Assembly: GCF_016097405.1 (NCBI RefSeq)
Contig: NZ_JAEHGD010000001.1
Location: 828,345 to 892,344, forward strand
Length of the DNA: 64,000 nt
Direction: 5' to 3'
From: a methane-oxidizing endosymbiont of Gigantopelta aegis
Lineage (GTDB): Bacteria; Pseudomonadota; Gammaproteobacteria; Methylococcales; Methylomonadaceae
The notes under the pieces were generated by a model, which was given only the letters and a program-made list of their open reading frames with translations, was not told the DNA's origin and did not search any database. Of this stretch, positions 1 through 64,000 are shown one piece after another; position 1 is the stretch's first letter, and each line of letters starts with the position of its first letter. The position numbers and the translations under genes were made by a program.

Positions 1-1
1 T

Positions 2-64
2 GATGATCCTGCGGCATTCGTGCATAAGTTGAATGTTTTATTGCGTGATTTATTGAAAAAATAA
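2..64 (+). CDS. C-terminal tail of an unidentified protein (cut by window edge)
   Basis: An open frame runs from base 2 to a TAA at 62-64 and encodes about 20 residues ending in LLRDLLKK. The start lies outside the window. The tail is a charged amphipathic helix of the sort that ends many alpha/beta-hydrolases, but 20 residues do not identify a family. It is on the same strand as ppnP, with about 460 bp of non-coding DNA between them. It may be chance coding. Confidence 0.4.
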   Translation, partial: DDPAAFVHKLNVLLRDLLKK

Positions 65-525
65 GCTGAAATAATATCTAATTTGCTCTGTATCTTATAT
101 GATTTTTTGAGTGCGTAACATATTGATATATAATTATTTTTAGCATTACTGGTCAGGGTGGGTGCGGGCGGTCAGCTCTACCCATCCTGCCAAAACAACT
201 ATTTAACCCATTACTGGAACCTGTTTAAGACCTCTGAGCCACTGCTATTGTTTTAGCTTAGGTTTTATACTCGAAATCTTCCTGTTTCGTACAAACTCTG
301 GCTTTTGTGCGTCATCTGTACACAAATTACAGTGATTCGTAATAATCTTGGGCAGGTTCCAAGCATTTAACCTTCCCCCTTACTCTCGATAAAAAAATGA
401 ATCATTAGTATGCTCTTGTCTATATACAAAGACTATATTCAACAATGATTTATTGGTTTTTGTAGCAAGGCTGGGTTGAATTCGGTCGCCTGATGATATA
501 CTGCGACTATTTTGGAGACCGAAAA
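65..525. other. Intergenic stretch, one imperfect hairpin
   Basis: About 460 bp without a convincing gene. An inverted repeat pairs 154-163 with 180-189 (9 of 10 positions), could fold as a short hairpin, and may be the 3' end structure of the upstream gene; no T-run follows it. The rest is AT-rich and presumably holds the ppnP promoter, but I could not pick -35/-10 boxes with confidence. Confidence 0.4.
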
Positions 526-843
526 ATGACCGAATTTAACAATGTAACCGTGGTTAAAAAAGCCAATGTCTACTTTGATGGCAATGTCAGCAGTCGGACG
601 CTCAAATTTACCGATGGCAGCACCAAAACATTAGGCTTCATGTTGCCGGGGGAATACCATTTTAATACAGTGGATAAAGAACGGATGGAAGTTTTAGACG
701 GTGAGTTACATGCGTTATTACCAGGACAGGATGATTGGCAAGTATTCAACGCAGGTGAGCAGTTTTATGTGCCGGCCAATAGTCAGTTTAGCGTAAAAGC
801 CATGACGCCGGTCGATTATTGTTGTTCCTTTATCAACGCTTAA
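526..843 (+). CDS. ppnP: Pyrimidine/purine nucleoside phosphorylase PpnP (DUF1255 cupin)
   Basis: Predicted 105-residue single-domain cupin of the PpnP/UPF0345 family, which phosphorolyses several nucleosides to base plus ribose-1-phosphate (family knowledge). It shows the family landmarks LPGEYHFNT near the middle and LLPGQDDWQVFNAGEQFYVP in the C-terminal half. A longer frame opens at 493, but the ATG at 526 is chosen because GGAG lies about 10 bases upstream and the protein then starts close to where E. coli PpnP starts. The next gene starts 27 bp downstream on the same strand, so co-transcription is plausible. Confidence 0.88.
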   Translation: MTEFNNVTVVKKANVYFDGNVSSRTLKFTDGSTKTLGFMLPGEYHFNTVDKERMEVLDGELHALLPGQDDWQVFNAGEQFYVPANSQFSVKAMTPVDYCCSFINA

Positions 844-870
844 AGCCCTTTATAGACAGTCAGAAAAAGC

Positions 871-3096
871 ATGAATACAGTCCAGTCACCTGAAGACAAA
901 AGTTATGCCCGGATGATACTGTTTGCCGGAACCCTATTTATCAGTGCAACACTGATGTTTGTCGTACAGCCGATGTTCGGCAAATTATTATTGCCATTAT
1001 TAGGGGGAACGCCAGCCGTTTGGAACACCTGCATGGTGTTTTATCAGATGGTATTGTTTTTGGGCTATCTCTATGCCCACTTTTTATCCGGCAGGCTCGA
1101 AACCCGGCGCCAGATTCAGATTCATCTGGCCATTATTGTGTTGAGTCTGATCGCTTTGCCGGTGGCATTGCCCGAGGGGATTACGCCACCAACCGAGTCT
1201 AATCCGACATTTTGGCTGGTAGCGGTTCTATTTATCGCCATCGGCCTGCCATTTTTTGTGGTGTCAACTACTGCGCCCTTATTGCAAAAATGGTTTTCCC
1301 GTGTCGGTCATCATACTAGCGATGATCCGTATTATCTGTATGCCGCCAGCAATGCAGGCAGTTTGTTGGCCTTGTTGAGTTATCCCTTTATCATTGAGCC
1401 AAATATTGGCCTGGCACAACAACAATTTATCTGGTCACTGGGCTATGCCTTATTGATTCTGTTGATTGCTTTTTGCGCCTGGGCCTTATGGCGCAGCCAA
1501 ACGGCTGATGCGAGCTTCGAGTCTGCGACGGATGACGCGCCGACGCTGAATTATCAAACCCGCTTGTATTGGCTGGCGTTGGCTTTTGTGCCCTCCAGTT
1601 TGCTGCTGGGACTGACCAACTTCATCAGTACCGATATTGCTTCGGTGCCGCTGTTGTGGATTATTCCGCTGACTTTATATTTGCTGTCGTTTGTTCTGGT
1701 CTTTTCTAACTGGGCGCCGAGGATTCATCCCTTCATGTTGGCCGCGCAGCCGGTCATTTTGTTGCCCTTTATTGCGTTTTCTTTTATCAATCCAGCGGTC
1801 TTGCCTTATTGGTTGAATCTGTTGTTGCATCTGTTGGCTTTTTTTATGGCTATTATGGTGTGTCATGGAGAGCTGGCCAAAAACAGGCCGCATACCCGGC
1901 ATTTAACCGATTTTTACCTGATTATGTCATTTGCGGGCATGTTAGGTGGTATGTTCAACACGTTTGTCGCACCGTTTGTGTTTGACGGGGTTTATGAATA
2001 TCCAATCATGATTGTGGCAGCGTTGATGTTACGGCCGGGGTTTTTCGGCCAGCACTGGCGGGGTCAGTTGTGGTTGCCGGCATTGATACTTATTGCTGGT
2101 TTTGTGGTTTATTTCAGCACCGATCAGTTACCGGCTTATCTGGACAGTATCGGTGTGGTGCTGATTTTATTGGCCGGAGTGACTTATGCCTTCAGACAGC
2201 AGCCGCTCAGCCTGGCGCTTTTGACCGGTTTGATTTTGTTTTTCAGTCATGGCCTACACAGCTTACTATCCAATACTTTGTACCAGGAGCGCAGCTTCTT
2301 CGGCGTTTTTTCGGTGCGAGAAGCGGTGATGCTGGATGAACAGCAGCGGCCGGAAAAATATCACGAACTGTTCCATGGTACGACCAAACACGGCGCACAG
2401 CGCTTAAAACCGCCTTATGTCACAACGCCTTACACCTATTACAGCAAACCGGGGCCGATGGGACAGTTGTTTAAAGTGTATGACAGCCAGGACGCGCACT
2501 GGTCGATCGCTTCAGTGGGATTAGGGGCGGGTGCGCTGGCCTGTTATGCCAAACCCACACAAAACTGGCGTTTTTATGAGATTGATCCGTTAGTTATCAA
2601 GATTGCCAAAACCCCAAAATATTTCAGTTACTTGAGTCAATGCGCGCCATCAGCGCCGATTATTGTCGGCGATGCGCGACTGTCATTGCAGCATGAGCCT
2701 GATCAGCAGTTTGATTTATTGATTTTGGATGCCTTCAGTTCGGATTCAGTGCCTACGCATTTGTTGACGCAGGAGGCTATGGATTTGTATTTTGCCAAGT
2801 TAAAGGCTGATGGCATTCTGGCTTTTCATATTACCAACCGGCATTTGGCACTCAAAAAAGTGCTGGCTGACCATGCTCAAAAACTGAAACTGGCAGCGTT
2901 GATTCAGGAATTTAAACCGCCTGCCGATGCGATTTCGCTGATTGTGGCGACCGACTGGGTGGTGATGTCAAAAGATGCCAGACGTCTTGAAGCCTTGCAA
3001 CAAAGCCGACTTGGCAAATGGCAGAAATTACCGCTATATTTTGATATGAAATCATGGACCGATGATTTTACTAACATCGTGGAAATCTGGAAATAA
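871..3096 (+). CDS. Fused polytopic membrane / spermidine-synthase-like protein
   Basis: 741 residues. The first ~480 are strongly hydrophobic, with a dozen or so predicted membrane segments (for example around residues 15-35, 50-70, 80-100 and 110-135). The last ~200 form a soluble Rossmann domain of the spermidine synthase/methyltransferase fold: SIASVGLGAGALACYA is the nucleotide-binding loop, FYEIDP the acidic end of beta-2, GDAR and LILDAFSSDSVPTHLL the later active-site strands. This architecture matches proteins annotated as fused MFS/spermidine synthase. Substrate is unknown, and polyamine synthesis should not be assumed from the fold. It ends one base before lpxD starts. The ribosome site at the ATG is weak. 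Confidence 0.8.
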   Translation: MNTVQSPEDKSYARMILFAGTLFISATLMFVVQPMFGKLLLPLLGGTPAVWNTCMVFYQMVLFLGYLYAHFLSGRLETRRQIQIHLAIIVLSLIALPVALPEGITPPTESNPTFWLVAVLFIAIGLPFFVVSTTAPLLQKWFSRVGHHTSDDPYYLYAASNAGSLLALLSYPFIIEPNIGLAQQQFIWSLGYALLILLIAFCAWALWRSQTADASFESATDDAPTLNYQTRLYWLALAFVPSSLLLGLTNFISTDIASVPLLWIIPLTLYLLSFVLVFSNWAPRIHPFMLAAQPVILLPFIAFSFINPAVLPYWLNLLLHLLAFFMAIMVCHGELAKNRPHTRHLTDFYLIMSFAGMLGGMFNTFVAPFVFDGVYEYPIMIVAALMLRPGFFGQHWRGQLWLPALILIAGFVVYFSTDQLPAYLDSIGVVLILLAGVTYAFRQQPLSLALLTGLILFFSHGLHSLLSNTLYQERSFFGVFSVREAVMLDEQQRPEKYHELFHGTTKHGAQRLKPPYVTTPYTYYSKPGPMGQLFKVYDSQDAHWSIASVGLGAGALACYAKPTQNWRFYEIDPLVIKIAKTPKYFSYLSQCAPSAPIIVGDARLSLQHEPDQQFDLLILDAFSSDSVPTHLLTQEAMDLYFAKLKADGILAFHITNRHLALKKVLADHAQKLKLAALIQEFKPPADAISLIVATDWVVMSKDARRLEALQQSRLGKWQKLPLYFDMKSWTDDFTNIVEIWK

Positions 3097-3097
3097 T

Positions 3098-4135
3098 ATG
3101 ATAAGCATTGAACAATTGGCTACGCTGTGCGAGGCCGACATACAGGGTAAAAATACGACGGAGCATATTTATTCGGCCGCCGATATTATGCATGCTGAAC
3201 AAGGGCAGGTGACGGTCCTCAGTGACGCTAAATACAAAAAATATCTGGTCGATTGCAAAGCCTCGGCTTGCTTTATCAGCCCCAAGCTGATTCCGGAGCA
3301 AGTGCCGGAGCATATAACTTTACTGGTATGTGCGGACCCTGAAATGGCGTTCCTTGAAGCCGTCAGACTGTTGCATCCAGATATTGAATTCAATAAAACT
3401 ATCTCTGATAAGGCCGATATTGCAGATTCAGCCAGCCTCGGGCACGCGCTTTATATCGGCGCCTTTGCGACGATTGGGCAAGACAGCCAAATTGGTGATT
3501 ACAGTGAAATTCATCCTGGCGTGCATATCGGACGCAATGTCAACATTGGTCAGCATTGCAAAATCTATCCCAATGCGGTGATTTACGACAACACGGTGAT
3601 CGGCGACCATGTCATTATTCATTCCGGTGCGGTTATCGCGGCAGATGGATTTGGCTATAAATACCGTAATAATCAACATGTTAAAGTACCACATGTGGGC
3701 AATGTGGTAATTGCCGATCATGTGGAAATAGGTGCCAATACCTGTATTGACCGGGGTGCGCTAGGCTCGACCGTGATCGGGGCCGGCAGTAAAATCGATA
3801 ACCTGGTGCAGTTAGGGCATAACAACCAGGTCGGACGGAATGTGATTATTTGTGGGCAGTCGGGGATTTCAGGGTCATGTGTGATTGAGGATGGGGCGAT
3901 TTTAGCCGGCAGCTCTGGCATTGCCGATCACGTCAAAATAGGCCAGCAGGCCGTCGTCATGGCTCGTTCCGGCGTTTCGCAAGATGTCAAAGCCGGCACC
4001 CAGGTCTGGGGCAGTCCGGCGAAAGACCGTAAAGTGGCGTGGAAAGAACTGGCGGCTTTGAGTAAATTGCCCGAAGTGTTAAAAGCCTTTAAAGCACTGC
4101 AACTACGGGTCAGCAAACTCGAGCAGGAAAAGTAA
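3098..4135 (+). CDS. lpxD: UDP-3-O-(3-hydroxyacyl)glucosamine N-acyltransferase LpxD
   Basis: LpxD adds the second 3-hydroxyacyl chain to UDP-3-O-acyl-glucosamine, the third step of lipid A synthesis, in the cytoplasm. The 345-residue protein has an N-terminal uridine-binding region, then left-handed beta-helix hexapeptide repeats (IGQDSQIGDYSEIHPG and many more), the conserved ADGFGY segment, and LVQLGHNNQVG, whose His corresponds to the catalytic base, then a C-terminal helix. A frame opens at 3062 inside the preceding gene; the ATG at 3098 is preferred because it gives MISIEQLATL, aligning with known LpxD starts, with a GGAAA site upstream. It is unusual that lpxD is not beside bamA-skp-fabZ-lpxA, which lies about 40 kb away here. 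Confidence 0.95.
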   Translation: MISIEQLATLCEADIQGKNTTEHIYSAADIMHAEQGQVTVLSDAKYKKYLVDCKASACFISPKLIPEQVPEHITLLVCADPEMAFLEAVRLLHPDIEFNKTISDKADIADSASLGHALYIGAFATIGQDSQIGDYSEIHPGVHIGRNVNIGQHCKIYPNAVIYDNTVIGDHVIIHSGAVIAADGFGYKYRNNQHVKVPHVGNVVIADHVEIGANTCIDRGALGSTVIGAGSKIDNLVQLGHNNQVGRNVIICGQSGISGSCVIEDGAILAGSSGIADHVKIGQQAVVMARSGVSQDVKAGTQVWGSPAKDRKVAWKELAALSKLPEVLKAFKALQLRVSKLEQEK

Positions 4136-4139
4136 CCAA

Positions 4140-4312
4140 CATTATTTGTAACTGCTCACCCGGTTGTGTTTTAGCCGGAGTAGGTCATTGATTTATCAGG
4201 ACACGTGAATACATCCATGTAGTTCTGCATAACATCCCTGTTATGCAAGCCTGATAAATCAACAACCTACACCTGCTTTTTAGAGGGGGTGAGTAGATAC
4301 CATTATTTGTAA
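4140..4312. repeat. Nested inverted repeat flanked by 12-bp direct repeats (MITE-like)
   Basis: CATTATTTGTAA occurs at 4140-4151 and again at 4301-4312. Between the copies lie nested inverted repeats: TGCTCACCC (4153-4161) against GGGTGAGTA (4288-4296), TTGATTTATCAGG (4188-4200) against its exact complement (4250-4262), and TGCATAACA (4226-4234) against TGTTATGCA (4239-4247). The arrangement looks like a small non-autonomous insertion with a target duplication, or a structured transcript end after lpxD. There is no coding capacity. Confidence 0.55.
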
Positions 4313-4380
4313 TTTAAACAGGATAGCGATTCTTGACTGAAATCATTATCGAACAGAGCGATCATTCGTATCGCCATTCC

Positions 4381-4408
4381 GTAGGGGCAATTCATGAATT
4401 GCCCCTAC
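4381..4408. repeat. 28-bp perfect palindrome (REP-like)
   Basis: A 28-base perfect palindrome with half-site GTAGGGGCAATTCA and no spacer. It lies in the lpxD-galU gap and can form a strong hairpin in RNA. It is flanked by two near-identical 18-bp direct repeats, 4313-4330 and 4474-4491 (one mismatch), the second of which carries the galU ribosome-binding region. I saw no second copy in this window. Confidence 0.7.
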
Positions 4409-4498
4409 ATGTTAGGATTAACTCGGCCGTAAATTCATCATACAAGTTACGTCTGCGTAATATCAGTTCATGATTTAAACAGGATAACGATACATATT

Positions 4499-5374
4499 AT
4501 GAAACCAAAAATTAGCAAAGCTGTTTTCCCCGTCGCCGGTCTCGGTACTCGGTTTTTACCGGCCACTAAGGCCAGTCCCAAAGAAATGTTACCGATTGTG
4601 GATAAGCCGTTGATTCAATATGCGGTAGAGGAAGCCGTTGCGGCTGGTATCGACACCATGGTTTTTGTGACCGGGCGCAACAAACGCGCGATTCCGGATC
4701 ATTTCGATAAGGCTTATGAGCTGGAAATGGAGCTGGAAAAAAGCGGTAAAACCAAGCTGTTGGAAATGTTGCGAAACATGATTCCCGAGCATATTTCTTG
4801 CGTCTTTATCCGTCAGTCAGAAGCCTTAGGACTAGGGCATGCCGTATTATGCGCGCGGCCGGTTGTCGGCGATGAGCCGTTTGCCGTCATTTTGGCTGAT
4901 GATTTAATCGAAGATGCCGATCGCGGTTGTATGGCGCAAATGACAGCATTGTTTGAGCAACAGTCGCACAGTATTTTAGGGGTTGAGCCGGTCGATCCGA
5001 GTGAAACCGATAAATACGGTATCGTCGAGATTGAACAAGCCGGGGAGCGGGTTGGAAAATTACAAACCATTGTCGAAAAACCGAAGCCGGAACAGGCACC
5101 GTCAAACCTGGCTGTGGTCGGGCGTTATATTCTGACGCCGGCGATTTTTGACAAACTGGAAAAGACCCAGCGTGGTGCCGGCGGTGAGATTCAATTGACC
5201 GATGCGATTGCCGACCTGATGAATGATGAGCCGGTGCTGTCGTATCAGTTTGAAGGCAATCGCTATGATTGTGGCTCTAAATTAGGTTATGTCATCGCTA
5301 ATGTGGAACACGCTTTATTGCATGACGATATTAAAGACGAATTTATTGCGTATTTGCGGAGCATGACGCTTTAA
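4499..5374 (+). CDS. galU: UTP-glucose-1-phosphate uridylyltransferase GalU
   Basis: Makes UDP-glucose from UTP and glucose-1-phosphate, the donor for LPS core, glycogen/osmolyte and nucleotide-sugar pathways. The 291-residue length is normal. The nucleotidyltransferase signature [20 protein letters not shown] opens the protein (residues ~14-33), followed by [18 protein letters not shown] and the sugar-binding [19 protein letters not shown] region. ATG start with AGGA about 11 bases upstream. It stands alone on the plus strand and converges with the EamA gene 11 bp away. Confidence 0.95.
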
Positions 5375-5385
5375 TCCGAGTCGTG

Positions 5386-6267
5386 TCAGCGTAATTGCCG
5401 ACTGCGGCGATCAAAAAACTGATGCAGTAATAATGCACTTAAAATCAGCGCCGTGCCCAGCATCACTTTAGGTGTTATCGGTTCGTGATTGATGCTGTAA
5501 CCCAGATATAAGGCCATAACGGGCGAAATAATCGTGATAAAGGCCACGTTGGTTGCAGGCAGATGAATCAGCACATAGTAATACATGGCGAAACCAAAGG
5601 TGGTCGCGACAACGCCTAAATAAAGGATGGCCGTCGCCGCACGCCAACTGATGCTAGCGGGTAGTTGCCCCTGTTCCAGTGTATACCAGCTTAATAAATA
5701 CAGTGGCATGGCGAATAACAAACCGCCCGAGACCTGTGTCATGGCCGGTAAGTGAGCATCTATTTTTTTGACCCAGACAGCGCTGGCAGCGTGCAAGGTC
5801 GCTGCCAGTAATACGCCGAGCATGCCGGCAATTGCCTGCGGACTCAGTTCCAATGCTGAGCTGAACATCATCGCCAATCCACCGGTGCCTAAAAGATAAG
5901 ACGTTATTTTGCCGATACTTAAGCTTTTTTCATTTAAAACCAGTGCCGCCATAAATGCTGTAATGAATGGCGTCAGGCCAAAAATAACCGAAATCCAGCC
6001 GGAAGGAATCAGCCGCGAGGCCCAATATACCGCTATCATGGCGCCAAAGATTTGTAATGCAATGGCCAGATAGGTTTGCCTGGCTTTTGAATGAAAAGGT
6101 AGCTTTTGCCGCCGCAGTAATAAAATCAGAGCGACGCAAATAAAGCCAATCAGCATGCGAGAGGCTGCGCCAAACACAAATCCCGCGCCTTCCGCGCTCC
6201 ATTTAATGGCTAATGGTGTGGTCGCCCAAAGCAGAATAACGCTGATATAAGCTAAAAATACGCGCAT
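5386..6267 (-). CDS. EamA/DMT-family transporter
   Basis: 293 residues forming two tandem EamA repeats, about ten membrane helices in all, the pattern of drug/metabolite transporters. The first repeat contains LLWATTPLAIKWSAEGAGFV and the second ATNVAFITIISPVMALYLGY. A basic tail (FFDRRSRQLR) predicts a cytoplasmic C-terminus. The substrate cannot be read from sequence; relatives export amino acids, sugars or metabolites. It is read toward galU, and a hairpin separates it from pntB upstream. Confidence 0.85.
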   Translation of the reverse strand: MRVFLAYISVILLWATTPLAIKWSAEGAGFVFGAASRMLIGFICVALILLLRRQKLPFHSKARQTYLAIALQIFGAMIAVYWASRLIPSGWISVIFGLTPFITAFMAALVLNEKSLSIGKITSYLLGTGGLAMMFSSALELSPQAIAGMLGVLLAATLHAASAVWVKKIDAHLPAMTQVSGGLLFAMPLYLLSWYTLEQGQLPASISWRAATAILYLGVVATTFGFAMYYYVLIHLPATNVAFITIISPVMALYLGYSINHEPITPKVMLGTALILSALLLHQFFDRRSRQLR

Positions 6268-6336
6268 TTAATCCTCAGATAAATCCATATATTATAACGG
6301 CGTTACCTGAGAGGGAGGTAATCGGATGGGATAACA

Positions 6337-6371
6337 CCCGTCATACCGGTTTAGATGGTGGGTATGACGGG
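6337..6371 (-). terminator. Hairpin after pntB
   Basis: CCCGTCATACC (6337-6347) pairs perfectly with GGTATGACGGG (6361-6371) around a 13-base loop, 18 bp downstream of the pntB stop on the minus strand. No T-run follows, so this is a stem-type transcript end or RNA stabiliser rather than a classical terminator. Confidence 0.5.
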
Positions 6372-6388
6372 AGGAAAGAGATGTTACA

Positions 6389-7780
6389 TCACTGTTGCAA
6401 ACCCTTCAAAACAGCCTGTAAGCTTTCATTGGCATCGCCAAATAACATACGGGTGTTTTCATGCACAAACAAAGGGTTACCGACACCGGCGTAACCGGCG
6501 GCCATGCTGCGTTTTAAGACAATGGTGGCTTTGCCTTTCCAGCATTCCAGTACCGGCATGCCGGCAATCGGGCTGTTTGGGTCGTCCAATGCAGAAGGGT
6601 TGACGATATCGTTAGCGCCGATAACCAGGGTGACATCGACATTCGGAAAGTCCTCGTTGATTTCTTCCATTTCATAGACAATGTCGTACGGCACTTTAGC
6701 TTCTGCCAGCAAAACATTCATATGACCAGGCATGCGTCCGGCCACCGGATGAATGGCGAAGCGAACCTGTTTGTTCTGTTCGCGCAGCAGCTTAGTGATT
6801 TCATAGACGGTATGCTGCGCTTGCGCTACGGCCATTCCATAGCCTGGGATGATGACGATATTTTTTGCATCACGCAACATATCGACGACATCGGCGGTAT
6901 CGACCGATTGTACTTCACCTTCAACTTCGGCGGCTTCACCGGCATTATCACTGCCAAAACCACCGGCGATAACGCTGAGAAAATGCCGGTTCATGGCGCG
7001 GCACATGATATAGCTCAAGATAGCACCGCTGCTGCCGACCAATGCGCCGGTGACAATCAGCAGATCATTGCTCAGCATAAAGCCTGTGGCTGCTGCGGCC
7101 CAGCCGGAATAACTGTTTAACATGGAAACGACTACTGGCATGTCGGCACCACCTATTGCCATGACCATGTGTACGCCGAAAGCGAATGCAATCAGGGTCA
7201 TAAAAATCAATGGCCACAAACCACCGCCTGTTTCAGCGCCGGTCAGGAACAGATTGCCCAGCCAGATGAACAGTGCGATCATGCCCAGATTGAGCAGATG
7301 GCGGCCGGGTAATAAAATCGGTTTACCACTGATTTTTCCGCATAATTTTCCAAACGCGATGACCGAGCCGGAAAAGGTGATCGCGCCAATCAGAACGCCG
7401 ACATAGATTTCCACCTCATGAATTGTTTTTTCGACGCCGCTTAAGGTGCTGCTGTGGTCGATGAAGTTAGCGTAGCCGACCAGTACTGCGGCCATCCCGA
7501 CCAGGCTATGCATAATGGCGACCAGTTCCGGCATTTGTGTCATTTCGACTTTAAATGCAGCTTTAGCACCGATAAAACCACCAATCAATAAAGCGACGAT
7601 CAAGATGGCGTAAGCTGTGACCGATTCACTCAGCAATGTTGCGATAATCGCAATCAGCATACCCGCCATACCGTAATAATTACCACGGCGTGCGGTTTCC
7701 TGATTACTGAGTCCGCTCAGGCTTAAAATGAACAGAATAGAAGCGACAATGTATGACATTGTAACAAGACCTTGTGACAT
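6389..7780 (-). CDS. pntB: Proton-translocating NAD(P) transhydrogenase beta subunit
   Basis: Membrane subunit of transhydrogenase, which uses proton influx to reduce NADP+ with NADH. The 463 residues match the E. coli subunit (462) closely along the whole length: N-terminal helices beginning [15 protein letters not shown], the conserved [20 protein letters not shown] block in the membrane domain, and a C-terminal NADP(H)-binding domain with [31 protein letters not shown] and a [16 protein letters not shown] segment. TAGGAGAAATTATC before the ATG is a good ribosome site. It lies 11 bp after pntA in a two-gene operon. In a methylotroph this would supply NADPH for assimilation (inference). Confidence 0.96.
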
Positions 7781-7791
7781 GATAATTTCTC

Positions 7792-9357
7792 CTATTTCCT
7801 GAACATTTCAAGCATGCGACGGGTCACCAGGAAGCCGCCGGCAATATTAATCGAGGCGATCAGCACGGCAAGTCCAGATAATAACGTAATCATAAAGCCG
7901 GGGGACGATATCTGTAGAATCGCGCCGATGATAATGATGCCGCTAATGGCATTAGTAACGCTCATCAGTGGCGTATGCAGCGATGGCGTGACATTCCAGA
8001 TGACTTGATAGCCCACGAAACAGGTTAAAACGAATACGGTAAAATGCGCCATGAACGACTCTGGCGCGACCGAGCCTATTCCATACAATGCGCCTGCCAA
8101 CGCACCTAATAATAACAGCTGCTTGACTCCTTCCGGTAGTGCAGGTTTGGGTTCAGGTGGTGCTTCCTCAGTTTTGGGTTTAGCCGCTTCCGCCTTTTGC
8201 GGTGCGGCGCTGAGTTTGGGGGGCGGTGGCGGCCAGGTGATCTGGCCTTCTTTAATGACGGTGGCACCGCGGATAACCTCATCGTCCATATTGATGACCA
8301 GCTTGCCGTTTTTCTTCGGGCATAAATCAGCCAACAAATGTCTGAGATTAGTGCCGTAAAGCTGGCTGGCTTGATTTGCCATGCGACTGGGCAGGTTGGT
8401 GTAGCCGATAATGGTGACGCCGTGTTCGGTGACGATCCTGTCCTTTTTGGTCAAGGCACAGTTACCGCCTTGTTCAGCGGCTAAATCGACGATGACGCTG
8501 CCAGGCTTCATGGACTTTACCATTTCCTCGGTGATGAGTGTTGGCGCTGGCTTACCCGGAATCAATGCTGTCGTGATGATAATGTCGACGTCTTTAGCTT
8601 GTTCGGCAAACAGTGCCATCTCAGCCTTAATAAATTCTTCCGACATGGTTTTGGCATAACCGCCGCTACCGGAACCATCTTCTTCAACATCGAGCATTAA
8701 AAATTCGGCATCCATGCTTTCGATTTGTTCTTTAACTTCCGGTCGCGTATCGAAAGCCCGAACCACAGCGCCGAGGCTTTTTGCCGCGCCAATTGCGGCA
8801 AGACCTGCGACACCGGCGCCTATTACGAGCACTTTGGCCGGCGGGATTCTACCGGCCGCCGTGATCTGACCGGTAAAAAAGCGGCCAAAATGCTGTGCCG
8901 CTTCAACGACAGCGCGGTAGCCTGCAATATTAGCCATTGAGCTCAAGGCATCCATTTTCTGAGCGCGGGACAGCCGAGGAATGCTGTCAACAGCCAGCAC
9001 GGTCACTTTTTTAGCCGCCAGTCGTTCTAAGAGTTTTTTATTCTGTGCCGGCCAGATAAAGCTGATCAAAACCTGGCCCTCATGCATTAAATCAACTTCA
9101 TCATATTTTAATGCCGTGTGCTTTTGTGGAGCCCTGACTTTGAGAATAATATCGGCATCACGCCAGAGTTTATTCACGTCTTTTTCTATTTTGACACCAA
9201 CTTCCTCGTAGGCAGCATCGGGAATATCAGCGCCGACACCGGCCTGAGTTTCCAGTATGACATCAAAACCGAGCTTGATCAGTTTTGCGGCAGAGTCCGG
9301 GGTTGCGGCGACACGCTGTTCGCCCTTGTGTATTTCTTTTGGGATACCAATTTTCAT
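7792..9357 (-). CDS. pntA: NAD(P) transhydrogenase alpha subunit
   Basis: 521 residues: NAD(H)-binding domain related to alanine dehydrogenase in the first ~380, starting [20 protein letters not shown], with the Rossmann loop [20 protein letters not shown], followed by a proline/alanine/lysine-rich linker (about residues 375-415, with five consecutive prolines) and four C-terminal membrane helices ending near the stop. This is the undivided form, as in E. coli (510 residues); the extra length is mainly in the linker. First gene of the pntAB operon, divergent from the response-regulator gene, so its promoter lies in 9358-9478. Confidence 0.96.
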
Positions 9358-9478
9358 AAGCTCTCCTGGGCATTTATGAAGGTCTATGCCAGCATAAGAG
9401 ATAAGGTGATTTATTTCAATGTTTTATGCTCGTAATTTTCCGCTACAATGAAAACTAAGAAAGATTAGATGCAGATGA

Positions 9479-9943
9479 ATGAAAATTTTAATTGTTGATG
9501 ACAGTAGGAGTATCCGGAACATGGTCGGGGCATGTACCCAAAGTATGGGACATGATGTCGTATTTGCTGAAAATGGGCGGCAATGTCTGGAATATATCGC
9601 TAAAAATACGGTAGATTTGATTTTAATGGATGTGGAAATGCCGGAAATGAATGGCGTGGAAGCGACGCGTATGATTCGTAAAATCAAACAGGATGATTGG
9701 TTTCCTATTGTTTTTTTCAGCGCTAAAGACACCGATGAGAGTTTTGCCGATGGCATATTGGCCGGTGGCGATGCTTATTTGATCAAGCCTTTGAATCTTT
9801 CGCGTTTGCAATTAACCATTATTGCGATGGAGCGTATTTATGATATGCGACAAAAACCGCTAAATGTCAACCAACCTGTCGCATTTTTTGCAATAATTTA
9901 CGAAATGAATTTTATTAAGCTGCTTGACATTCTGTTGTGTTGA
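9479..9943 (+). pseudogene. Response regulator receiver domain, truncated by the IS3-family element
   Basis: A complete CheY-like receiver occupies residues 1-122: acidic pair D7-D8, phospho-acceptor D51 in LILMDVEMPEMNG, switch Ser in FFSAKD, and invariant K103 in LIKPLN. It continues into MERIYDMRQKP, the kind of helix that joins a receiver to an output domain (often GGDEF or HD-GYP). At base 9865 the terminal repeat of the IS begins, so residues from 129 to the stop at 9943 are IS-encoded junk. The native output domain is lost and is not found on the far side of the IS. The remaining receiver could still be made as a single-domain protein. Confidence 0.8.
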
Positions 9944-10883
9944 AATTTTCCTTATCCGGATTAAGATAAACATGGCCAATGGGCGTTAAATTTCGTGTTT
10001 GTCGTCCATTCCATCGCTCTGGATTGTCTCTTTTTGCTTGCTCGATGACTCGTTTTCTTTTTTCGAGTACGGCGCTGTCTAAGCCGTTATGGCGTTGGTT
10101 GGGTGTTACAAACTTGAGCGCACTGTGTTGATGTTCATTGTTGAACTAACAAACGAAAGCTTCAACCCAGTTCCTGGCTTCGCTTAATGTTTTAAAAGGG
10201 TTTTCTGGAAAGGTATGATGATATTTGACTGTTTTAAATAACGATTCTGAATAAGGATTATCATTACTGACACGAGGTCTGCTGAACGACGTGGCAATGT
10301 CTAAATCGACCAATTTGGCCCTTAATGTTGCGCCTTTCATCGGACTGCCGTTGTCAGAATGTATCACCAATTGCTTTTTGTCGATGTTTTCCCGGCGAGC
10401 GATATCTTCGATCAAATCAGCAGCGTGTGCGCTTGATTCGGCATCATGAACTTGCCAGCCTACGATTTTCCGACTATAGATGTCCATCACCATGTAGAGG
10501 TAAAAATACTGCCCTTTGACGGGGCTTAATAAATACGTAATATCCCACGAGTAGATTTGATTGGCCTGTGTGGCTTTGAGTGACTGCGGTTTATTATGCT
10601 GACCTGCGGCTCCTTTAGCTCTGTGCTTAAGCTGGTTGTGGGCTTTCATGACACGATAAAAGGTTGATTCTGATGCGAGATAGCAGCCCAAATCCAATAA
10701 CCTCGGAACGATTTGATGCGGCGTTAAAGCGCTGTATTCCGGTTTATTAATCACGGTGATGATTTCTTGCTTGATGGCCTCGGATAATTGATTGTGCACA
10801 GGCGCTGTATTGTGCAGTCGTAGGTCTTCTGAGAGTCCTTCTCCCCGGTTCCAACGCTGATAGGTTCGAGCTGATATACCCAC
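9915..10883 (-). pseudogene. IS3-family orfB (DDE transposase) with in-frame amber stop
   Basis: Integrase-core (rve) transposase. SWDITYLLSPVKGQYFYLY contains the first Asp, VIHSDNGSPMKG the second, and NDNPYSESLFKTVKYH the Glu of the DDE triad. The frame is interrupted by TAG at 10146-10148, after NWVEAFVC. The same frame then continues with NNEHQHSALKFVTPNQRHNG and runs to TAA at 9915-9917, which is the normal IS3 C-terminus. In relatives the interrupted position is a Trp or Tyr-rich WYN, so this is a nonsense change after the catalytic residues. In full-length relatives orfB is translated by -1 frameshifting from orfA; here a GGGGGAAAAGG stretch at the end of orfA could serve. Confidence 0.82.
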
Positions 10884-10969
10884 CAGTTCACAGGCTAATT
10901 TCTGCCGCGCTCCATTGTCAACGGCTTCATCAATGAGTGCGCTGTAGTGTTGGCGATCTGAGTAGGCGA

Positions 10970-11473
10970 TTAATCGGCCGCCTTTTCCCCCAGATCGCTT
11001 GGCACTTTTTTTGATAACACCAGTAAAGCCGCTGTTTCTGATAACGCTTTCTCTTTGCGGTTTAGCTCCTTATGCAAACGCTTGTTTTCTTGTTTGAGTT
11101 TTGTTTGCGCCTGTTTATATACGGATTCTGTTGATTTAGATTCTGACAAAAATTCCGCTTTCCAGGTATTTAGATGATGTAAGTAGATGCCTTGTTCACG
11201 ACAATAGGCGCTAGCCTGATCATCGGTGAGATGATGACAATGAACAATGGCTTCAAAACGTTCTACTGTATTCCAATCTTGAGGGCTTTTTTCTTTTGAC
11301 ATGTTTGACTCTGTTTTTTCGAGTTGATTTTTCTTAGCTAACCGAATCCATTTTTGAAGTGTGGAGTAACCCACACCTAAAGTAACTGCAATTTGCTTTA
11401 GCGATTGTTCTGGTCTTCTGGATAATGCTTTTTCTACTGATTGTACTTTAAATTCTTGGCTAAATACGCTCAT
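10970..11473 (-). CDS. IS3-family orfA (helix-turn-helix subunit)
   Basis: 167 residues. An N-terminal HTH binds the IS ends (SLKQIAVTLGVGYSTLQKWI, about residues 24-43), with a second HTH-like block (residues ~65-110, DDQASAYCREQGIYLHHLNT) and a long coiled-coil (QTKLKQENKRLHKELNRKEK) near the C-terminus. The orfB frame is open upstream of its own ATG and overlaps the orfA end, consistent with a -1 frameshift fusion. ATG preceded by CAGGAGACAAAA, a good ribosome site. Confidence 0.85.
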   Translation of the reverse strand: MSVFSQEFKVQSVEKALSRRPEQSLKQIAVTLGVGYSTLQKWIRLAKKNQLEKTESNMSKEKSPQDWNTVERFEAIVHCHHLTDDQASAYCREQGIYLHHLNTWKAEFLSESKSTESVYKQAQTKLKQENKRLHKELNRKEKALSETAALLVLSKKVPSDLGEKAAD

Positions 11474-11525
11474 TTTTGTCTCCTGATTTAAAATTTCCTA
11501 GGCGACAGGTATGTTGACATAGGGG

Positions 11526-12284
11526 GTTAGTCCAGTTATTAAAGCTGTCTATCCAGATTCCTCATTACAGTACATTAAGTCGCCGCCAGCAAACTCTGGA
11601 GGTTCGGCTGCCTCGTTCAAGCAGTCGAACGCCAAGACACTTAGTCGTCGATTCGACCGGCTTAAAAGTCTACGGTGAAGGCGAGTGGAAAGTTCGCAAA
11701 CATGGTGCCAGCAAGCGCAGAACCTGGCGTAAACTCCATATCATGGTTGATGCACAAACGCAGGAAGTCGTGGCAGTTGAGATGACGGCTAATTTTGTTG
11801 GTGATTCCGAAGTCTTGCCGGATTTATTAGAGCAGCTGGATGAACACGACCAAGTTGCCAGTGTGGCGGCGGATGGCGCTTATGATACGATCCAGTGTCA
11901 TCAGGCGATTCGTAACAAAGGCGCCGATGCATTGATACCGCCGCGGGAAGGGGCGGTGGAATGGCCGAGTGATGAAGATGGGAGAACTCATCCAAGAACA
12001 GCGATTGTTCAACGTTGCGCTGAAATCGGGAGAAAGGCATGGAAACAAGAAAGTGGTTATCATCAACGCAGCCTGGCTGAAACGGCTATGTTTCGCATCA
12101 AAACGCTCTTTAGTGGCCAATTAAAAAACCGGACCTTTGCGGCTCAGATGGTTGAGGCGTATCTCCGCGTCGGCGCAATGAATAAAATGACAGGCCTGGG
12201 TATGCCTGAAAGTTATTCTGTTTCATGAATAAAGACTGGAATTTAAGAAAAGAGTACGCTGTGGATTATTTATGCAACAAAGCC
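11526..12284 (+). mobile_element. Remnant of an IS903-like (IS5 family) element, 5' part missing
   Basis: From about 11526 to 12284 the sequence is the same as the complete element at 32244-33289, including the terminal ATTTATGCAACAAAGCC. The left end stops abruptly 6 bp after the IS3 element. The missing part would contain the first ~82 transposase codons and the left terminal repeat. The identity of the two copies shows that the family moved recently. Confidence 0.88.
11527..12228 (+). pseudogene. IS903-like transposase, C-terminal 233 residues
   Basis: Open from TTA at 11527 and in the same frame as residues 83-315 of the intact transposase at 32300-33247; the compared residues are identical. 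It includes the first and second catalytic Asp regions (LVVDSTGLKVYGEGEWKVRK; ASVAADGAYDT) and the C-terminal QRSLAETAMFRIKTLFSG with the Glu. No N-terminal DNA-binding part and no start, so it is dead unless complemented. Confidence 0.85.
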
Positions 12285-12668
12285 GAGCGATTTTCGCAAA
12301 AAGTTTACGAACCATATCTTTTCAACCTCTTGTACATCAAGACCTGAAAAATATTGTAGAATTATAAACCCTTATTTTGGTGAAATTTCCACTACACCAT
12401 TGGTAACAAACTCTCATTGAACCATCACGGATTGGAAGCACCTGTTTAACCTCCAAGCAAAGCTAAGATTTTTTACTCATCCTTCTATCCACATTGAAAT
12501 CACAGATTCAAGTCTTTAACAACAATTTAAGTGTCATTTTTTTTTACACTTCTGGATGTAAATTCATATAGAATGACTTAATTCCACTAAAAAACAATGA
12601 CTTACAATATTGGCACCCTTTGTGCTTTATTATTTTTGTCTTAATTAAAATTATTTCGGAGAAAAAAA
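12285..12668. other. Upstream region of the PEP-CTERM gene
   Basis: About 384 bp, AT-rich, no gene. An inverted repeat AAGTGT (12529-12534) / ACACTT (12546-12551) around a T-run lies about 60-80 bp upstream of the -24/-12 promoter, a usual distance for an enhancer-binding activator site, but it is short and could be chance. Confidence 0.45.
12610..12626 (+). promoter_or_regulatory. Sigma-54 type -24/-12 promoter for the PEP-CTERM gene
   Basis: TTGGCACCCTTTGTGCTTT carries the invariant GG (12612-12613) and GC (12623-12624) with exactly ten bases between them, inside good -24 (TTGGCAC) context and fair -12 (GTGCT) context. It ends 42 bp upstream of the ATG at 12669. PEP-CTERM genes in several proteobacteria are driven by RpoN with the PrsK/PrsR two-component pair (established for the system), which fits. 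Confidence 0.75.
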
Positions 12669-13541
12669 ATGAATTTTTTTAAACAAACAATACTCGTTTC
12701 TACACTGAGTGCCGCTGCAATGAGTGTGCAAGCAACACCCTTTTATATTGATTTAAATGGAACTGGTGTCGGTAATGGCTTTTCTGATGCAACAAATTGT
12801 CCTACCTGCACCTCAGATGCAAATGAATTAACTGTCAAATATCAATCTCATACAGCTATTGACTTGGCTTCAGCAGGAGGAGCAGGCCTGGATGTAGGGG
12901 ATACTTTAGTTACCACTGGAGGCTATTCAACTGATGGTTTTTCAGTGAATGCTGTCACAGGATTGAATCCATCGGGTGCAGACTACGGATTCAGTAATAC
13001 TTCATTTGCTGCCGCAAATGACTGGGGATTAACGTTTGAATTTAATTTGATTGGTCAGGTGGCTTCGGTTATTAACGGCACTGATGTAGGTGATGTCATC
13101 TATAATGGCGGTTATATTGATATGCTTTTTGTAAAGTTCGATGGGTTGGGGGGTATTGCTTCAACAGAGCAAGCTATGAGATTGAATGTTACTGGAAGCG
13201 ACTTGGATAATAATTCAAATTTATTGATATTTGGTACCTTGGATTTTTCACTTAATACAGGAAATACATACGATAGCCTATTTAATATTCAAGGTGGGGC
13301 CAGTTGTGCTGGTGACATCAGCTTTAGAGGGTTGGCAGAATGTGTGCCGGCATTAGATTTTACTTTTGTAATTGATCAGAATCTAAATCAACCGAGCGTC
13401 GAGAGTCTAGTTGGAAACATTTTAACTGTTGGTGGAACTCATGATGGAAGTTTAGCTTTTAATGTTCCTGAACCAAGCACTCTTGCTTTGTTGAGTTCTG
13501 TATTATTTGGTTTAGGGGGTGCATTGCGCCGGAAAGCATAA
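12669..13541 (+). CDS. PEP-CTERM sorted exported protein
   Basis: 290 residues. An N-terminal signal peptide, probably cleaved after SAAAMSVQA (residue ~22), leads into a Gly/Asn/Asp/Thr-rich, cysteine-poor beta-type body without a recognised catalytic motif. At the C-terminus VPEPSTLALL is the PEP motif, followed by a transmembrane stretch and a basic RRKA end: the exosortase recognition signal. The protein should be exported, processed by exosortase (EpsH/XrtA type; not in this window) and placed at the cell surface or in the exopolysaccharide matrix. TCGGAG precedes the ATG. Monocistronic, between a sigma-54 promoter and a strong terminator. Exact role unknown. Confidence 0.88.
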   Translation: MNFFKQTILVSTLSAAAMSVQATPFYIDLNGTGVGNGFSDATNCPTCTSDANELTVKYQSHTAIDLASAGGAGLDVGDTLVTTGGYSTDGFSVNAVTGLNPSGADYGFSNTSFAAANDWGLTFEFNLIGQVASVINGTDVGDVIYNGGYIDMLFVKFDGLGGIASTEQAMRLNVTGSDLDNNSNLLIFGTLDFSLNTGNTYDSLFNIQGGASCAGDISFRGLAECVPALDFTFVIDQNLNQPSVESLVGNILTVGGTHDGSLAFNVPEPSTLALLSSVLFGLGGALRRKA

Positions 13542-13568
13542 ACAGATCCTGAAAGGAATAGCTTGAAG

Positions 13569-13601
13569 CCTGACAGTCCTAAACAACTGTCAGGTTTTTT
13601 T
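13569..13601 (+). terminator. Rho-independent terminator of the PEP-CTERM gene
   Basis: CCTGACAG (13569-13576) pairs with CTGTCAGG (13587-13594), a 10-base loop, then seven T (13595-13601), 28 bp after the stop codon. Confidence 0.88.
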
Positions 13602-13629
13602 GCACTCAAAAAATGAATTAATTCAAATT

Positions 13630-13670
13630 CGACCTGAAAGTCATTTCTGAAAAATCAGTAAATCAGGTCG
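13630..13670 (-). terminator. Inverted repeat downstream of the TPR gene
   Basis: CGACCTGA (13630-13637) pairs with TCAGGTCG (13663-13670), with an inner TGA/TCA stem possible. It lies 24 bp past the TPR stop on the minus strand; AT-rich DNA follows without a continuous T-run, so the terminator function is tentative. Confidence 0.45.
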
Positions 13671-13694
13671 AGCCTGAACTACTGAGAGCAAAAC

Positions 13695-15344
13695 TCATTG
13701 CCATTCTTGTAAATGACCTATTGCTTCCGGCAGTTCCGAACCATAAGTATTAACTAATTCCTGTAAAATTTTTATCGCTGTTTCCCTGTTACCGTTCGCA
13801 TAATAGGCTTCAGTCAAATGTAACTGGATTTCTGGCATGCTAGACTTAGCTGCCACCTGTTTGAGAATTTTTAAAGCCTGTTGCTTATCGCCATATTTTA
13901 AAAGAATCACTCCATACGTATCGGCGATTGCCACAGAATCAGGTGCTTTTTCGTAGGCTTTTTTTGCAAAACCCAGGGCTTTAGCATTGCCTTGTTGATA
14001 AAGTGACCAGGCCAGGTTGTTCAAGATTATTGGATTATCGGGCTGTTTTACGAGTAATGCCTGATAATATTGGCCTGCCTGGTCATATTTTTCAGCCTTT
14101 TGATAGGCATTCGCCAGCCGGAAACGAATCTGACCATTATCTGGATACTTATCCAATTCGCTCTTCAAGAACGAAATCGCTTCATCCGGTTTGTGTTGAA
14201 GTGAATAAATACTAACGATACGATCCAGTATTTTAATGGCCGGGCTAATCTGATAGGCACGCTGATAATTTTTGAGTGCCTGTTGATATTTTTTCTGCGC
14301 TACATAAACATTGCCTAACAAAATGTTGCCAACGCTGATGTCTGGAGATTGCTCTTTAACCTGTTGGGCAATGAACAGTGCCTGGTCAAATTGCTTTTGT
14401 TTAAGCAAAAAAGCGGTTTTATATGCCAATATCAAATTTGGATTTTTTAGATTACTTGCGGCTTCATCAAGTAAAGCGGTGACCTCATCAGCCTTGTCAT
14501 TTTGTTGACTCAATAATCTGGCGAGTAAAAAGCGATGCTTCACATCCTTGGGGTGTTTGGCAATTATCTGGCGTAGCGTTTGCTCTGCTGCCGCTAAATG
14601 CTGATTGACTACTTGAGCTTCGGCTAAAAACGAAAGCGCGGCAAGGTTTTCTGGATAGCGTTTGACTAAATCGGTTGCCAGAGACTCTACTTTATCCGGT
14701 TTCTTCTCGGTCAAATACATTCTCCCTAACATTTGACCAATTTCGACCTGTGCATCCGTATTATCTTTCAGCGTTTGTTTGGCATTTAACAGCACTTTTT
14801 CAGCAGCCTTAAGCCCTTCTTGTTGCAGTGCAATGTCCGCTAAAACCTGATAAATAATCAATGCCTTCGGTTGGATTTTTTGTGCTTGTTGTATATATCT
14901 TTTTGCCTGGTCATATTGTTTGCTATCTAATTTTAGTTTAGCTAACCCAACTAAAGCCTGGGCATTATCCGACTTCACACTCAGGGCTTTTTGATAGTAC
15001 TTTTCCGCTTCATCAGGCTGTTTATCTAAAATAGCGAGTAATGCTTTCAAATTATAATAAATTGCCTGTTTGGGATCATCTTGAATCAAATTGGCCAATT
15101 TTTGTTTGGCTTCATCCCATTTATTTTGCTTAATTAATTGCAGAATCTGCCGATAATTTTCACCTAACTGCTGCCTCGCCTTTTCTTGCTCAAACTCTTG
15201 CGGCTGTTGGAGTAACGACGGCATATTAAACAGCTCGTCCTGCTGTTCTTTATCAGCCTCATTATAAAGTGCAGCATAAGCTGAATAACTGCCGCAAAGG
15301 ATAGTGAGAAGCAGCATCAATCTTTGTTTTTTAATATTCATCAT
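13695..15344 (-). CDS. Exported TPR-repeat protein (PrsT-like)
   Basis: 549 residues: signal peptide (LLLTILCGSYSAYA, cleavage about residue 25), a short charged segment, then tetratricopeptide repeats from ~residue 60 to the end; the 34-residue periodicity is plain in ALVGLAKLKLDSKQYDQAKR, GNVYVAQKKYQQALKNYQRA and LNNLAWSLYQQGN. The C-terminal pattern (NNLAW, APDSVAIADTYG, LHLTEAYYANG) resembles the PEP-CTERM-associated TPR protein PrsT, though this one is shorter than typical PrsT. It faces a PEP-CTERM gene tail to tail. Likely a periplasmic scaffold in exopolysaccharide secretion, but this rests on similarity of pattern only. Confidence 0.72.
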   Translation of the reverse strand: MMNIKKQRLMLLLTILCGSYSAYAALYNEADKEQQDELFNMPSLLQQPQEFEQEKARQQLGENYRQILQLIKQNKWDEAKQKLANLIQDDPKQAIYYNLKALLAILDKQPDEAEKYYQKALSVKSDNAQALVGLAKLKLDSKQYDQAKRYIQQAQKIQPKALIIYQVLADIALQQEGLKAAEKVLLNAKQTLKDNTDAQVEIGQMLGRMYLTEKKPDKVESLATDLVKRYPENLAALSFLAEAQVVNQHLAAAEQTLRQIIAKHPKDVKHRFLLARLLSQQNDKADEVTALLDEAASNLKNPNLILAYKTAFLLKQKQFDQALFIAQQVKEQSPDISVGNILLGNVYVAQKKYQQALKNYQRAYQISPAIKILDRIVSIYSLQHKPDEAISFLKSELDKYPDNGQIRFRLANAYQKAEKYDQAGQYYQALLVKQPDNPIILNNLAWSLYQQGNAKALGFAKKAYEKAPDSVAIADTYGVILLKYGDKQQALKILKQVAAKSSMPEIQLHLTEAYYANGNRETAIKILQELVNTYGSELPEAIGHLQEWQ

Positions 15345-15519
15345 TGAATTCCTGTGTTTTTAAATCATTGAATATCACTCTAACCTGATAAGCATTCTAC
15401 AAGTTAGAATAGTAGCATTATATCTCTTCTGCAACTGACACCATTGAGAGATATACAAGTTTAAGCCTCATGATCTCTGGGTCTTAAATTACACACCTAG
15501 GAATGACGAAGAACAAGCA

Positions 15520-17097
15520 TTACAACCTGCCAAAGTCCACCATCTCATCAGTGTCAGAAAAATTTACAATGCGTTCATGTCGAATTAAATGGCGGGGGGT
15601 GAGGCTATCTGCGGCAAAAGCAACCAAGCGCAGTATTTTTTTCTGATTGGCGGTATTGAGGCTTAAAATATTCAGATTAAAATACACCCGGCCATCGTAT
15701 TTTGATGGCGTACCAGCAGAAGGGCCGCAGACTATGATTGCAATATTATTTTGCAAGATTGCGCTATGTGACACAGGAGAGCTACCTTGCAAACAAGCCT
15801 CTATCGAATTTTTTTCGACAAAGGCTTGTAATAATTCATGGTTTTTAATGGGGTTGGCAGTCGGCAGCGTATCTACCCGATATACTGTTTGATAAAAATC
15901 TCGGCTTTCCGGGCTGATGGATTGGGTATCAAACCACACGGGCGCATGGTGCATCAGGATAATAAAACGATAATCCTCACTATTTTCCTGACGGCTTATT
16001 TCATGTTCAATCGTTTCAATCTGTTCCTGTCCGATCGCACCGTCTGGCAAATTGCCATGCATCACGCTGTTCAGGCTGATTATCGCCAACTTTTGTTGCT
16101 CAAACCAGCAAACCTTGGCGGTTTGAAAGCTAATTGCCGTGCGGTACCCTTCGTTGATATTGCCATCGTTACGCACATCGCGTCGGCCAAACACAAATAG
16201 CGGCGTTTCAATCCCCAGTGTTTCCAAAAAACGCCAAAATTGTCGTACTTCGTCCACATGCTCTTCGCCAGGACTAGCCAGTAAATTTCCGCTAATAACG
16301 GGAACAATACGGCTGTTTTCGCCAAGTTCATCAATCAATATCCGAATGCAGTGTTTTAACTGCGACAGCCGAAAAGCCGTTGCGCGAGAGCCAATGGCCA
16401 AGTCACTTAACTGCAAAATATGCAGTGTTTTTTCCTGTTGTTCATACGCTTCAGAAAACGCCTGTTGATACTGAACCGATAACACGGCCAGATTCAGACC
16501 CTGATCGGCATACAGCTTATTAAAGACCCATTGCAGACGCGCCTCAATGTCAATTTCCATATATCCTTGCGAATGAAGCGGTAAAAAAACCACTTCCGCC
16601 CCCGGTATCAAAATAAACAGCCCGGGCCATTCCAGCCGTCGGGCGAGCAATCCATGCAAGGCTGGATGAATATCCATTACGGCCATATCCTGTTGATAGG
16701 GTTTGTCTAGTTGCAAAATTGCACCTGTCATGTGCTCCTGGCTTTTGCCATAAAAACCAACCAGCTCCGGGTCACACAGTATTTTGTCGATGCAGCGATC
16801 ACGTCCCGAGGGAATTGTAATGAGCAGCCAAGGCTTGGTTTCAAAATAATGGCGTAGGCGTTGATAGTAAGGTGCGATTAGCGTATGACCGTCTTGTTGT
16901 TCCAGTTGTTGACTGAGTGTTTGCAATGGTTGCAGTCTGGATTCAGGTGCATGCAGCATAGCTTCCATCACTGTCAGTTTTTTTAACAGTAGCTGCAGCC
17001 GCATCCTGTCGGCTTTTCCTTGCCCAAGCCCGGCAATACTCACGCTGGGATCAAGTATTTTGAGCAAATGGTTAGTCAAACCAATATCAAAACTCAT
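15520..17097 (-). CDS. Metallophosphoesterase-like protein with degenerate active site
   Basis: 525 residues, no signal peptide or membrane helix. The N-terminal ~225 residues are unrecognised. From ~230 the order of strands and motifs follows calcineurin-type phosphoesterases, but the metal ligands are mostly gone: LQLSDLAIG where D-x-H is expected (Asp kept, His replaced by Ala), ISGNLLA for GDxxD, FGRRD for GNHD, LMHHAPVW (His kept), and QGSSPVSH for GHxH. It is therefore probably a non-catalytic, perhaps nucleotide- or protein-binding domain. The start overlaps the RND stop by 4 bp (ATGA), so the two are translated together, last gene of a three-gene operon. Confidence 0.72.
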   Translation of the reverse strand: MSFDIGLTNHLLKILDPSVSIAGLGQGKADRMRLQLLLKKLTVMEAMLHAPESRLQPLQTLSQQLEQQDGHTLIAPYYQRLRHYFETKPWLLITIPSGRDRCIDKILCDPELVGFYGKSQEHMTGAILQLDKPYQQDMAVMDIHPALHGLLARRLEWPGLFILIPGAEVVFLPLHSQGYMEIDIEARLQWVFNKLYADQGLNLAVLSVQYQQAFSEAYEQQEKTLHILQLSDLAIGSRATAFRLSQLKHCIRILIDELGENSRIVPVISGNLLASPGEEHVDEVRQFWRFLETLGIETPLFVFGRRDVRNDGNINEGYRTAISFQTAKVCWFEQQKLAIISLNSVMHGNLPDGAIGQEQIETIEHEISRQENSEDYRFIILMHHAPVWFDTQSISPESRDFYQTVYRVDTLPTANPIKNHELLQAFVEKNSIEACLQGSSPVSHSAILQNNIAIIVCGPSAGTPSKYDGRVYFNLNILSLNTANQKKILRLVAFAADSLTPRHLIRHERIVNFSDTDEMVDFGRL

Positions 17098-20000
17098 GCT
17101 TTTTCTTCCCTTTCCTTAATCAAATCCCAAACAACCGGCGCCACCCATAAGGTCAATAGCGTCGCCACGCCTAACCCGCAGACAAACGTCGACGCCATTG
17201 CGCCCCAAACGATGGAATAACTGGGAATCCCCAAGGCCATCGGCAACAGTCCTAAAAAGGTAGTCAAGGTAGTCAGAATAATCGGCCTTAAACGAATTTG
17301 AATAGCCTGCTCAATTGCTTCGCGTCGGCTCAAGCCAGTCCGATAGCCTTTATTCATAAATTCGATCAACACCAGCGCATCATTGACGACAACACCAATC
17401 ACACCAATGATGGCGATGAAGCTGTTGATGGTAAACAAAGATTGTGCCAAAAACTTGCCAAAGACGATGCCAATAATGGCAAACAATACCGCAAACAAAA
17501 TAATGGCCGGCTGCATATAGGACTGAAACTGTGTTGCCAGAATGATATAAATCATCATCATGGCAATAAGAAATGCAAACAGCAGTGATTGATAGGATTT
17601 TTGCGTGCTTTCATATTCGCCACTGAACAAGATCGTCACCCCTGGGTATTGATCGCGAATCGTGGCATAGTATTGACTGACCGCATTGACAACGGAATTG
17701 GCGGAAACCGGCGCACCTGTTTTTAAATCGGATTTAATGCTGACGGCTCGTTGACCGTGATAACGATGTAATTCCCCCGGCTCTTGTTCCTGCCTGAGTT
17801 CGACCAAATCACCCAGTAAAATGGGTCGGGTGGCACTTTCTACAACGGGCACCAGCAATGCCTGCTCTGGGGTGTAAAGACGCATTTTATCGTAATACAG
17901 CTTTAAATCAATCTCCTCGTCTCTGGCCCGATATTGACCAATATAACGCCCGTCCAGCACACTGCCTGCCAATCTTGCCACGTCCTGACTGTTCAAGTTA
18001 TATTCTTTCACCCGGTCTTGCTGGACATCAAAATGATAAAGGCGCTTTGGCAATCCTTTGTTATTTTCCATCTCGATCAGATAAGGCGCAATATCAGGCT
18101 GTGATTGTAAAAAAGCCAAAATCTTGTCTGCCAGCGCATTAACCTTCTCGCTGTCATCGCCCAGTATTTTTATATTAACGGGTTTACCGGCTGGTGGCTG
18201 TTCTTTAAGAGGGTGAACATGTAATACAAAACCTTCTTTTTCAAACTGGTTTTTCAGTTTTTCCCTGACTTCTTCCAGATATTGAATTGGGTCATTGATT
18301 GATCTTTTGTCCTTAGATGGCAAGGTCACAATAACCAGGCCCAAGTTGTTGCCATTGATGAATTCATAATCATCATTCATTATGGTTCCAGCCATACCGA
18401 CTGCTGACTCAATCTTATCCGGCCCTTCCTTGAGAATGGCTGTTGATATTGCTCTGACCTGCTTGTCCATTTCTGCCAATGATGCGTTAGGCTCCCCGCG
18501 GATATCAATAAAGTACACACCATAATCTGCTGGAAAAAACTGGGTTTTAACCAGCGGCAAAATGCCGGTAATAGAAACGAACATGATGCCGATTGACAAG
18601 ACAAACAAAACCAGAATTGACACAATCGTCGTTTTACGAAAAGTCAGTGTCCAGTTCAGTACCCGCTGAGTTAGCCGCCGTAAAAAGGCGACGATAAAAT
18701 TATCTTCTTCCAGCCGGTGCGACAACATTTTGGCCTTTTGTGGGCCGAAATCCAGATAATGCACTGGCAGTATAAAAAAACATTCAAACAGCGAGGCAAC
18801 CAGCGCAAAACAGACAATCGCCGGAATCTGCACAAAAAACTGACCGGTCGGCCCTGACATCAGAAACAGGGGTAAAAATGCCGCAATCGTCGTCAAAGTC
18901 GAGGATAAAACCGGCAAAGCCACTTCCCCGACCCCTTCGACAATGGCTTCGTAGGTTTGGTAACCTTTTTGGATATATCGATAGATATTTTCTGTCACGA
19001 CAATGGCATCATCGACAATAATGCCCGACACCAGGACAAAGGTGAATAAAGTCAATTCATTAAAGCTGTAATGCAATACATGCATTAACAACATGGTAAA
19101 TAAAAATGAAAATGGGATACCAATACTGATCAGACCGGCATTGCGAAATCCCATAAAATACCAGGAAATAAATGCCACCAGAAACATGCCGACAACAAAA
19201 TTCCAGCCCAGCGTGGACAGCCCATCGTTAATCCGAATAGAAGAGTCCTGCGTTAAAATAACATCAAGCTGTTCGGCATCAATGAGAGGTTTAAAAGTTT
19301 CCAGTACTTGTAAAACATCTTTTTTAATGGCCAGCGCACTGCCTTCGGGCGTTTTTATCACATGCAAAGCAATGGCATTTTTACCATTGATCGTGGAAAT
19401 CACACTGGGATTGCGATAATCAAACCCCATTTGGCTGGTCAAATCTGCCAGACGAATAAAACTACCATCACCATCACGGCGAATAACAGCATTCAACAAG
19501 GTATCCCGATCCTGGAATTTTTCATCGACTTTGATCAAAAATTCTTCTTTGCCAGACTCTAATTTGCCAGCCGTGACGGAAATATTGATTTGTTGCAGTG
19601 CCGTCGCTACTTCGTTAAAGCTGATACCGTAAAATCGTAAGCGTTCAGGGTTCAGATAAACATGGAACTCCCGCTCCAGTTTCCCCAACACCAATACTTT
19701 CTTGACGCCATTGATTTTTTTCAAGGAGGCTTTGATTTGATCCGCCATCAATGCCAGCGCCCGGTTCTCATGATTGCCGCCTAAATTGATCACGATTACC
19801 GGAACCATAACTCCCATGGTGACTTCATCTATCTGCGGTTGCAGGGCTTGGTCGGGCAAATCCTTTTTGGCATTAAGAATATTAAAACGAATTTCGTCAT
19901 ATAACGCTTTGTAATCGCTGTCATCGACGAATTTGACGGTGATATAGGAATGCTCGGCCTGGGAAGATGAAGAAATCCATTCGATATTTTCAATATCTTC

Positions 20001-20216
20001 GATGGCTTCTTCCAGTTTTCGCGTCACTAGGGTTTCGACATCCACCGGCGAAGCACCGGGGTAATCGGTGACGATTTTGACTTTTGCCATGTTAATGTCG
20101 GGATAACGCTCGGTGGGTAGCGCAAACATGGCAAAACAGCCGGCAATCATCAATAAAATGAACAGCAGGTTAAAAAAGACCTTTTGCTCCAGTGAAAAAC
20201 GGCCTAAGGCATTCAT
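17094..20216 (-). CDS. RND-family efflux/export permease
   Basis: 1040 residues with the RND layout: helix 1 near the N-terminus, large periplasmic loop, helices 2-6 (SGIIVDDAIVVTENIYR carries the paired Asp of the proton relay in helix 4), helix 7, second periplasmic loop, helices 8-12 (VIGVVVNDALVLIEFMNKGY is the counterpart). Closest in pattern to AcrB/MexB-like hydrophobe exporters of the CusA/AcrB/AcrD class without obvious metal ligands. It sits directly after its membrane fusion partner (1 bp gap) and overlaps the degenerate phosphoesterase gene. No outer-membrane channel gene is in the operon. Substrate unknown. Confidence 0.9.
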   Translation of the reverse strand: MNALGRFSLEQKVFFNLLFILLMIAGCFAMFALPTERYPDINMAKVKIVTDYPGASPVDVETLVTRKLEEAIEDIENIEWISSSSQAEHSYITVKFVDDSDYKALYDEIRFNILNAKKDLPDQALQPQIDEVTMGVMVPVIVINLGGNHENRALALMADQIKASLKKINGVKKVLVLGKLEREFHVYLNPERLRFYGISFNEVATALQQINISVTAGKLESGKEEFLIKVDEKFQDRDTLLNAVIRRDGDGSFIRLADLTSQMGFDYRNPSVISTINGKNAIALHVIKTPEGSALAIKKDVLQVLETFKPLIDAEQLDVILTQDSSIRINDGLSTLGWNFVVGMFLVAFISWYFMGFRNAGLISIGIPFSFLFTMLLMHVLHYSFNELTLFTFVLVSGIIVDDAIVVTENIYRYIQKGYQTYEAIVEGVGEVALPVLSSTLTTIAAFLPLFLMSGPTGQFFVQIPAIVCFALVASLFECFFILPVHYLDFGPQKAKMLSHRLEEDNFIVAFLRRLTQRVLNWTLTFRKTTIVSILVLFVLSIGIMFVSITGILPLVKTQFFPADYGVYFIDIRGEPNASLAEMDKQVRAISTAILKEGPDKIESAVGMAGTIMNDDYEFINGNNLGLVIVTLPSKDKRSINDPIQYLEEVREKLKNQFEKEGFVLHVHPLKEQPPAGKPVNIKILGDDSEKVNALADKILAFLQSQPDIAPYLIEMENNKGLPKRLYHFDVQQDRVKEYNLNSQDVARLAGSVLDGRYIGQYRARDEEIDLKLYYDKMRLYTPEQALLVPVVESATRPILLGDLVELRQEQEPGELHRYHGQRAVSIKSDLKTGAPVSANSVVNAVSQYYATIRDQYPGVTILFSGEYESTQKSYQSLLFAFLIAMMMIYIILATQFQSYMQPAIILFAVLFAIIGIVFGKFLAQSLFTINSFIAIIGVIGVVVNDALVLIEFMNKGYRTGLSRREAIEQAIQIRLRPIILTTLTTFLGLLPMALGIPSYSIVWGAMASTFVCGLGVATLLTLWVAPVVWDLIKEREEKA

Positions 20217-20217
20217 A

Positions 20218-21207
20218 TTATTTTTTCAAGCGCTTGAATTGATCGCCAACGCGTATTTCCGTTGAACGGATTTGTACTCGCTCATTGTTCAGGCTGCTCA
20301 ATAACTTCACTCGAATGCGTTTGCCGTCTTTGCGTTGCAGCCAGTATTCTTCAAAGCGTTCTTCAATAGCCTGTTTAGGCACAGTAAAGACCTGGCTTTT
20401 TTGGTCGGCTATATTTAACGTCAACTCGCAGCGCATACCGCCTTGAATCGTGGAAGGGAATTTTTCAATCCGTAAATCAACTCGAATCTTACGAGTTTTT
20501 TCGTCAAAGGCGGGCGAAATATGATCGATTTTTGCCGGTACCGTCACGCCAATATCCGGAAAAAACAGTTTTAATGATGCTGCCTCAGCTTTCAAAGCCT
20601 GTAGTTCGGGTAAAGACAAGGTTAATGGGATGCTTAATTGCTGATAATTACCCGCCTCGCCTAAAACCTGGCCTTCATTGACCCATTGACCGGGCTCTAT
20701 ATCACGTTTCGTCACTAACCATCCAGGCGGTGCCTTGATACAATGTCGTTTTTTTAATTCTTGCAGGCGCTTTTTACGTAAGCTCTCAATCGCGGCTAAA
20801 TGGCGCGCTTCGTTCAACTTACGCTCCAGATTATCCAGCACAGTGACGGCTGATGTTTGTTTTCTGACCAGTTTTTTATGCCGCTCAACTTCTTTCTTGA
20901 AGTATTTAATATCGCCATAATGCCGGGAAATCGCATTTTGCGCCGATTGAATATCAATCTTGACAAATACATCGTCCAAACAGGCAAACAATCCGGACTG
21001 GGGAATCGGCTCACCCACATCGGCATAAACAGTAACCACCTTGCCAGACACTTCGGAAATCAATGGCATTTTTGCCTGCGCCCGGGTGAAGCCCGTAATT
21101 TTTATGCCTCTGACGGCAGGTTCAGCTGTCACCCATTCCTGAGCTACCAACGACATGGAATAAAACACGCACAAGAACGCTACGCCGAAAAATCGTAAAA
21201 CAGTCAT
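20218..21207 (-). CDS. RND membrane fusion (HlyD-type) adaptor
   Basis: 329 residues from the ATG at 21207, chosen over a frame opening at 21264 because it begins with a signal peptide (MTVLRFFGVAFLCVFYSMSL) and has GAGG six bases upstream. Then a lipoyl half-motif (ISEVSGKVVTVYADVGEPI), an alpha-helical hairpin rich in Lys/Arg/Glu (about residues 75-150), the second lipoyl half (PPGWLVTKRDIEPGQWVNEG) and beta-barrel plus membrane-proximal domains. It bridges the inner-membrane RND pump and an outer-membrane channel encoded elsewhere. First gene of the operon. Confidence 0.87.
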   Translation of the reverse strand: MTVLRFFGVAFLCVFYSMSLVAQEWVTAEPAVRGIKITGFTRAQAKMPLISEVSGKVVTVYADVGEPIPQSGLFACLDDVFVKIDIQSAQNAISRHYGDIKYFKKEVERHKKLVRKQTSAVTVLDNLERKLNEARHLAAIESLRKKRLQELKKRHCIKAPPGWLVTKRDIEPGQWVNEGQVLGEAGNYQQLSIPLTLSLPELQALKAEAASLKLFFPDIGVTVPAKIDHISPAFDEKTRKIRVDLRIEKFPSTIQGGMRCELTLNIADQKSQVFTVPKQAIEERFEEYWLQRKDGKRIRVKLLSSLNNERVQIRSTEIRVGDQFKRLKK

Positions 21208-21267
21208 TATCGCCTCACCCAGAAAGCTGCAGAAAAAACACTCAAAATAAGCGGAGAAATCCATTCG

Positions 21268-21293
21268 GGAAGCGCTGATTTATTCGCGCTTCC
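21268..21293. repeat. 8-bp inverted repeat between fetB-like gene and RND operon
   Basis: GGAAGCGC (21268-21275) and GCGCTTCC (21286-21293) form a perfect stem with a 10-base loop, 60-90 bp upstream of the adaptor start and just past the fetB-like stop. There is no T-run on either side. It could end the fetB-like transcript or be an operator for the RND operon. Confidence 0.4.
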
Positions 21294-21322
21294 TTAGAAG
21301 TATAGTTAAAAACAACCGGAAT

Positions 21323-22018
21323 TCAACGCCGTAACAAAGTGAGAAAACACGCCGTTGACAGGCCAGATGAGGCAAAAATCATCATCATAACCATAATTTG
21401 ATAACGCGCCGCGATAAACGGCGAGGTGCCCGATAAAATTTGCCCGGTCATCATACCAGGCAAAGAAACAAGGCCGACGGCAAGCAAAGCATTAAGGGTT
21501 GGGATCAAGGCGGTATTAAACGCGCAATTGCGTGCCATCAAAAAACTTATCCCCTTGTCACGTTCAGCATAAAAGCGTTCGGCAGCCAGGCTGATGCTGG
21601 TCATCGTGTTGGCAAACACCATTCCGCCTAAGGGTATGGCATAACGCGCCTGATACCAGGGTTGCAGATTCAACACCGGATCGACAATAATCCAGAAGGT
21701 AAAACCACCACCTGCACCAATGGCAACAAAGGTTTTAATAAACAAACGGATGCGTTCAGGTTTTACCGTCCCCAACGCAATCCAGCTGGAAAACAGCAGC
21801 ATCACGAGTAAGATAGCCAGCGTCACCCAGGCCGAATCGGAATCAAAAATAGCACTCAACACATAGCCAACCAGCAAAAGCTGGATTAGCATGCGACAAA
21901 TCGCATAAACACTTTGGCCAATACCGACTTTCCAGTGCAACATGATCAACAAAACTATGCTCACTGGAATCAATGTAAATGCAAGGCTTTCAAGCGGGAT
22001 GGTTTGAATAGTCTGCAT
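21323..22018 (-). CDS. FetB-type ABC permease (UPF0014)
   Basis: 231 residues, about seven membrane helices. It has the UPF0014 hallmarks: SWIALGTVKPERI, a GGMVFANTMTSISLAAERF block and LVSLPGMMTGQILSGTSPF near the C-terminus. In E. coli FetB pairs with the ATPase FetA and protects against iron overload and oxidative stress. No ATPase gene is adjacent here: upstream is purM, downstream the RND adaptor. Somewhat shorter than E. coli FetB (259). Confidence 0.78.
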   Translation of the reverse strand: MQTIQTIPLESLAFTLIPVSIVLLIMLHWKVGIGQSVYAICRMLIQLLLVGYVLSAIFDSDSAWVTLAILLVMLLFSSWIALGTVKPERIRLFIKTFVAIGAGGGFTFWIIVDPVLNLQPWYQARYAIPLGGMVFANTMTSISLAAERFYAERDKGISFLMARNCAFNTALIPTLNALLAVGLVSLPGMMTGQILSGTSPFIAARYQIMVMMMIFASSGLSTACFLTLLRR

Positions 22019-22056
22019 GAGGCCGGCCGGTTTAAGAGCTCTGAAGTAAGTTGGCT

Positions 22057-23097
22057 TTATGTGTAAATGACTGCGGCCTTTTGCGCCGAAACAATCTGTC
22101 CGATTGAATAAACGGTTTCCCCTTGTTGGCGTAAAATATCCAAGGTTTGTGCTTCATCGTCTTTAGCCACACAAACGATCATACCGATACCGCAATTGAA
22201 GGTCATCAACATATCAGCTTGGGCAACATGTCCTGTCTGCTGCAACCAGCCGAAGATATCCGGCATCGTCCAACTGGATAAGTCAATTTCAGCTGCCAAT
22301 GTGCCCGGTAATACGCGAGGTAGATTTTCTGTGATGCCGCCGCCCGTAATATGCGAAAAGGCATGCACTGGAACCGATTCCAATAGTTTCAGTAATGATT
22401 TGACATAAATCCGAGTCGGCGTCAGCAAAACCTCTGCCAGCTTTTTGCCTTGAAAATCATCGTTTAACGAAATCCCACGTGTGTCCAAAATTTTACGAAT
22501 CAAGGAATAGCCATTTGAATGCGGCCCTGATGAGGCAATGCCTATGAGTTTATCCCCGGCTTGAACGCGACTGCCATCGATGATGTTTGCTTTTTCAACA
22601 ATACCGACTGAAAACCCCGCCAAATCATAGTCACCGTCGGCATACATACCCGGCATTTCGGCGGTTTCCCCGCCAACCAACGCACAACCTGCCAGCTCAC
22701 AACCCTTGCCAATGCCTTCCACTACGGCCGCTGCGGTATCCACATCCAGCTTGCCAGTCGCAAAATAATCTAGAAAAAACAAGGGTTCTGCCGCTTGCAC
22801 AATAATGTCATTGACACACATCGCAACCAGGTCGATGCCCACCGTGTCATGAATACCCGCATCGATCGCCAATTTTAATTTGGTGCCGACACCATCGGTA
22901 CCGGAAACCAGAACCGGCTGCTGAAATCGATCCAGCGGCAATTCAAATAACGAGCCAAAACCGCCTAATCCGGCCATCACGCCAGCCGTACGGGTGCGGG
23001 CGGCAATAGGTTTTATGCGTTCAACCAATGCATTACCAGCATCAATATCGACACCGGCGCTTTTATAATCCAAACTGTCTTGAGGTTGTGTAGTCAA
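22057..23097 (-). CDS. purM: Phosphoribosylformylglycinamidine cyclo-ligase
   Basis: AIR synthetase, fifth step of purine synthesis: ATP-dependent ring closure of FGAM. 346 residues, normal length. [20 protein letters not shown] opens the protein, [14 protein letters not shown] follows, [12 protein letters not shown] is the substrate/ATP loop, [13 protein letters not shown] the family signature, and [16 protein letters not shown] the C-terminal domain. Divergent from the DUF2066 gene, an arrangement common in gammaproteobacteria. Confidence 0.96.
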
Positions 23098-23954
23098 TGT
23101 TCAACATCCAGGCTAAAGTTAAAAGGGTTATAACCGATATTGTACTATATAGTTTTCATCCTATTCGCGTAAGTTTTAGCGTCTGTAACCGACAGCCACA
23201 GAGGAGGCGGGTTTGAAAAAAATATTTTTTGCCTTGTTTCTGTTTTGTCAAACCTTATCGGCCGTTGAAGTTGAAGGTTTGTATGAAACTGAAGTACTGG
23301 CTGACAGCCGTTCTGTGACCGATCGCAATAAGGCGATCCGTCACGCCTTGCAGATTGTTTTAAATCGCGTGGTAATCGCACGGGATCATAATCACCCCCT
23401 AATAAAAACTGCATTGGAGGCAGCACCACTTTATGTGCGTGAATTTCAATTTTCTCTAGGGTCTAACAGCGCCGCTAGAAACCGACAAAACCGCTTGCTC
23501 CGCGTCCGTTTTGATGAACACATGCTGCAAACCTTGTTTAAAAACGGCGGCGTCGGTCTATGGAATGAAATTCGCCCCGAAACCTTGCTTTGGCTGATTG
23601 TCGAGAAAAATGGTCAGCGCCGATTTTATCAAGCCGACAACATGCCAGAGGTGGAGTTTGAACTAGCCCGGGCCGCCCGTCTTACCGGGTTGCCACTAAT
23701 TTTCCCTTTGCTGGATATGGAAGAACAACGCTTCCTCACGCCTAATGATGTCCTCAGCGCCGATCCAAAATTATTACTGGATGTTTCCAGTCGCTATGAT
23801 GTGGTTTCGATATTAACCGGCCGTTTACACCAATCCGGCCAATGCTGGCAAGGCGAATGGGCGCTCTACTTCAATCAAAAAATTCACCAGTGGGGACAGG
23901 ATAACTGTCAGACACTTGAAGACACTGCCCTTGCAGGACTACAACAAGTCTATA

Positions 23955-24804
23955 GGGGCTGTTGCCATTTCACATAGGTAACCATAAAAAGGCGCAAGCC
24001 AGAGCGATAGAGCCTTCAAAATTTCGTTTGAGTTTGTCATATCGCGTGGCGATCGCTCTGAAATGCTTAAGTCTTGCAAACACATTTTCAACGAGATGGC
24101 GATATTTGTAGAGACACCAATCCATTTCATCATTTCCCCGAGTTGAATTTTTTTCTTGGGATAACAGGAACAGCCCCTTTGTCTTTAATTTGAAGACGTA
24201 ATGCTTCACTGTCATAGCCTCTGTCAGCAACTATATAGTCACCTTTTGGGAGCTCTGCAACTAATTTCGGTGCTTCTTTACAGTCATGAACTTCGCCGCC
24301 TGTCACTGAGAAATGAATAGGAAGACCACAGGCATCAACGGCCATATGAATTTTACTGGTGTTCCCGGCGACAGATTTCCCTATCGCTGTTTCTTGTTCA
24401 CAGGCCGCACCACTACTATGCTGATGTGCTTTCACAATACTCCCATCAATAAATTCCCATTCCAGGTCTGGATCAACAACCAAGGCGTTAAAAATACCCA
24501 TCAGTTTTTCTTTACGAGACCAGTCATTGAATCGTTTATATACCGCATTCCAATTACCAAAAGCCGTGGGTAAATCTCTCCAGGGACAACCTACTCGCAA
24601 GCGATAAAAAAATACCTTCGACTGTTTTTCGAAGACAAGGTTTGTCATAAATTCCCATTTTCAACATAATTATCTTCAGTTTCTCCCAAAGTTCATCCGT
24701 AAGCATTTGTCGGGGCATAGTTTGCTTGTTTTTGAGTCAAAATAAACAATCTATGTGGCGGAGTTATTGAATTTCAAGGGGATTTTCAAAACGGCAACAG
24801 CCCC
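23955..24804 (-). mobile_element. IS5-family (IS427-group type) insertion sequence, 850 bp
   Basis: Ends are GGGGCTGTTGCC (23955) and GGCAACAGCCCC (to 24804), perfect 12-bp inverted repeats. The flanks …CTATA / TAGTG give a TA target duplication. Removing one TA plus the element restores the DUF2066 frame. Size and short TA duplication fit the IS427 group. Confidence 0.88.
23970..24718 (-). pseudogene. IS427-type transposase with two frame breaks
   Basis: The original start is the ATG at 24718 (MPRQMLTDELWEKLKIIMLK). The frame shifts at a run of seven T around 24610 before FYRLRVGCPWRDLPTAFGNW, and again at a run of seven A around 24153 after VPVIPRKK, before RGNDEMDWCLYKYRHLVENV. DDE residues are visible as EFIDGSIVKAHQHS, IVADRGYDS and NVFARLKHF. 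In this group the second break can be a programmed frameshift; the first looks like a true indel. Confidence 0.75.
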
Positions 24805-24889
24805 TAGTGTTTTATCGAATTATTATGGGGTTAAGCAAACTGGCGCGAAGCATTTATTGCAATGAAGTGGTTTTTTCATGTTTGATGGG

Positions 24890-25811
24890 CTACAGCTGCT
24901 TAACTGCTCGCAACACATCTTCCGCCTTAATCAAGCGCATACAATCGTGATGCTGCAATGGACAAACCCGTTTCATGCAGGGTTGGCAGGGTAAATCTTT
25001 TTAATAATGATACTTTTTGCATTTTGCCATTGCGCCGTTTCTTTATCCTGAGTCGGACCAAAAACAGTCACCGTCGGCACCTGGAACGCGGCGGCCAGAT
25101 GCATTGGTCCACTGTCACCGGTAATCATCAAATCCAACCCTGTGATCGCATCAATCAGTTCATCCACTGACGTTTTTCCTGCCAGGTTTTGATAATTTTC
25201 AACACCAGACTTTTTTAATCCTTCTTCAATATCGGCAGCAATATCTATCTCATTCGGCCCTCCGAAAATAATAATATCGTATTGACAGGCTAACGCTGCT
25301 GCCACTTTAGCGAATTCTTCAGGATACCATCTTTTGGCAGAACCATAACTGGCGCCAGGGTTGATACCTAACAAGGGGCGTTGCGGTTTATTTTTAACCG
25401 CTTTCCGGTAAATTTTAAGCCGTCCAGGGACAACTGTACGACCTGTACAGACACTGATTAATTGGTTGTATTTCTCAACCTGATGGCCCATTTGACAGGC
25501 CTTTTGTCAAATTGATATTTACGATCCGCCTGTACTAACCCTTTAAACACACGCGAACGCAAGGATGAACGAAAGGAAACAAACAGTTCAAACCGACCTA
25601 GCTGCCTGGCCGTTTTAAACAGCGCCGGGTAAGATTTATCCAGGACAATTGATTGAATCAACCGTGGATGCTCGGTAAAAACAGCCACAGAAACAGGGGA
25701 GCCGATGGCAACCCATTCTGCCTGTGGATAACGGGCCAGAAGATTCTCAATAGCTGGCGTCGCCATCACGCAATCGCCAAGCCATGTTGGGAGCTCAATC
25801 AGTATTTTCAC
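24890..25811 (-). pseudogene. waaF: LPS heptosyltransferase II-like (WaaF), two frameshifts
   Basis: GT9 enzyme that adds the second heptose to the LPS inner core. It opens at GTG 25811 with MKILIELPTWLGDCVMATPA and runs to a run of four A at about 25495, where one base is missing. It resumes as MGHQVEKYNQLISV…LLGINPGASYGSAKRW…ITGDSGPMHLAAAF, and loses one A again near 25010. The third piece reads DLPCQPCMKRVCPLQHHDCM and stops at 24890-24892. Put together it is a full-length, well-conserved WaaF. Both breaks are in A-runs. Start overlaps the preceding GT2 gene. Confidence 0.82.
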
Positions 25812-26637
25812 GATGACTCTTGCTTAAATATTGACTCATACCCTGGCTGGCTTGAATCAAATTTTCATCCGCTAATCGCTGCATTAAACGCGCGTAGTTT
25901 TCAGATTGCTTGTCACGACTATTGTGTGAATGCCATAAGTGTAAAACGGGTACGGCAAAGCGCCCTTCCTTACGCTTAATCCCATTATGAATCAGCCGAA
26001 TCACCAAATCGGAATCCTCATAGCCCCAACCTTCAAACGCTTCATCAAAGCCATTGACGGCCATAAAATCCTGCCTGGACAGCGCCAGATTACAGGTCAT
26101 CGCCTTCTGCCAACGCTTAGGGTGCCAATAACGAAAAAGTCAAATGGAATCGACAGCAGAGGTAATAAGCGATTGATTTTGCCTGTCAACCAACAACCCA
26201 TAAAAAAAAGAAGACCGTTTTCTGATGTAAAGAAGTGTGTTGCTGTAGAACCGTTTGTGTAAAATTTTGGCTTAATAAAACACGATTCCCCGGTACAAAA
26301 AACCGCTCTCAGCCAGTTCCCGATGTTTTTGAATAAAATCAGGAAAAACAATACAATCGCCATCCAAAAAAACAAGATAATCACCGGCACTTAAAGCCAC
26401 CGCCTTATTACGAATCGTCCCCGCTCTAAACCCCTTATCGGCCTGATAAGCATGTTTAAGTGGTACAGGTGATTGCGATTTGAGTGTCTGAACTAAATCA
26501 TGTGTATCTTGGGTTGAGCCGTCATCAGCAATGATGATCTCAAAATGCCTATCATCCTGAGCAAACAAACTCTCAAGACAAGCCCGCAGAGCCTCGGGCC
26601 AATTATAGGTAGTGACGATAACAGAAATCAGTTTCAT
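25795..26637 (-). pseudogene. GT2 glycosyltransferase with C-terminal galactosyltransferase-type domain, three frameshifts
   Basis: The N-terminal piece reads MKLISVIVTTYNWPEALRAC with IIADDGSTQDTHD and the DxD motif FLDGDC. It breaks in a T-run near 26295 after ELAESGF (VPGNRVLLS continues in another frame), again in the T7 run at about 26205, and once more near 26135 before RYWHPKRWQKAMTCNLALSR. The last piece, GFDEAFEGWGYEDSDLVIRL, is the typical Glyco_transf_7C block. Its ATG overlaps the stop of the upstream GT2 gene (ATGA). Sugar and acceptor unknown; LPS outer core is likely from context. Confidence 0.78.
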
Positions 26638-27384
26638 CCTTGTTGTTTACGCTGTAAATCCCATAGTTTCAAATACTTATAATAGGTTCCTTCCGCATTG
26701 GAAATTGCCAACATCAACCCTTGGGCACCATCTAAAAAGCAGCTTTAACAAAATAGGTTCTAAAAAGCCCAAAACCCTTTCAAAATAGCGGTCGATAAAT
26801 GAGTCGATTTGCCTTGTTCAAACATTTTTGGGCACCCAAGGATGAATAACTATTAATTTTATCCAACACTTCCTCGGGATTGACAAAAGCCTCGTGCAAT
26901 AAGGGCTGCTGCAACCTTTCTATATTTCCGTCCACAATTACCCGCTCATGCACCAAATCTGGTGAAAAACGTCCAGCCTGTCGCTGAAACAATCGCAACA
27001 CATAATCCGGCCACCAGCCGCCATGCCTGATTTGCCGGCCACAATAACTGGAAAGACGTGGTATTTCATAGCCTTGCACATCATCCCTAAGCATCGCTTG
27101 TTGTATTTCTTTTTTAAACTGTCCGTCACCTGCTCATCGGCATCAATAGATAACACCCAGTCTCCCGTCGCCTTATCCAGGGCACGTTGTTTCTGCACAC
27201 CAAAACCTAGCCAGTCGGTTTCGTACACAAGCGGCGTATATTGCCGACAAAGCGAAACGGTGTTATCCGTACTCCCTGAATCCAGCACAATAATCTCATC
27301 CGCCCAACTGACCGATTCAAGACAGCGTGTGATATGCTCCGCCTCGTTTTTGGTGATGATGATAATGCTAAGTCTGAATTTCAT
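26634..27384 (-). pseudogene. GT2 glycosyltransferase of the WaaE/LgtF type, about four frameshifts
   Basis: [20 protein letters not shown] and [16 protein letters not shown] are the first Rossmann half; [13 protein letters not shown] gives the DxD. After a missing A near 27111 it continues [34 protein letters not shown] and [14 protein letters not shown]. It then needs one more base at about 26828 and two near 26712-26740 to give KGFWAFFRTYFVKAAFLDG and LAISNAEGTYYKYLKLWDLQ. The whole matches the WaaE family, which adds glucose to the first heptose of the inner core. All breaks are in A or T runs. Confidence 0.78.
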
Positions 27385-27414
27385 TATAAAAACAGCAAAA
27401 CACGGACTGGCTGT

Positions 27415-28238
27415 TTATTGCCAGCGAAAATCATTATCAACACGCAACCCGTGCATGGTCATACCGAATTGGGCGAGTTCAGCCTCCCGCCAATCTTTAT
27501 GTAATCGCTTGCGCCGCATCTTGTTTAGTTTTCTTTGTAGCCAACTTTGCTGTAACAAGCGATAATTATATCGGTATCCTAAACCATCTTTTTCAGATAA
27601 GCCCCGTTCCTTTTTCATAGCCGTTTGAGTAATGGAGCCGAAATGATGTAGCCAGGATGCACCGGTCATACCGGTAGCAATACCGGCTTTATCAAGTTCA
27701 TGGAAAAACAGTGTATCTTCATATCCCAACAATTTGGGAACAGGCTGAAAATATCCGACCTCCATCCAGACCGATTGATGTACCGCAAGACACACAGCAT
27801 GACGCCCACCTTGACGAAGACTATTATTCATCAATGACGAGGCGTTTTGAGCAAATGCTGAAAAATCATAATCAAGTTCACCTTCAATAAGCGCCGGTGA
27901 AATCACCTTTAAATTATTTTTCTCTGCCGTCCCAATCAAATTCTCAATCCAGCCAGACGAAACCAGAACGTCATTGTTCATAATAATAGTCCATTCCGAT
28001 TGCAAGGCTAACGCCCCTGATTCCAGGCAACACCACACCCAAGATTGGCAGAATTTAAAATAAGCCCACCTAATGATAATGATTGAAGATAATTCCGGGT
28101 ATCATCCGTGGAGCCATTATCAACAACCACCAAACGACTCAAATCATCGCCCTGCCTAACCATACTTTCAATACATTGCCGCGTATATTCAACCTGGTTA
28201 TAACAGGCAAAAGTCACTACATAATCTAATTTACTCAT
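27415..28238 (-). pseudogene. GT2 (rhamnosyltransferase-type) glycosyltransferase, one frameshift
   Basis: Starts MSKLDYVVTFACYNQVEYTR with VVVDNGSTDDTRN and NSANLGCGVAWNQG. At 28015-28020 a run of four G should be five to continue into ALALQSEWTIIMNNDV, after which the frame is intact to DNDFRWQ. The second half holds the nucleotide-sugar and acceptor region LLGYEDTLFFHELDKAG. Family members add rhamnose or other deoxysugars, but specificity is not predictable here. Confidence 0.78.
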
Positions 28239-28250
28239 AGCACAATAATG

Positions 28251-29562
28251 TTAATAATTAATTTTACCTGTTTCTGACGCCTTTATCTTTTCACTAAAAA
28301 TCTGGGCAAAAAGGCCGGCAATGGTGAGTCCATAAAATGTTGAAGTATATTTCAAATTGAATACTTCTATGCTGATACTACAGATCATCACAGTGATAAT
28401 ATATGAAATACCCAGGCGTGAAGCTTCAGAAATACGTGTATTGCTATCAAATGCATTTCTAAAAAACAATACTAGTGGTATAAAAAACAAACATAATACA
28501 GACAGTCCGCCTAATATACCAGAGCGCAACATATTCGCCAATAATTCATTATGAGGACCACAACAAGCCATAGTTTTCTTAGCAAAACCTGAAGCTGTTG
28601 AACTAAACCAGGGCTTATCCAGGAAAACGGTATAACCTTGATCACCATAGCCAAATATAGGATTATGTAAGAACAGTTGCCATGCTATTTTCCACATTGA
28701 AAACCTGACACTAGTTGAGGTATCTATATTAGACCCAATAAACCAATTTTTTACCTCTAAAAACCACTGGAAAAGCGATCAATAATATTTGGAAACAAAA
28801 ACAAAACAAATAATAAAAACAGAGAAAAGACAAAAATAGAGTTTTTAATAAAAACTTTTGTCATCTGTTTATAGTTAAAGAATATCCATACCAGAATAGA
28901 AATGCCAAGCGCTATCCAAGAAGCCCGAGTCTGAGACCCTACAACTAGAATCAAACCAACTAAGAAACCCGTTAATTGGTAAGCAATATAGAACCTAGAT
29001 GTTTGTAATCCAAGCCTAATATTAAATAAACAGAAACCAGCCAAAACAGCTGAATAGGTACCAAAAGAATTAGGTCTTACAAAATAAGTTGCAAACCTTC
29101 CCCTTCTCGCTCAATAATATCCGCACCATAAAATAACACAATACAAATCAAAAATATTGCTACCGGAGAAGAAAAAGCAATTATTTTTTATAATTTACAT
29201 TTTTATATATAAAAAATAACATTATAAATATAGAATAAAGCATTCGCGTCGGTCCATCAAAATATTTATACGCCCAGTTTCCAATATACGCATGATTTAC
29301 CAAAACTGCCATAGTTGGAAGCGAAAGTGTTATTAATACCGGTATCAATTTTTAACTATTTTAGCGTCCCTTAAATAAGTAATGCTATTTTTTAGGAAAA
29401 ATAATGAAACTATTAGAAGCAAAAGAAACATTTATTCGTCATTCCTCTGATAGACAAAAGACCTGCAATACCAGAGAAAATAACAACAACTAGAAATACG
29501 TCAAAAGCAAAATTCTGACGTCTCCCTATAACATTTAAACTCGAAAAATATTCATTAAACAT
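28251..29562 (-). pseudogene. O-antigen ligase/polymerase (Wzy_C type), about five frameshifts
   Basis: Reading through five single-base losses (runs of A, A, A, G and T) gives a continuous polytopic protein of about 430 residues: MFNEYFSSLNVIGRRQNFAF, FLLLLIVSLFFLKNSITYLR, LPTMAVLVNHAYIGNWAYKY, GRFATYFVRPNSFGTYSAVL, VVGSQTRASWIALGISILVW, then the long periplasmic loop FGYGDQGYTVFLDKPWFSS with GPHNELLANMLRSGILGG, and closing helices. SQTRASW and PHNE are the hallmarks of O-antigen ligase. It would join O-chain or outer core to lipid A-core in the periplasm. As it stands it encodes only fragments. Confidence 0.8.
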
Positions 29563-29568
29563 TTGATA

Positions 29569-30319
29569 TCATTTTTTAAGTTTAAGTCCATCACTCATAT
29601 CGACTAAGCCAGTACCACTCCAGTGTCCAAATGAAGACATATCTAACTTTGGTGAGTCAATTGAAAACCATAAATCAATCATATTCTTAAACCGAATATC
29701 ATCCAACATCAAAACCCGTCCCTTCTTCGGTTTTAGCTTAGTCAGATAAGAAATAAACTGATATTCAAAATGACCATCCTTAGGCCCGTCACAAAAAAAT
29801 AAAACTTGCAGAATCCAGTAAATCTTTAAATTCCATAAAATTTCTTTCATCAGACAAATCAACTAAGTGCTGAGTTAACTTTCCTGAGGAGAATAAGTCA
29901 TCATTTAAATAAGATGGAAATTCATTCCAGGCTACAACATCAAAAGTAATAACTTTTGAGCTACTTGGAAGCCCATGAACCATAGACAACGACCCCATCC
30001 CTGTATATGTGCCAATTTCAATAGCTATACCTGGAGATAGCTCATTCATTAATGCAGTTAACAACCTGTAATGTTCTCCAGGATAAATATTAAAAAAAAC
30101 TGAATCTTCCAGATGAGTCTGAAAATCAAATGTTATTTCATTAGCCCAAGCATTATTAATCGATTTTATCGACAAATCTATAATAAAATCACTTGGCAAT
30201 ACATCATCAGGTGAATAAGCTAAAGTGTCTATGGAATGACCTATTGGAGAGTTAACAGGTACATATTTATGTAACTCTACACCAATATTTTTTAAAATAA
30301 TATTCAGTAATTTTCTCAT
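29569..30319 (-). pseudogene. SAM-dependent methyltransferase (Methyltransf_24 type), one frameshift
   Basis: MRKLLNIILKNIGVELHKYV starts the protein; AIEIGTYTGMGSLSMVHGLP is the SAM loop and KVITFDVVAWNEFPSYL the second strand. After DLLDSASFIF a run of six T (about 29805) should be seven; the frame then continues CDGPKDGHFEYQFISYL and LMLDDIRFKNMIDLW. The assembled length is about 249 residues. It probably methylates a sugar of the surface polysaccharide. Its ATG overlaps the GT17 stop. Confidence 0.72.
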
Positions 30320-31201
30320 AATAGAGGGCTCTCCTCTGCCTCAACCGGCAAAATAAATTTATCATAAATATGAATATTATCGAGTAGATATTTAGGAAAG
30401 ATGTCATCTATAGCTTGAGGGCTATACCGTGCATTTGGTTTAATAAAATCTTTACCGCTATAAATCATACTTCTAATATAATTAAAATCTTTATATTCTG
30501 ACTTGTTAAATTCTTGATGGGCTGTATTCTCAAGTTTTTTATAATATCGCCTATAGAAAATATCCAGGTAAAATGCCACCCACCATCCAAAATAGTCTGC
30601 GTATATCTTCTTCTAAACCATGATCTTTTGATGGCTCTAAGAAGACCGGTTGACTTATAAGACCTTACACTAGTAGCATTACCCTGGAAAAATTCATAAG
30701 GTTATGGTAAGTCGTTATTTTTGAGCCCAACCATATATTGCTATTTGGAATCAATCTACCTTTTTATCCACATCTCTAGCCAATAGTTATTAAAAAATAA
30801 CTATAATACCGTTGACAAAAATCACCTCTTAAATATTTGTCAGGATCATATAAAAAAATATTTTCCGGGTTGGGTATTTCATCTAAATCTGAAATTAAGA
30901 TAAGATCCTCGGGCTCTGCATCAAAGAGGCCATTTATTATATTATTCCGTATAAAATTTTCATTTTTCCAGAAATCATTTTCACCTTTTGGCCTTTCATC
31001 CAACCTGACATATCTGATTTTACTCATATATTTTGAAAATCTTTTTCTGTCGAAGTTAACGTCCCTGTCTATCCCTGTATGACTATAGCTCGCTTCTGAT
31101 ATAACAAAATAATCCACATAATCCCAAAGCGTTTCCAGACGTAACTGTAATAACATGTCCTCGTTAAAATAACAAAAACAGTCATAAACCTTCTTGTTCA
31201 C
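30316..31201 (-). pseudogene. GT17-family glycosyltransferase, several frame breaks
   Basis: Starts at GTG 31201 with GAGG eight bases before: KVYDCFCYFNEDMLLQLRLE, VISEASYSHTGIDRDVNFDR, NDFWKNENFIRNNIINGLFD and LILISDLDEIPNPENIF are diagnostic GT17 blocks. The frame breaks in a T6 run near 30790, and the remainder is spread over frames: NSNIWLGSKITTYHNLMNF, then TILDGGWHFTWIFSIGD (the GGWHF motif), then KKLENTAHQEFNKSEYKDFN. At least four shifts, and possibly an in-frame stop near 30765, separate these. GT17 is best known from eukaryotic N-glycan GlcNAc transfer; bacterial members sit in polysaccharide loci. Confidence 0.75.
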
Positions 31202-32243
31202 ATTTTTTCCTCTTTTTCTAACTAATCTGAAATTAAGGTGAGGCAATATAAGGCAATTCTCTTTCAATCACCTCTTCGATAACAATATCAGGTTGGTATT
31301 GATCTATATATTTAGTCAGTTTCTGGTAACTTATCTTCCCGGGAATATAGGTCACACTGTTAAATTTTCTGGAAAAATACGGCTGTAATGCTTTGAAGAA
31401 CGAATCTCGGAAAACAATCAAGCGTAATTGTTGATTTTCACAAATCGTTGTATAGACAATAGCCGCTTCCTTGTCAGTTTCTTCATTATGTTGTTTACAG
31501 CTATTCTTAAAAACCGGATAAGGATTATCTTCTTCTATTTCAAGACCTGCAAATCTAGCTAAATCACCTTCTGAAAAATTTAAATTTTTAAACTCATGGT
31601 CGGATAATAAATAAGGCTCTAACAAACCAGGAAATTCCTTTTCAATCCGTTTCATAATTTCAAATTGTGCTACATTGGCCCCCATATAATTCCAATGCGT
31701 ATCTGTTTTATAATATAATTGATATTTATTTTTTAAGCCATTTAATGCTGGGCGAAGATCTATCACATTAACATCTGTATATTTATACAGATAAGCCAGC
31801 AACTGATCCATCGCAGAATATGGATTCTGCCTTACAATATAATCAGGCATTTTATCAAAGTATATCGTATGTTTATTAGGCGCTACTATAAAGAAATAAT
31901 CTATGCCTTTATTCTTTAGCCAACGATTTAATTGCGCAATATTTTTAGCGAATACTTCGAGCTCTTTGTCAGAGTATAAATTGACATGTATTGCATCGCC
32001 TATGGGGTCGCCATATTCGATATACCCAGGTTTTACCCCGCCTAAAAACATCCAGCCATCTTTTCCTATTGTAACATCATCAAAAGAAGCACTCTTATTT
32101 ATTTTATTCTCTATCTTAAAATAGAGCTTAGTTAGAAGTTCTCTAAAGCCAAAATGATCAGAATAATATTCATTAAATTCCTGAGCAAAACTGGAAATAT
32201 CACTTGAAAACGAAGGAAATGGCGCTAAATTCCTTCTTTCAAT

Positions 32244-33289
32244 GGCTTTGTTGCATAAATAATCCACAGCGTACTCTTTTCTTAAATTCCAGTCTTTATT
32301 CATGAAACAGAATAACTTTCAGGCATACCCAGGCCTGTCATTTTATTCATTGCGCCGACGCGGAGATACGCCTCAACCATCTGAGCCGCAAAGGTCCGGT
32401 TTTTTAATTGGCCACTAAAGAGCGTTTTGATGCGAAACATAGCCGTTTCAGCCAGGCTGCGTTGATGATAACCACTTTCTTGTTTCCATGCCTTTCTCCC
32501 GATTTCAGCGCAACGTTGAACAATCGCTGTTCTTGGATGAGTTCTCCCATCTTCATCACTCGGCCATTCCACCGCCCCTTCCCGCGGCGGTATCAATGCA
32601 TCGGCGCCTTTGTTACGAATCGCCTGATGACACTGGATCGTATCATAAGCGCCATCCGCCGCCACACTGGCAACTTGGTCGTGTTCATCCAGCTGCTCTA
32701 ATAAATCCGGCAAGACTTCGGAATCACCAACAAAATTAGCCGTCATCTCAACTGCCACGACTTCCTGCGTTTGTGCATCAACCATGATATGGAGTTTACG
32801 CCAGGTTCTGCGCTTGCTGGCACCATGTTTGCGAACTTTCCACTCGCCTTCACCGTAGACTTTTAAGCCGGTCGAATCGACGACTAAGTGTCTTGGCGTT
32901 CGACTGCTTGAACGAGGCAGCCGAACCTCCAGAGTTTGCTGGCGGCGACTTAATGTACTGTAATGAGGAATCTGGATAGACAGCTTTAATAACTGGACTA
33001 ACGACAACAAACATCCCTGTGTCGCTCTCAACGGCAGCTTAAAGAGTTCTCTCAGGGTCAATGCGCATTGAATAGCAGTATCAGAATACGTCATCGGGCT
33101 TCCTCTATAGCCTGTCTTTTCAGGCTGATGCCATTGCTTGATCATGGATTCTTCGAACCATAGCGTTAATGAACCTCGATTGATCAAGGCTTGATTGTAA
33201 TTCGACCAATTCTTTAGTTTGTAGCGTTGTTTCTTTTTCTTGTCCATACCCTATACTATGGGGATCCTTATGATTTATGCAACAAAGCC
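32244..33289 (-). mobile_element. IS903-like element (IS5 family), complete, 1046 bp
   Basis: Terminal inverted repeats GGCTTTGTTGCATAAAT at both ends; 9-bp target duplication TCTTTCAAT at 32235-32243 and 33290-33298. Size, ends and 9-bp duplication are those of the IS903 group. The left end contributes an ATG and 20 codons that read in frame into the disrupted gene. The 3' two-thirds is the same as the remnant at 11526-12284. Confidence 0.95.
32300..33247 (-). CDS. IS903-like transposase
   Basis: 315 residues, intact. Begins MDKKKKQRYKLKNWSNYNQA; RNase-H-like core with Asp in HLVVDSTGLKVYGEGE, Asp in VASVAADGAYDT and Glu in QRSLAETAMFRIKTLF. It is one of few undamaged coding frames between 24.9 and 37.5 kb. 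Opposite-strand frames overlapping it are shadows. Confidence 0.92.
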   Translation of the reverse strand: MDKKKKQRYKLKNWSNYNQALINRGSLTLWFEESMIKQWHQPEKTGYRGSPMTYSDTAIQCALTLRELFKLPLRATQGCLLSLVQLLKLSIQIPHYSTLSRRQQTLEVRLPRSSSRTPRHLVVDSTGLKVYGEGEWKVRKHGASKRRTWRKLHIMVDAQTQEVVAVEMTANFVGDSEVLPDLLEQLDEHDQVASVAADGAYDTIQCHQAIRNKGADALIPPREGAVEWPSDEDGRTHPRTAIVQRCAEIGRKAWKQESGYHQRSLAETAMFRIKTLFSGQLKNRTFAAQMVEAYLRVGAMNKMTGLGMPESYSVS

Positions 33290-33552
33290 TCTTTCAATTG
33301 CCGAGGTAGTTTTATCTTCTTCTATTAGTCCTGCTAAAAAAGGTATATAGATTATAGAAATAAATAAAACTATATTTATAATATTTTTTACTCTATATAT
33401 ATTCAGAAAATGGCTCATTTAAAATCTAAAATAGATAAATGGATTATAGGTCGATGAGGCAACTTTAATTATACTCAACAGCATTAACACTACGGGGATA
33501 ACAATCTGAAAAATACTACTCAGAACAACGCCATTATTTTGCTTCTGAAATT

Positions 33553-34396
33553 GGTAGTGGGTTAAATCTGTGTTTATGCATGGATGTTTCTGCCAAATTC
33601 TACCTTATTTATTAACAAACCAATCACAATATCATGCATTTTTCTAGCTTAGAGAAACAGATTGTTCGACGGGTCAATCATTTGATCCATGTTCTAAAAT
33701 TCAGGTTTTTTCGTTCAATTTTTGGGTATTTCTCTTCCCTATTTCATGTGTCTCAGCATCAAGATGACGCTCATAAGCCCCCAGTCATCGGTGTAATAAC
33801 GGCCAATATTTAAAGGGCTAAGTAACGCTTTTAATTCTTTGAAATGTCCTTACGCTTGCCAAAAACATAAGCGAGTACCGTGTTGGTTTTATGATCAACA
33901 GCGTGCCATAGCCAGCGTTGATTGCTTTTATTGCCTACAAAAGACCACTGCTCATCCACTTCGGCCTCTTCACAGCAGACCTGCTCTAACCTGACCTCCA
34001 ATGGCCTCCCTTGATCAAAGGTCTGAAAAGAGGGTTCACCTGAACAAGACTGTTTTCTTTATTTTTAAAGTGCGGGTCACTGTGTTTTTATTGATTTTAA
34101 GAACCCGTGCTGTGTCTCGAGTGCCACTACTATTGATAGCCATTTCGACAATTTTTCTTGGATTCCAAATTCACAGGCTTTGTAACAATATTCCAACATG
34201 AAAGTGTTGGTTGGGCAGTCTGAAGTCTGGCAACGATATCGCTGTACACCACCATCGCTTCTGCCTGATTTCATCAGTTGAGTATTAGTACAGTTTGGGC
34301 AGGCGATTGCTTGATAATATTTCATGAGGGAATTATGCAATAAATCACTTTCTTATTCTACTGTTCCTAGCATAAATACAGATTTAACCCACTACC
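33553..34396 (-). mobile_element. IS1-family insertion sequence, 844 bp
   Basis: Inverted ends GGTAGTGGGTTAAATCTG at 33553 and its complement ending at 34396 match at 26 of 27 positions. The 8-bp target duplication CTGAAATT lies at 33545-33552 and 34397-34404. It lies inside the MBOAT gene, in the same orientation. Confidence 0.93.
33574..34325 (-). pseudogene. IS1-family InsA/InsB transposase, frameshifted
   Basis: InsA begins at 34325 with the zinc-finger-like IACPNCTNTQLMKSGRSDGG and YRCQTSDC. A base is missing in an A5 run near 34155, after which AINSSGTRDTARVLKINKNT continues in another frame. InsB follows: [54 protein letters not shown], and MHDIVIGLLINKVEFGRNIH at the end, again in more than one frame. 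IS1 normally uses one programmed -1 shift; there are more breaks than that here. Confidence 0.75.
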
Positions 34397-36265
34397 CTGA
34401 AATTCAAATAACTGCCGATGAATCAGTCTATATAGTGGGGTAGACAAAATACACCCAACCACAAAAACAATAATTGCCTCATTATTTATAAGTCGTTCGA
34501 TTTGAAACCCTGTTAAACTCATACTATCTATATCTGACATAACCTTCATATAATTTACCGCATAATCTATATCTTCAGATCTAAATAATACCCATGAAAA
34601 TAAAATAATGCTAATAAGATAGCAGTGCTGTATTGGTGCCCATAATCTTTCCAGAATTTTATTAAATCCTGCATGTTCACAAGCGATAAAAAAGCCATGA
34701 AACCATGTCGATAAGGATATATGCCACCTTTTCCAAAACTCTCTTAACGATCTTGAAATATAAGGGTAGTTAAAATTCTCTTGGAAACGGAAGCCGAACA
34801 TCCTACCTAAACCAATTGCCATATCAGAATAGCCTGAAAAATCAAAATAAATTTGCAGAGCATAAGCAAACACTCCTGATCCAGGCGATAGAGAAAGTTA
34901 ATTCATCATTCGTTAATGAAAATACACTATCAGCAACACTACCTAATGGATTAGCAATAAGCATCTTTTTTGATAAGCCATATATAAAACGTGTTACGCC
35001 ACTGGAAAATACATCGACAGAGTGGAATCGACTTTTAATCTGTGCCGCTATATCATGGTAGCGGACAATAGGGCCAGCAATGAGTTGAGGAAAAAGTGAA
35101 ATATAAAGACCAAGATTTAATATATTCCGTTGAGCTGGTACCTCTTTTCGGTAAACATCAACAATATACGAAATAGCCTGAAAGGTAAAAAAGATATCCC
35201 TAATGGAAGATGTATGGTTTCCTGTTGATTATGACTTATTTTAACATCAGAGAAAAACAATTCTATATTGTCTAGTATAAAATCATAATACTTAAAATAA
35301 ACAAGAATGGCTATATTTAATACCAGGCCCAACAATAAATATAACAAAGAAAGAATTTTGTTTTCTTGATATTTAAAAATTAAAAGCCCAGAAACATAGT
35401 TCAATCCTATAGAAACCAGCATTACACTGACATAGCCAGCTTCTCCCCAAGCATAAAATAATAAGCTTATAGCCAATAGGACAATATTTTTTTAATGTCG
35501 CTGGCGCTACATAATATAACAATAACGCTATCGGCAAAAAACCAAATAAGAATATAGGAGAACTAAATACCACAATAAAAGATTTATAAAGTAAAATGAC
35601 CCATTAAATAATACTATAAAGGACTAAGACTAAGCACCCATAAACAATCATACTACATTATAAAAACTCATTATTAATTATACATAACATCATTTTATTC
35701 CAGCGCCTTTTTTCCCGATCTTTCAATATACCCGAACCAGGCAATACAAAAATTAAAGAATAAAATGTCCAACTTCGCAACACATAAGCGTTATTTATCA
35801 ATAACGCATAAACATCTGTTTTCAAAATATCCTCAATATTTCTATGATGATCTTCGATAATAATCACTTTAGGCTTATATCTTTCAAAATCCAGCGCACT
35901 AATAACTTTATAATCCATGCCTTCGACATCGATTGACAAGACATCAATCTGCCTGTCTCGAAAAGGACTGTCATCGATAATCTCAGTCAAGGTTTTTGTT
36001 TCCACCGTTTCACATTGCGCAGCCGTGATATGACCGGCCAAGTCTTTATCTAAGGTAGAACCTAGCCCGTATTTTCCATCCCGGTACAAAGTGACTGTTT
36101 CCCTTTTATTTGAAACCGGGCAAAGTACGTTATAGTCACGCCTTCTGACCATATCGAACAGGCGGATTTTATCTTCTTCCATATCAATATTGATGCCGCT
36201 CCAGCCTTTTATAGAGCATATAGGTATTGGAAAACTTTTTTGGGTGGTAGCAACCTACATCTATA

Positions 36266-37385
36266 CTCTCCGCACATGAAAATAGAGCAAACCATCATGC
36301 ACCGATAATTTGAAAATTCTCAGTTAAAAGTGAGCGCAAATTGTCGACATGCTTTTCTGGCTCAGAAAAGAATGTCTCGCAGGCTATTTTGAATTCTTTG
36401 AATGTTTCATAATACTGGTCATATAAGATTTCTTTCTTGAAATATCGCCAGTACCGTTCAATCAAATTAAGATTCGGCGCATACGGCGGTAAAAACACTA
36501 ATTCAATTCGCGACATTTCAAGAAATTGTCTGACAGCCTTTGATCGGTAGTAGCGTGCATTATCGCAAATGATGTAAATAGTCCCAGCCTTCGGGTAACG
36601 TTCTTCAATCGCCTTACAAAGATCAATCGTTGCCTCGCCATTGATGGTGTCATAGAAGCGGCAGACAGTATCCAGAGAATCGATATTGACTGCACCGTTG
36701 ACATTGAGACGTTGACGCCCGGTATTACTCTGAATCGTGAATTCCACACCACGCTTAATCCAACCACAAGCCATTACAGGATTATGTTGTGGATGAACAC
36801 CATCCATGAACAATATCAAGTCTTCGGGCTGCTTGTCTTCCTTTAGTTGTTGATATTTCTCAAGGAACTCCAGTTGGGCTTTTGCATTAGCTTTGCCGGG
36901 TATCAGCTTGGGCTTTTATAGACATAACCCAAGCGATGCAGCAAGGCTGTCACACCGCGTTCACTATAGCGAACCTGCCAACGCTCTTTAATGTAAGCTG
37001 CAACCGATTTAGCGGTTAAGTGAAGATTTTTCTGCAGATATTCATCCAACTCGGTCGCTTCTGAAACCGATAAGAAACTGGCACTTCCAACATGCTGAGT
37101 TTGTAGGAGTTTAGCAAGACCACCTTTCTTATATTTTCGATAGTAGGTACGGATTGTATTGCGGTCAATGAGAAGTGCTTCGGCAACGTTTGTTGCTGAC
37201 CAGCCTGAACCTAAAAGAATGATGGCTTTAACTCGGTCTGCATCACGTTTTTTCTCGAAGCTCACCATGGCTTCGCGCAAATCGGCTAATTCAGTCTCTG
37301 GAAGGGTGTAATTCGACATGGCCTTATTTTATATATTTCACTCCATTACGTCATCTTTTTATGCTAAATTCTCATTTGCGAAGAG
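36266..37385 (-). mobile_element. IS630-family insertion sequence, 1120 bp
   Basis: Ends are related inverted repeats, CTCTCCGCACATGAAAAT at 36266 and CTCTTCGCAAATGAGAAT on the other strand ending at 37385, each bordered by TA (36264-36265, 37386-37387), the target dinucleotide of IS630/Tc1-mariner elements. It lies inside the FkbM gene, co-oriented. Confidence 0.92.
36295..37319 (-). pseudogene. IS630-family transposase, one frameshift
   Basis: The N-terminal 138 codons (LPETELADLREAMVSFEKKR; HTH in ATNVAEALLIDRNTIRTYYR) end at 36903 after RLGYVYK. One A short in AAAA near 36915, the other frame continues PKLIPGKANAKAQLEFLEKY to LILFMDGVHPQHNPV (first Asp), IYIICDNARYYRSKAV (second Asp) and NLIERYWRYFKKEILY (Glu), ending at 36295. 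A functional copy would be one frame of about 340 codons. Confidence 0.83.
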
Positions 37386-37524
37386 TATACATAAAAACCG
37401 TCTTTAATCTCCTTTTTAAGCAACTCCCGCAACACAATATCTTCCCCGAATTGAGAATAATGAATTCTGATGAAATCTGTTAAAAAGGCTTTTCGGAATA
37501 ATTTGATATTTCGTATTATTTTTT

Positions 37525-38619
37525 TCAGCACGGCTTTGCTCCATTCGCCAATATTTTCTCTACTGTCTGAATTACTTGCGTCGCCGGCAATTGGTCAAGA
37601 CAACGGCTATAACTCTCCCGATGATGTTCACACCCTTCCAATTGACAGGGAACGCAATCTCCAGGCCCTTGTATTAAATGTACATTATTCACATGCTGAC
37701 TGCCGGTTTTGACAAATGGATTTTCATCACGCGCATAGGAAAAAGGCCAAGGCGCCCATTTTACTGGATTGGTTGGCCCAAAGACAGCAATGGTAGGTGT
37801 CCCGGTTATGCTGGCAAGATGTGTGACACCGGTATCGGGGCCAATAAACAATTTGGCTTGAGTAATCAATCCAGTCAATTGATTAAGGCTGGTTTTTCCG
37901 GCCAAATTAACTACGCCTTCAGGCAATTGCTGATGAAAACGGTTCACGTAATTTATTTCATCTTGTCCCGGGCCGCCAGTCAGCACTAGATTGACACCTT
38001 GTTTGAGCAAATAATTCGCCACCTCCAACCAGCCTTGCAAATGCCAGCGTTTGTAATTCCATAATGGATACAAATGTAAAACGGCATAATGTTCAAATGG
38101 CAGCTCAGATGTCAGTGGCTTAACCTGTGGTGGTACCAATTGGTAACAGCGCGGCTGTTCCAGCACATCCATTAAGCGCAGAAACTGAATGACCGCATGA
38201 CTTTTTTCTCCATCATATTCACTCCAGCCCTGAAAAAAATAACGCTTCCACCAACCTTTACTCTGTCTGTCAGGTACCAGACCAATGCGCTGACTCGCGG
38301 CAAACAAGGAGTAAAGCAAGGGCCTGTCGCCAGCTTGAGTCGCAATCGCCAACTGATAACGCCGAAAAATACGTTTCACAATATCCCAATATTCTCTAAT
38401 ACTCGGTTTAAGTGGTACCGTTATCACTTGATTTATATCGGGATTGCCGACCAAAACTGCGGCTGTCCGGGAATAAACCATCACATCGATTTCCGCCTGT
38501 GGATAAGCCCGGTGAAGTGAACGAATTAACCCCGTCGTCAGAAGTAAATCGCCAATATGTCGAAGACTGATAAGCAATATACGTTTAGGCGCTTGCCTGA
38601 GTGGGCAGTGTTTATTCAT
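37525..38619 (-). CDS. GT9 LPS heptosyltransferase (WaaQ/WaaF-like)
   Basis: 364 residues, intact. Two Rossmann halves: ILLISLRHIGDLLLTTGLIR at the N-terminus, and LVLTGGPGQDE, VNLAGKTSLNQLTGLI and FIGPDTGVTHLASITGTPTI in the ADP-heptose-binding half. The C-terminal Cys/His cluster (DCVPCQLEGCEHH) resembles the one in heptosyltransferases III/II. Its 5' end overlaps waaC by 8 bp and its 3' end the FkbM start by 7 bp, so it lies in the LPS operon. Position suggests a side-branch (III) heptosyltransferase, distinct from the broken waaF at 24.9 kb. Confidence 0.85.
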   Translation of the reverse strand: MNKHCPLRQAPKRILLISLRHIGDLLLTTGLIRSLHRAYPQAEIDVMVYSRTAAVLVGNPDINQVITVPLKPSIREYWDIVKRIFRRYQLAIATQAGDRPLLYSLFAASQRIGLVPDRQSKGWWKRYFFQGWSEYDGEKSHAVIQFLRLMDVLEQPRCYQLVPPQVKPLTSELPFEHYAVLHLYPLWNYKRWHLQGWLEVANYLLKQGVNLVLTGGPGQDEINYVNRFHQQLPEGVVNLAGKTSLNQLTGLITQAKLFIGPDTGVTHLASITGTPTIAVFGPTNPVKWAPWPFSYARDENPFVKTGSQHVNNVHLIQGPGDCVPCQLEGCEHHRESYSRCLDQLPATQVIQTVEKILANGAKPC

Positions 38620-39598
38620 ATGCCATCAAGGATAGTGCGGTTTCAATAACCTGAGCCGGATCAATTGTGTTAATGGAAAAATCATTTTTATCCAGCGCAT
38701 AATGATCCACTTTTGAAGCAGATTTGATGGCCTTGTTGATGCGGGTTTGATAAATCCGGTTGACTGGCGTTGGGCCGAACAAGGTGATCGACGGACGATT
38801 CAAGCCCCAGGCCATATGGGTCGGTCCGGTATCATTGCCGATCAGCAAATCACAATGATCAATCACTTTTTTTAAATCATCCAAACTCAGCTTCGGCAGT
38901 ACCTTGATATAGTTTGACTGTTTAGCCATCCATTCGGCCTTTTCCCGCTCCTGCGCATTACCCCAAGCGACCCAGCAGGTTTGTTTTAAACCATTGGCCA
39001 CTTGAACAAATTTTTCTTTAGGATAGCAGCGACTCTCCCAGGTAGAGCCAATAATAAACACCAAATAAGGCGCTTCAGGAACCTGAAAACGGCTTTGATA
39101 AAACAAGAAAGGCTGTTTTTCGACAATTTCTTGATGACTGACAGAAATATCCAATGGTTGACAACACACCGCTACATTCCGATCAATCGTGTTGTCATGA
39201 TAGGGAATATTAACCTTATGTTGATAAAACCATGAAGCGGCTGATTCACGAATGGAATGGCGATCGAAACCGGCAATCTTTTTACTCTGTAGTAGTTTGG
39301 CAACGATAGCCGATTTGATCAGACCCTGGGCATCAACGACTAAGTCATAAGGTCCTAGTTGACGTAGTTTTTTGATCTCATCCAACAAACCAGCCCAGGA
39401 TTTTTGTCGTTTAAGCGCCTGAATCTGAACCGCATGAATATGGTTTATGTCGGGATTGTGCTCTAAAACAGCTTTGAAGCGTTGCTCAACAATCCAGTCT
39501 ATTTGCGCCGTTGGATAGTTTTTTTTAATAAATTGCAAGGCCACCATGGCATGGACAATATCTCCCAGCGCGGACAGTTTAACAACGGCGATTTTCAT
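38612..39598 (-). CDS. waaC: LPS heptosyltransferase I
   Basis: Adds the first L-glycero-D-manno-heptose to Kdo2-lipid A. 328 residues; MKIAVVKLSALGDIVHAMVA at the N-terminus is the family's opening, DLVVDAQGLIKSAIVAKLL follows, and LLIGNDTGPTHMAWGLNRPS is the donor-site motif. Intact, with a 13-bp gap to ilvE upstream. Start ATG at 39598. The LPS operon appears to start here or at ilvE, since all downstream genes are tightly spaced. Confidence 0.93.
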   Translation of the reverse strand: MKIAVVKLSALGDIVHAMVALQFIKKNYPTAQIDWIVEQRFKAVLEHNPDINHIHAVQIQALKRQKSWAGLLDEIKKLRQLGPYDLVVDAQGLIKSAIVAKLLQSKKIAGFDRHSIRESAASWFYQHKVNIPYHDNTIDRNVAVCCQPLDISVSHQEIVEKQPFLFYQSRFQVPEAPYLVFIIGSTWESRCYPKEKFVQVANGLKQTCWVAWGNAQEREKAEWMAKQSNYIKVLPKLSLDDLKKVIDHCDLLIGNDTGPTHMAWGLNRPSITLFGPTPVNRIYQTRINKAIKSASKVDHYALDKNDFSINTIDPAQVIETALSLMAYE

Positions 39599-39611
39599 TA
39601 ACTGCCGCCAA

Positions 39612-40538
39612 TCAGACGTAGCTCAACCAATTCTGATGATCTTCCCGGCGGCCATGTACATAATCAAAATAAAGCGCTTGTAGTTTTTCGGTAATCGGGC
39701 CACGGCTGCCAGAACCGATCATACGGTCATCATACTCTCGAATCGGCGTGACTTCTGCCGCGGAGCCGGTAAAAAAGGCCTCATCAGCCACATAAACTTC
39801 ATCACGGGAAATACGTTTTTCGATCACATCATACCCTTGTTCACGGGCAATGGTTATCAGCGTATCACGGGTAATGCCTTCCAACGCGGAGGTGGTTTCA
39901 GGTGTGTACAAAACGCCATTACGGACAATAAACAGATTTTCGCCACTGCCTTCGGCGACAAAGCCTTCATGATCCAGCAACAAGGCTTCGTCATAACCGC
40001 AGGATATGGCTTCTTGTAAAGCAAGAATGGAGTTGATGTAATTGCCATTGGCCTTGGCCTTACACATGGTACTGTTGACATGGTTGCGGGTATATGAGGA
40101 AGTGCGGATACGAATACCTTTTTCCATATTTTCCGCACCCAGATAAGCACCCCATTCCCAGGCGGCAATCATGACGTGGACTTTCAGGTTATCGGCACGC
40201 AAGCCCATGCCTTCCGAGCCATAGAAACACATACTGCGGATATAGGCACTGTCCAGATTATTCTTGGCGACAGCCTCACAATGGGCCTGGTTGATTTCAT
40301 CTTTAGAGAAAGGAATCGCCATATTTAAAATGTGCGCGGAGCGATACAAGCGATCGGTATGTTCGGCCAGTTTGAAAATCGCGGTGCCTTTTTCCGCATG
40401 ATAGGCTCTCAAGCCTTCAAACACACCTGCGCCATAATGCAAAGTATGCGTCAACACATGGACTTTGGCTTCGCGCCATTCAACCCATTCTCCATCCAGC
40501 CAGATCAGGCCATCTCTGTCATCCATCGTCATTGTCAT
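39612..40538 (-). CDS. ilvE: Branched-chain amino acid aminotransferase
   Basis: PLP fold-type IV transaminase for Leu/Ile/Val. 308 residues. HTLHYGAGVFEGLRAYHAEK near the N-terminus, ESAYIRS-type DSAYIRSMCFYGSEGMGLRA, catalytic Lys in TMCKAKANGNYINSILALQE, the PLP-binding VAEGSGENLFIVRNGVL, and FFTGSAAEVTPIREYDDR are all present. Two ATGs lie close together at the start (MTMTMDD); the first is used here. Follows glnE by 23 bp and precedes waaC by 13 bp on the same strand. Confidence 0.95.
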   Translation of the reverse strand: MTMTMDDRDGLIWLDGEWVEWREAKVHVLTHTLHYGAGVFEGLRAYHAEKGTAIFKLAEHTDRLYRSAHILNMAIPFSKDEINQAHCEAVAKNNLDSAYIRSMCFYGSEGMGLRADNLKVHVMIAAWEWGAYLGAENMEKGIRIRTSSYTRNHVNSTMCKAKANGNYINSILALQEAISCGYDEALLLDHEGFVAEGSGENLFIVRNGVLYTPETTSALEGITRDTLITIAREQGYDVIEKRISRDEVYVADEAFFTGSAAEVTPIREYDDRMIGSGSRGPITEKLQALYFDYVHGRREDHQNWLSYV

Positions 40539-40561
40539 AATCTTATCTTTTTAACAGCTCG

Positions 40562-43426
40562 TCATGAAAAAATTTTGTCCCACAGTGCGGCAACCTGTGT
40601 CGCTTGTTCACCGAAACGCGCCGCAGGAACGATCGGTTTCTGACCTTGCAAGACCAAGCGATGTCCCTCATCCCGAAAACGGCAATACGCTGTTTTCAGC
40701 ATTTGTGCTTCCTTAGCGCTCAAAAAACCCTGTTCAGCTAAGGCTTCGAGTAGGCGGATGTTATCAGTCCATTCCAATAATGCAGGATTTTCTGCCGCAA
40801 ATGCCAAGACAGCAAATTGTACTATAAACTCAATATCGGCAATACCGCCTTTGCTATGTTTTAAATGAAAAACATCTGTTTCCTTAGGCGCAAGATTGGC
40901 GCGCATTTTTTCTCGCATTTCTCGCACATCGGTTTTAAGTCGCTCTATGTCCCGCGGTTGCGACAAAATATCCGCCCGAATACGCTCAAACTGCTGCTGC
41001 AAAACGGCATCACCACAGATAAAACGTCCCCGCACCAAGGCCTGGTGCTCCCAAGTCCAGGCATCATTTTCAAGGTAGTGCCGATAACTCTCAATTTTAG
41101 TGACTAATAACCCCGAGTCGCCACTCGGCCGCAAGCGCAAATCGGTTTCATACAAGACACCCGACAACATGCGTGTATCAAAAATATGGCGAACTTTTTG
41201 CCCTAGCCGCATATAAAACTGAGTGGCTGTTACCGATTTCTTACCACAGGTCAGTGCCATGCCATCACTACAGTCGTAAACAAACACCAAATCCAAATCT
41301 GAAGCATAGCCTAATTCAAACCCACCCAACTTCCCCATACCGATCACAGCAAAACCATCACCTGTTTTTGCCCCTACCGGTAATCCGTGCTTTTGTTGCA
41401 ATATTTGCCACGCCTTGTCAACGACTGCCTCTAAAACAACCTCGGCAATCCAGGTTAAATAATCACTAACCACCATCAAAGGAATCACGCCACTGATATC
41501 CGCCGCCGCTACTCGCAGACTATTTTGATGTTTAAAATGGCGTAAGCAGGTCATAAACTGCTCTTCATCATCGGTCGCTATGTGTTGCAATTGTAGCGCT
41601 AGCATTTTTCGCAACGCGGGTTTATTCAAAGGCTCGTACAAGGCCCGCGGATCAAGTAGCTCATCTAATAATGCAGGGTATTGAGCTAAAAACTCAGTAA
41701 TCCAGCTACTCGCCGCAACCAGTTTAATTAACTGCCGCAAAGCCTCCGGATTTTCCTGCAAAAGGGCAAAATAGACACTACGCCCGGCAATCTGTTCGAA
41801 TAAATGCAGCACACGTTGCAAAGTGATTGAATTATTCTCCACCTTCGCCGCCAACTCAATCACCCCTGGCATCAACTTATCCAGCACTGCTTTGGCTTTA
41901 GCCGATAGCCGGTTGATAGCCACACTGCGCCTAAAATCCTGTATTTTTTTCAGTACGCCTACAGCATCCGAAAAACCTATCTGAGCCAGTTTCTCAATGG
42001 CCCGTTCATCCCCATCAGGCAACGACCAAACGGTGTCAGCGTCTTCGGCCGCTTCGTTATTTTGTGTAAAGGAAAAGACCTGATCAAAAATCGCCTGTAC
42101 ATCGTTACGCACCACATCTAACTGCTGCTTAAAGTCTTCCCAATCCTCAAAACCCAATGAGAAGGCTAAAATGGTTTGTTGTTCAGCCCTTTTTGGCAAA
42201 TCATGTGTTTGCCTATCTTGATATTCCTGAATATGATTTTCCACCCGACGCAAGAATCTGTAAGCAGACAGCAGCGTGTCTGTTTCAGATGTCGCCATCA
42301 TATCCAGCTCGGACAATAGCGGCAAAATTTTTTGAATTTCGCGCTGCTGTAACTTCGGCTCTTGCCCTCCCCGAATCAACTGAAATGCCTGACCGATAAA
42401 CTCGATTTCACGAATTCCACCTGGGCCCAGTTTGACATTATCCATCCGATCTTTGCGACGCAATTCCCGGTTGATTTGTGTCTTCAATGCACGCAGCTCT
42501 TCAAACGCGCCATAGTCCAGATAGCACCGGTACACAAACGGCCGAATCATTTCAAACAACTTCTCGCCGCTGACCGCATCACCCGCAACCTGCCGGGCTT
42601 TGATCATGGCATAGCGTTCCCATTCGCGCGCCTGCGTCACATAGTAGTTTTCCATGCCCGCAAAACTCATCACCAAAGGCCCGCTGTCACCAAATGGCCT
42701 GAGCCGGGTATCGGTTCTAAAGACAAAACCATCCGCCGTCACTTCATCCAACATTTTGACCAAAGACCGTGCCAACCGAGTAAAAAATTCGCCATACGTG
42801 GTTTCTTTGCGGTCATTCAGTACCCCTTCTTCCTCGAAGGCGAAGATAAGATCAATATCCGATGAATAATTGAGTTCCCAAGCGCCAAGTTTCCCCATAC
42901 CCAATACCACCAGGTTAATCGCGCGACCATCATCTAGTGTCGGCGTCCCTCGTTTAGCACAAGCTTGTCGATACAGCACATCCAGCGTTTTCTGAATACA
43001 GGTTTCGGCCAATGCGGTTAAATCTTTCAGCGTTTCATCCAAATCCGACCAACCGGCCAGATCACGCCAGGCGATGCGAATCATTTCACGATTACGAAAC
43101 GCCCGCAGTCGTCTCATTAAATCGTTTTCGTCAATCTCAGCATCGATCGCCAAGGCCGAAAAATACTGGCTCCGTCGATCATCTGAAAACAAATCGCCGC
43201 TTTCGACCAGATCGACTAACACCAGCGGCTTTTTCAAACTATACAGGCGAATAAACTCACTGCTATAAAAAACTCGGGCAGCTGAATCCCAAAATTGGGG
43301 TCGTTGCGGTAAAAGCAGATTCTGTTGCTGTAAGGACACCTGCCACTCGACAAATGCCTCGGATATTTTTTCACGCCCGAGCGGCGGTAATTGCTCAATT
43401 CTGAGTTTATCCAGCACCATGCCCAC
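40562..43426 (-). CDS. glnE: Glutamine synthetase adenylyltransferase/adenylyl-removing enzyme
   Basis: Bifunctional regulator of glutamine synthetase, responsive to PII. 954 residues (E. coli 946). There are two nucleotidyltransferase domains: the N-terminal adenylyl-removing one with VLGMGKLGAWELNYSSDIDL and GPGGIREIEFIGQAFQLIRG, and the C-terminal adenylylating one with VIGMGKLGGFELGYASDLDL and KHSKGGIADIEFIVQF. All metal-binding Asp pairs are present. DUF3465 lies 4 bp upstream. Confidence 0.95.
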   Translation of the reverse strand: MGMVLDKLRIEQLPPLGREKISEAFVEWQVSLQQQNLLLPQRPQFWDSAARVFYSSEFIRLYSLKKPLVLVDLVESGDLFSDDRRSQYFSALAIDAEIDENDLMRRLRAFRNREMIRIAWRDLAGWSDLDETLKDLTALAETCIQKTLDVLYRQACAKRGTPTLDDGRAINLVVLGMGKLGAWELNYSSDIDLIFAFEEEGVLNDRKETTYGEFFTRLARSLVKMLDEVTADGFVFRTDTRLRPFGDSGPLVMSFAGMENYYVTQAREWERYAMIKARQVAGDAVSGEKLFEMIRPFVYRCYLDYGAFEELRALKTQINRELRRKDRMDNVKLGPGGIREIEFIGQAFQLIRGGQEPKLQQREIQKILPLLSELDMMATSETDTLLSAYRFLRRVENHIQEYQDRQTHDLPKRAEQQTILAFSLGFEDWEDFKQQLDVVRNDVQAIFDQVFSFTQNNEAAEDADTVWSLPDGDERAIEKLAQIGFSDAVGVLKKIQDFRRSVAINRLSAKAKAVLDKLMPGVIELAAKVENNSITLQRVLHLFEQIAGRSVYFALLQENPEALRQLIKLVAASSWITEFLAQYPALLDELLDPRALYEPLNKPALRKMLALQLQHIATDDEEQFMTCLRHFKHQNSLRVAAADISGVIPLMVVSDYLTWIAEVVLEAVVDKAWQILQQKHGLPVGAKTGDGFAVIGMGKLGGFELGYASDLDLVFVYDCSDGMALTCGKKSVTATQFYMRLGQKVRHIFDTRMLSGVLYETDLRLRPSGDSGLLVTKIESYRHYLENDAWTWEHQALVRGRFICGDAVLQQQFERIRADILSQPRDIERLKTDVREMREKMRANLAPKETDVFHLKHSKGGIADIEFIVQFAVLAFAAENPALLEWTDNIRLLEALAEQGFLSAKEAQMLKTAYCRFRDEGHRLVLQGQKPIVPAARFGEQATQVAALWDKIFS

Positions 43427-43430
43427 CCTG

Positions 43431-43916
43431 TTATTGATATAACTGTCCGTTAAATTTCAACCATCCATCGACATGCCGACCGGCCGGATCATCATGCGTC
43501 CAGTGAATCACGCCCCCGCGCGGGTTCCATTCGTATTCCCCAAAAAACTCAACCGTATCGCCTGTTTTCAAACCTTCCAGTTTTGGTGCCAGATCAATAT
43601 TATGCGCCACCAGAACAGTGATGCCGAAAGGAAGTTGCAGAATAAAGCGTTGATGCCGGGAGCCATTTAAATCATCAGCCAAAACCTTGATCACCCGCCC
43701 CGACCCTGTAACCTGAACATCGCTTTGTTGCCGTTGAAAAAGCGTTTGAATAGAATTGGTGGTTGTAGAAGAACTTACGCCAAGCGGCTCCTGATCGACG
43801 CTGCTTGCTTGAAGGAGCTGACTGACAGAAGCACTACCTGTCGTTTGACCGGTACTGAAATAATCCGCGCCATAGACAATGGCCAATGCCATCAACAACA
43901 AAGTTATTTTATTCAT
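43431..43916 (-). CDS. DUF3465 exported protein
   Basis: 161 residues: signal peptide or anchor (KITLLLMALAIVYGADYFS), a low-complexity Ser/Thr-rich stretch (residues ~22-55), then a compact OB-like domain with SDVQVTGSGRVIKVLADDLN, GSRHQRFILQLPFGITVLVA, GDTVEFFGEYEWNPRGGVIH and WTHDDPAGRHVDGWLKFNG. This is the DUF3465 family; function unknown. The Trp/His-rich C-terminus and OB-like pattern suggest ligand or nucleic-acid binding, which is inference only. It sits directly before glnE. Confidence 0.82.
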   Translation of the reverse strand: MNKITLLLMALAIVYGADYFSTGQTTGSASVSQLLQASSVDQEPLGVSSSTTTNSIQTLFQRQQSDVQVTGSGRVIKVLADDLNGSRHQRFILQLPFGITVLVAHNIDLAPKLEGLKTGDTVEFFGEYEWNPRGGVIHWTHDDPAGRHVDGWLKFNGQLYQ

Positions 43917-44017
43917 AATCGAAGCTCCAGCCTGCCGTGTTGTTGCCTATATTTCCCCGTCCTCCAGGAAATAAGCTGTGGTTAAACTCAGACCTTCTAA
44001 GATATGAGTGTATTCAC

Positions 44018-44581
44018 TTAACAATGAGACGTTACAATTTTTTTAACCGGCCCAAATGATTTTCGATGCAATGCGGTAACACCATTTTGTTGCAGGCATT
44101 GTAAATGCAAGCGGGTTGGATAGCCTTTATGCTGAGCGAAGCCATAGTCCGGATACAGTTGCTCAAGTATCAACATTTCGTCATCGCGGCTGACTTTCGC
44201 CAATATTGATGCCGCTGAAATTTCGGCAACCGAACTATCACCCTGGATAATGGTTTCACCGGGGCAAGGTAAGTCAGGATAAAAGCGCCCATCAACACGG
44301 GCAAAATCTGGCACACAGCCTAGACCTGAAAAAGCCCGTTTCATGGCCAACAAAGAGGCTTGATGAATATTGATACGATCTATTTCGCTGGCTTCACAGC
44401 GGCCGATGGCCCAAAACCGGGCTTTTGCCCGAATTACCTGCGCCAATTGACGGCGTTTTTTATCACTGAGTTTTTTGGAGTCGGTCAGACCTGTAATCGG
44501 CTGGTCGCTATCTAGCACCACGGCCGCCGCAACCACAGGCCCGACGATACAACCTCGGCCTACCTCATCCAGCCCTACCAC
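44018..44581 (-). CDS. rnhB: Ribonuclease HII
   Basis: Removes ribonucleotides and RNA from RNA-DNA hybrids. VGLDEVGRGCIVGPVVAAAV (Asp-Glu pair), LTDSKKLSDKKRRQL, ARVDGRFYPDLPCPGETIIQ and GDSSVAEISAASILAKVSRD (later Asp residues) are the conserved blocks. 187 residues from GTG 44581. The start is uncertain: there is no clear ribosome site, and the frame stays open upstream into the lpxA end (ARDSAINKLC). Typical lpxA(-lpxB)-rnhB order, with lpxB absent here. Confidence 0.9.
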   Translation of the reverse strand: MVGLDEVGRGCIVGPVVAAAVVLDSDQPITGLTDSKKLSDKKRRQLAQVIRAKARFWAIGRCEASEIDRINIHQASLLAMKRAFSGLGCVPDFARVDGRFYPDLPCPGETIIQGDSSVAEISAASILAKVSRDDEMLILEQLYPDYGFAQHKGYPTRLHLQCLQQNGVTALHRKSFGPVKKIVTSHC

Positions 44582-44592
44582 ACACAGTTTAT

Positions 44593-45363
44593 TTATCGCA
44601 GAATCCCTCGCGTTACATTACGCAAAAAGCTGACCATACGGGATAATTGATCACTATCACCGGCCAATTCTTCGATTTCTTCAATCGCATCTTCAATTTT
44701 AAGATTGTTTTTATACAAAATCTTGTAAGCTTTGCGAATCAAACGAATATCTTTAGCCGAAATGCCATTGCGCTCCATCCCTACCGAATTGATACCATGC
44801 GGGCGCGTTGGACGGCCTCCGACCATCACATAAGGCGGAATATCTTGCGTAATCGCACTGCCCATAGCGGAGAAACTGTATTCGCCAATCTGGGTGAATT
44901 GATGTACTAGAGTAAAGCCGCCGAGAATAGCATGATCGCCCAACCGAACATGGCCGGCTATGGATGCCCCATTGGCCATAATGACATGATCGCCAACCAC
45001 ACAATCATGTGCGACATGGGCATAGGCCATAAACAGGTTATCACTGCCAATCAGAGTCAACCCACGATCTTGAACGGTGCCACGATGGATAGTAACAAAC
45101 TCTCGAATGACATTACGATCACCAATTTCCAGTCGGGTGACTTCATTGGCATATTTTTTATCTTGTGGATCTTCACCAATAGACGAAAATTGATAAATAT
45201 GATTATCTCGCCCTATCGCGGTCGGGCCCTTGATTACGACATGCGGCTCGATCACCGTTCCCGCATCAATCTGAACACCCGGCCCAATAATGCTGAACGG
45301 GCCGATTTCCACGTCATCTTCAATATCGGCCTCGGGCGATACAACCGCACGCGGATCAATCAT
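44593..45363 (-). CDS. lpxA: UDP-N-acetylglucosamine O-acyltransferase LpxA
   Basis: First step of lipid A synthesis. 256 residues from ATG 45363, which overlaps the fabZ stop as ATGA; a longer frame to 45384 is unlikely. Left-handed beta-helix hexads (GPFSIIGPGVQIDAG, IGDRNVIREFVTIHRGTVQ), the catalytic His in YAHVAHDCVVGDHVIMANG, GGFTLVHQFTQIGEYSFSAM, and the C-terminal helical domain ending FLRNVTRGILR. The chain-length ruler residue cannot be assigned with certainty by eye. Confidence 0.94.
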   Translation of the reverse strand: MIDPRAVVSPEADIEDDVEIGPFSIIGPGVQIDAGTVIEPHVVIKGPTAIGRDNHIYQFSSIGEDPQDKKYANEVTRLEIGDRNVIREFVTIHRGTVQDRGLTLIGSDNLFMAYAHVAHDCVVGDHVIMANGASIAGHVRLGDHAILGGFTLVHQFTQIGEYSFSAMGSAITQDIPPYVMVGGRPTRPHGINSVGMERNGISAKDIRLIRKAYKILYKNNLKIEDAIEEIEELAGDSDQLSRMVSFLRNVTRGILR

Positions 45364-45806
45364 TGCGGCACCGAGGCGGCACACATAATCTGTGCGCGCG
45401 CGGCTAACTGTTCATCGACACGGGCTTGGCAATCAAACGTCCAAATATGGCGCTTACGATTGATTAATACCGCTTCTAATTCAAGCCGGTCCCCCGGAAC
45501 CACCTGTTTTTTAAAACGCGCTTTATCGATACCTGCCAGAAAATAAACGGTTCCCGACACACAGCTTTCATCGCTCTGAGACGTCAACAATGCTGTGGTT
45601 TGCGCTAAGGCTTCCATGATCAAAACGCCGGGCATGACTGGCAATCCAGGAAAATGTCCCTGAAAGAAGGGTTCGTTGATGCTGACATTTTTTATCGCCA
45701 GCATGCGCTCACCCGGCTCACACTGCAACACCTTGTCGACCAGTAAAAATGGATAACGATGTGGCAGTAATTCGGTGATTTTTGTAATATCTAAATAGAC
45801 TGTCAT
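45360..45806 (-). CDS. fabZ: 3-hydroxyacyl-ACP dehydratase FabZ
   Basis: 148 residues, hot-dog fold. ITELLPHRYPFLLVDKVLQC at the start, and the active-site pair in FFQGHFPGLPVMPGVLIMEA (His and Glu). Dehydrates 3-hydroxyacyl-ACP in fatty acid elongation and so competes with LpxA/LpxD for hydroxyacyl-ACP. Between skp (14 bp upstream) and lpxA (4-bp overlap). lpxD, usually between skp and fabZ, is elsewhere (3.1 kb). Confidence 0.95.
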   Translation of the reverse strand: MTVYLDITKITELLPHRYPFLLVDKVLQCEPGERMLAIKNVSINEPFFQGHFPGLPVMPGVLIMEALAQTTALLTSQSDESCVSGTVYFLAGIDKARFKKQVVPGDRLELEAVLINRKRHIWTFDCQARVDEQLAARAQIMCAASVPQ

Positions 45807-45820
45807 CGGTCAGGTCACAC

Positions 45821-46324
45821 TCAGTCCGACAATTGTTTCAGTTTGTTCTGAACCTGCGCTGTTACATCGACTTTGTCGCTGGCGTAAATAACACCATCGG
45901 TCAACAACAAATCAAAACTTTGTTCTTTAGCCAAGGCTCTGATCGCTTCGACAATACGGCGCTGCAATTTACCTAACTCTTCATTTCGGCGCATGTTAAA
46001 GTCTTCCTGGAACTCCTGCTGAGAACGCTTCGCTTCACGCTTTTTGGCAATGATATCGCGTTCCAACTTGCGACGCTCAGACTCACTCATCACCGAGGCG
46101 TCACGCGCCAGCTTTTCTTCCAGCGTCTGAATTTCTTTTTGCTGTGCCACCAGGTGTTTATCGCGTGGTTTAAATTCCTGTTCCAGCCGTTTTTTGGCTT
46201 TTGCGGCTTGCGGCGCTGTTTCCAGCACTTTCGCCACATTCACAAAGCCAACTTTCAATTCTGCATAGCTGATATTCGTTACCAAGACTAACGCCAGGAA
46301 AAAAGCGCTTTTTGTTTTCATCAT
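45821..46324 (-). CDS. skp: Periplasmic chaperone Skp/OmpH
   Basis: 167 residues: signal peptide (MKTKSAFFLALVLVTNISYA), then a short beta strand (ELKVGFVNVAKVLETAPQAA), a long charged coiled-coil arm (about residues 40-120, Lys/Glu/Arg/Gln-rich), and the closing body strand FDLLLTDGVIYASDKVDVTA. Holds unfolded outer-membrane proteins for BamA. Follows bamA by 170 bp, a gap without obvious features. Confidence 0.9.
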   Translation of the reverse strand: MMKTKSAFFLALVLVTNISYAELKVGFVNVAKVLETAPQAAKAKKRLEQEFKPRDKHLVAQQKEIQTLEEKLARDASVMSESERRKLERDIIAKKREAKRSQQEFQEDFNMRRNEELGKLQRRIVEAIRALAKEQSFDLLLTDGVIYASDKVDVTAQVQNKLKQLSD

Positions 46325-46494
46325 TAACCATCCTCAGGTTTATGTCATAAAGTTTTCAATTATAGGGTAAAAGTAATTCATACTCTACACACATAAGCGT
46401 TAATCCCCTCAACAAGCCATTTTTCACCTTGCTCTCGACAAAAAACAAACCATCGGTAGCCGAGCTCCTATGCGAAAAGTATCTAAAATATAAA

Positions 46495-48768
46495 CTAAAA
46501 TCCTGAACCGAATGAGAATTGAAACGACTGGGTCTGATCATTCGCGCTCGAATTCATCGGCACCGCAATACTCACCGCCAATGCACCGAATGGCGACAAC
46601 CATTCGCCCGAAATACCAACAGAATAACGCATATTTTTGAGTGTAAATGATCTGTTAATCGCACCGGCATCGACAAAAGCCCCCATTCGTACCGACTTGC
46701 TATCCTGCATAAATGGTACCGGAAACAACAATTCTGCCTTACCTACAATTTTACTGGCTCCACCGAAAGCACGGTTGTTGGAATCTCGAGGACCTAAGGT
46801 ATTATCTCTAAATCCGCGTATCGAGCGCACGCCGCCGGCGAAATAATGTTCGAAAAATGGTAAAGCCTTGGTATCGCCATAGCCATCGCCATACGCAGCC
46901 TCACCTAGCAAACGAAAGGTAAAATCTTTACTGATAGGAAAATACTGTTGCTGTTTGTATGAGACTTTATAGTAGGTTAAATCACTGCCGGGAACCGTAG
47001 CCAGCGCAGAAAAGCGCTGCTGCCCACCGGAAGTCGGAAACAAAGCTCGGTTCAAAGTATCATGGGTCCAACCGACAGCTGCCGAAAACGTAAGGAACGA
47101 TTCACCTTGCTGCAAAACAAAATCATTGATTTCGGTGGATGTAAATGAGCCTGTTTTCAGTTTTGTGTATTTGGCATCAAAATTAAAGCGTAAACGATCA
47201 AACTCATTCAAAGGTATCCCAAAATTGAAACCGGTATTGATGACATCAGTAGTATAGTTTGAAATATTGGCATTATTCGCATTACGCGACACATAACCTA
47301 AATCATATCCCATGCTGACGCCATCAAGCGTATAGTAAGGATTAAAATAGCCAAATCGATACTGTGTGGTGACATCACTGTTATTAAATGCCAGATTCAC
47401 CCGCTTACCGGTGCCAAACACATTATCTTGCGAAATATTGGCATTAAAAATGAGTCCTTGTACTTGCGAAAAACCGACCCCGGCCGACAGATTCCCGGAT
47501 GAACGTTCGGTGACGGAATAATTGACATCCACTTGATCTGAAGTCCCCACGACAGGCGGTGTTTCCACATTGACCTGCTCAAAATAGCCTAAGCGTTCCA
47601 ACCGTGTTTTAGAACGTTCAATCTTGCGAGTCGCAGCCCAGGCCGCTTCCATTTGGCGCATTTCCCGCCGCAACACTTCATCCCGGGTTTTTGTATTGCC
47701 TTTCATATTGATACGACGAACATAGACCCGTTTTCCAGGGTCGACAAAAAATGTCATGACAACCGTTTTCTTTTTTTCATCAATTTCCGGCACCATATTA
47801 ACGTTGGCAAACAGATAGCCCTCATCACCGAGACGATCAGAAATCGCCTTTGACGTTAAAGTGGCATTTTTACGCGAAAAGATTTCCCCAGGACCGACTT
47901 GCACCCGGTCAATCAACTCTTGCGGCGGCACGACAAGATTACCCGTCAGACGTACCTTTTCCAAGGTATATAAATCACCTTCCTTGATATTGATGGTGAT
48001 ATAAATCTCTTTTTTATCGGGTGTCAAGGTAACTTGTGTAGAATCGATGCTGAATTTGATATAGCCCCGATCCAAATAATATGACCGTAATCTTTCCAAA
48101 TCCGCCGACAGTTTTTGTTTGGCGTATTGATCGTCTTTGGTGTAGAACGACAGCCAGTTTGTCGGCCTTAATTCAAATAAATCCAGCAACGTATCACTAT
48201 CGAATGTTTTATTGCCAACCAGATTGATTTGCTTTATTTTCGCGACCCGGCCTTCTGAAATTTTAATCAGTATAGCCACCCTGTTACGGGTTAACTGCGT
48301 CACTTCGGTTTTTATTTTGACGCCGTATTTACCATGACTGAAATATTGTCGCGTCAATTCCTGTTCGACTTTTTCCAGTAATTGCCGATTAAACACCTTG
48401 CCTTCCGACAGCCCGATCACATTCAAGGCTTTTTCTAAGTCTTCCTTCTTGATGTCTTTATTGCCTTCAAAAATAATTTTGGCGACTGAGGGGCGTTCCT
48501 GCACGTGCACAATCAATACATCGCCGGAGCGCTCTAAGGCCACATCTTTGAAAAAACCGGTTTTAAACAACGCCCGAATCGCAGCGGCAGCTTTTTGTGG
48601 GGTAAAGTCCTCGCCAACACTGACGGGCAAATAGTTAAATACGGTGCCGGCAGAAATGCGTTGCAGACCAAAAACCTGGATATCTTTAACCACAAAGGCA
48701 TGAGCGCCTCTGGCAACACATAGCATCAGGAAAAGGATTAAGACCTGAAAAAGTCGCGCTGTTTTCAA
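46495..48768 (-). CDS. bamA: Outer membrane assembly factor BamA
   Basis: 757 residues: signal peptide ([16 protein letters not shown]), five POTRA domains (roughly residues 25-420; [20 protein letters not shown] is POTRA1), and a C-terminal 16-strand barrel. The L6 loop motif is in [20 protein letters not shown], and the last strand ends [11 protein letters not shown] with terminal Phe. Core of the BAM complex that inserts outer-membrane beta-barrels. In many relatives rseP lies upstream; here epmA does. Confidence 0.96.
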
Positions 48769-48807
48769 AAGATTAGTCCGGTTAAAATAAAAATGCTTTG
48801 GATTATA

Positions 48808-49791
48808 TCACGCTCTTGCGACTGGGAAGATCAAGACCTCATCAATTGATGTTTTATTCAGTAAAATCATCAATAAGCGGTCCAAGCCTATCGCAATACC
48901 ACTGCACTCGGGCAAACCTGTTTGTAACGCCGCCAGAAAGCGTCTGTCTTTTTCAACCTCAGGCAATCTGTGCTGGCGACGCCAGGCTACCTCCCGCTCA
49001 AAACGCTGTTCCTGCTCATCGGCATTCGTCAACTCCCGAAAGCCATTCCCCAGCTCAATGCCATCAATGAATACCTCAAAGCGTTCGGCAAGCTGGGGGT
49101 TTTCAGGGTGAATTCGGGCCAATGCGGATTGAATGGCCGGATAATGATACACCCGATATAAACAGCCTGCTTTCATTTGCGGCTGTACCACATGGGAAAA
49201 TATAAAATCCAGCCATAAGGCATGATCTTGCTCACATATCTCAATGGCTTCGTGCAAATTCTCACGCCGCGCAAAAGCCTGCCACCTTGGCAAATCGAAA
49301 TTTAACGGATCAAGCCCTGTCGCCTGCTGAAAAATATCCTGATAACTTATCGGCGGCAAAATCTGCAATGGGCGCTGGGGCAAAACCAATTGTTCAAACA
49401 ATTCTGCCACTTCCTGCATCAAATCCTGCAATGTAAAGCCAAGCCGATACCATTCCAGAATGGTGAATTCCGGGTTGTGAAAACGCCCCGATTCACTATT
49501 GCGAAATGCCTTACAGATTTGATATATACAGCCACTGCCGGCGGCTAACAAACGTTTCATGGCAAATTCCGGCGATGTCTGCAAAAACAATCTGGGGTTA
49601 TCCGGCGGATAATTAAACTGTGTGCTAAAAAAATCCAACTGCGGATCGGTTCCCGTTGCATGACATAGCAACGGTGTTTCCACTTCCAGCACTGCCCGCT
49701 GCTGAAAAAACTGACGAATAACCATCAGCATTTCAGCACGTTTATGCATCACATCAGGCGCACAGCGTGGCCGCCAATCCATTTGTTTCAA
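48808..49791 (-). CDS. epmA: EF-P--(R)-beta-lysine ligase
   Basis: Class II lysyl-tRNA synthetase paralogue without the anticodon-binding domain. 327 residues; VETPLLCHATGTDPQLDFFS, LFLQTSPEFAMKRLLAAGSG (motif 2 region), QICKAFRNSESGRFHNPEFT, ELGNGFRELTNADEQEQRFE and CSGIAIGLDRLLMILLNKTS (motif 3) are present. It attaches (R)-beta-lysine to EF-P. It begins directly after efp (stop and start adjacent), so one operon. Confidence 0.93.
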   Translation of the reverse strand: MKQMDWRPRCAPDVMHKRAEMLMVIRQFFQQRAVLEVETPLLCHATGTDPQLDFFSTQFNYPPDNPRLFLQTSPEFAMKRLLAAGSGCIYQICKAFRNSESGRFHNPEFTILEWYRLGFTLQDLMQEVAELFEQLVLPQRPLQILPPISYQDIFQQATGLDPLNFDLPRWQAFARRENLHEAIEICEQDHALWLDFIFSHVVQPQMKAGCLYRVYHYPAIQSALARIHPENPQLAERFEVFIDGIELGNGFRELTNADEQEQRFEREVAWRRQHRLPEVEKDRRFLAALQTGLPECSGIAIGLDRLLMILLNKTSIDEVLIFPVARA

Positions 49792-50361
49792 TTATTCTTT
49801 AACGCGGGATACATACTCGCCACTCCGCGTATCTACCTTAATGACTTCACCAATTTGAACAAACAACGGCACCCGAACGACAGCCCCCGTTTCCAATGTT
49901 GCCGGTTTGCCACCACCACCCGAAGTATCGCCTTTCAAGCCCGGGTCGGTTTCAGTAATCGCCAATTCGACAAAATTGGGCGGCGAAACGCTCAAGGGCG
50001 CATCATTCCATAGCGTCACAACACACATATCCTGTTCTTTCAGCCATTGCTTGGCATCGGCAACTGCACTGGCATCAGCCTGATATTGCTCAAAGGTATC
50101 CGGCACCATAAAATGCCAGAATTCGCCATCGTTATAGAGATACTGCATATCGATTTCAACGACATCAGCCCCTTCTACCGTTTCACCCGACTTAAATGTC
50201 CGCTCGATCACCCGGCCATTTTTTAAATTCCGAACCTTGACCCGATTAAATGCCTGACCTTTACCCGGTTTGACAAACTCATTTTCAATGATGGAATACG
50301 GGTCTGAATCCAGCATAATTTTCAGACCGGCCTTGAACTCATTGGTGCTATATGTCGCCAT
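49792..50361 (-). CDS. efp: Translation elongation factor P
   Basis: 189 residues, three beta-barrel domains. Lys34 in [20 protein letters not shown] is the residue modified by EpmA/EpmB. EF-P rescues ribosomes stalled on polyproline; PntA in this same window has a run of five prolines, an obvious client. C-terminal RSGEYVSRV is normal. Promoter expected in the 67-bp gap shared with epmB. Confidence 0.95.
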
Positions 50362-50428
50362 TTTTCCTCACGTGAACAAACCATAAAGTTAAAGCATTAT
50401 AATAGATAGAATTCGCTATTCAACTGCT

Positions 50429-51457
50429 TTGATCAGAAACAAACCCTTGAAAACCATCGACACGCTTAACCAAACTACTCCAGAATCTTGGCAACAACAA
50501 CTCAGCCACGCTTTCAGCCGGGTTGATACACTCTGCCATTATTTGAATATTGATATAGCCAGTTTACCTGAACTACAAGCTAATGCCTCATTTCCTGTCA
50601 AGGTGCCGCGCTGCTTTGCTGATTGCATGGAGCCTGGCAACCCTAATGACCCACTGCTGAAACAAGTTCTTCCCTTGCAGCAAGAAAATATGGCTGTGGC
50701 TGGTTTTGTTATCGACCCGGTCGGTGACTTGGCCGCCATGGCTGAAGCCGGCCTCATTCATAAATACCAGGGCCGCGCCCTGCTGATAACAACCGCTGCC
50801 TGTGCTATACACTGCCGCTATTGTTTCCGGCGCAATTTTCCCTATGGCAATAATCAAATCACGCCACAAAAACTGCAACGTGCACTGGACTATATCGCTC
50901 ATCATACCGAAATTGAGGAAATCATCCTCAGCGGCGGCGACCCTTTACTGCTTAGTGACAACAAGCTAGAGCAGCTGCTCGCAAACTTGAAACAAATCCC
51001 TCACATCAAACGCATTCGTCTACACAGCCGCTTACCCGTCGTTCTTCCCGCCCGTATCACGCCGCAATTAATTCAGCTGCTCGCCGCCGGCCCACAAAAA
51101 ACCATTCTGGTCTTGCACGCCAACCACGCCAACGAACTCAGCACACAAGTTGCTACAGCCTGCCAACAGCTTAAATCCCATAACATTACCTTGCTCAACC
51201 AAAGTGTCCTGTTAAAAGCCATCAATGATTGCGCAGATACATTATCCGCATTAAGTGAAAAACTGTTTGAATGCGATATTCTTCCCTATTATCTGCATCA
51301 ACTCGACCCTGCCCATGGCACCGCCCACTTCGCCATCAGCGACTCGAAAGCATTATCACTATACCATCAAATACAATCCCGATTACCCGGCTATCTGGTA
51401 CCTAAACTGGTTCGCGAAATTGCAGGCGCCGCTTATAAAACACCTTTGATACGTTAA
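50429..51457 (+). CDS. epmB: EF-P beta-lysylation protein / lysine 2,3-aminomutase EpmB
   Basis: Radical SAM enzyme that makes (R)-beta-lysine from lysine for EF-P. 342 residues from TTG 50429. ACAIHCRYCFRRNFPYGNN holds the CxxxCxxC cluster; EIEEIILSGGDPLLLSDNKL, HIKRIRLHSRLPVVLPARIT, LLNQSVLLKAINDCADTLSA and LPYYLHQLDPAHGTAHF follow. No ATG is available: the start is TTG at 50429 or at 50447 (the latter aligns better with E. coli), and neither has a strong ribosome site. Divergent from efp-epmA. Confidence 0.92.
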   Translation: MIRNKPLKTIDTLNQTTPESWQQQLSHAFSRVDTLCHYLNIDIASLPELQANASFPVKVPRCFADCMEPGNPNDPLLKQVLPLQQENMAVAGFVIDPVGDLAAMAEAGLIHKYQGRALLITTAACAIHCRYCFRRNFPYGNNQITPQKLQRALDYIAHHTEIEEIILSGGDPLLLSDNKLEQLLANLKQIPHIKRIRLHSRLPVVLPARITPQLIQLLAAGPQKTILVLHANHANELSTQVATACQQLKSHNITLLNQSVLLKAINDCADTLSALSEKLFECDILPYYLHQLDPAHGTAHFAISDSKALSLYHQIQSRLPGYLVPKLVREIAGAAYKTPLIR

Positions 51458-51470
51458 CCCGGCTTTGTTG

Positions 51471-51913
51471 TTAATAACTGATGTTACGCGGTGGCTCTTT
51501 AATTTCATTTCCATAATTCTCCGTTCGCCATTACCGAGAAAAAAAGCCATCTCTGGCCTCTATTTCTTATCGACACCTCAGACCACTGAGAACACAGAGA
51601 ATGAAATCGTGCAGCAAGGATAAACAACAGATATTTCAACAGAGTCGTTGATAACATCATAAATCCAGACCCCTACAAGGGCATTAAACGATACAAACGA
51701 TAACTCTGTGATCTCTTTTATCGTTCCCTTGCTACCTGCGTGGGCACAACACATAGCAGTCAGTACCGAGGTGCAATTGTGATTCCCTCATTCCCACGCA
51801 AGAGCGGGAGCCAGAGGATAACTCTGTGTGCTCAGTGGTCTCTGTGTCTATATGGGTTCTTATGCAGGAGTGTGGGAATGAGGGAAGAGTTACTGCGTAA
51901 CATCAGTTAATAA
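51471..51913. repeat. Foldback region with nested long-range inverted repeats
   Basis: The 629-bp gap between epmB and the carbonic anhydrase has no gene but shows nested inverted repeats. TTAATAACTGATGTTACGC (51471-51489) pairs with 51895-51913 (14-bp core exact), GACCACTGAGAACACAGAG (51581-51599) with 51822-51840 (18 of 19), and TCCCTCATTCCCAC (51784-51797) with 51872-51885 (exact). Resembles a degenerate MITE or foldback element of ~440 bp. The remaining gap sequence shows nothing further. Confidence 0.6.
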
Positions 51914-52086
51914 CGTATCGCTGTATAGCACGACAAGGCTGGGTTAATACGCCATTCCATTTGTAATTACTTGCTTACCCCCCCCATACCTTATATTATT
52001 GACCCGTTACTATCTCCAAAAACGAACGATATCCTTTCACGGTTATCGATTTCTAAAAAAAAGTAACACACCAAAAGGAAACTGCT

Positions 52087-52665
52087 ATGTCAAAAATCTT
52101 AAACGAAGTCCTGCTTGCCAACCGCGAATATGCCAATACCTTTGACAAGGCTGATTTGCCGATGCCTCCAGGCCGACATTTCGCCATCCTGACCTGCATG
52201 GACGCCCGACTCGACCCAGCTAAATATGCAGGTTTATCTGAAGGCGATGCGCACGTCATCCGCAATGCCGGCGGCCGTGCCAGTGATGATGCCATCCGCT
52301 CACTTGTCATTTCATACAAACTACTCGGCACCCGCGAATGGTTCGTTATTCACCATACCGACTGCGGCATGGAAACATTTACCGACGACATTATGGAAGA
52401 TCTATTAAGCAAAAGCTTGAAAACAGCCAGCGTTGATGCTAATGGCTGGCATGATTGCTGCGAGGGACCGGGTTCTGCAGAAGGCAAATACATCAAGTGG
52501 CTGACCATTAAAGACCAAGAGATAAGCGTTACCGAGGACGTCATTCGAATCAAATCACATCCTCTCGTGCCAGCAGATATTCCTGTTTATGGCTATATCT
52601 ATGATGTAAAATCAGGTAGTCTAATAGAAGTCCCCAGCGCAACAGAAGCCGGCAAAGTTCAGTAA
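52087..52665 (+). CDS. Beta-class carbonic anhydrase
   Basis: 192 residues. Zinc ligands Cys37 and Cys93 with His90 ([19 protein letters not shown]), and the Asp39-Arg41 dyad. [20 protein letters not shown] is the conserved following helix. The C-terminal [15 protein letters not shown] closes the sheet. Interconverts CO2 and bicarbonate; in a methylotroph it may feed carboxylation reactions, including carbamoyl-phosphate synthesis nearby (inference). GGAAACTGCT precedes the ATG. Ends in its own terminator. Confidence 0.93.
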
Positions 52666-52679
52666 CTATCGACCAATAA

Positions 52680-52714
52680 CCACCGACTTCATTCATGCTT
52701 GAGTCGGTGGTTTT
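52680..52714 (+). terminator. Terminator of the carbonic anhydrase gene
   Basis: CCACCGACT (52680-52688) pairs with AGTCGGTGG (52702-52710), followed by TTTTC, 14 bp after the stop. Confidence 0.85.
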
Positions 52715-52733
52715 CATATTTCACACAGACAAT

Positions 52734-52767
52734 AAAAAAGCCGCTAAGCTTTAACTTAACGGCCTTT
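52734..52767 (-). terminator. Terminator of the secG-tRNA-Leu transcript
   Basis: On the minus strand GCCGTTAAG and CTTAGCGGC pair (one G-U) around a six-base loop and are followed by six T (plus-strand A-run 52734-52739), 13 bp downstream of the tRNA 3' end. A few T on the other side may let it act in both directions. Confidence 0.85.
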
Positions 52768-52779
52768 TACTTTCATTGT

Positions 52780-52864
52780 TGGTGCCGATGGCCGGACTTG
52801 AACCGGCACGACCGAAGTCACCACCCCCTCAAGATGGCGTGTCTACCAATTTCACCACATCGGC
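52780..52864 (-). tRNA. tRNA-Leu (anticodon GAG)
   Basis: 85 nt including an encoded CCA. Acceptor GCCGATG/CATCGGC, anticodon stem CCATC/GGTGG with loop TTGAGGG placing GAG at 34-36, a long class-II variable arm (TGACTTCGGTCG), and T-loop GGTTCAAGTCC. It begins 6 bp after the secG stop, the same secG-tRNA-Leu linkage seen in E. coli and Pseudomonas. Confidence 0.95.
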
Positions 52865-52870
52865 TTGTGA

Positions 52871-53338
52871 TTATTCTTTTGCGGTGCCAGCTGGGTTTGC
52901 AACGGTATCCACCGCTTTCTGGGCAGCGCTACCAGCGTCTTTGACAACCGGTGTTACTTCAGCATTTGCTTTTTCAACGGCGTCTGTTACAGCAGGCAGT
53001 TCTTCTATTGCTGCTGCGTCGGTTGATCCAAGACTTACAGAAACATCATCGCTAGACAAAGGCACATCAGAAATTTCAGGCGCTTCCATAATATCGGTTG
53101 TTTGACCGGTATTACCCGCTATAAAAGCTAACCCCAAACTCGTCATAAAAAACAATGCTGCAAGAATAGCTGTTGTTCTAGATAAAAAAGATGCTGCACC
53201 TTGCGCACCAAAAACAGAACCTGACGACCCACTACCAAAAGCCGCGCCGGCATCCGCTCCTTTTCCATGTTGCATTAAAACCAGTCCGATAACGCTCAAG
53301 CCCAGTAACACATGGACAACGATGATAACCTGATACAT
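52871..53338 (-). CDS. secG: Preprotein translocase subunit SecG
   Basis: 155 residues. N-terminal membrane hairpin: VIIVVHVLLGLSVIGLVLMQ, the conserved HGKGADAGAAFGSGSSGSVF, and FLSRTTAILAALFFMTSLGL. From ~residue 78 to the end a long acidic, Ala/Val/Asp-rich tail (DVPLSSDDVSVSLGSTDAAA and onward) follows, which is longer than in E. coli SecG (110 residues) and of low complexity. Partner of SecYE. Downstream of tpiA by 16 bp. Confidence 0.92.
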   Translation of the reverse strand: MYQVIIVVHVLLGLSVIGLVLMQHGKGADAGAAFGSGSSGSVFGAQGAASFLSRTTAILAALFFMTSLGLAFIAGNTGQTTDIMEAPEISDVPLSSDDVSVSLGSTDAAAIEELPAVTDAVEKANAEVTPVVKDAGSAAQKAVDTVANPAGTAKE

Positions 53339-53354
53339 ATTTTCCTACTACTTG

Positions 53355-54101
53355 TTAAGCTGAGCGATAAATGCTCAAGAATGATTCGGCATCTAATGAT
53401 GCGCCACCAATCAACCCGCCGTCGATGTCATTCATAGACAAAAGCTCTCCGGCATTTTCGGGCTTCATGCTGCCGCCATAAAGAATTTGTACGTTTTCAG
53501 CGACATCCGCATTTTGTTTGGCCAGGCCTTCACGAATGTATTGATGAACTTCTTGCGCCTGTTCTGCAGTCGCCGTTTTACCGGTACCAATCGCCCACAC
53601 AGGTTCGTAAGCAATGACCGCATTAGCTAAAGCTTCCACTCCGGCCGCATCAATGACAGCATTGAGTTGCTGATCAATAACCGAAAAGGTTTTATCCTGT
53701 TCGCGTTCTTCCAGGGTCTCACCAATACACAAAACCGGCGTCACACCTTGCTTTTGCGCCTGACAAAAACGTGCCGCGACGGAAGTATCGGTATCGCCAT
53801 AATAAGTACGACGCTCTGAGTGGCCTACCAGAGCATAGGTACAACCGCAATCTTTCAGCATGGTTGCTGAAATCTCGCCGGTATAAGCACCTTTTTCCTG
53901 GTCAGCGACATTCTGTGCGCCCAGCGCCACAGGAGTTGACTCGATGATACTAAGAACATCAGACAGATAAACAAAAGGAACACAAACGGCTATTCCCTGA
54001 TCCCCCGCATCCAAGCCGGCAACAATCGCTTTTGCAAGCGCTTGACTCTCCGCGCGAGTCCCATTCATTTTCCAGTTTCCCATGATCAAAGTTTGACGCA
54101 T
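53355..54101 (-). CDS. tpiA: Triosephosphate isomerase
   Basis: 248 residues, TIM barrel. NWKMNGT with the substrate Lys, YALVGHSERRTYYGDTD (His), VIAYEPVWAIGTGKTATAEQ (catalytic Glu and loop 6), and ILYGGSMKPENAGELLSMND (phosphate site). Interconverts DHAP and GAP; central to both glycolysis and the ribulose monophosphate cycle expected in such organisms. Order glmM-tpiA-secG is as in Pseudomonas. Confidence 0.97.
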   Translation of the reverse strand: MRQTLIMGNWKMNGTRAESQALAKAIVAGLDAGDQGIAVCVPFVYLSDVLSIIESTPVALGAQNVADQEKGAYTGEISATMLKDCGCTYALVGHSERRTYYGDTDTSVAARFCQAQKQGVTPVLCIGETLEEREQDKTFSVIDQQLNAVIDAAGVEALANAVIAYEPVWAIGTGKTATAEQAQEVHQYIREGLAKQNADVAENVQILYGGSMKPENAGELLSMNDIDGGLIGGASLDAESFLSIYRSA

Positions 54102-54157
54102 CGCTCAACTCCAGGACAATATAAAACCCGTTATATTAAAGGGTATGAGGCTGTTTT

Positions 54158-55504
54158 TCAAGCAGTGATTGCATTCCTGACATCTTCAGCCAACTGATGA
54201 GCGTATTTTACAACCTCCTCGGCGTTGACACCTTCGACCATAACCCGAATCAATGGCTCGGTTCCAGACGCGCGTAACAATACCCGTCCATTATCACCCA
54301 ATTTCTTTTCAACCGCAGCAACAGCCTTTTTAATACCATCAAACTTATTGATATCGACTTTTTTAGCGACACGGACATTAACCAGCTCCATCGGATATTT
54401 TTGCATCCCGGATTTTAATTCTGCCAGGCTCTTGCCGCTCACTTGCATTTCAGCCAACACCTGTAATGCCGCAACAATGCCATCACCGGTTGTCGTTCTA
54501 TCTAGACAAATAATATGCCCTGATCCTTCGCCGCCTAAAACACCGTTTTCCTTGATTAACATTTCCATTACATACCGGTCACCGACATTGGCACGTAGCA
54601 ATTTTATCCCTTCAGCCTTTAACGCATGTTCCATCCCCAGATTTGTCATCAACGTACCGACGACTGGCCCTGTCAACTGTCCAGCGTTCAGACGTGATCG
54701 AGCGATGATATAAATCAGCTCATCGCCATCGACAACCTCGCCCTGATGATCAACCATAATCAGACGATCGCCATCACCATCTAAGGCAATACCTAAATCC
54801 GCACGATATTCTTTAACTTTTTCGACCAAGGTATGCGTATTGGTCGCACCACAGTCCTCATTAATATTCAGACCATTCGGATTGACACCAATGGAAACGA
54901 CCTCAGCCCCAATCTCGCTGAAAACATGCGGCGCAATATGATACGTCGCGCCATTGGCGCAATCGACTACGATTCGCATGCCACTAAAATCGAGCTTTAA
55001 CGGTACAGTTGATTTACAAAACTCGATATAACGACCAGCCGCATCACTCACCCGCTGCACTTTACCTAATTGGGATGACTCAACGGTGGTCATGTCTGAA
55101 TCAATATAGCGCTCTATTTGATACTCAAGCTCATCAGGCAGCTTGGTGCCTTCGACCGAAAAAAACTTGATGCCATTGTCGAAATAAGGATTATGCGAGG
55201 CACTGATGACAATTCCGGCACGCGCTCGCAAGGTTCGGGTCAAATACGCAATACCCGGGGTCGGCATGGGGCCAAGCATTTTCGTATCGACACCGGCTGC
55301 CGAAAGCCCTGCTTCCAATGCTGATTCAAACATATAGCCAGAAATACGGGTATCTTTGCCGACCAGAATAAATCCATGCCCTTCTTTAGCAAAAACCCGA
55401 CCAACAGCCCAACCCAGTTTCAATACAAAATCGGCCGTGATTGGATAATCGCCGACTTTTCCTCGAATCCCATCGGTACCAAAATATTTTTTGTTTATAC
55501 TCAT
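54158..55504 (-). CDS. glmM: Phosphoglucosamine mutase
   Basis: 448 residues from ATG 55504 ([17 protein letters not shown]), preferred over the frame start at 55534 by alignment with E. coli GlmM (445). [20 protein letters not shown] carries the phosphorylated Ser, [20 protein letters not shown] the metal loop, [19 protein letters not shown] the sugar loop, and [15 protein letters not shown] the phosphate loop. Makes glucosamine-1-phosphate for peptidoglycan and LPS. folP, usually just upstream, is absent. Confidence 0.95.
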
Positions 55505-55532
55505 GTTTCTGCTGCAGTTGTTATGTATGCTC

Positions 55533-55559
55533 AAAAAAAGAGGCGGTAAAGCCTCTTTT
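55533..55559 (-). terminator. Terminator between ftsH and glmM
   Basis: On the minus strand AAAAGAGGC and GCCTCTTTT pair around a six-base loop, and the T-run (seven in all) completes a rho-independent terminator, 22 bp after the ftsH stop and 28 bp before the glmM start. It separates glmM-tpiA-secG from the ftsH transcript. Confidence 0.85.
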
Positions 55560-55581
55560 AGTGTAGTCCATTTTACGATTC

Positions 55582-57492
55582 CTACTCGGCTGCATCACCT
55601 GATGGCGATGCTTTTTTATCCGACGTCGCAATCACGCCACCCCCTTTTGAGGTCGAGTCATCTTCCCAATCTGCTGGCTTTCTGATTGGACGGCGGTTCA
55701 TTGCATCATCGATCTGATCTTTATCGATCGTTTCATATTTCATCAATGCTTCCGCCATTGCGTGCAAAATATCCATATTCTCCTTCAAGATTTTATCGGC
55801 GCGTTCGTAATTTCGATCGATAATGGCGCGTACTTCTTCATCGATCAAATGCGCAGTATCTTCGGCCACGGTTTTATGCTGCGTCACCGAGCGCCCCAGA
55901 AAAACCTCACCTTCTTCTTCACTATAAGTCAAAGGTCCGAGTCGTTGTGACAACCCCCACTTAGTCACCATATTACGCGCAATTTCGGTTGCACGCTCAA
56001 TGTCATTTGACGCACCCGTGGACACTTCTTCCCAGCCAAAAATTAATTCTTCGGCAATACGACCGCCATACAGGCTAGAAATCATACTGTCGAGTTTGCG
56101 CTTGCTGATGCTATATTCATCACGTTCGGGAAGAAACATAGTCACACCCAATGCACGCCCTCTCGGCATGATACTGACCTTATAAACCGGATCATGCTCC
56201 GGCACCATTTTCCCGACGATGGCATGACCGGCTTCATGATAGGCCGTCATTTTCTTTTCTTTTTCAGTCATCACCATTGAGCGGCGCTCCGCTCCCATGA
56301 TGAGCTTGTCTTTGGCCATTTCCAAATCTGCCATAGTCACCAATTTTTTATTCAGTCGCGCAGCATGCAAGGCGGCTTCATTGACCAGGTTAGCCAGATC
56401 AGCCCCTGAAAACCCCGGCGTACCTTGAGCGATATATTTGACTTCCACATCATCGGCAGTCGGCACTTTACGCAAATGAACCTTCAAGATTTGTTCACGC
56501 CCTCTAACATCCGGCAATCCAACGACCACCTGCCGATCAAAACGTCCAGGCCGCAACAAAGCTTTATCCAGTACATCAGCTCGGTTGGTTGCGGCAATAA
56601 CAATAATACCTTCATTACCCTCAAAACCATCCATTTCGACTAACAGTTGGTTCAAGGTTTGTTCGCGCTCATCATTACCGCCACCTAAACCGGCACCCCG
56701 CGAGCGACCCACCGCATCGATCTCATCGATAAAGATAATACAAGGCGCATTTTTTTTGGCTTCTTCAAATAAATCTCTGACCCGCGCCGCGCCCACGCCG
56801 ACAAACATCTCCACAAAATCAGAACCTGAAATGGTAAAAAACGGGACTTTCGCTTCACCGGCAATTGCACGCGCCAGCAATGTTTTCCCGGTACCTGGTG
56901 GGCCAACCATCAACGCGCCTTTTGGAACACGGCCACCGAGTTTCTGATATTTGGCAGGATCTTTTAAGAAATCAACCATCTCAGCAACTTCTTCTTTGGC
57001 CTCATCACAACCGGCAACATCATCAAAGGTCACTTTGTTTTGTTTCGGGTCAATCATTCTGGCCTTGTTCTTGCCAAAACCCAACGCGCCTCCCCGGCCG
57101 CCGGCGCCACCTTGCATTTGCCGCATAAAAAACACCCATACAGCAATCAACAGCAATATAGGCCCAAACGAGACAAATATCTGCATCAGCAAGGAAGGCT
57201 CTTCCGGCGGTTTAGCTTTAATATCAACGCCACTAGCAATTAAGTCATCCACCAGGTGAATATCATTCGGTGCATAACTTTTAAACAGTTGCCCGCTTCT
57301 CATTTTGCCAATGATTTTGTGGTCTTCGATAACCACCTCCTGAACCTGACCGGCTTTGGCGGCATCCAGAAATTGGGTATAGGACAGGTTTTCTGCGGTC
57401 TGAATACCCCTAGGACCATAATTGTTGAAAACAGACATCAACACGATGGCGATGATGACCCACAACACCAGATTTTTAAACATATCGTTCAA
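55582..57492 (-). CDS. ftsH: ATP-dependent membrane protease FtsH
   Basis: 636 residues. Two N-terminal membrane helices ([38 protein letters not shown]), AAA+ domain with [20 protein letters not shown] and [18 protein letters not shown], arginine fingers in [11 protein letters not shown], and zinc protease HEAGH in [20 protein letters not shown]. Start: a GGAG lies eight bases before the TTG at 57492 (giving MNDMFKN, as in Pseudomonas); the ATG at 57483 is the alternative. Degrades, among others, LpxC in E. coli. Follows rlmE. Confidence 0.95.
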
Positions 57493-57596
57493 ATTACACA
57501 CTCCAGACTGATTCGTCTCGAAAAATTTAGAATTAATTGTAGCAAGGATTAACCTGACGGTTTACTACCAAATACTGCGCAACCCATAACGCCACC

Positions 57597-58223
57597 CTAA
57601 GCCGACCTTTTAAAGCCCTTTGCCAGGATATAAACTTCATTACTCCTGGCCCTTGAGGCTTTGGGCTTTCGAATAACCACCGATGAAAAACACGCTTTCA
57701 CTTGCCGGTGAAATTCATCAAAGCCCACCCCCTGAAACATCTTGATCAAAAAGACACCGCCTTCGCATAATAAAGTATTGGCAGCATCTAGCGCCAACTC
57801 ACCCAGATAAATCGCACGCGGCAAATCGACCGCCTTGTTGCCACTCATATTCGGTGCCATGTCTGATAATAAAAGATGCACCGGGGCTCCAGCCAGCACC
57901 GTGTAGAGCTGTTCTAACACATCGTCTTCCCGAAAATCGCCCTGAATAAAATCGACACCGACAATCGGCTCAATAGGCAACAAATCCAACCCGATAACTT
58001 TATTTTTTTTATTGACGATTTTTCTAACATATTCAGTCCAACCACCAGGGGCCGCGCCTAAATCAACAACATTCATGTCTGGGCGAATAATCTTGTCTTT
58101 TTCCTGAATTTCCATTAGTTTAAAAACTGCTCGGGAGCGCAAGCCCATCACCTGGGCTTTTTTAACATATTCATCCTGAAAATGCTCTTGCATCCATTGA
58201 TTGCTACTTTTACTTCTCGCCAT
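57597..58223 (-). CDS. rlmE: 23S rRNA 2'-O-methyltransferase (U2552)
   Basis: 208 residues, RrmJ/FtsJ fold. RSRAVFKLMEIQEKDKIIRP supplies the first catalytic Lys, MNVVDLGAAPGGWTEYVRKI the SAM loop, LLLSDMAPNMSGNKAVDLPR the Asp, FLIKMFQGVGFDEFHRQVKA the second Lys. Heat-shock linked partner of ftsH in most proteobacteria. Divergent from yhbY (77-bp gap). Confidence 0.95.
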   Translation of the reverse strand: MARSKSSNQWMQEHFQDEYVKKAQVMGLRSRAVFKLMEIQEKDKIIRPDMNVVDLGAAPGGWTEYVRKIVNKKNKVIGLDLLPIEPIVGVDFIQGDFREDDVLEQLYTVLAGAPVHLLLSDMAPNMSGNKAVDLPRAIYLGELALDAANTLLCEGGVFLIKMFQGVGFDEFHRQVKACFSSVVIRKPKASRARSNEVYILAKGFKRSA

Positions 58224-58300
58224 ATTGTTGGGTAGTGTAGAATTGCGTCTTTTTATACGTTATGCAATAGACGCATAACATAATAACTATAAGGTTAACT

Positions 58301-58567
58301 GTGAACGCTGCTGAAAAAAAGAAACTGAAATCTCAGGCCCATGCTTTAAAACCCGTTGTCACGATTGGTCAACTCGGATTGACGGACGCGGTTATCAAAG
58401 AAACAAATATTGCACTCAACGCTCATGAGCTGATTAAAATTAAAATCCGTACTGACAAGGATCAACGTCTTGAAATTCAACATCAGCTTTGCCTGAAAAC
58501 TGAGGCCGAGCCTGTTCAAATGATAGGTCAAATTGCTGTTATTTATAGAAAAAATCCAGATAAATAA
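58301..58567 (+). CDS. yhbY: Ribosome assembly RNA-binding protein YhbY
   Basis: 88 residues, CRM domain. KLKSQAHALKPVVTIGQLGL is the family opening; DAVIKETNIALNAHELIKIK and IGQIAVIYRKNPDK end it. Starts at GTG 58301 with AAGG upstream. Associates with the pre-50S subunit in E. coli. Converges with greA through a shared hairpin. Confidence 0.93.
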   Translation: MNAAEKKKLKSQAHALKPVVTIGQLGLTDAVIKETNIALNAHELIKIKIRTDKDQRLEIQHQLCLKTEAEPVQMIGQIAVIYRKNPDK

Positions 58568-58573
58568 AACAAA

Positions 58574-58610
58574 TCCGGTTAAGTCACTGTAAAACTATCA
58601 CTTAACCGGA
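58574..58610. terminator. Bidirectional hairpin between yhbY and greA
   Basis: TCCGGTTAAGT (58574-58584) and ACTTAACCGGA (58600-58610) form an 11-bp perfect stem with a 15-base loop between the two converging genes. No long T-run on either side. Confidence 0.65.
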
Positions 58611-58623
58611 AACATCCAATCGT

Positions 58624-59100
58624 CTAAATATATTCTATTTTGATAATTTCATATTCCTTCTCACCACCCGGTGCCTTAACTGTCACCACATCTTCAACTT
58701 CTTTGCCAATCAATGCCCTGGCAATCGGCGAGCCGATCGAAATACGGCCTGCCTTAATATCGGCTTCATCTTCACCAACGATTTGATAGGTCACGGTTTT
58801 TTCGTCATCCAGGTCTTCAATCGTTACCGTTGAGCCAAAAACAACTTTGCCCTTAGCATCCATTTTCGTCACATCGATAATCGTGGCATTAGCCAATTTG
58901 CCTTCTATTTCAGCAATGCGTCCTTCAGCAAAACTTTGCTGCTCCCGTGCCGCATGGTATTCGGCGTTTTCTTTCAAATCGCCATGTTCCCGTGCTTCAG
59001 CTATCGCCGCAATAATCCGCGGCCGAATGACTGTTTTTAATTCTTCCAGTTCTTCACGCAATTTGTTTGCGCCATTAACCGTTAAGGGAATTTTTTGCAT
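58624..59100 (-). CDS. greA: Transcription elongation factor GreA
   Basis: 158 residues. N-terminal coiled-coil ([40 protein letters not shown] with the acidic tip DLKENAEY) and C-terminal FKBP-like domain ([30 protein letters not shown]). Stimulates cleavage of backtracked transcripts by RNA polymerase. 115 bp after carB start side, same strand. Confidence 0.96.
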
Positions 59101-59215
59101 TAACTACTCCATCTCATCTCTACCGCTATCCTGTTGATGCGGCATTTAAAACTTCACAAAGGTCTTAATCATTCAAGACCGTTTCATTCATCACACAAGC
59201 GATGCACCTTTCGCT

Positions 59216-62200
59216 TTACACGTTTTTGTGCAGATCCTTTAATTGATTGACACTGCCGGCATCGAGCTCACCCAGCGCAAAACATGCTGCTCTAGCGCCT
59301 GCCATGGTAGTGTAATAGGTCACTCGGTGCTGCAAGGCCTCACGCCGCATGGTGAATGAGTCGGCGATTGATTTCAGGCCTTCAGTGGTATTGATAATCA
59401 ACTGAATCTGATCGTTCTTAATCATATCGACCGTATTCGGCCGCCCTTCGTTCACTTTAAATACCACTTCACAATCGATACCGGCATCCTGCAATACTTT
59501 CGCCGTCCCTTTAGTGGCAACAATCTGATAATTTTTATCGATCAACATCTGTGCAATTTCAGCGGCCTTAGGTTTATCACGCTCACGAATACTCATCAGC
59601 ACCTTACCGCTGTAACTTAAATCTACGCCCGCTGCACGCTGCGATTTGGCAAATGCCTCGCCAAAGGTTTCGCCAACACCCATGACTTCGCCGGTCGATT
59701 TCATTTCTGGTCCTAACAAGGGATCAACGCCTGGAAATTTAACAAACGGAAATACCGCTTCTTTGACCGAATAATATTTAGGGATTCTTTCTTCGGTAAC
59801 GCCCTGTTGTTTAAGACTTGTTCCGGCCATGACCCGGGCGGCAATCTTAGCCAATGGATAGCCAGTCGCCTTCGATACAAACGGTGCGGTTCGAGATGCG
59901 CGTGGATTAACTTCTAAAACGTAAACCGTTTCACCCTGAATCGCAAACTGAGTATTCATCAAGCCGCGCACACCCAATGCCTCGGCCATGCGAGCCACCT
60001 GTTCACGCAGTTGCATCTGCAAATGCTCTGGTAAATCATAAGGTGGAATCGAACAGGCCGAATCACCAGAATGAACACCAGCCTGCTCAATATGCTCCAT
60101 CAAACCGCCGATCAAAACCGTTTCACCATCATAAATGGCATCGACATCCATTTCCACCGCATCATCGAGAAAACGATCCAGCAACACTGGCGAATCGTTG
60201 GACACGGTGACGGCCTCTTTCATATAACGCTGCAAACCTTCTTCATCGGTCACGATTTCCATAGCGCGACCACCCAACACATAAGAAGGCCGTACCACCA
60301 ACGGATACCCCAGTTCTTTGGCGGCATTGACCGCCTGCTCTACCGAGCGGGCCGTTGCATTTGGCGGCTGCTTAAGCCCTAATCGTTCCAGCAATTTCTG
60401 GAAACGCTCCCGGTCTTCAGCCAAGTCGATAGAGTCCGGTGAGGTACCGATTATTGGCGCACCCATTGCCTCTAAAGCGCGTGCTAATTTCAATGGCGTC
60501 TGGCCGCCATATTGCACAATCACCCCTTTCGGTTTTTCCAGGGCAATAATCTCCAGCACATCTTCTAGCGTCAAGGGCTCAAAATACAATCGATCTGAGG
60601 TATCGAAATCGGTCGATACCGTTTCTGGGTTGCAATTGATCATGATGGTTTCATAACCGTCTTCGCGTAAGGCTAATGCGGCATGAACACAGCAATAATC
60701 AAACTCAATTCCCTGACCGATCCGGTTTGGCCCACCGCCGAGAATAATGATCTTATCCCGATCTGTCGGCCGCGCTTCACATTCTATCTCGTAGGTAGAA
60801 TACAAATAGGCGGTATCAGAGGCAAATTCGGCTGCACAGGAATCAATCCGCTTATACACCGGCCGAATATTTTGCTTATGTCGCGTATTACGTACTTCAG
60901 ACTCTTTGGTGTCGAGCAATTTGGCCAACCGGGCATCGGAAAAACCTTTACGCTTCAAGCGTAACAAGGTTTCCGCCGACAAGGTTGCCAGCGTTTTGGT
61001 CGCCAGTGTTTTTTCAGTTTCAACCAGATCCTGAATCTGCGCCAGAAACCAGGGATCAATTTTGCTGGCTTCGTGGATGTCTTCAAAGGATAAACCACTA
61101 CGAAATGCATCCGCCACATACCAAAGCCGATGCGGCCCAGGATGACGCAGCTCACTCAATATATTGTCCTGTGCATTATCCGCCGCTAGATCGTTCCATT
61201 CGTCCAAACCATCGACCCCCACCTCAAGCCCTCGCAAAGCCTTTTGCAGGGACTCCTGGAACGTGCGGCCGATCGCCATGACCTCGCCAACCGATTTCAT
61301 TTGGGTGGTCAAGCGGTCATCGGCCTGCGGAAATTTTTCAAAGGTAAAACGTGGCACTTTGGTGACGACATAATCGATCGTCGGTTCGAAGGAAGCCGGT
61401 GTCGCCCCACCGGTAATTTCGTTTTTCAATTCATCCAAGGTGTAACCGACTGCCAGTTTTGCCGCCACCTTGGCGATGGGAAAACCTGTCGCCTTCGATG
61501 CTAGCGCTGAAGAGCGCGATACCCTGGGATTCATTTCGATCACGACCAGACGGCCATTATGCGGATTGATGGCAACCTGCACATTAGAGCCCCCCGTATC
61601 AACACCAATTTCACGTAATACCGCCAGCGAAACATTCCTGAGAATCTGGTATTCCTTATCCGTCAGTGTTTGTGCAGGGGCTACCGTAATCGAGTCTCCC
61701 GTATGTACCCCCATCGGATCAAGATTTTCGATTGAACAGACGATGATGCAATTGTCTTTGGAATCACGCACCACTTCCATTTCGTATTCCTTCCAACCGA
61801 GTACCGACTCTTCAATCAGTAATTCCTTAGTTGGCGACAATTCCAACCCACGCTCACAAATCTCGATAAACTCTTCTTTATTGTAAGCGATACCGCCGCC
61901 GCTGCCGCCCATGGTAAATGACGGCCGGATAATGGTCGGATACCCCACCTTAGCTTGTGCGGCAAAGGCTTCTTCCATATTATGTGCAGTTTCAGAACGC
62001 GGCACTTCAAAGCCGATACGGCGCATGGCCTGATTGAACAAATCCCGGTCTTCAGCTTTATGAATCGCTTCTTTAGTTGCACCGATCATTTCAACCTGAT
62101 ATTTTTCCAGCACACCGTGCGCATCTAGATCCAACGCGCAGTTCAAGGCGGTTTGACCGCCCATTGTGGGTAAAATAGCATCGGGCCGTTCTTTGTCGAT

Positions 62201-62431
62201 GATTTTTTCTACCGTCTGCCAATCGATCGGTTCAATATAGATGGCATCGGCCATATCCGGATCCGTCATAATCGTCGCTGGATTGGAATTGACCAGAATG
62301 ACGCGATAACCTTCTTCTCGTAAGGCTTTACAGGCTTGTGTGCCAGAATAATCAAATTCACAGGCCTGACCAATGACAATAGGGCCCGCGCCCAGCAATA
62401 AAATAGATTTTATATCGGTTCTTTTTGGCAT
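59216..62431 (-). CDS. carB: Carbamoyl-phosphate synthase large subunit
   Basis: 1071 residues, duplicated ATP-grasp architecture: first half with [20 protein letters not shown] and [20 protein letters not shown], oligomerisation domain, second half with [20 protein letters not shown] and [20 protein letters not shown], and a C-terminal MGS-like allosteric domain (residues ~940-1071). Makes carbamoyl phosphate for arginine and pyrimidines. 16 bp after carA. Confidence 0.97.
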
Positions 62432-62447
62432 GTTCTTCCGCTTGGCG

Positions 62448-63578
62448 TTAAGGGTGGGTACGGTTCATCATGGCGACGAAGTCATCAAACAAAAATTCGA
62501 CATCGTGCGGCCCGGGGCTGGCTTCAGGATGCCCCTGGAAACTCATGGCTGGACAATCGGTGCGCTCGATCCCTTGCAGACTACCATCGAACAAGGAATG
62601 AAAAGTCGCGTTGAGCACGGCCGGCAGACTGTTTTCATCCACCGCAAAACCGTGATTCTGGCTGCTGATCATGACGCGCCCTGTGGCTTTTTGCTGTACC
62701 GGATGATTAGCGCCGTGATGACCGAATTTCATCTTCACTGTTTTCGCACCACTAGCTAAAGCTAGAAGCTGATGCCCCAGGCAAATACCAAAAACCGGCA
62801 CTTTTTCGGCCAGAATTTTTTTAATCGCCTCGATCGCGTAAGTACATGGCTCAGGATCGCCAGGGCCATTGGATAAAAACACACCATCGGGCTGCATTGC
62901 CAGAACATCTTCCGCTGGCGTAGTTGCAGGAACGACAGTGACTTTACAACCACGATTCACCAGCAATCGTAAAATATTGCGTTTGACGCCAAAATCATAG
63001 GCGACGACATTCTTGTCAAATTGCTCAATCCGCCGATGGCCTTCGCCTAGCCGCCAAATATCGTCTTGCCAGACATAAGGCTCTTTAGTCGTGACTTCTT
63101 TAGCCAAATCCAGCCCTTTCAGTCCAGGGAATTTGTCGATAGCGCGTAATGCTGTATTTTCATCAACCTCATCACCCGCCATAATGCAGCCACGTTGTGC
63201 ACCTTTATCGCGCAACAGTCGCGTCAGCTGGCGGGTATCAATATCAGCAATCGCCACCACATTATGTTGTTTTAAATAGTCGGGCAAGCTTTGCTGACTG
63301 CGCCAGTTACTGGCAATCAACGGTAAATCCCGTATCACCAGACCACTGGCATACACAGCATCGGATTCATCATCCTCCGGATTAGTGCCGACATTCCCTA
63401 TATGGGGATAGGTCAGGGTTACGATTTGACTTGCATATGACGGGTCACTCAAGATTTCCTGATAGCCTGTCAGCGATGTGTTAAAAACGACTTCCCCAAC
63501 AGCACAGCCTTCTGCGCCAATCGAGGTTCCATGAAAAACCGTTCCATCTTCCAGTACCAGCAATGCGGACTTATTCAA
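62448..63578 (-). CDS. carA: Carbamoyl-phosphate synthase small (glutaminase) subunit
   Basis: 376 residues from TTG 63578: AGGTGG lies six bases upstream, giving [20 protein letters not shown]; the frame is open to 63617. TTG is also the start of E. coli carA. Class I amidotransferase triad: Cys in [20 protein letters not shown], His and Glu in [14 protein letters not shown]. Delivers ammonia to CarB. Confidence 0.96.
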
Positions 63579-63635
63579 GATCAGCCACCTTAAAATGTGC
63601 AAAACGGGACAAGCCAATACGACTCCTCCCGCTTA

Positions 63636-63669
63636 AAAAGAAAAAACCAGAGCCGCTTTGACAACGGCC
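63636..63669 (-). terminator. Possible terminator after mch
   Basis: On the minus strand a short GCCG/CGGC stem with a nine-base loop is followed within five bases by TTTTTTCTTTTT. The stem is short, so this is tentative. Confidence 0.35.
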
Positions 63670-63698
63670 AAATCTTTCTAATTTTACGTAATTTGCGC

Positions 63699-64000
63699 CT
63701 AGCTAGCAAATGATAATTCGAGCAACTCGTTATTTAAAATACCGGCTCGATAACTGTTGCCCGATTCAATATTCGTCACAATCACACTGCCCGGGCTGAA
63801 CAACATGCCATCGATTTTAAAGAAGTCATAATTATTATCTTTAAACACCTGGGCAAAAGGCTTGCCATAATCACGTGATGTACAGCTCGGTAGCTCTTTC
63901 GCCAGCTTTTCAGCGGCTTCATCTTCACCTTTGACAAAGATATGCACTTGCCCTGCGAACAAAATAGCATCGTTTGTACGCCCCATCGCCTTGACAAAAT
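63699..64000 (-). CDS. mch: Methenyl-tetrahydromethanopterin cyclohydrolase, C-terminal ~100 residues
   Basis: Cut by the window edge; the frame continues beyond 64000. [60 protein letters not shown] and [19 protein letters not shown] match the C-terminal third of Mch, which converts methenyl- to formyl-tetrahydromethanopterin in formaldehyde oxidation. In bacteria this pathway is typical of methylotrophs and methanotrophs, and it is the best metabolic marker in the window. An internal ATG at 63986 is not the start. Confidence 0.88.

Follow-up and report, generated by a model that had tools for sequence, protein, structure and literature searches.

A probable metallophosphoesterase-fold pseudoenzyme encoded behind one clade of MFP-RND exporters

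Closest described systems

The class III cyclic nucleotide phosphodiesterases and their relatives, such as Rv0805, Lmo2642 and CpdA, are enzymes with a complete dimetal site of the metallophosphoesterase (MPE) type, whilst the eukaryotic proteins VPS29 and GAP50 use the MPE fold as a scaffold or anchor for other proteins. RND pumps are usually described as being made of three envelope parts, with cytosolic control being exerted at the level of transcription. Nothing relevant on a cytosolic MPE tied to an RND pump was found in the open-access literature.

The locus considered here lies within the window, the whole stretch of 64,000 nucleotides that was analysed, and encodes a periplasmic adaptor (MFP), an RND permease and a protein that is termed protein X (Table 1). 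Protein X shares its fold with Rv0805, Lmo2642 and CpdA (Foldseek probability 1.00), which differ from it in having no linkage to an RND pump. The likeness to VPS29 and GAP50 is an analogy of role and not one of membership, these proteins being eukaryotic, 10-13% identical to protein X and not accompanied by a pump. The MFP-RND exporters of Methylococcales relatives that go without protein X have an orthologous MFP and RND permease, but these form a two-gene operon.

Table 1. Features of the protein X locus, in positions of the window
Feature	Coordinates	Strand	Basis
Protein X, 525 aa: N-terminal domain and degenerate MPE domain	15520..17097	-	ORF, six homologues
N-terminal domain, residues 1-222; invariant IPS, LCD and WPG segments	16432..17097	-	conservation
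MPE domain, residues 223-500	15598..16431	-	hhalign 99.5%, AF2 model, Foldseek
Motif I, LSDLAIG (canonical LSDLHxG; metal His lost)	16390..16410	-	alignment
Motif II, SGNL (canonical T/S-GD-L; bridging Asp replaced by Asn in 6/6)	16282..16293	-	alignment
Motif III, GRRDVRNDG (canonical GNHD; metal Asn and catalytic His lost in 6/6)	16162..16188	-	alignment
Motif IV, HHAP (HH retained in every full-length member)	15940..15951	-	alignment
Motif V, GSSPVSH (canonical GHxH; lost here; intact GHHH in G094 only)	15766..15786	-	alignment
ATGA overlap of RND permease stop and protein X start, 4 bp	17094..17097	-	ORF coordinates
RND permease, 1040 aa (ACR_tran)	17094..20216	-	Pfam PF00873, E 5e-173
MFP, periplasmic adaptor of the pump, upstream of the RND permease	20218..21264	-	TIGR01730, 97.4 bits, above the cut-off of 94.9 bits

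An intact MPE of the gammaproteobacterial genome G903 (L079, 7739-9772, minus strand) has a D-x-R-x-x-G-N segment, the HHHP context and an upstream WPG segment in common with protein X. It is unlike protein X in that all five of its motifs are intact (LSDLH, TGDL, PGNHD, LHHHP and HGHKH), that no RND pump adjoins it and that the likeness of the N-terminal regions amounts to 6.5 bits only. It has a long N-terminal region, comes from a distant gammaproteobacterium and is the leading candidate for the type of enzyme from which protein X descends.

The anti-phage metallophosphatase DS-9A (NF053862) also has a long region ahead of its MPE domain, but the match is limited to the MPE domain itself, with the best protein X reaching 38 bits against a cut-off of 420 bits. 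DS-9A depends on its catalytic residues and has a HAD phosphatase as its partner (PMC13092281). The NF053862 model also matches ordinary MPEs, and the genes that follow that of protein X, some of which were scanned for HAD phosphatases, vary by genome (TPR, ThiF-like, exosortase acyltransferase, transporter). An anti-phage role by way of DS-9 was considered and rejected, the likeness being at domain level only, with no PADLOC match and with the catalytic residues absent.

Fold, metal site and N-terminal domain of protein X

The window protein taken alone matches no Pfam family, matches two NCBIfam MPE models weakly and reaches no MPE family cut-off, so that it is the relatives that place it. 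Pfam Metallophos weakly matches two of five members (best 0.0026) and leaves the window protein unmatched, whilst the relatives give weak matches to the NCBIfam SbcD and CpdA models, and NF053862 (DS9_1) is the best NCBIfam match for all five, at up to 7.7e-10. The C-terminal part of the protein X profile scores 71 bits against the intact MPE of G903, and comparison of the family profile with a small alignment of intact MPEs by hhalign gives a probability of 99.5% over residues 221-500, with the motifs in register. The MPE domain makes up the C-terminal ~280 residues, and an AlphaFold2 model of it (pLDDT 72.4, pTM 0.78), the quality of which is too low for metal-binding calls from side chains, matches Lmo2642, Rv0805, UshA, purple acid phosphatase and VPS29 at a Foldseek probability of 1.00, with GAP50 also among the fold matches. 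A full-length AlphaFold model built from four sequences was poor (pLDDT 58), the domain-only model being the usable one. As the matches of the relatives, the profile-profile comparison and the predicted fold agree, assignment of protein X to the MPE superfamily by descent and fold is firm. A sequence-only reading of this DNA had called the protein phosphoesterase-like and had proposed structure prediction as a check; the prediction returned the MPE fold, and the label can be sharpened to that of a degenerate MPE, with the qualification that the window sequence alone falls below the MPE cut-offs.

The same reading had observed that the order of calcineurin-like motifs is kept whilst the metal ligands are lost, and LSDLA, SGNL, GRRD, HHAP and GSSPVSH are all present in that order. 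In the window protein motif I retains D232 but has A234 at the position of the His, motif II has N271 at that of the Asp, motif III has R305 and R306 at those of the Asn and His, and motif IV retains H383/H384. D307 of motif III is also conserved, although its position is not known to be that of a metal ligand in canonical MPEs. What had been seen in one gene is real and turns out to be a property of the whole family, with GD of motif II changed to GN and GNHD of motif III to GxxD in all six homologues, the Asn-His pair being replaced across members by the variable pairs RR, QK, SS, DN and VT. The D-x-H of motif I is complete in none of the six, which have D-x-A, D-x-N, G-x-H or D-x-F instead. 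Four of the five full-length copies have a degenerate motif V, to which the truncated G145 copy does not extend, and the HH of motif IV is the sole metal motif kept across all full-length copies. The G094 protein retains more of the site than the others, with D-x-N, GN, HHHP and GHHH.

As the ligands of motifs II and III are missing from all six members, their loss dates back to the root of the family as it is known; the losses beyond these two motifs differ from member to member. An active dimetal phosphoesterase was rejected as a description of protein X, the full ligand set of D-x-H, GD, GNH(D/E), H and GHxH not being present. With metal ligands lost across the family, protein X is probably catalytically inactive and, as judged from its sequence, would be a dead MPE.

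The N-terminal part, given as 225 residues in the sequence-only reading and as about residues 1-222 here, had been described as unrecognised, and searches by sequence of Pfam, NCBIfam and the PDB returned nothing for it. Its conservation equals that of the MPE domain, each having 16% invariant columns. The WPG segment has a weak profile match in G903, its 6.5 bits comparing with a maximum of 4.7 bits among 2000 shuffled sequences, and is spaced there much as in protein X from the MPE domain that follows it. Resemblance of this kind suggests, but does not establish, a common origin of the two N-terminal domains.

Linkage to the pump and joint inheritance

Protein X is found in six of the 237 genomes of the window's own GTDB family (that of the window, G043, G094, G055, G145 and G098), with the records of the loci including an uncultured Methylococcaceae bacterium, a Methylovulum MAG and a Methylococcaceae MAG. 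Searches of 369 genomes at class level, 399 at phylum level and a wider set of contigs yielded no further full-length copy, nor was there any tblastn match in plasmids and phages, and what matched outside the GTDB family were ordinary intact enzymes, by way of their MPE domain only. Phage MPE relatives from a scan of viral contigs were rejected as kin, being SbcD-like and having no match to the protein X profile. The sample is one of six genomes, two of which carry nearly identical copies. In these two, G055 and G145 (L009 and L011), the genes for protein X, the RND permease, the MFP and an adjoining glycosyltransferase are almost identical and yet the genomes are assigned to different genera, which would imply either recent transfer or a binning error.

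In all six genomes the gene for protein X lies directly behind an orthologous RND permease gene, itself preceded by the MFP gene. A search for the gene order MFP-RND-X in other genomes had been proposed from the window alone, and five others have it. The junction between permease and protein X is an ATGA overlap in the window and G043, a single-base TAATG overlap in G094, G055 and G145 and a 3-bp gap in G098. The 4-bp overlap that had been reported for the window is thus real, and the matched expression that was read from it is plausible given an overlap or a 3-bp gap in every case. The permease of the window falls below every NCBIfam pump cut-off. Hydropathy of protein X in a 19-residue window peaks at 1.4, with no TM-like segment, and so the protein is probably cytosolic. 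Across the genomes searched, those of the family, class, phylum and contig scan, every full-length protein X that was found adjoins the pump.

The permeases that are followed by protein X form one clade in a maximum-likelihood tree (support 100/100), with the tree of protein X having the same topology. Sister pumps, at 47-57% permease identity, consist of MFP and RND only, and orthologous pairs of this kind are found in G002, G006, G033, G068, G086, G606, G604 and G609. In G002 and in a ninth case, G615, the contig ends 51 bp and ~410 bp respectively after the permease stop, so that absence of protein X rests there on the whole-genome or family search, the family search covering G002. In genus mates lacking protein X (G016, G066 and G084) this MFP is likewise absent at E 1e-40. 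Constant linkage and co-inheritance therefore both hold for protein X as an accessory of an MFP-RND pump.

A further pointer comes from comparing the window with its closest relative, G043. Between the two, the genes for the permease and protein X have a dS of about 2.4-2.5 and are synonymously saturated, whilst the MFP and the neighbouring UPF0014, purM and DUF2066-like genes have a dS of 0.29-0.47, with dS climbing through the 5' part of the permease gene. With the permease and protein X saturated and the MFP and flanks low in dS, it appears that the two genes were replaced as one unit. This is most simply explained if one lineage acquired a diverged segment carrying both by homologous recombination, with one breakpoint near the start of the permease gene and the other beyond that of protein X. 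Joint replacement is the strongest hint that the permease and protein X act as a unit, although physical linkage alone would also move them together.

Protein X is under purifying selection; it is a functional protein, but one less tightly constrained than the permease. Between G055 and G145 its omega is 0.15, on few changes (11 synonymous and 6 non-synonymous), and between the window and G043 it is about 0.15 with dS saturated. The dN of protein X is 0.37 against 0.12 for the permease, making it some three times faster to evolve.

Genes of the PEP-CTERM/exosortase type recur around the pump. In the window a PEP-CTERM protein gene (12669-13541, plus strand) lies beyond protein X, which is followed by a TPR gene (13695-15344, minus strand) that is like PrsT of the XrtA system (273 bits, cut-off 312). 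An exosortase-associated acyltransferase adjoins protein X in G094 and G055, and a PEP-CTERM protein is found at the pump locus in G098. Pumps without protein X have similar neighbours, with PrsK adjoining in G068 and G086 and PrsR shown in G068; the MFP-RND pairs at L039:1606-5051 and L041:11229-14667 border the XrtA/PEP-CTERM regulator genes PrsK and PrsR. Such neighbours, seen in several genomes, hint that the pump may be linked to exopolysaccharide or PEP-CTERM export, which may bear on its substrate. About 3 kb beyond protein X, between response-regulator and PEP-CTERM genes of the window, are transposase-like ORFs (10146-12228), which, as judged by reading the sequence only, comprise a minus-strand orfA/orfB pair that is IS3-like and a plus-strand fragment that is IS5-like.

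Possible roles of protein X

On balance, and at slightly better than even confidence, protein X is an MPE-fold pseudoenzyme that serves as a cytosolic structural or regulatory partner of one MFP-RND clade. Judging from the gene layout, it and the permease would be read from one operon, after which protein X would fold as an N-terminal domain and an MPE domain devoid of the dimetal site. Most likely it would then dock on the permease from the cytosolic side and, once there, might assemble, stabilise or gate it, possibly using the MPE fold as a protein-binding platform by analogy with VPS29 or GAP50. A contact imprint was looked for in the cytosolic segments of the permease, and these show no excess conservation in pumps with protein X when compared with an equally diverse set of pumps without it; a suggestive signal in the TM6-TM7 cytosolic segment vanished against that set and was rejected. 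Against a partner role stand the rate of evolution of protein X, three times that of the permease, and the GHHH kept by one member (G094), and a shared operon and joint transfer fall short of proving a shared complex.

A distinctly less probable alternative is that protein X is a ligand sensor, in which the dead pocket would bind a nucleotide, a phosphoester or one metal ion by way of the retained HH and the D-x-R-x-x-G-N segment and signal to the pump or to the pathway of its substrate. A regulatory or ligand-sensing role had also been suggested in the sequence-only reading, and it stays at the level of a proposal. The HH (383-384), GN (270-271) and DVRxDG are invariant among full-length members, and the equal conservation of the N-terminal domain would also suit such a role. 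However, intact G903 already carries the D-x-R-x-x-G-N segment (GNHDQRWRGN), so that DVRxDG is inherited and is no new binding motif evolved for sensing, and the metal-Asn and catalytic-His positions vary freely in the family.

It is rather unlikely that protein X is a passenger, carried along in the operon with the pump whilst functioning elsewhere or decaying. Its faster evolution would fit, and the linkage could stem from one insertion inherited in one clade, but each of the five full-length copies has an intact ORF of 509-525 aa, omega is about 0.15 in both close and distant pairs and the protein has been met with only beside the pump. Slightly less likely again is an enzyme with a one-metal or re-wired site, using for instance the motif II Asn and the retained histidines, as G094 keeps much of its site and an omega of 0.15 indicates constraint, but the bridging Asp and the motif III Asn/His are gone from all six members, motif I has been lost in different ways and motif V is degenerate in most full-length copies.

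Returning to protein X as a non-catalytic partner of the pump, a bolder form of the proposal is that one RND clade has in it an additional, obligate subunit, by which gating or assembly would be controlled from the cytosol in response to a phosphorylated ligand. No precedent for this was found, and it is put forward as a doubtful possibility. If the partnership is true, protein X would be a rare cytosolic partner of an RND permease, co-evolving with it, and would offer a small and concrete test system. In bacteria it would also exemplify the non-catalytic reuse of the MPE fold that is known from eukaryotic VPS29.
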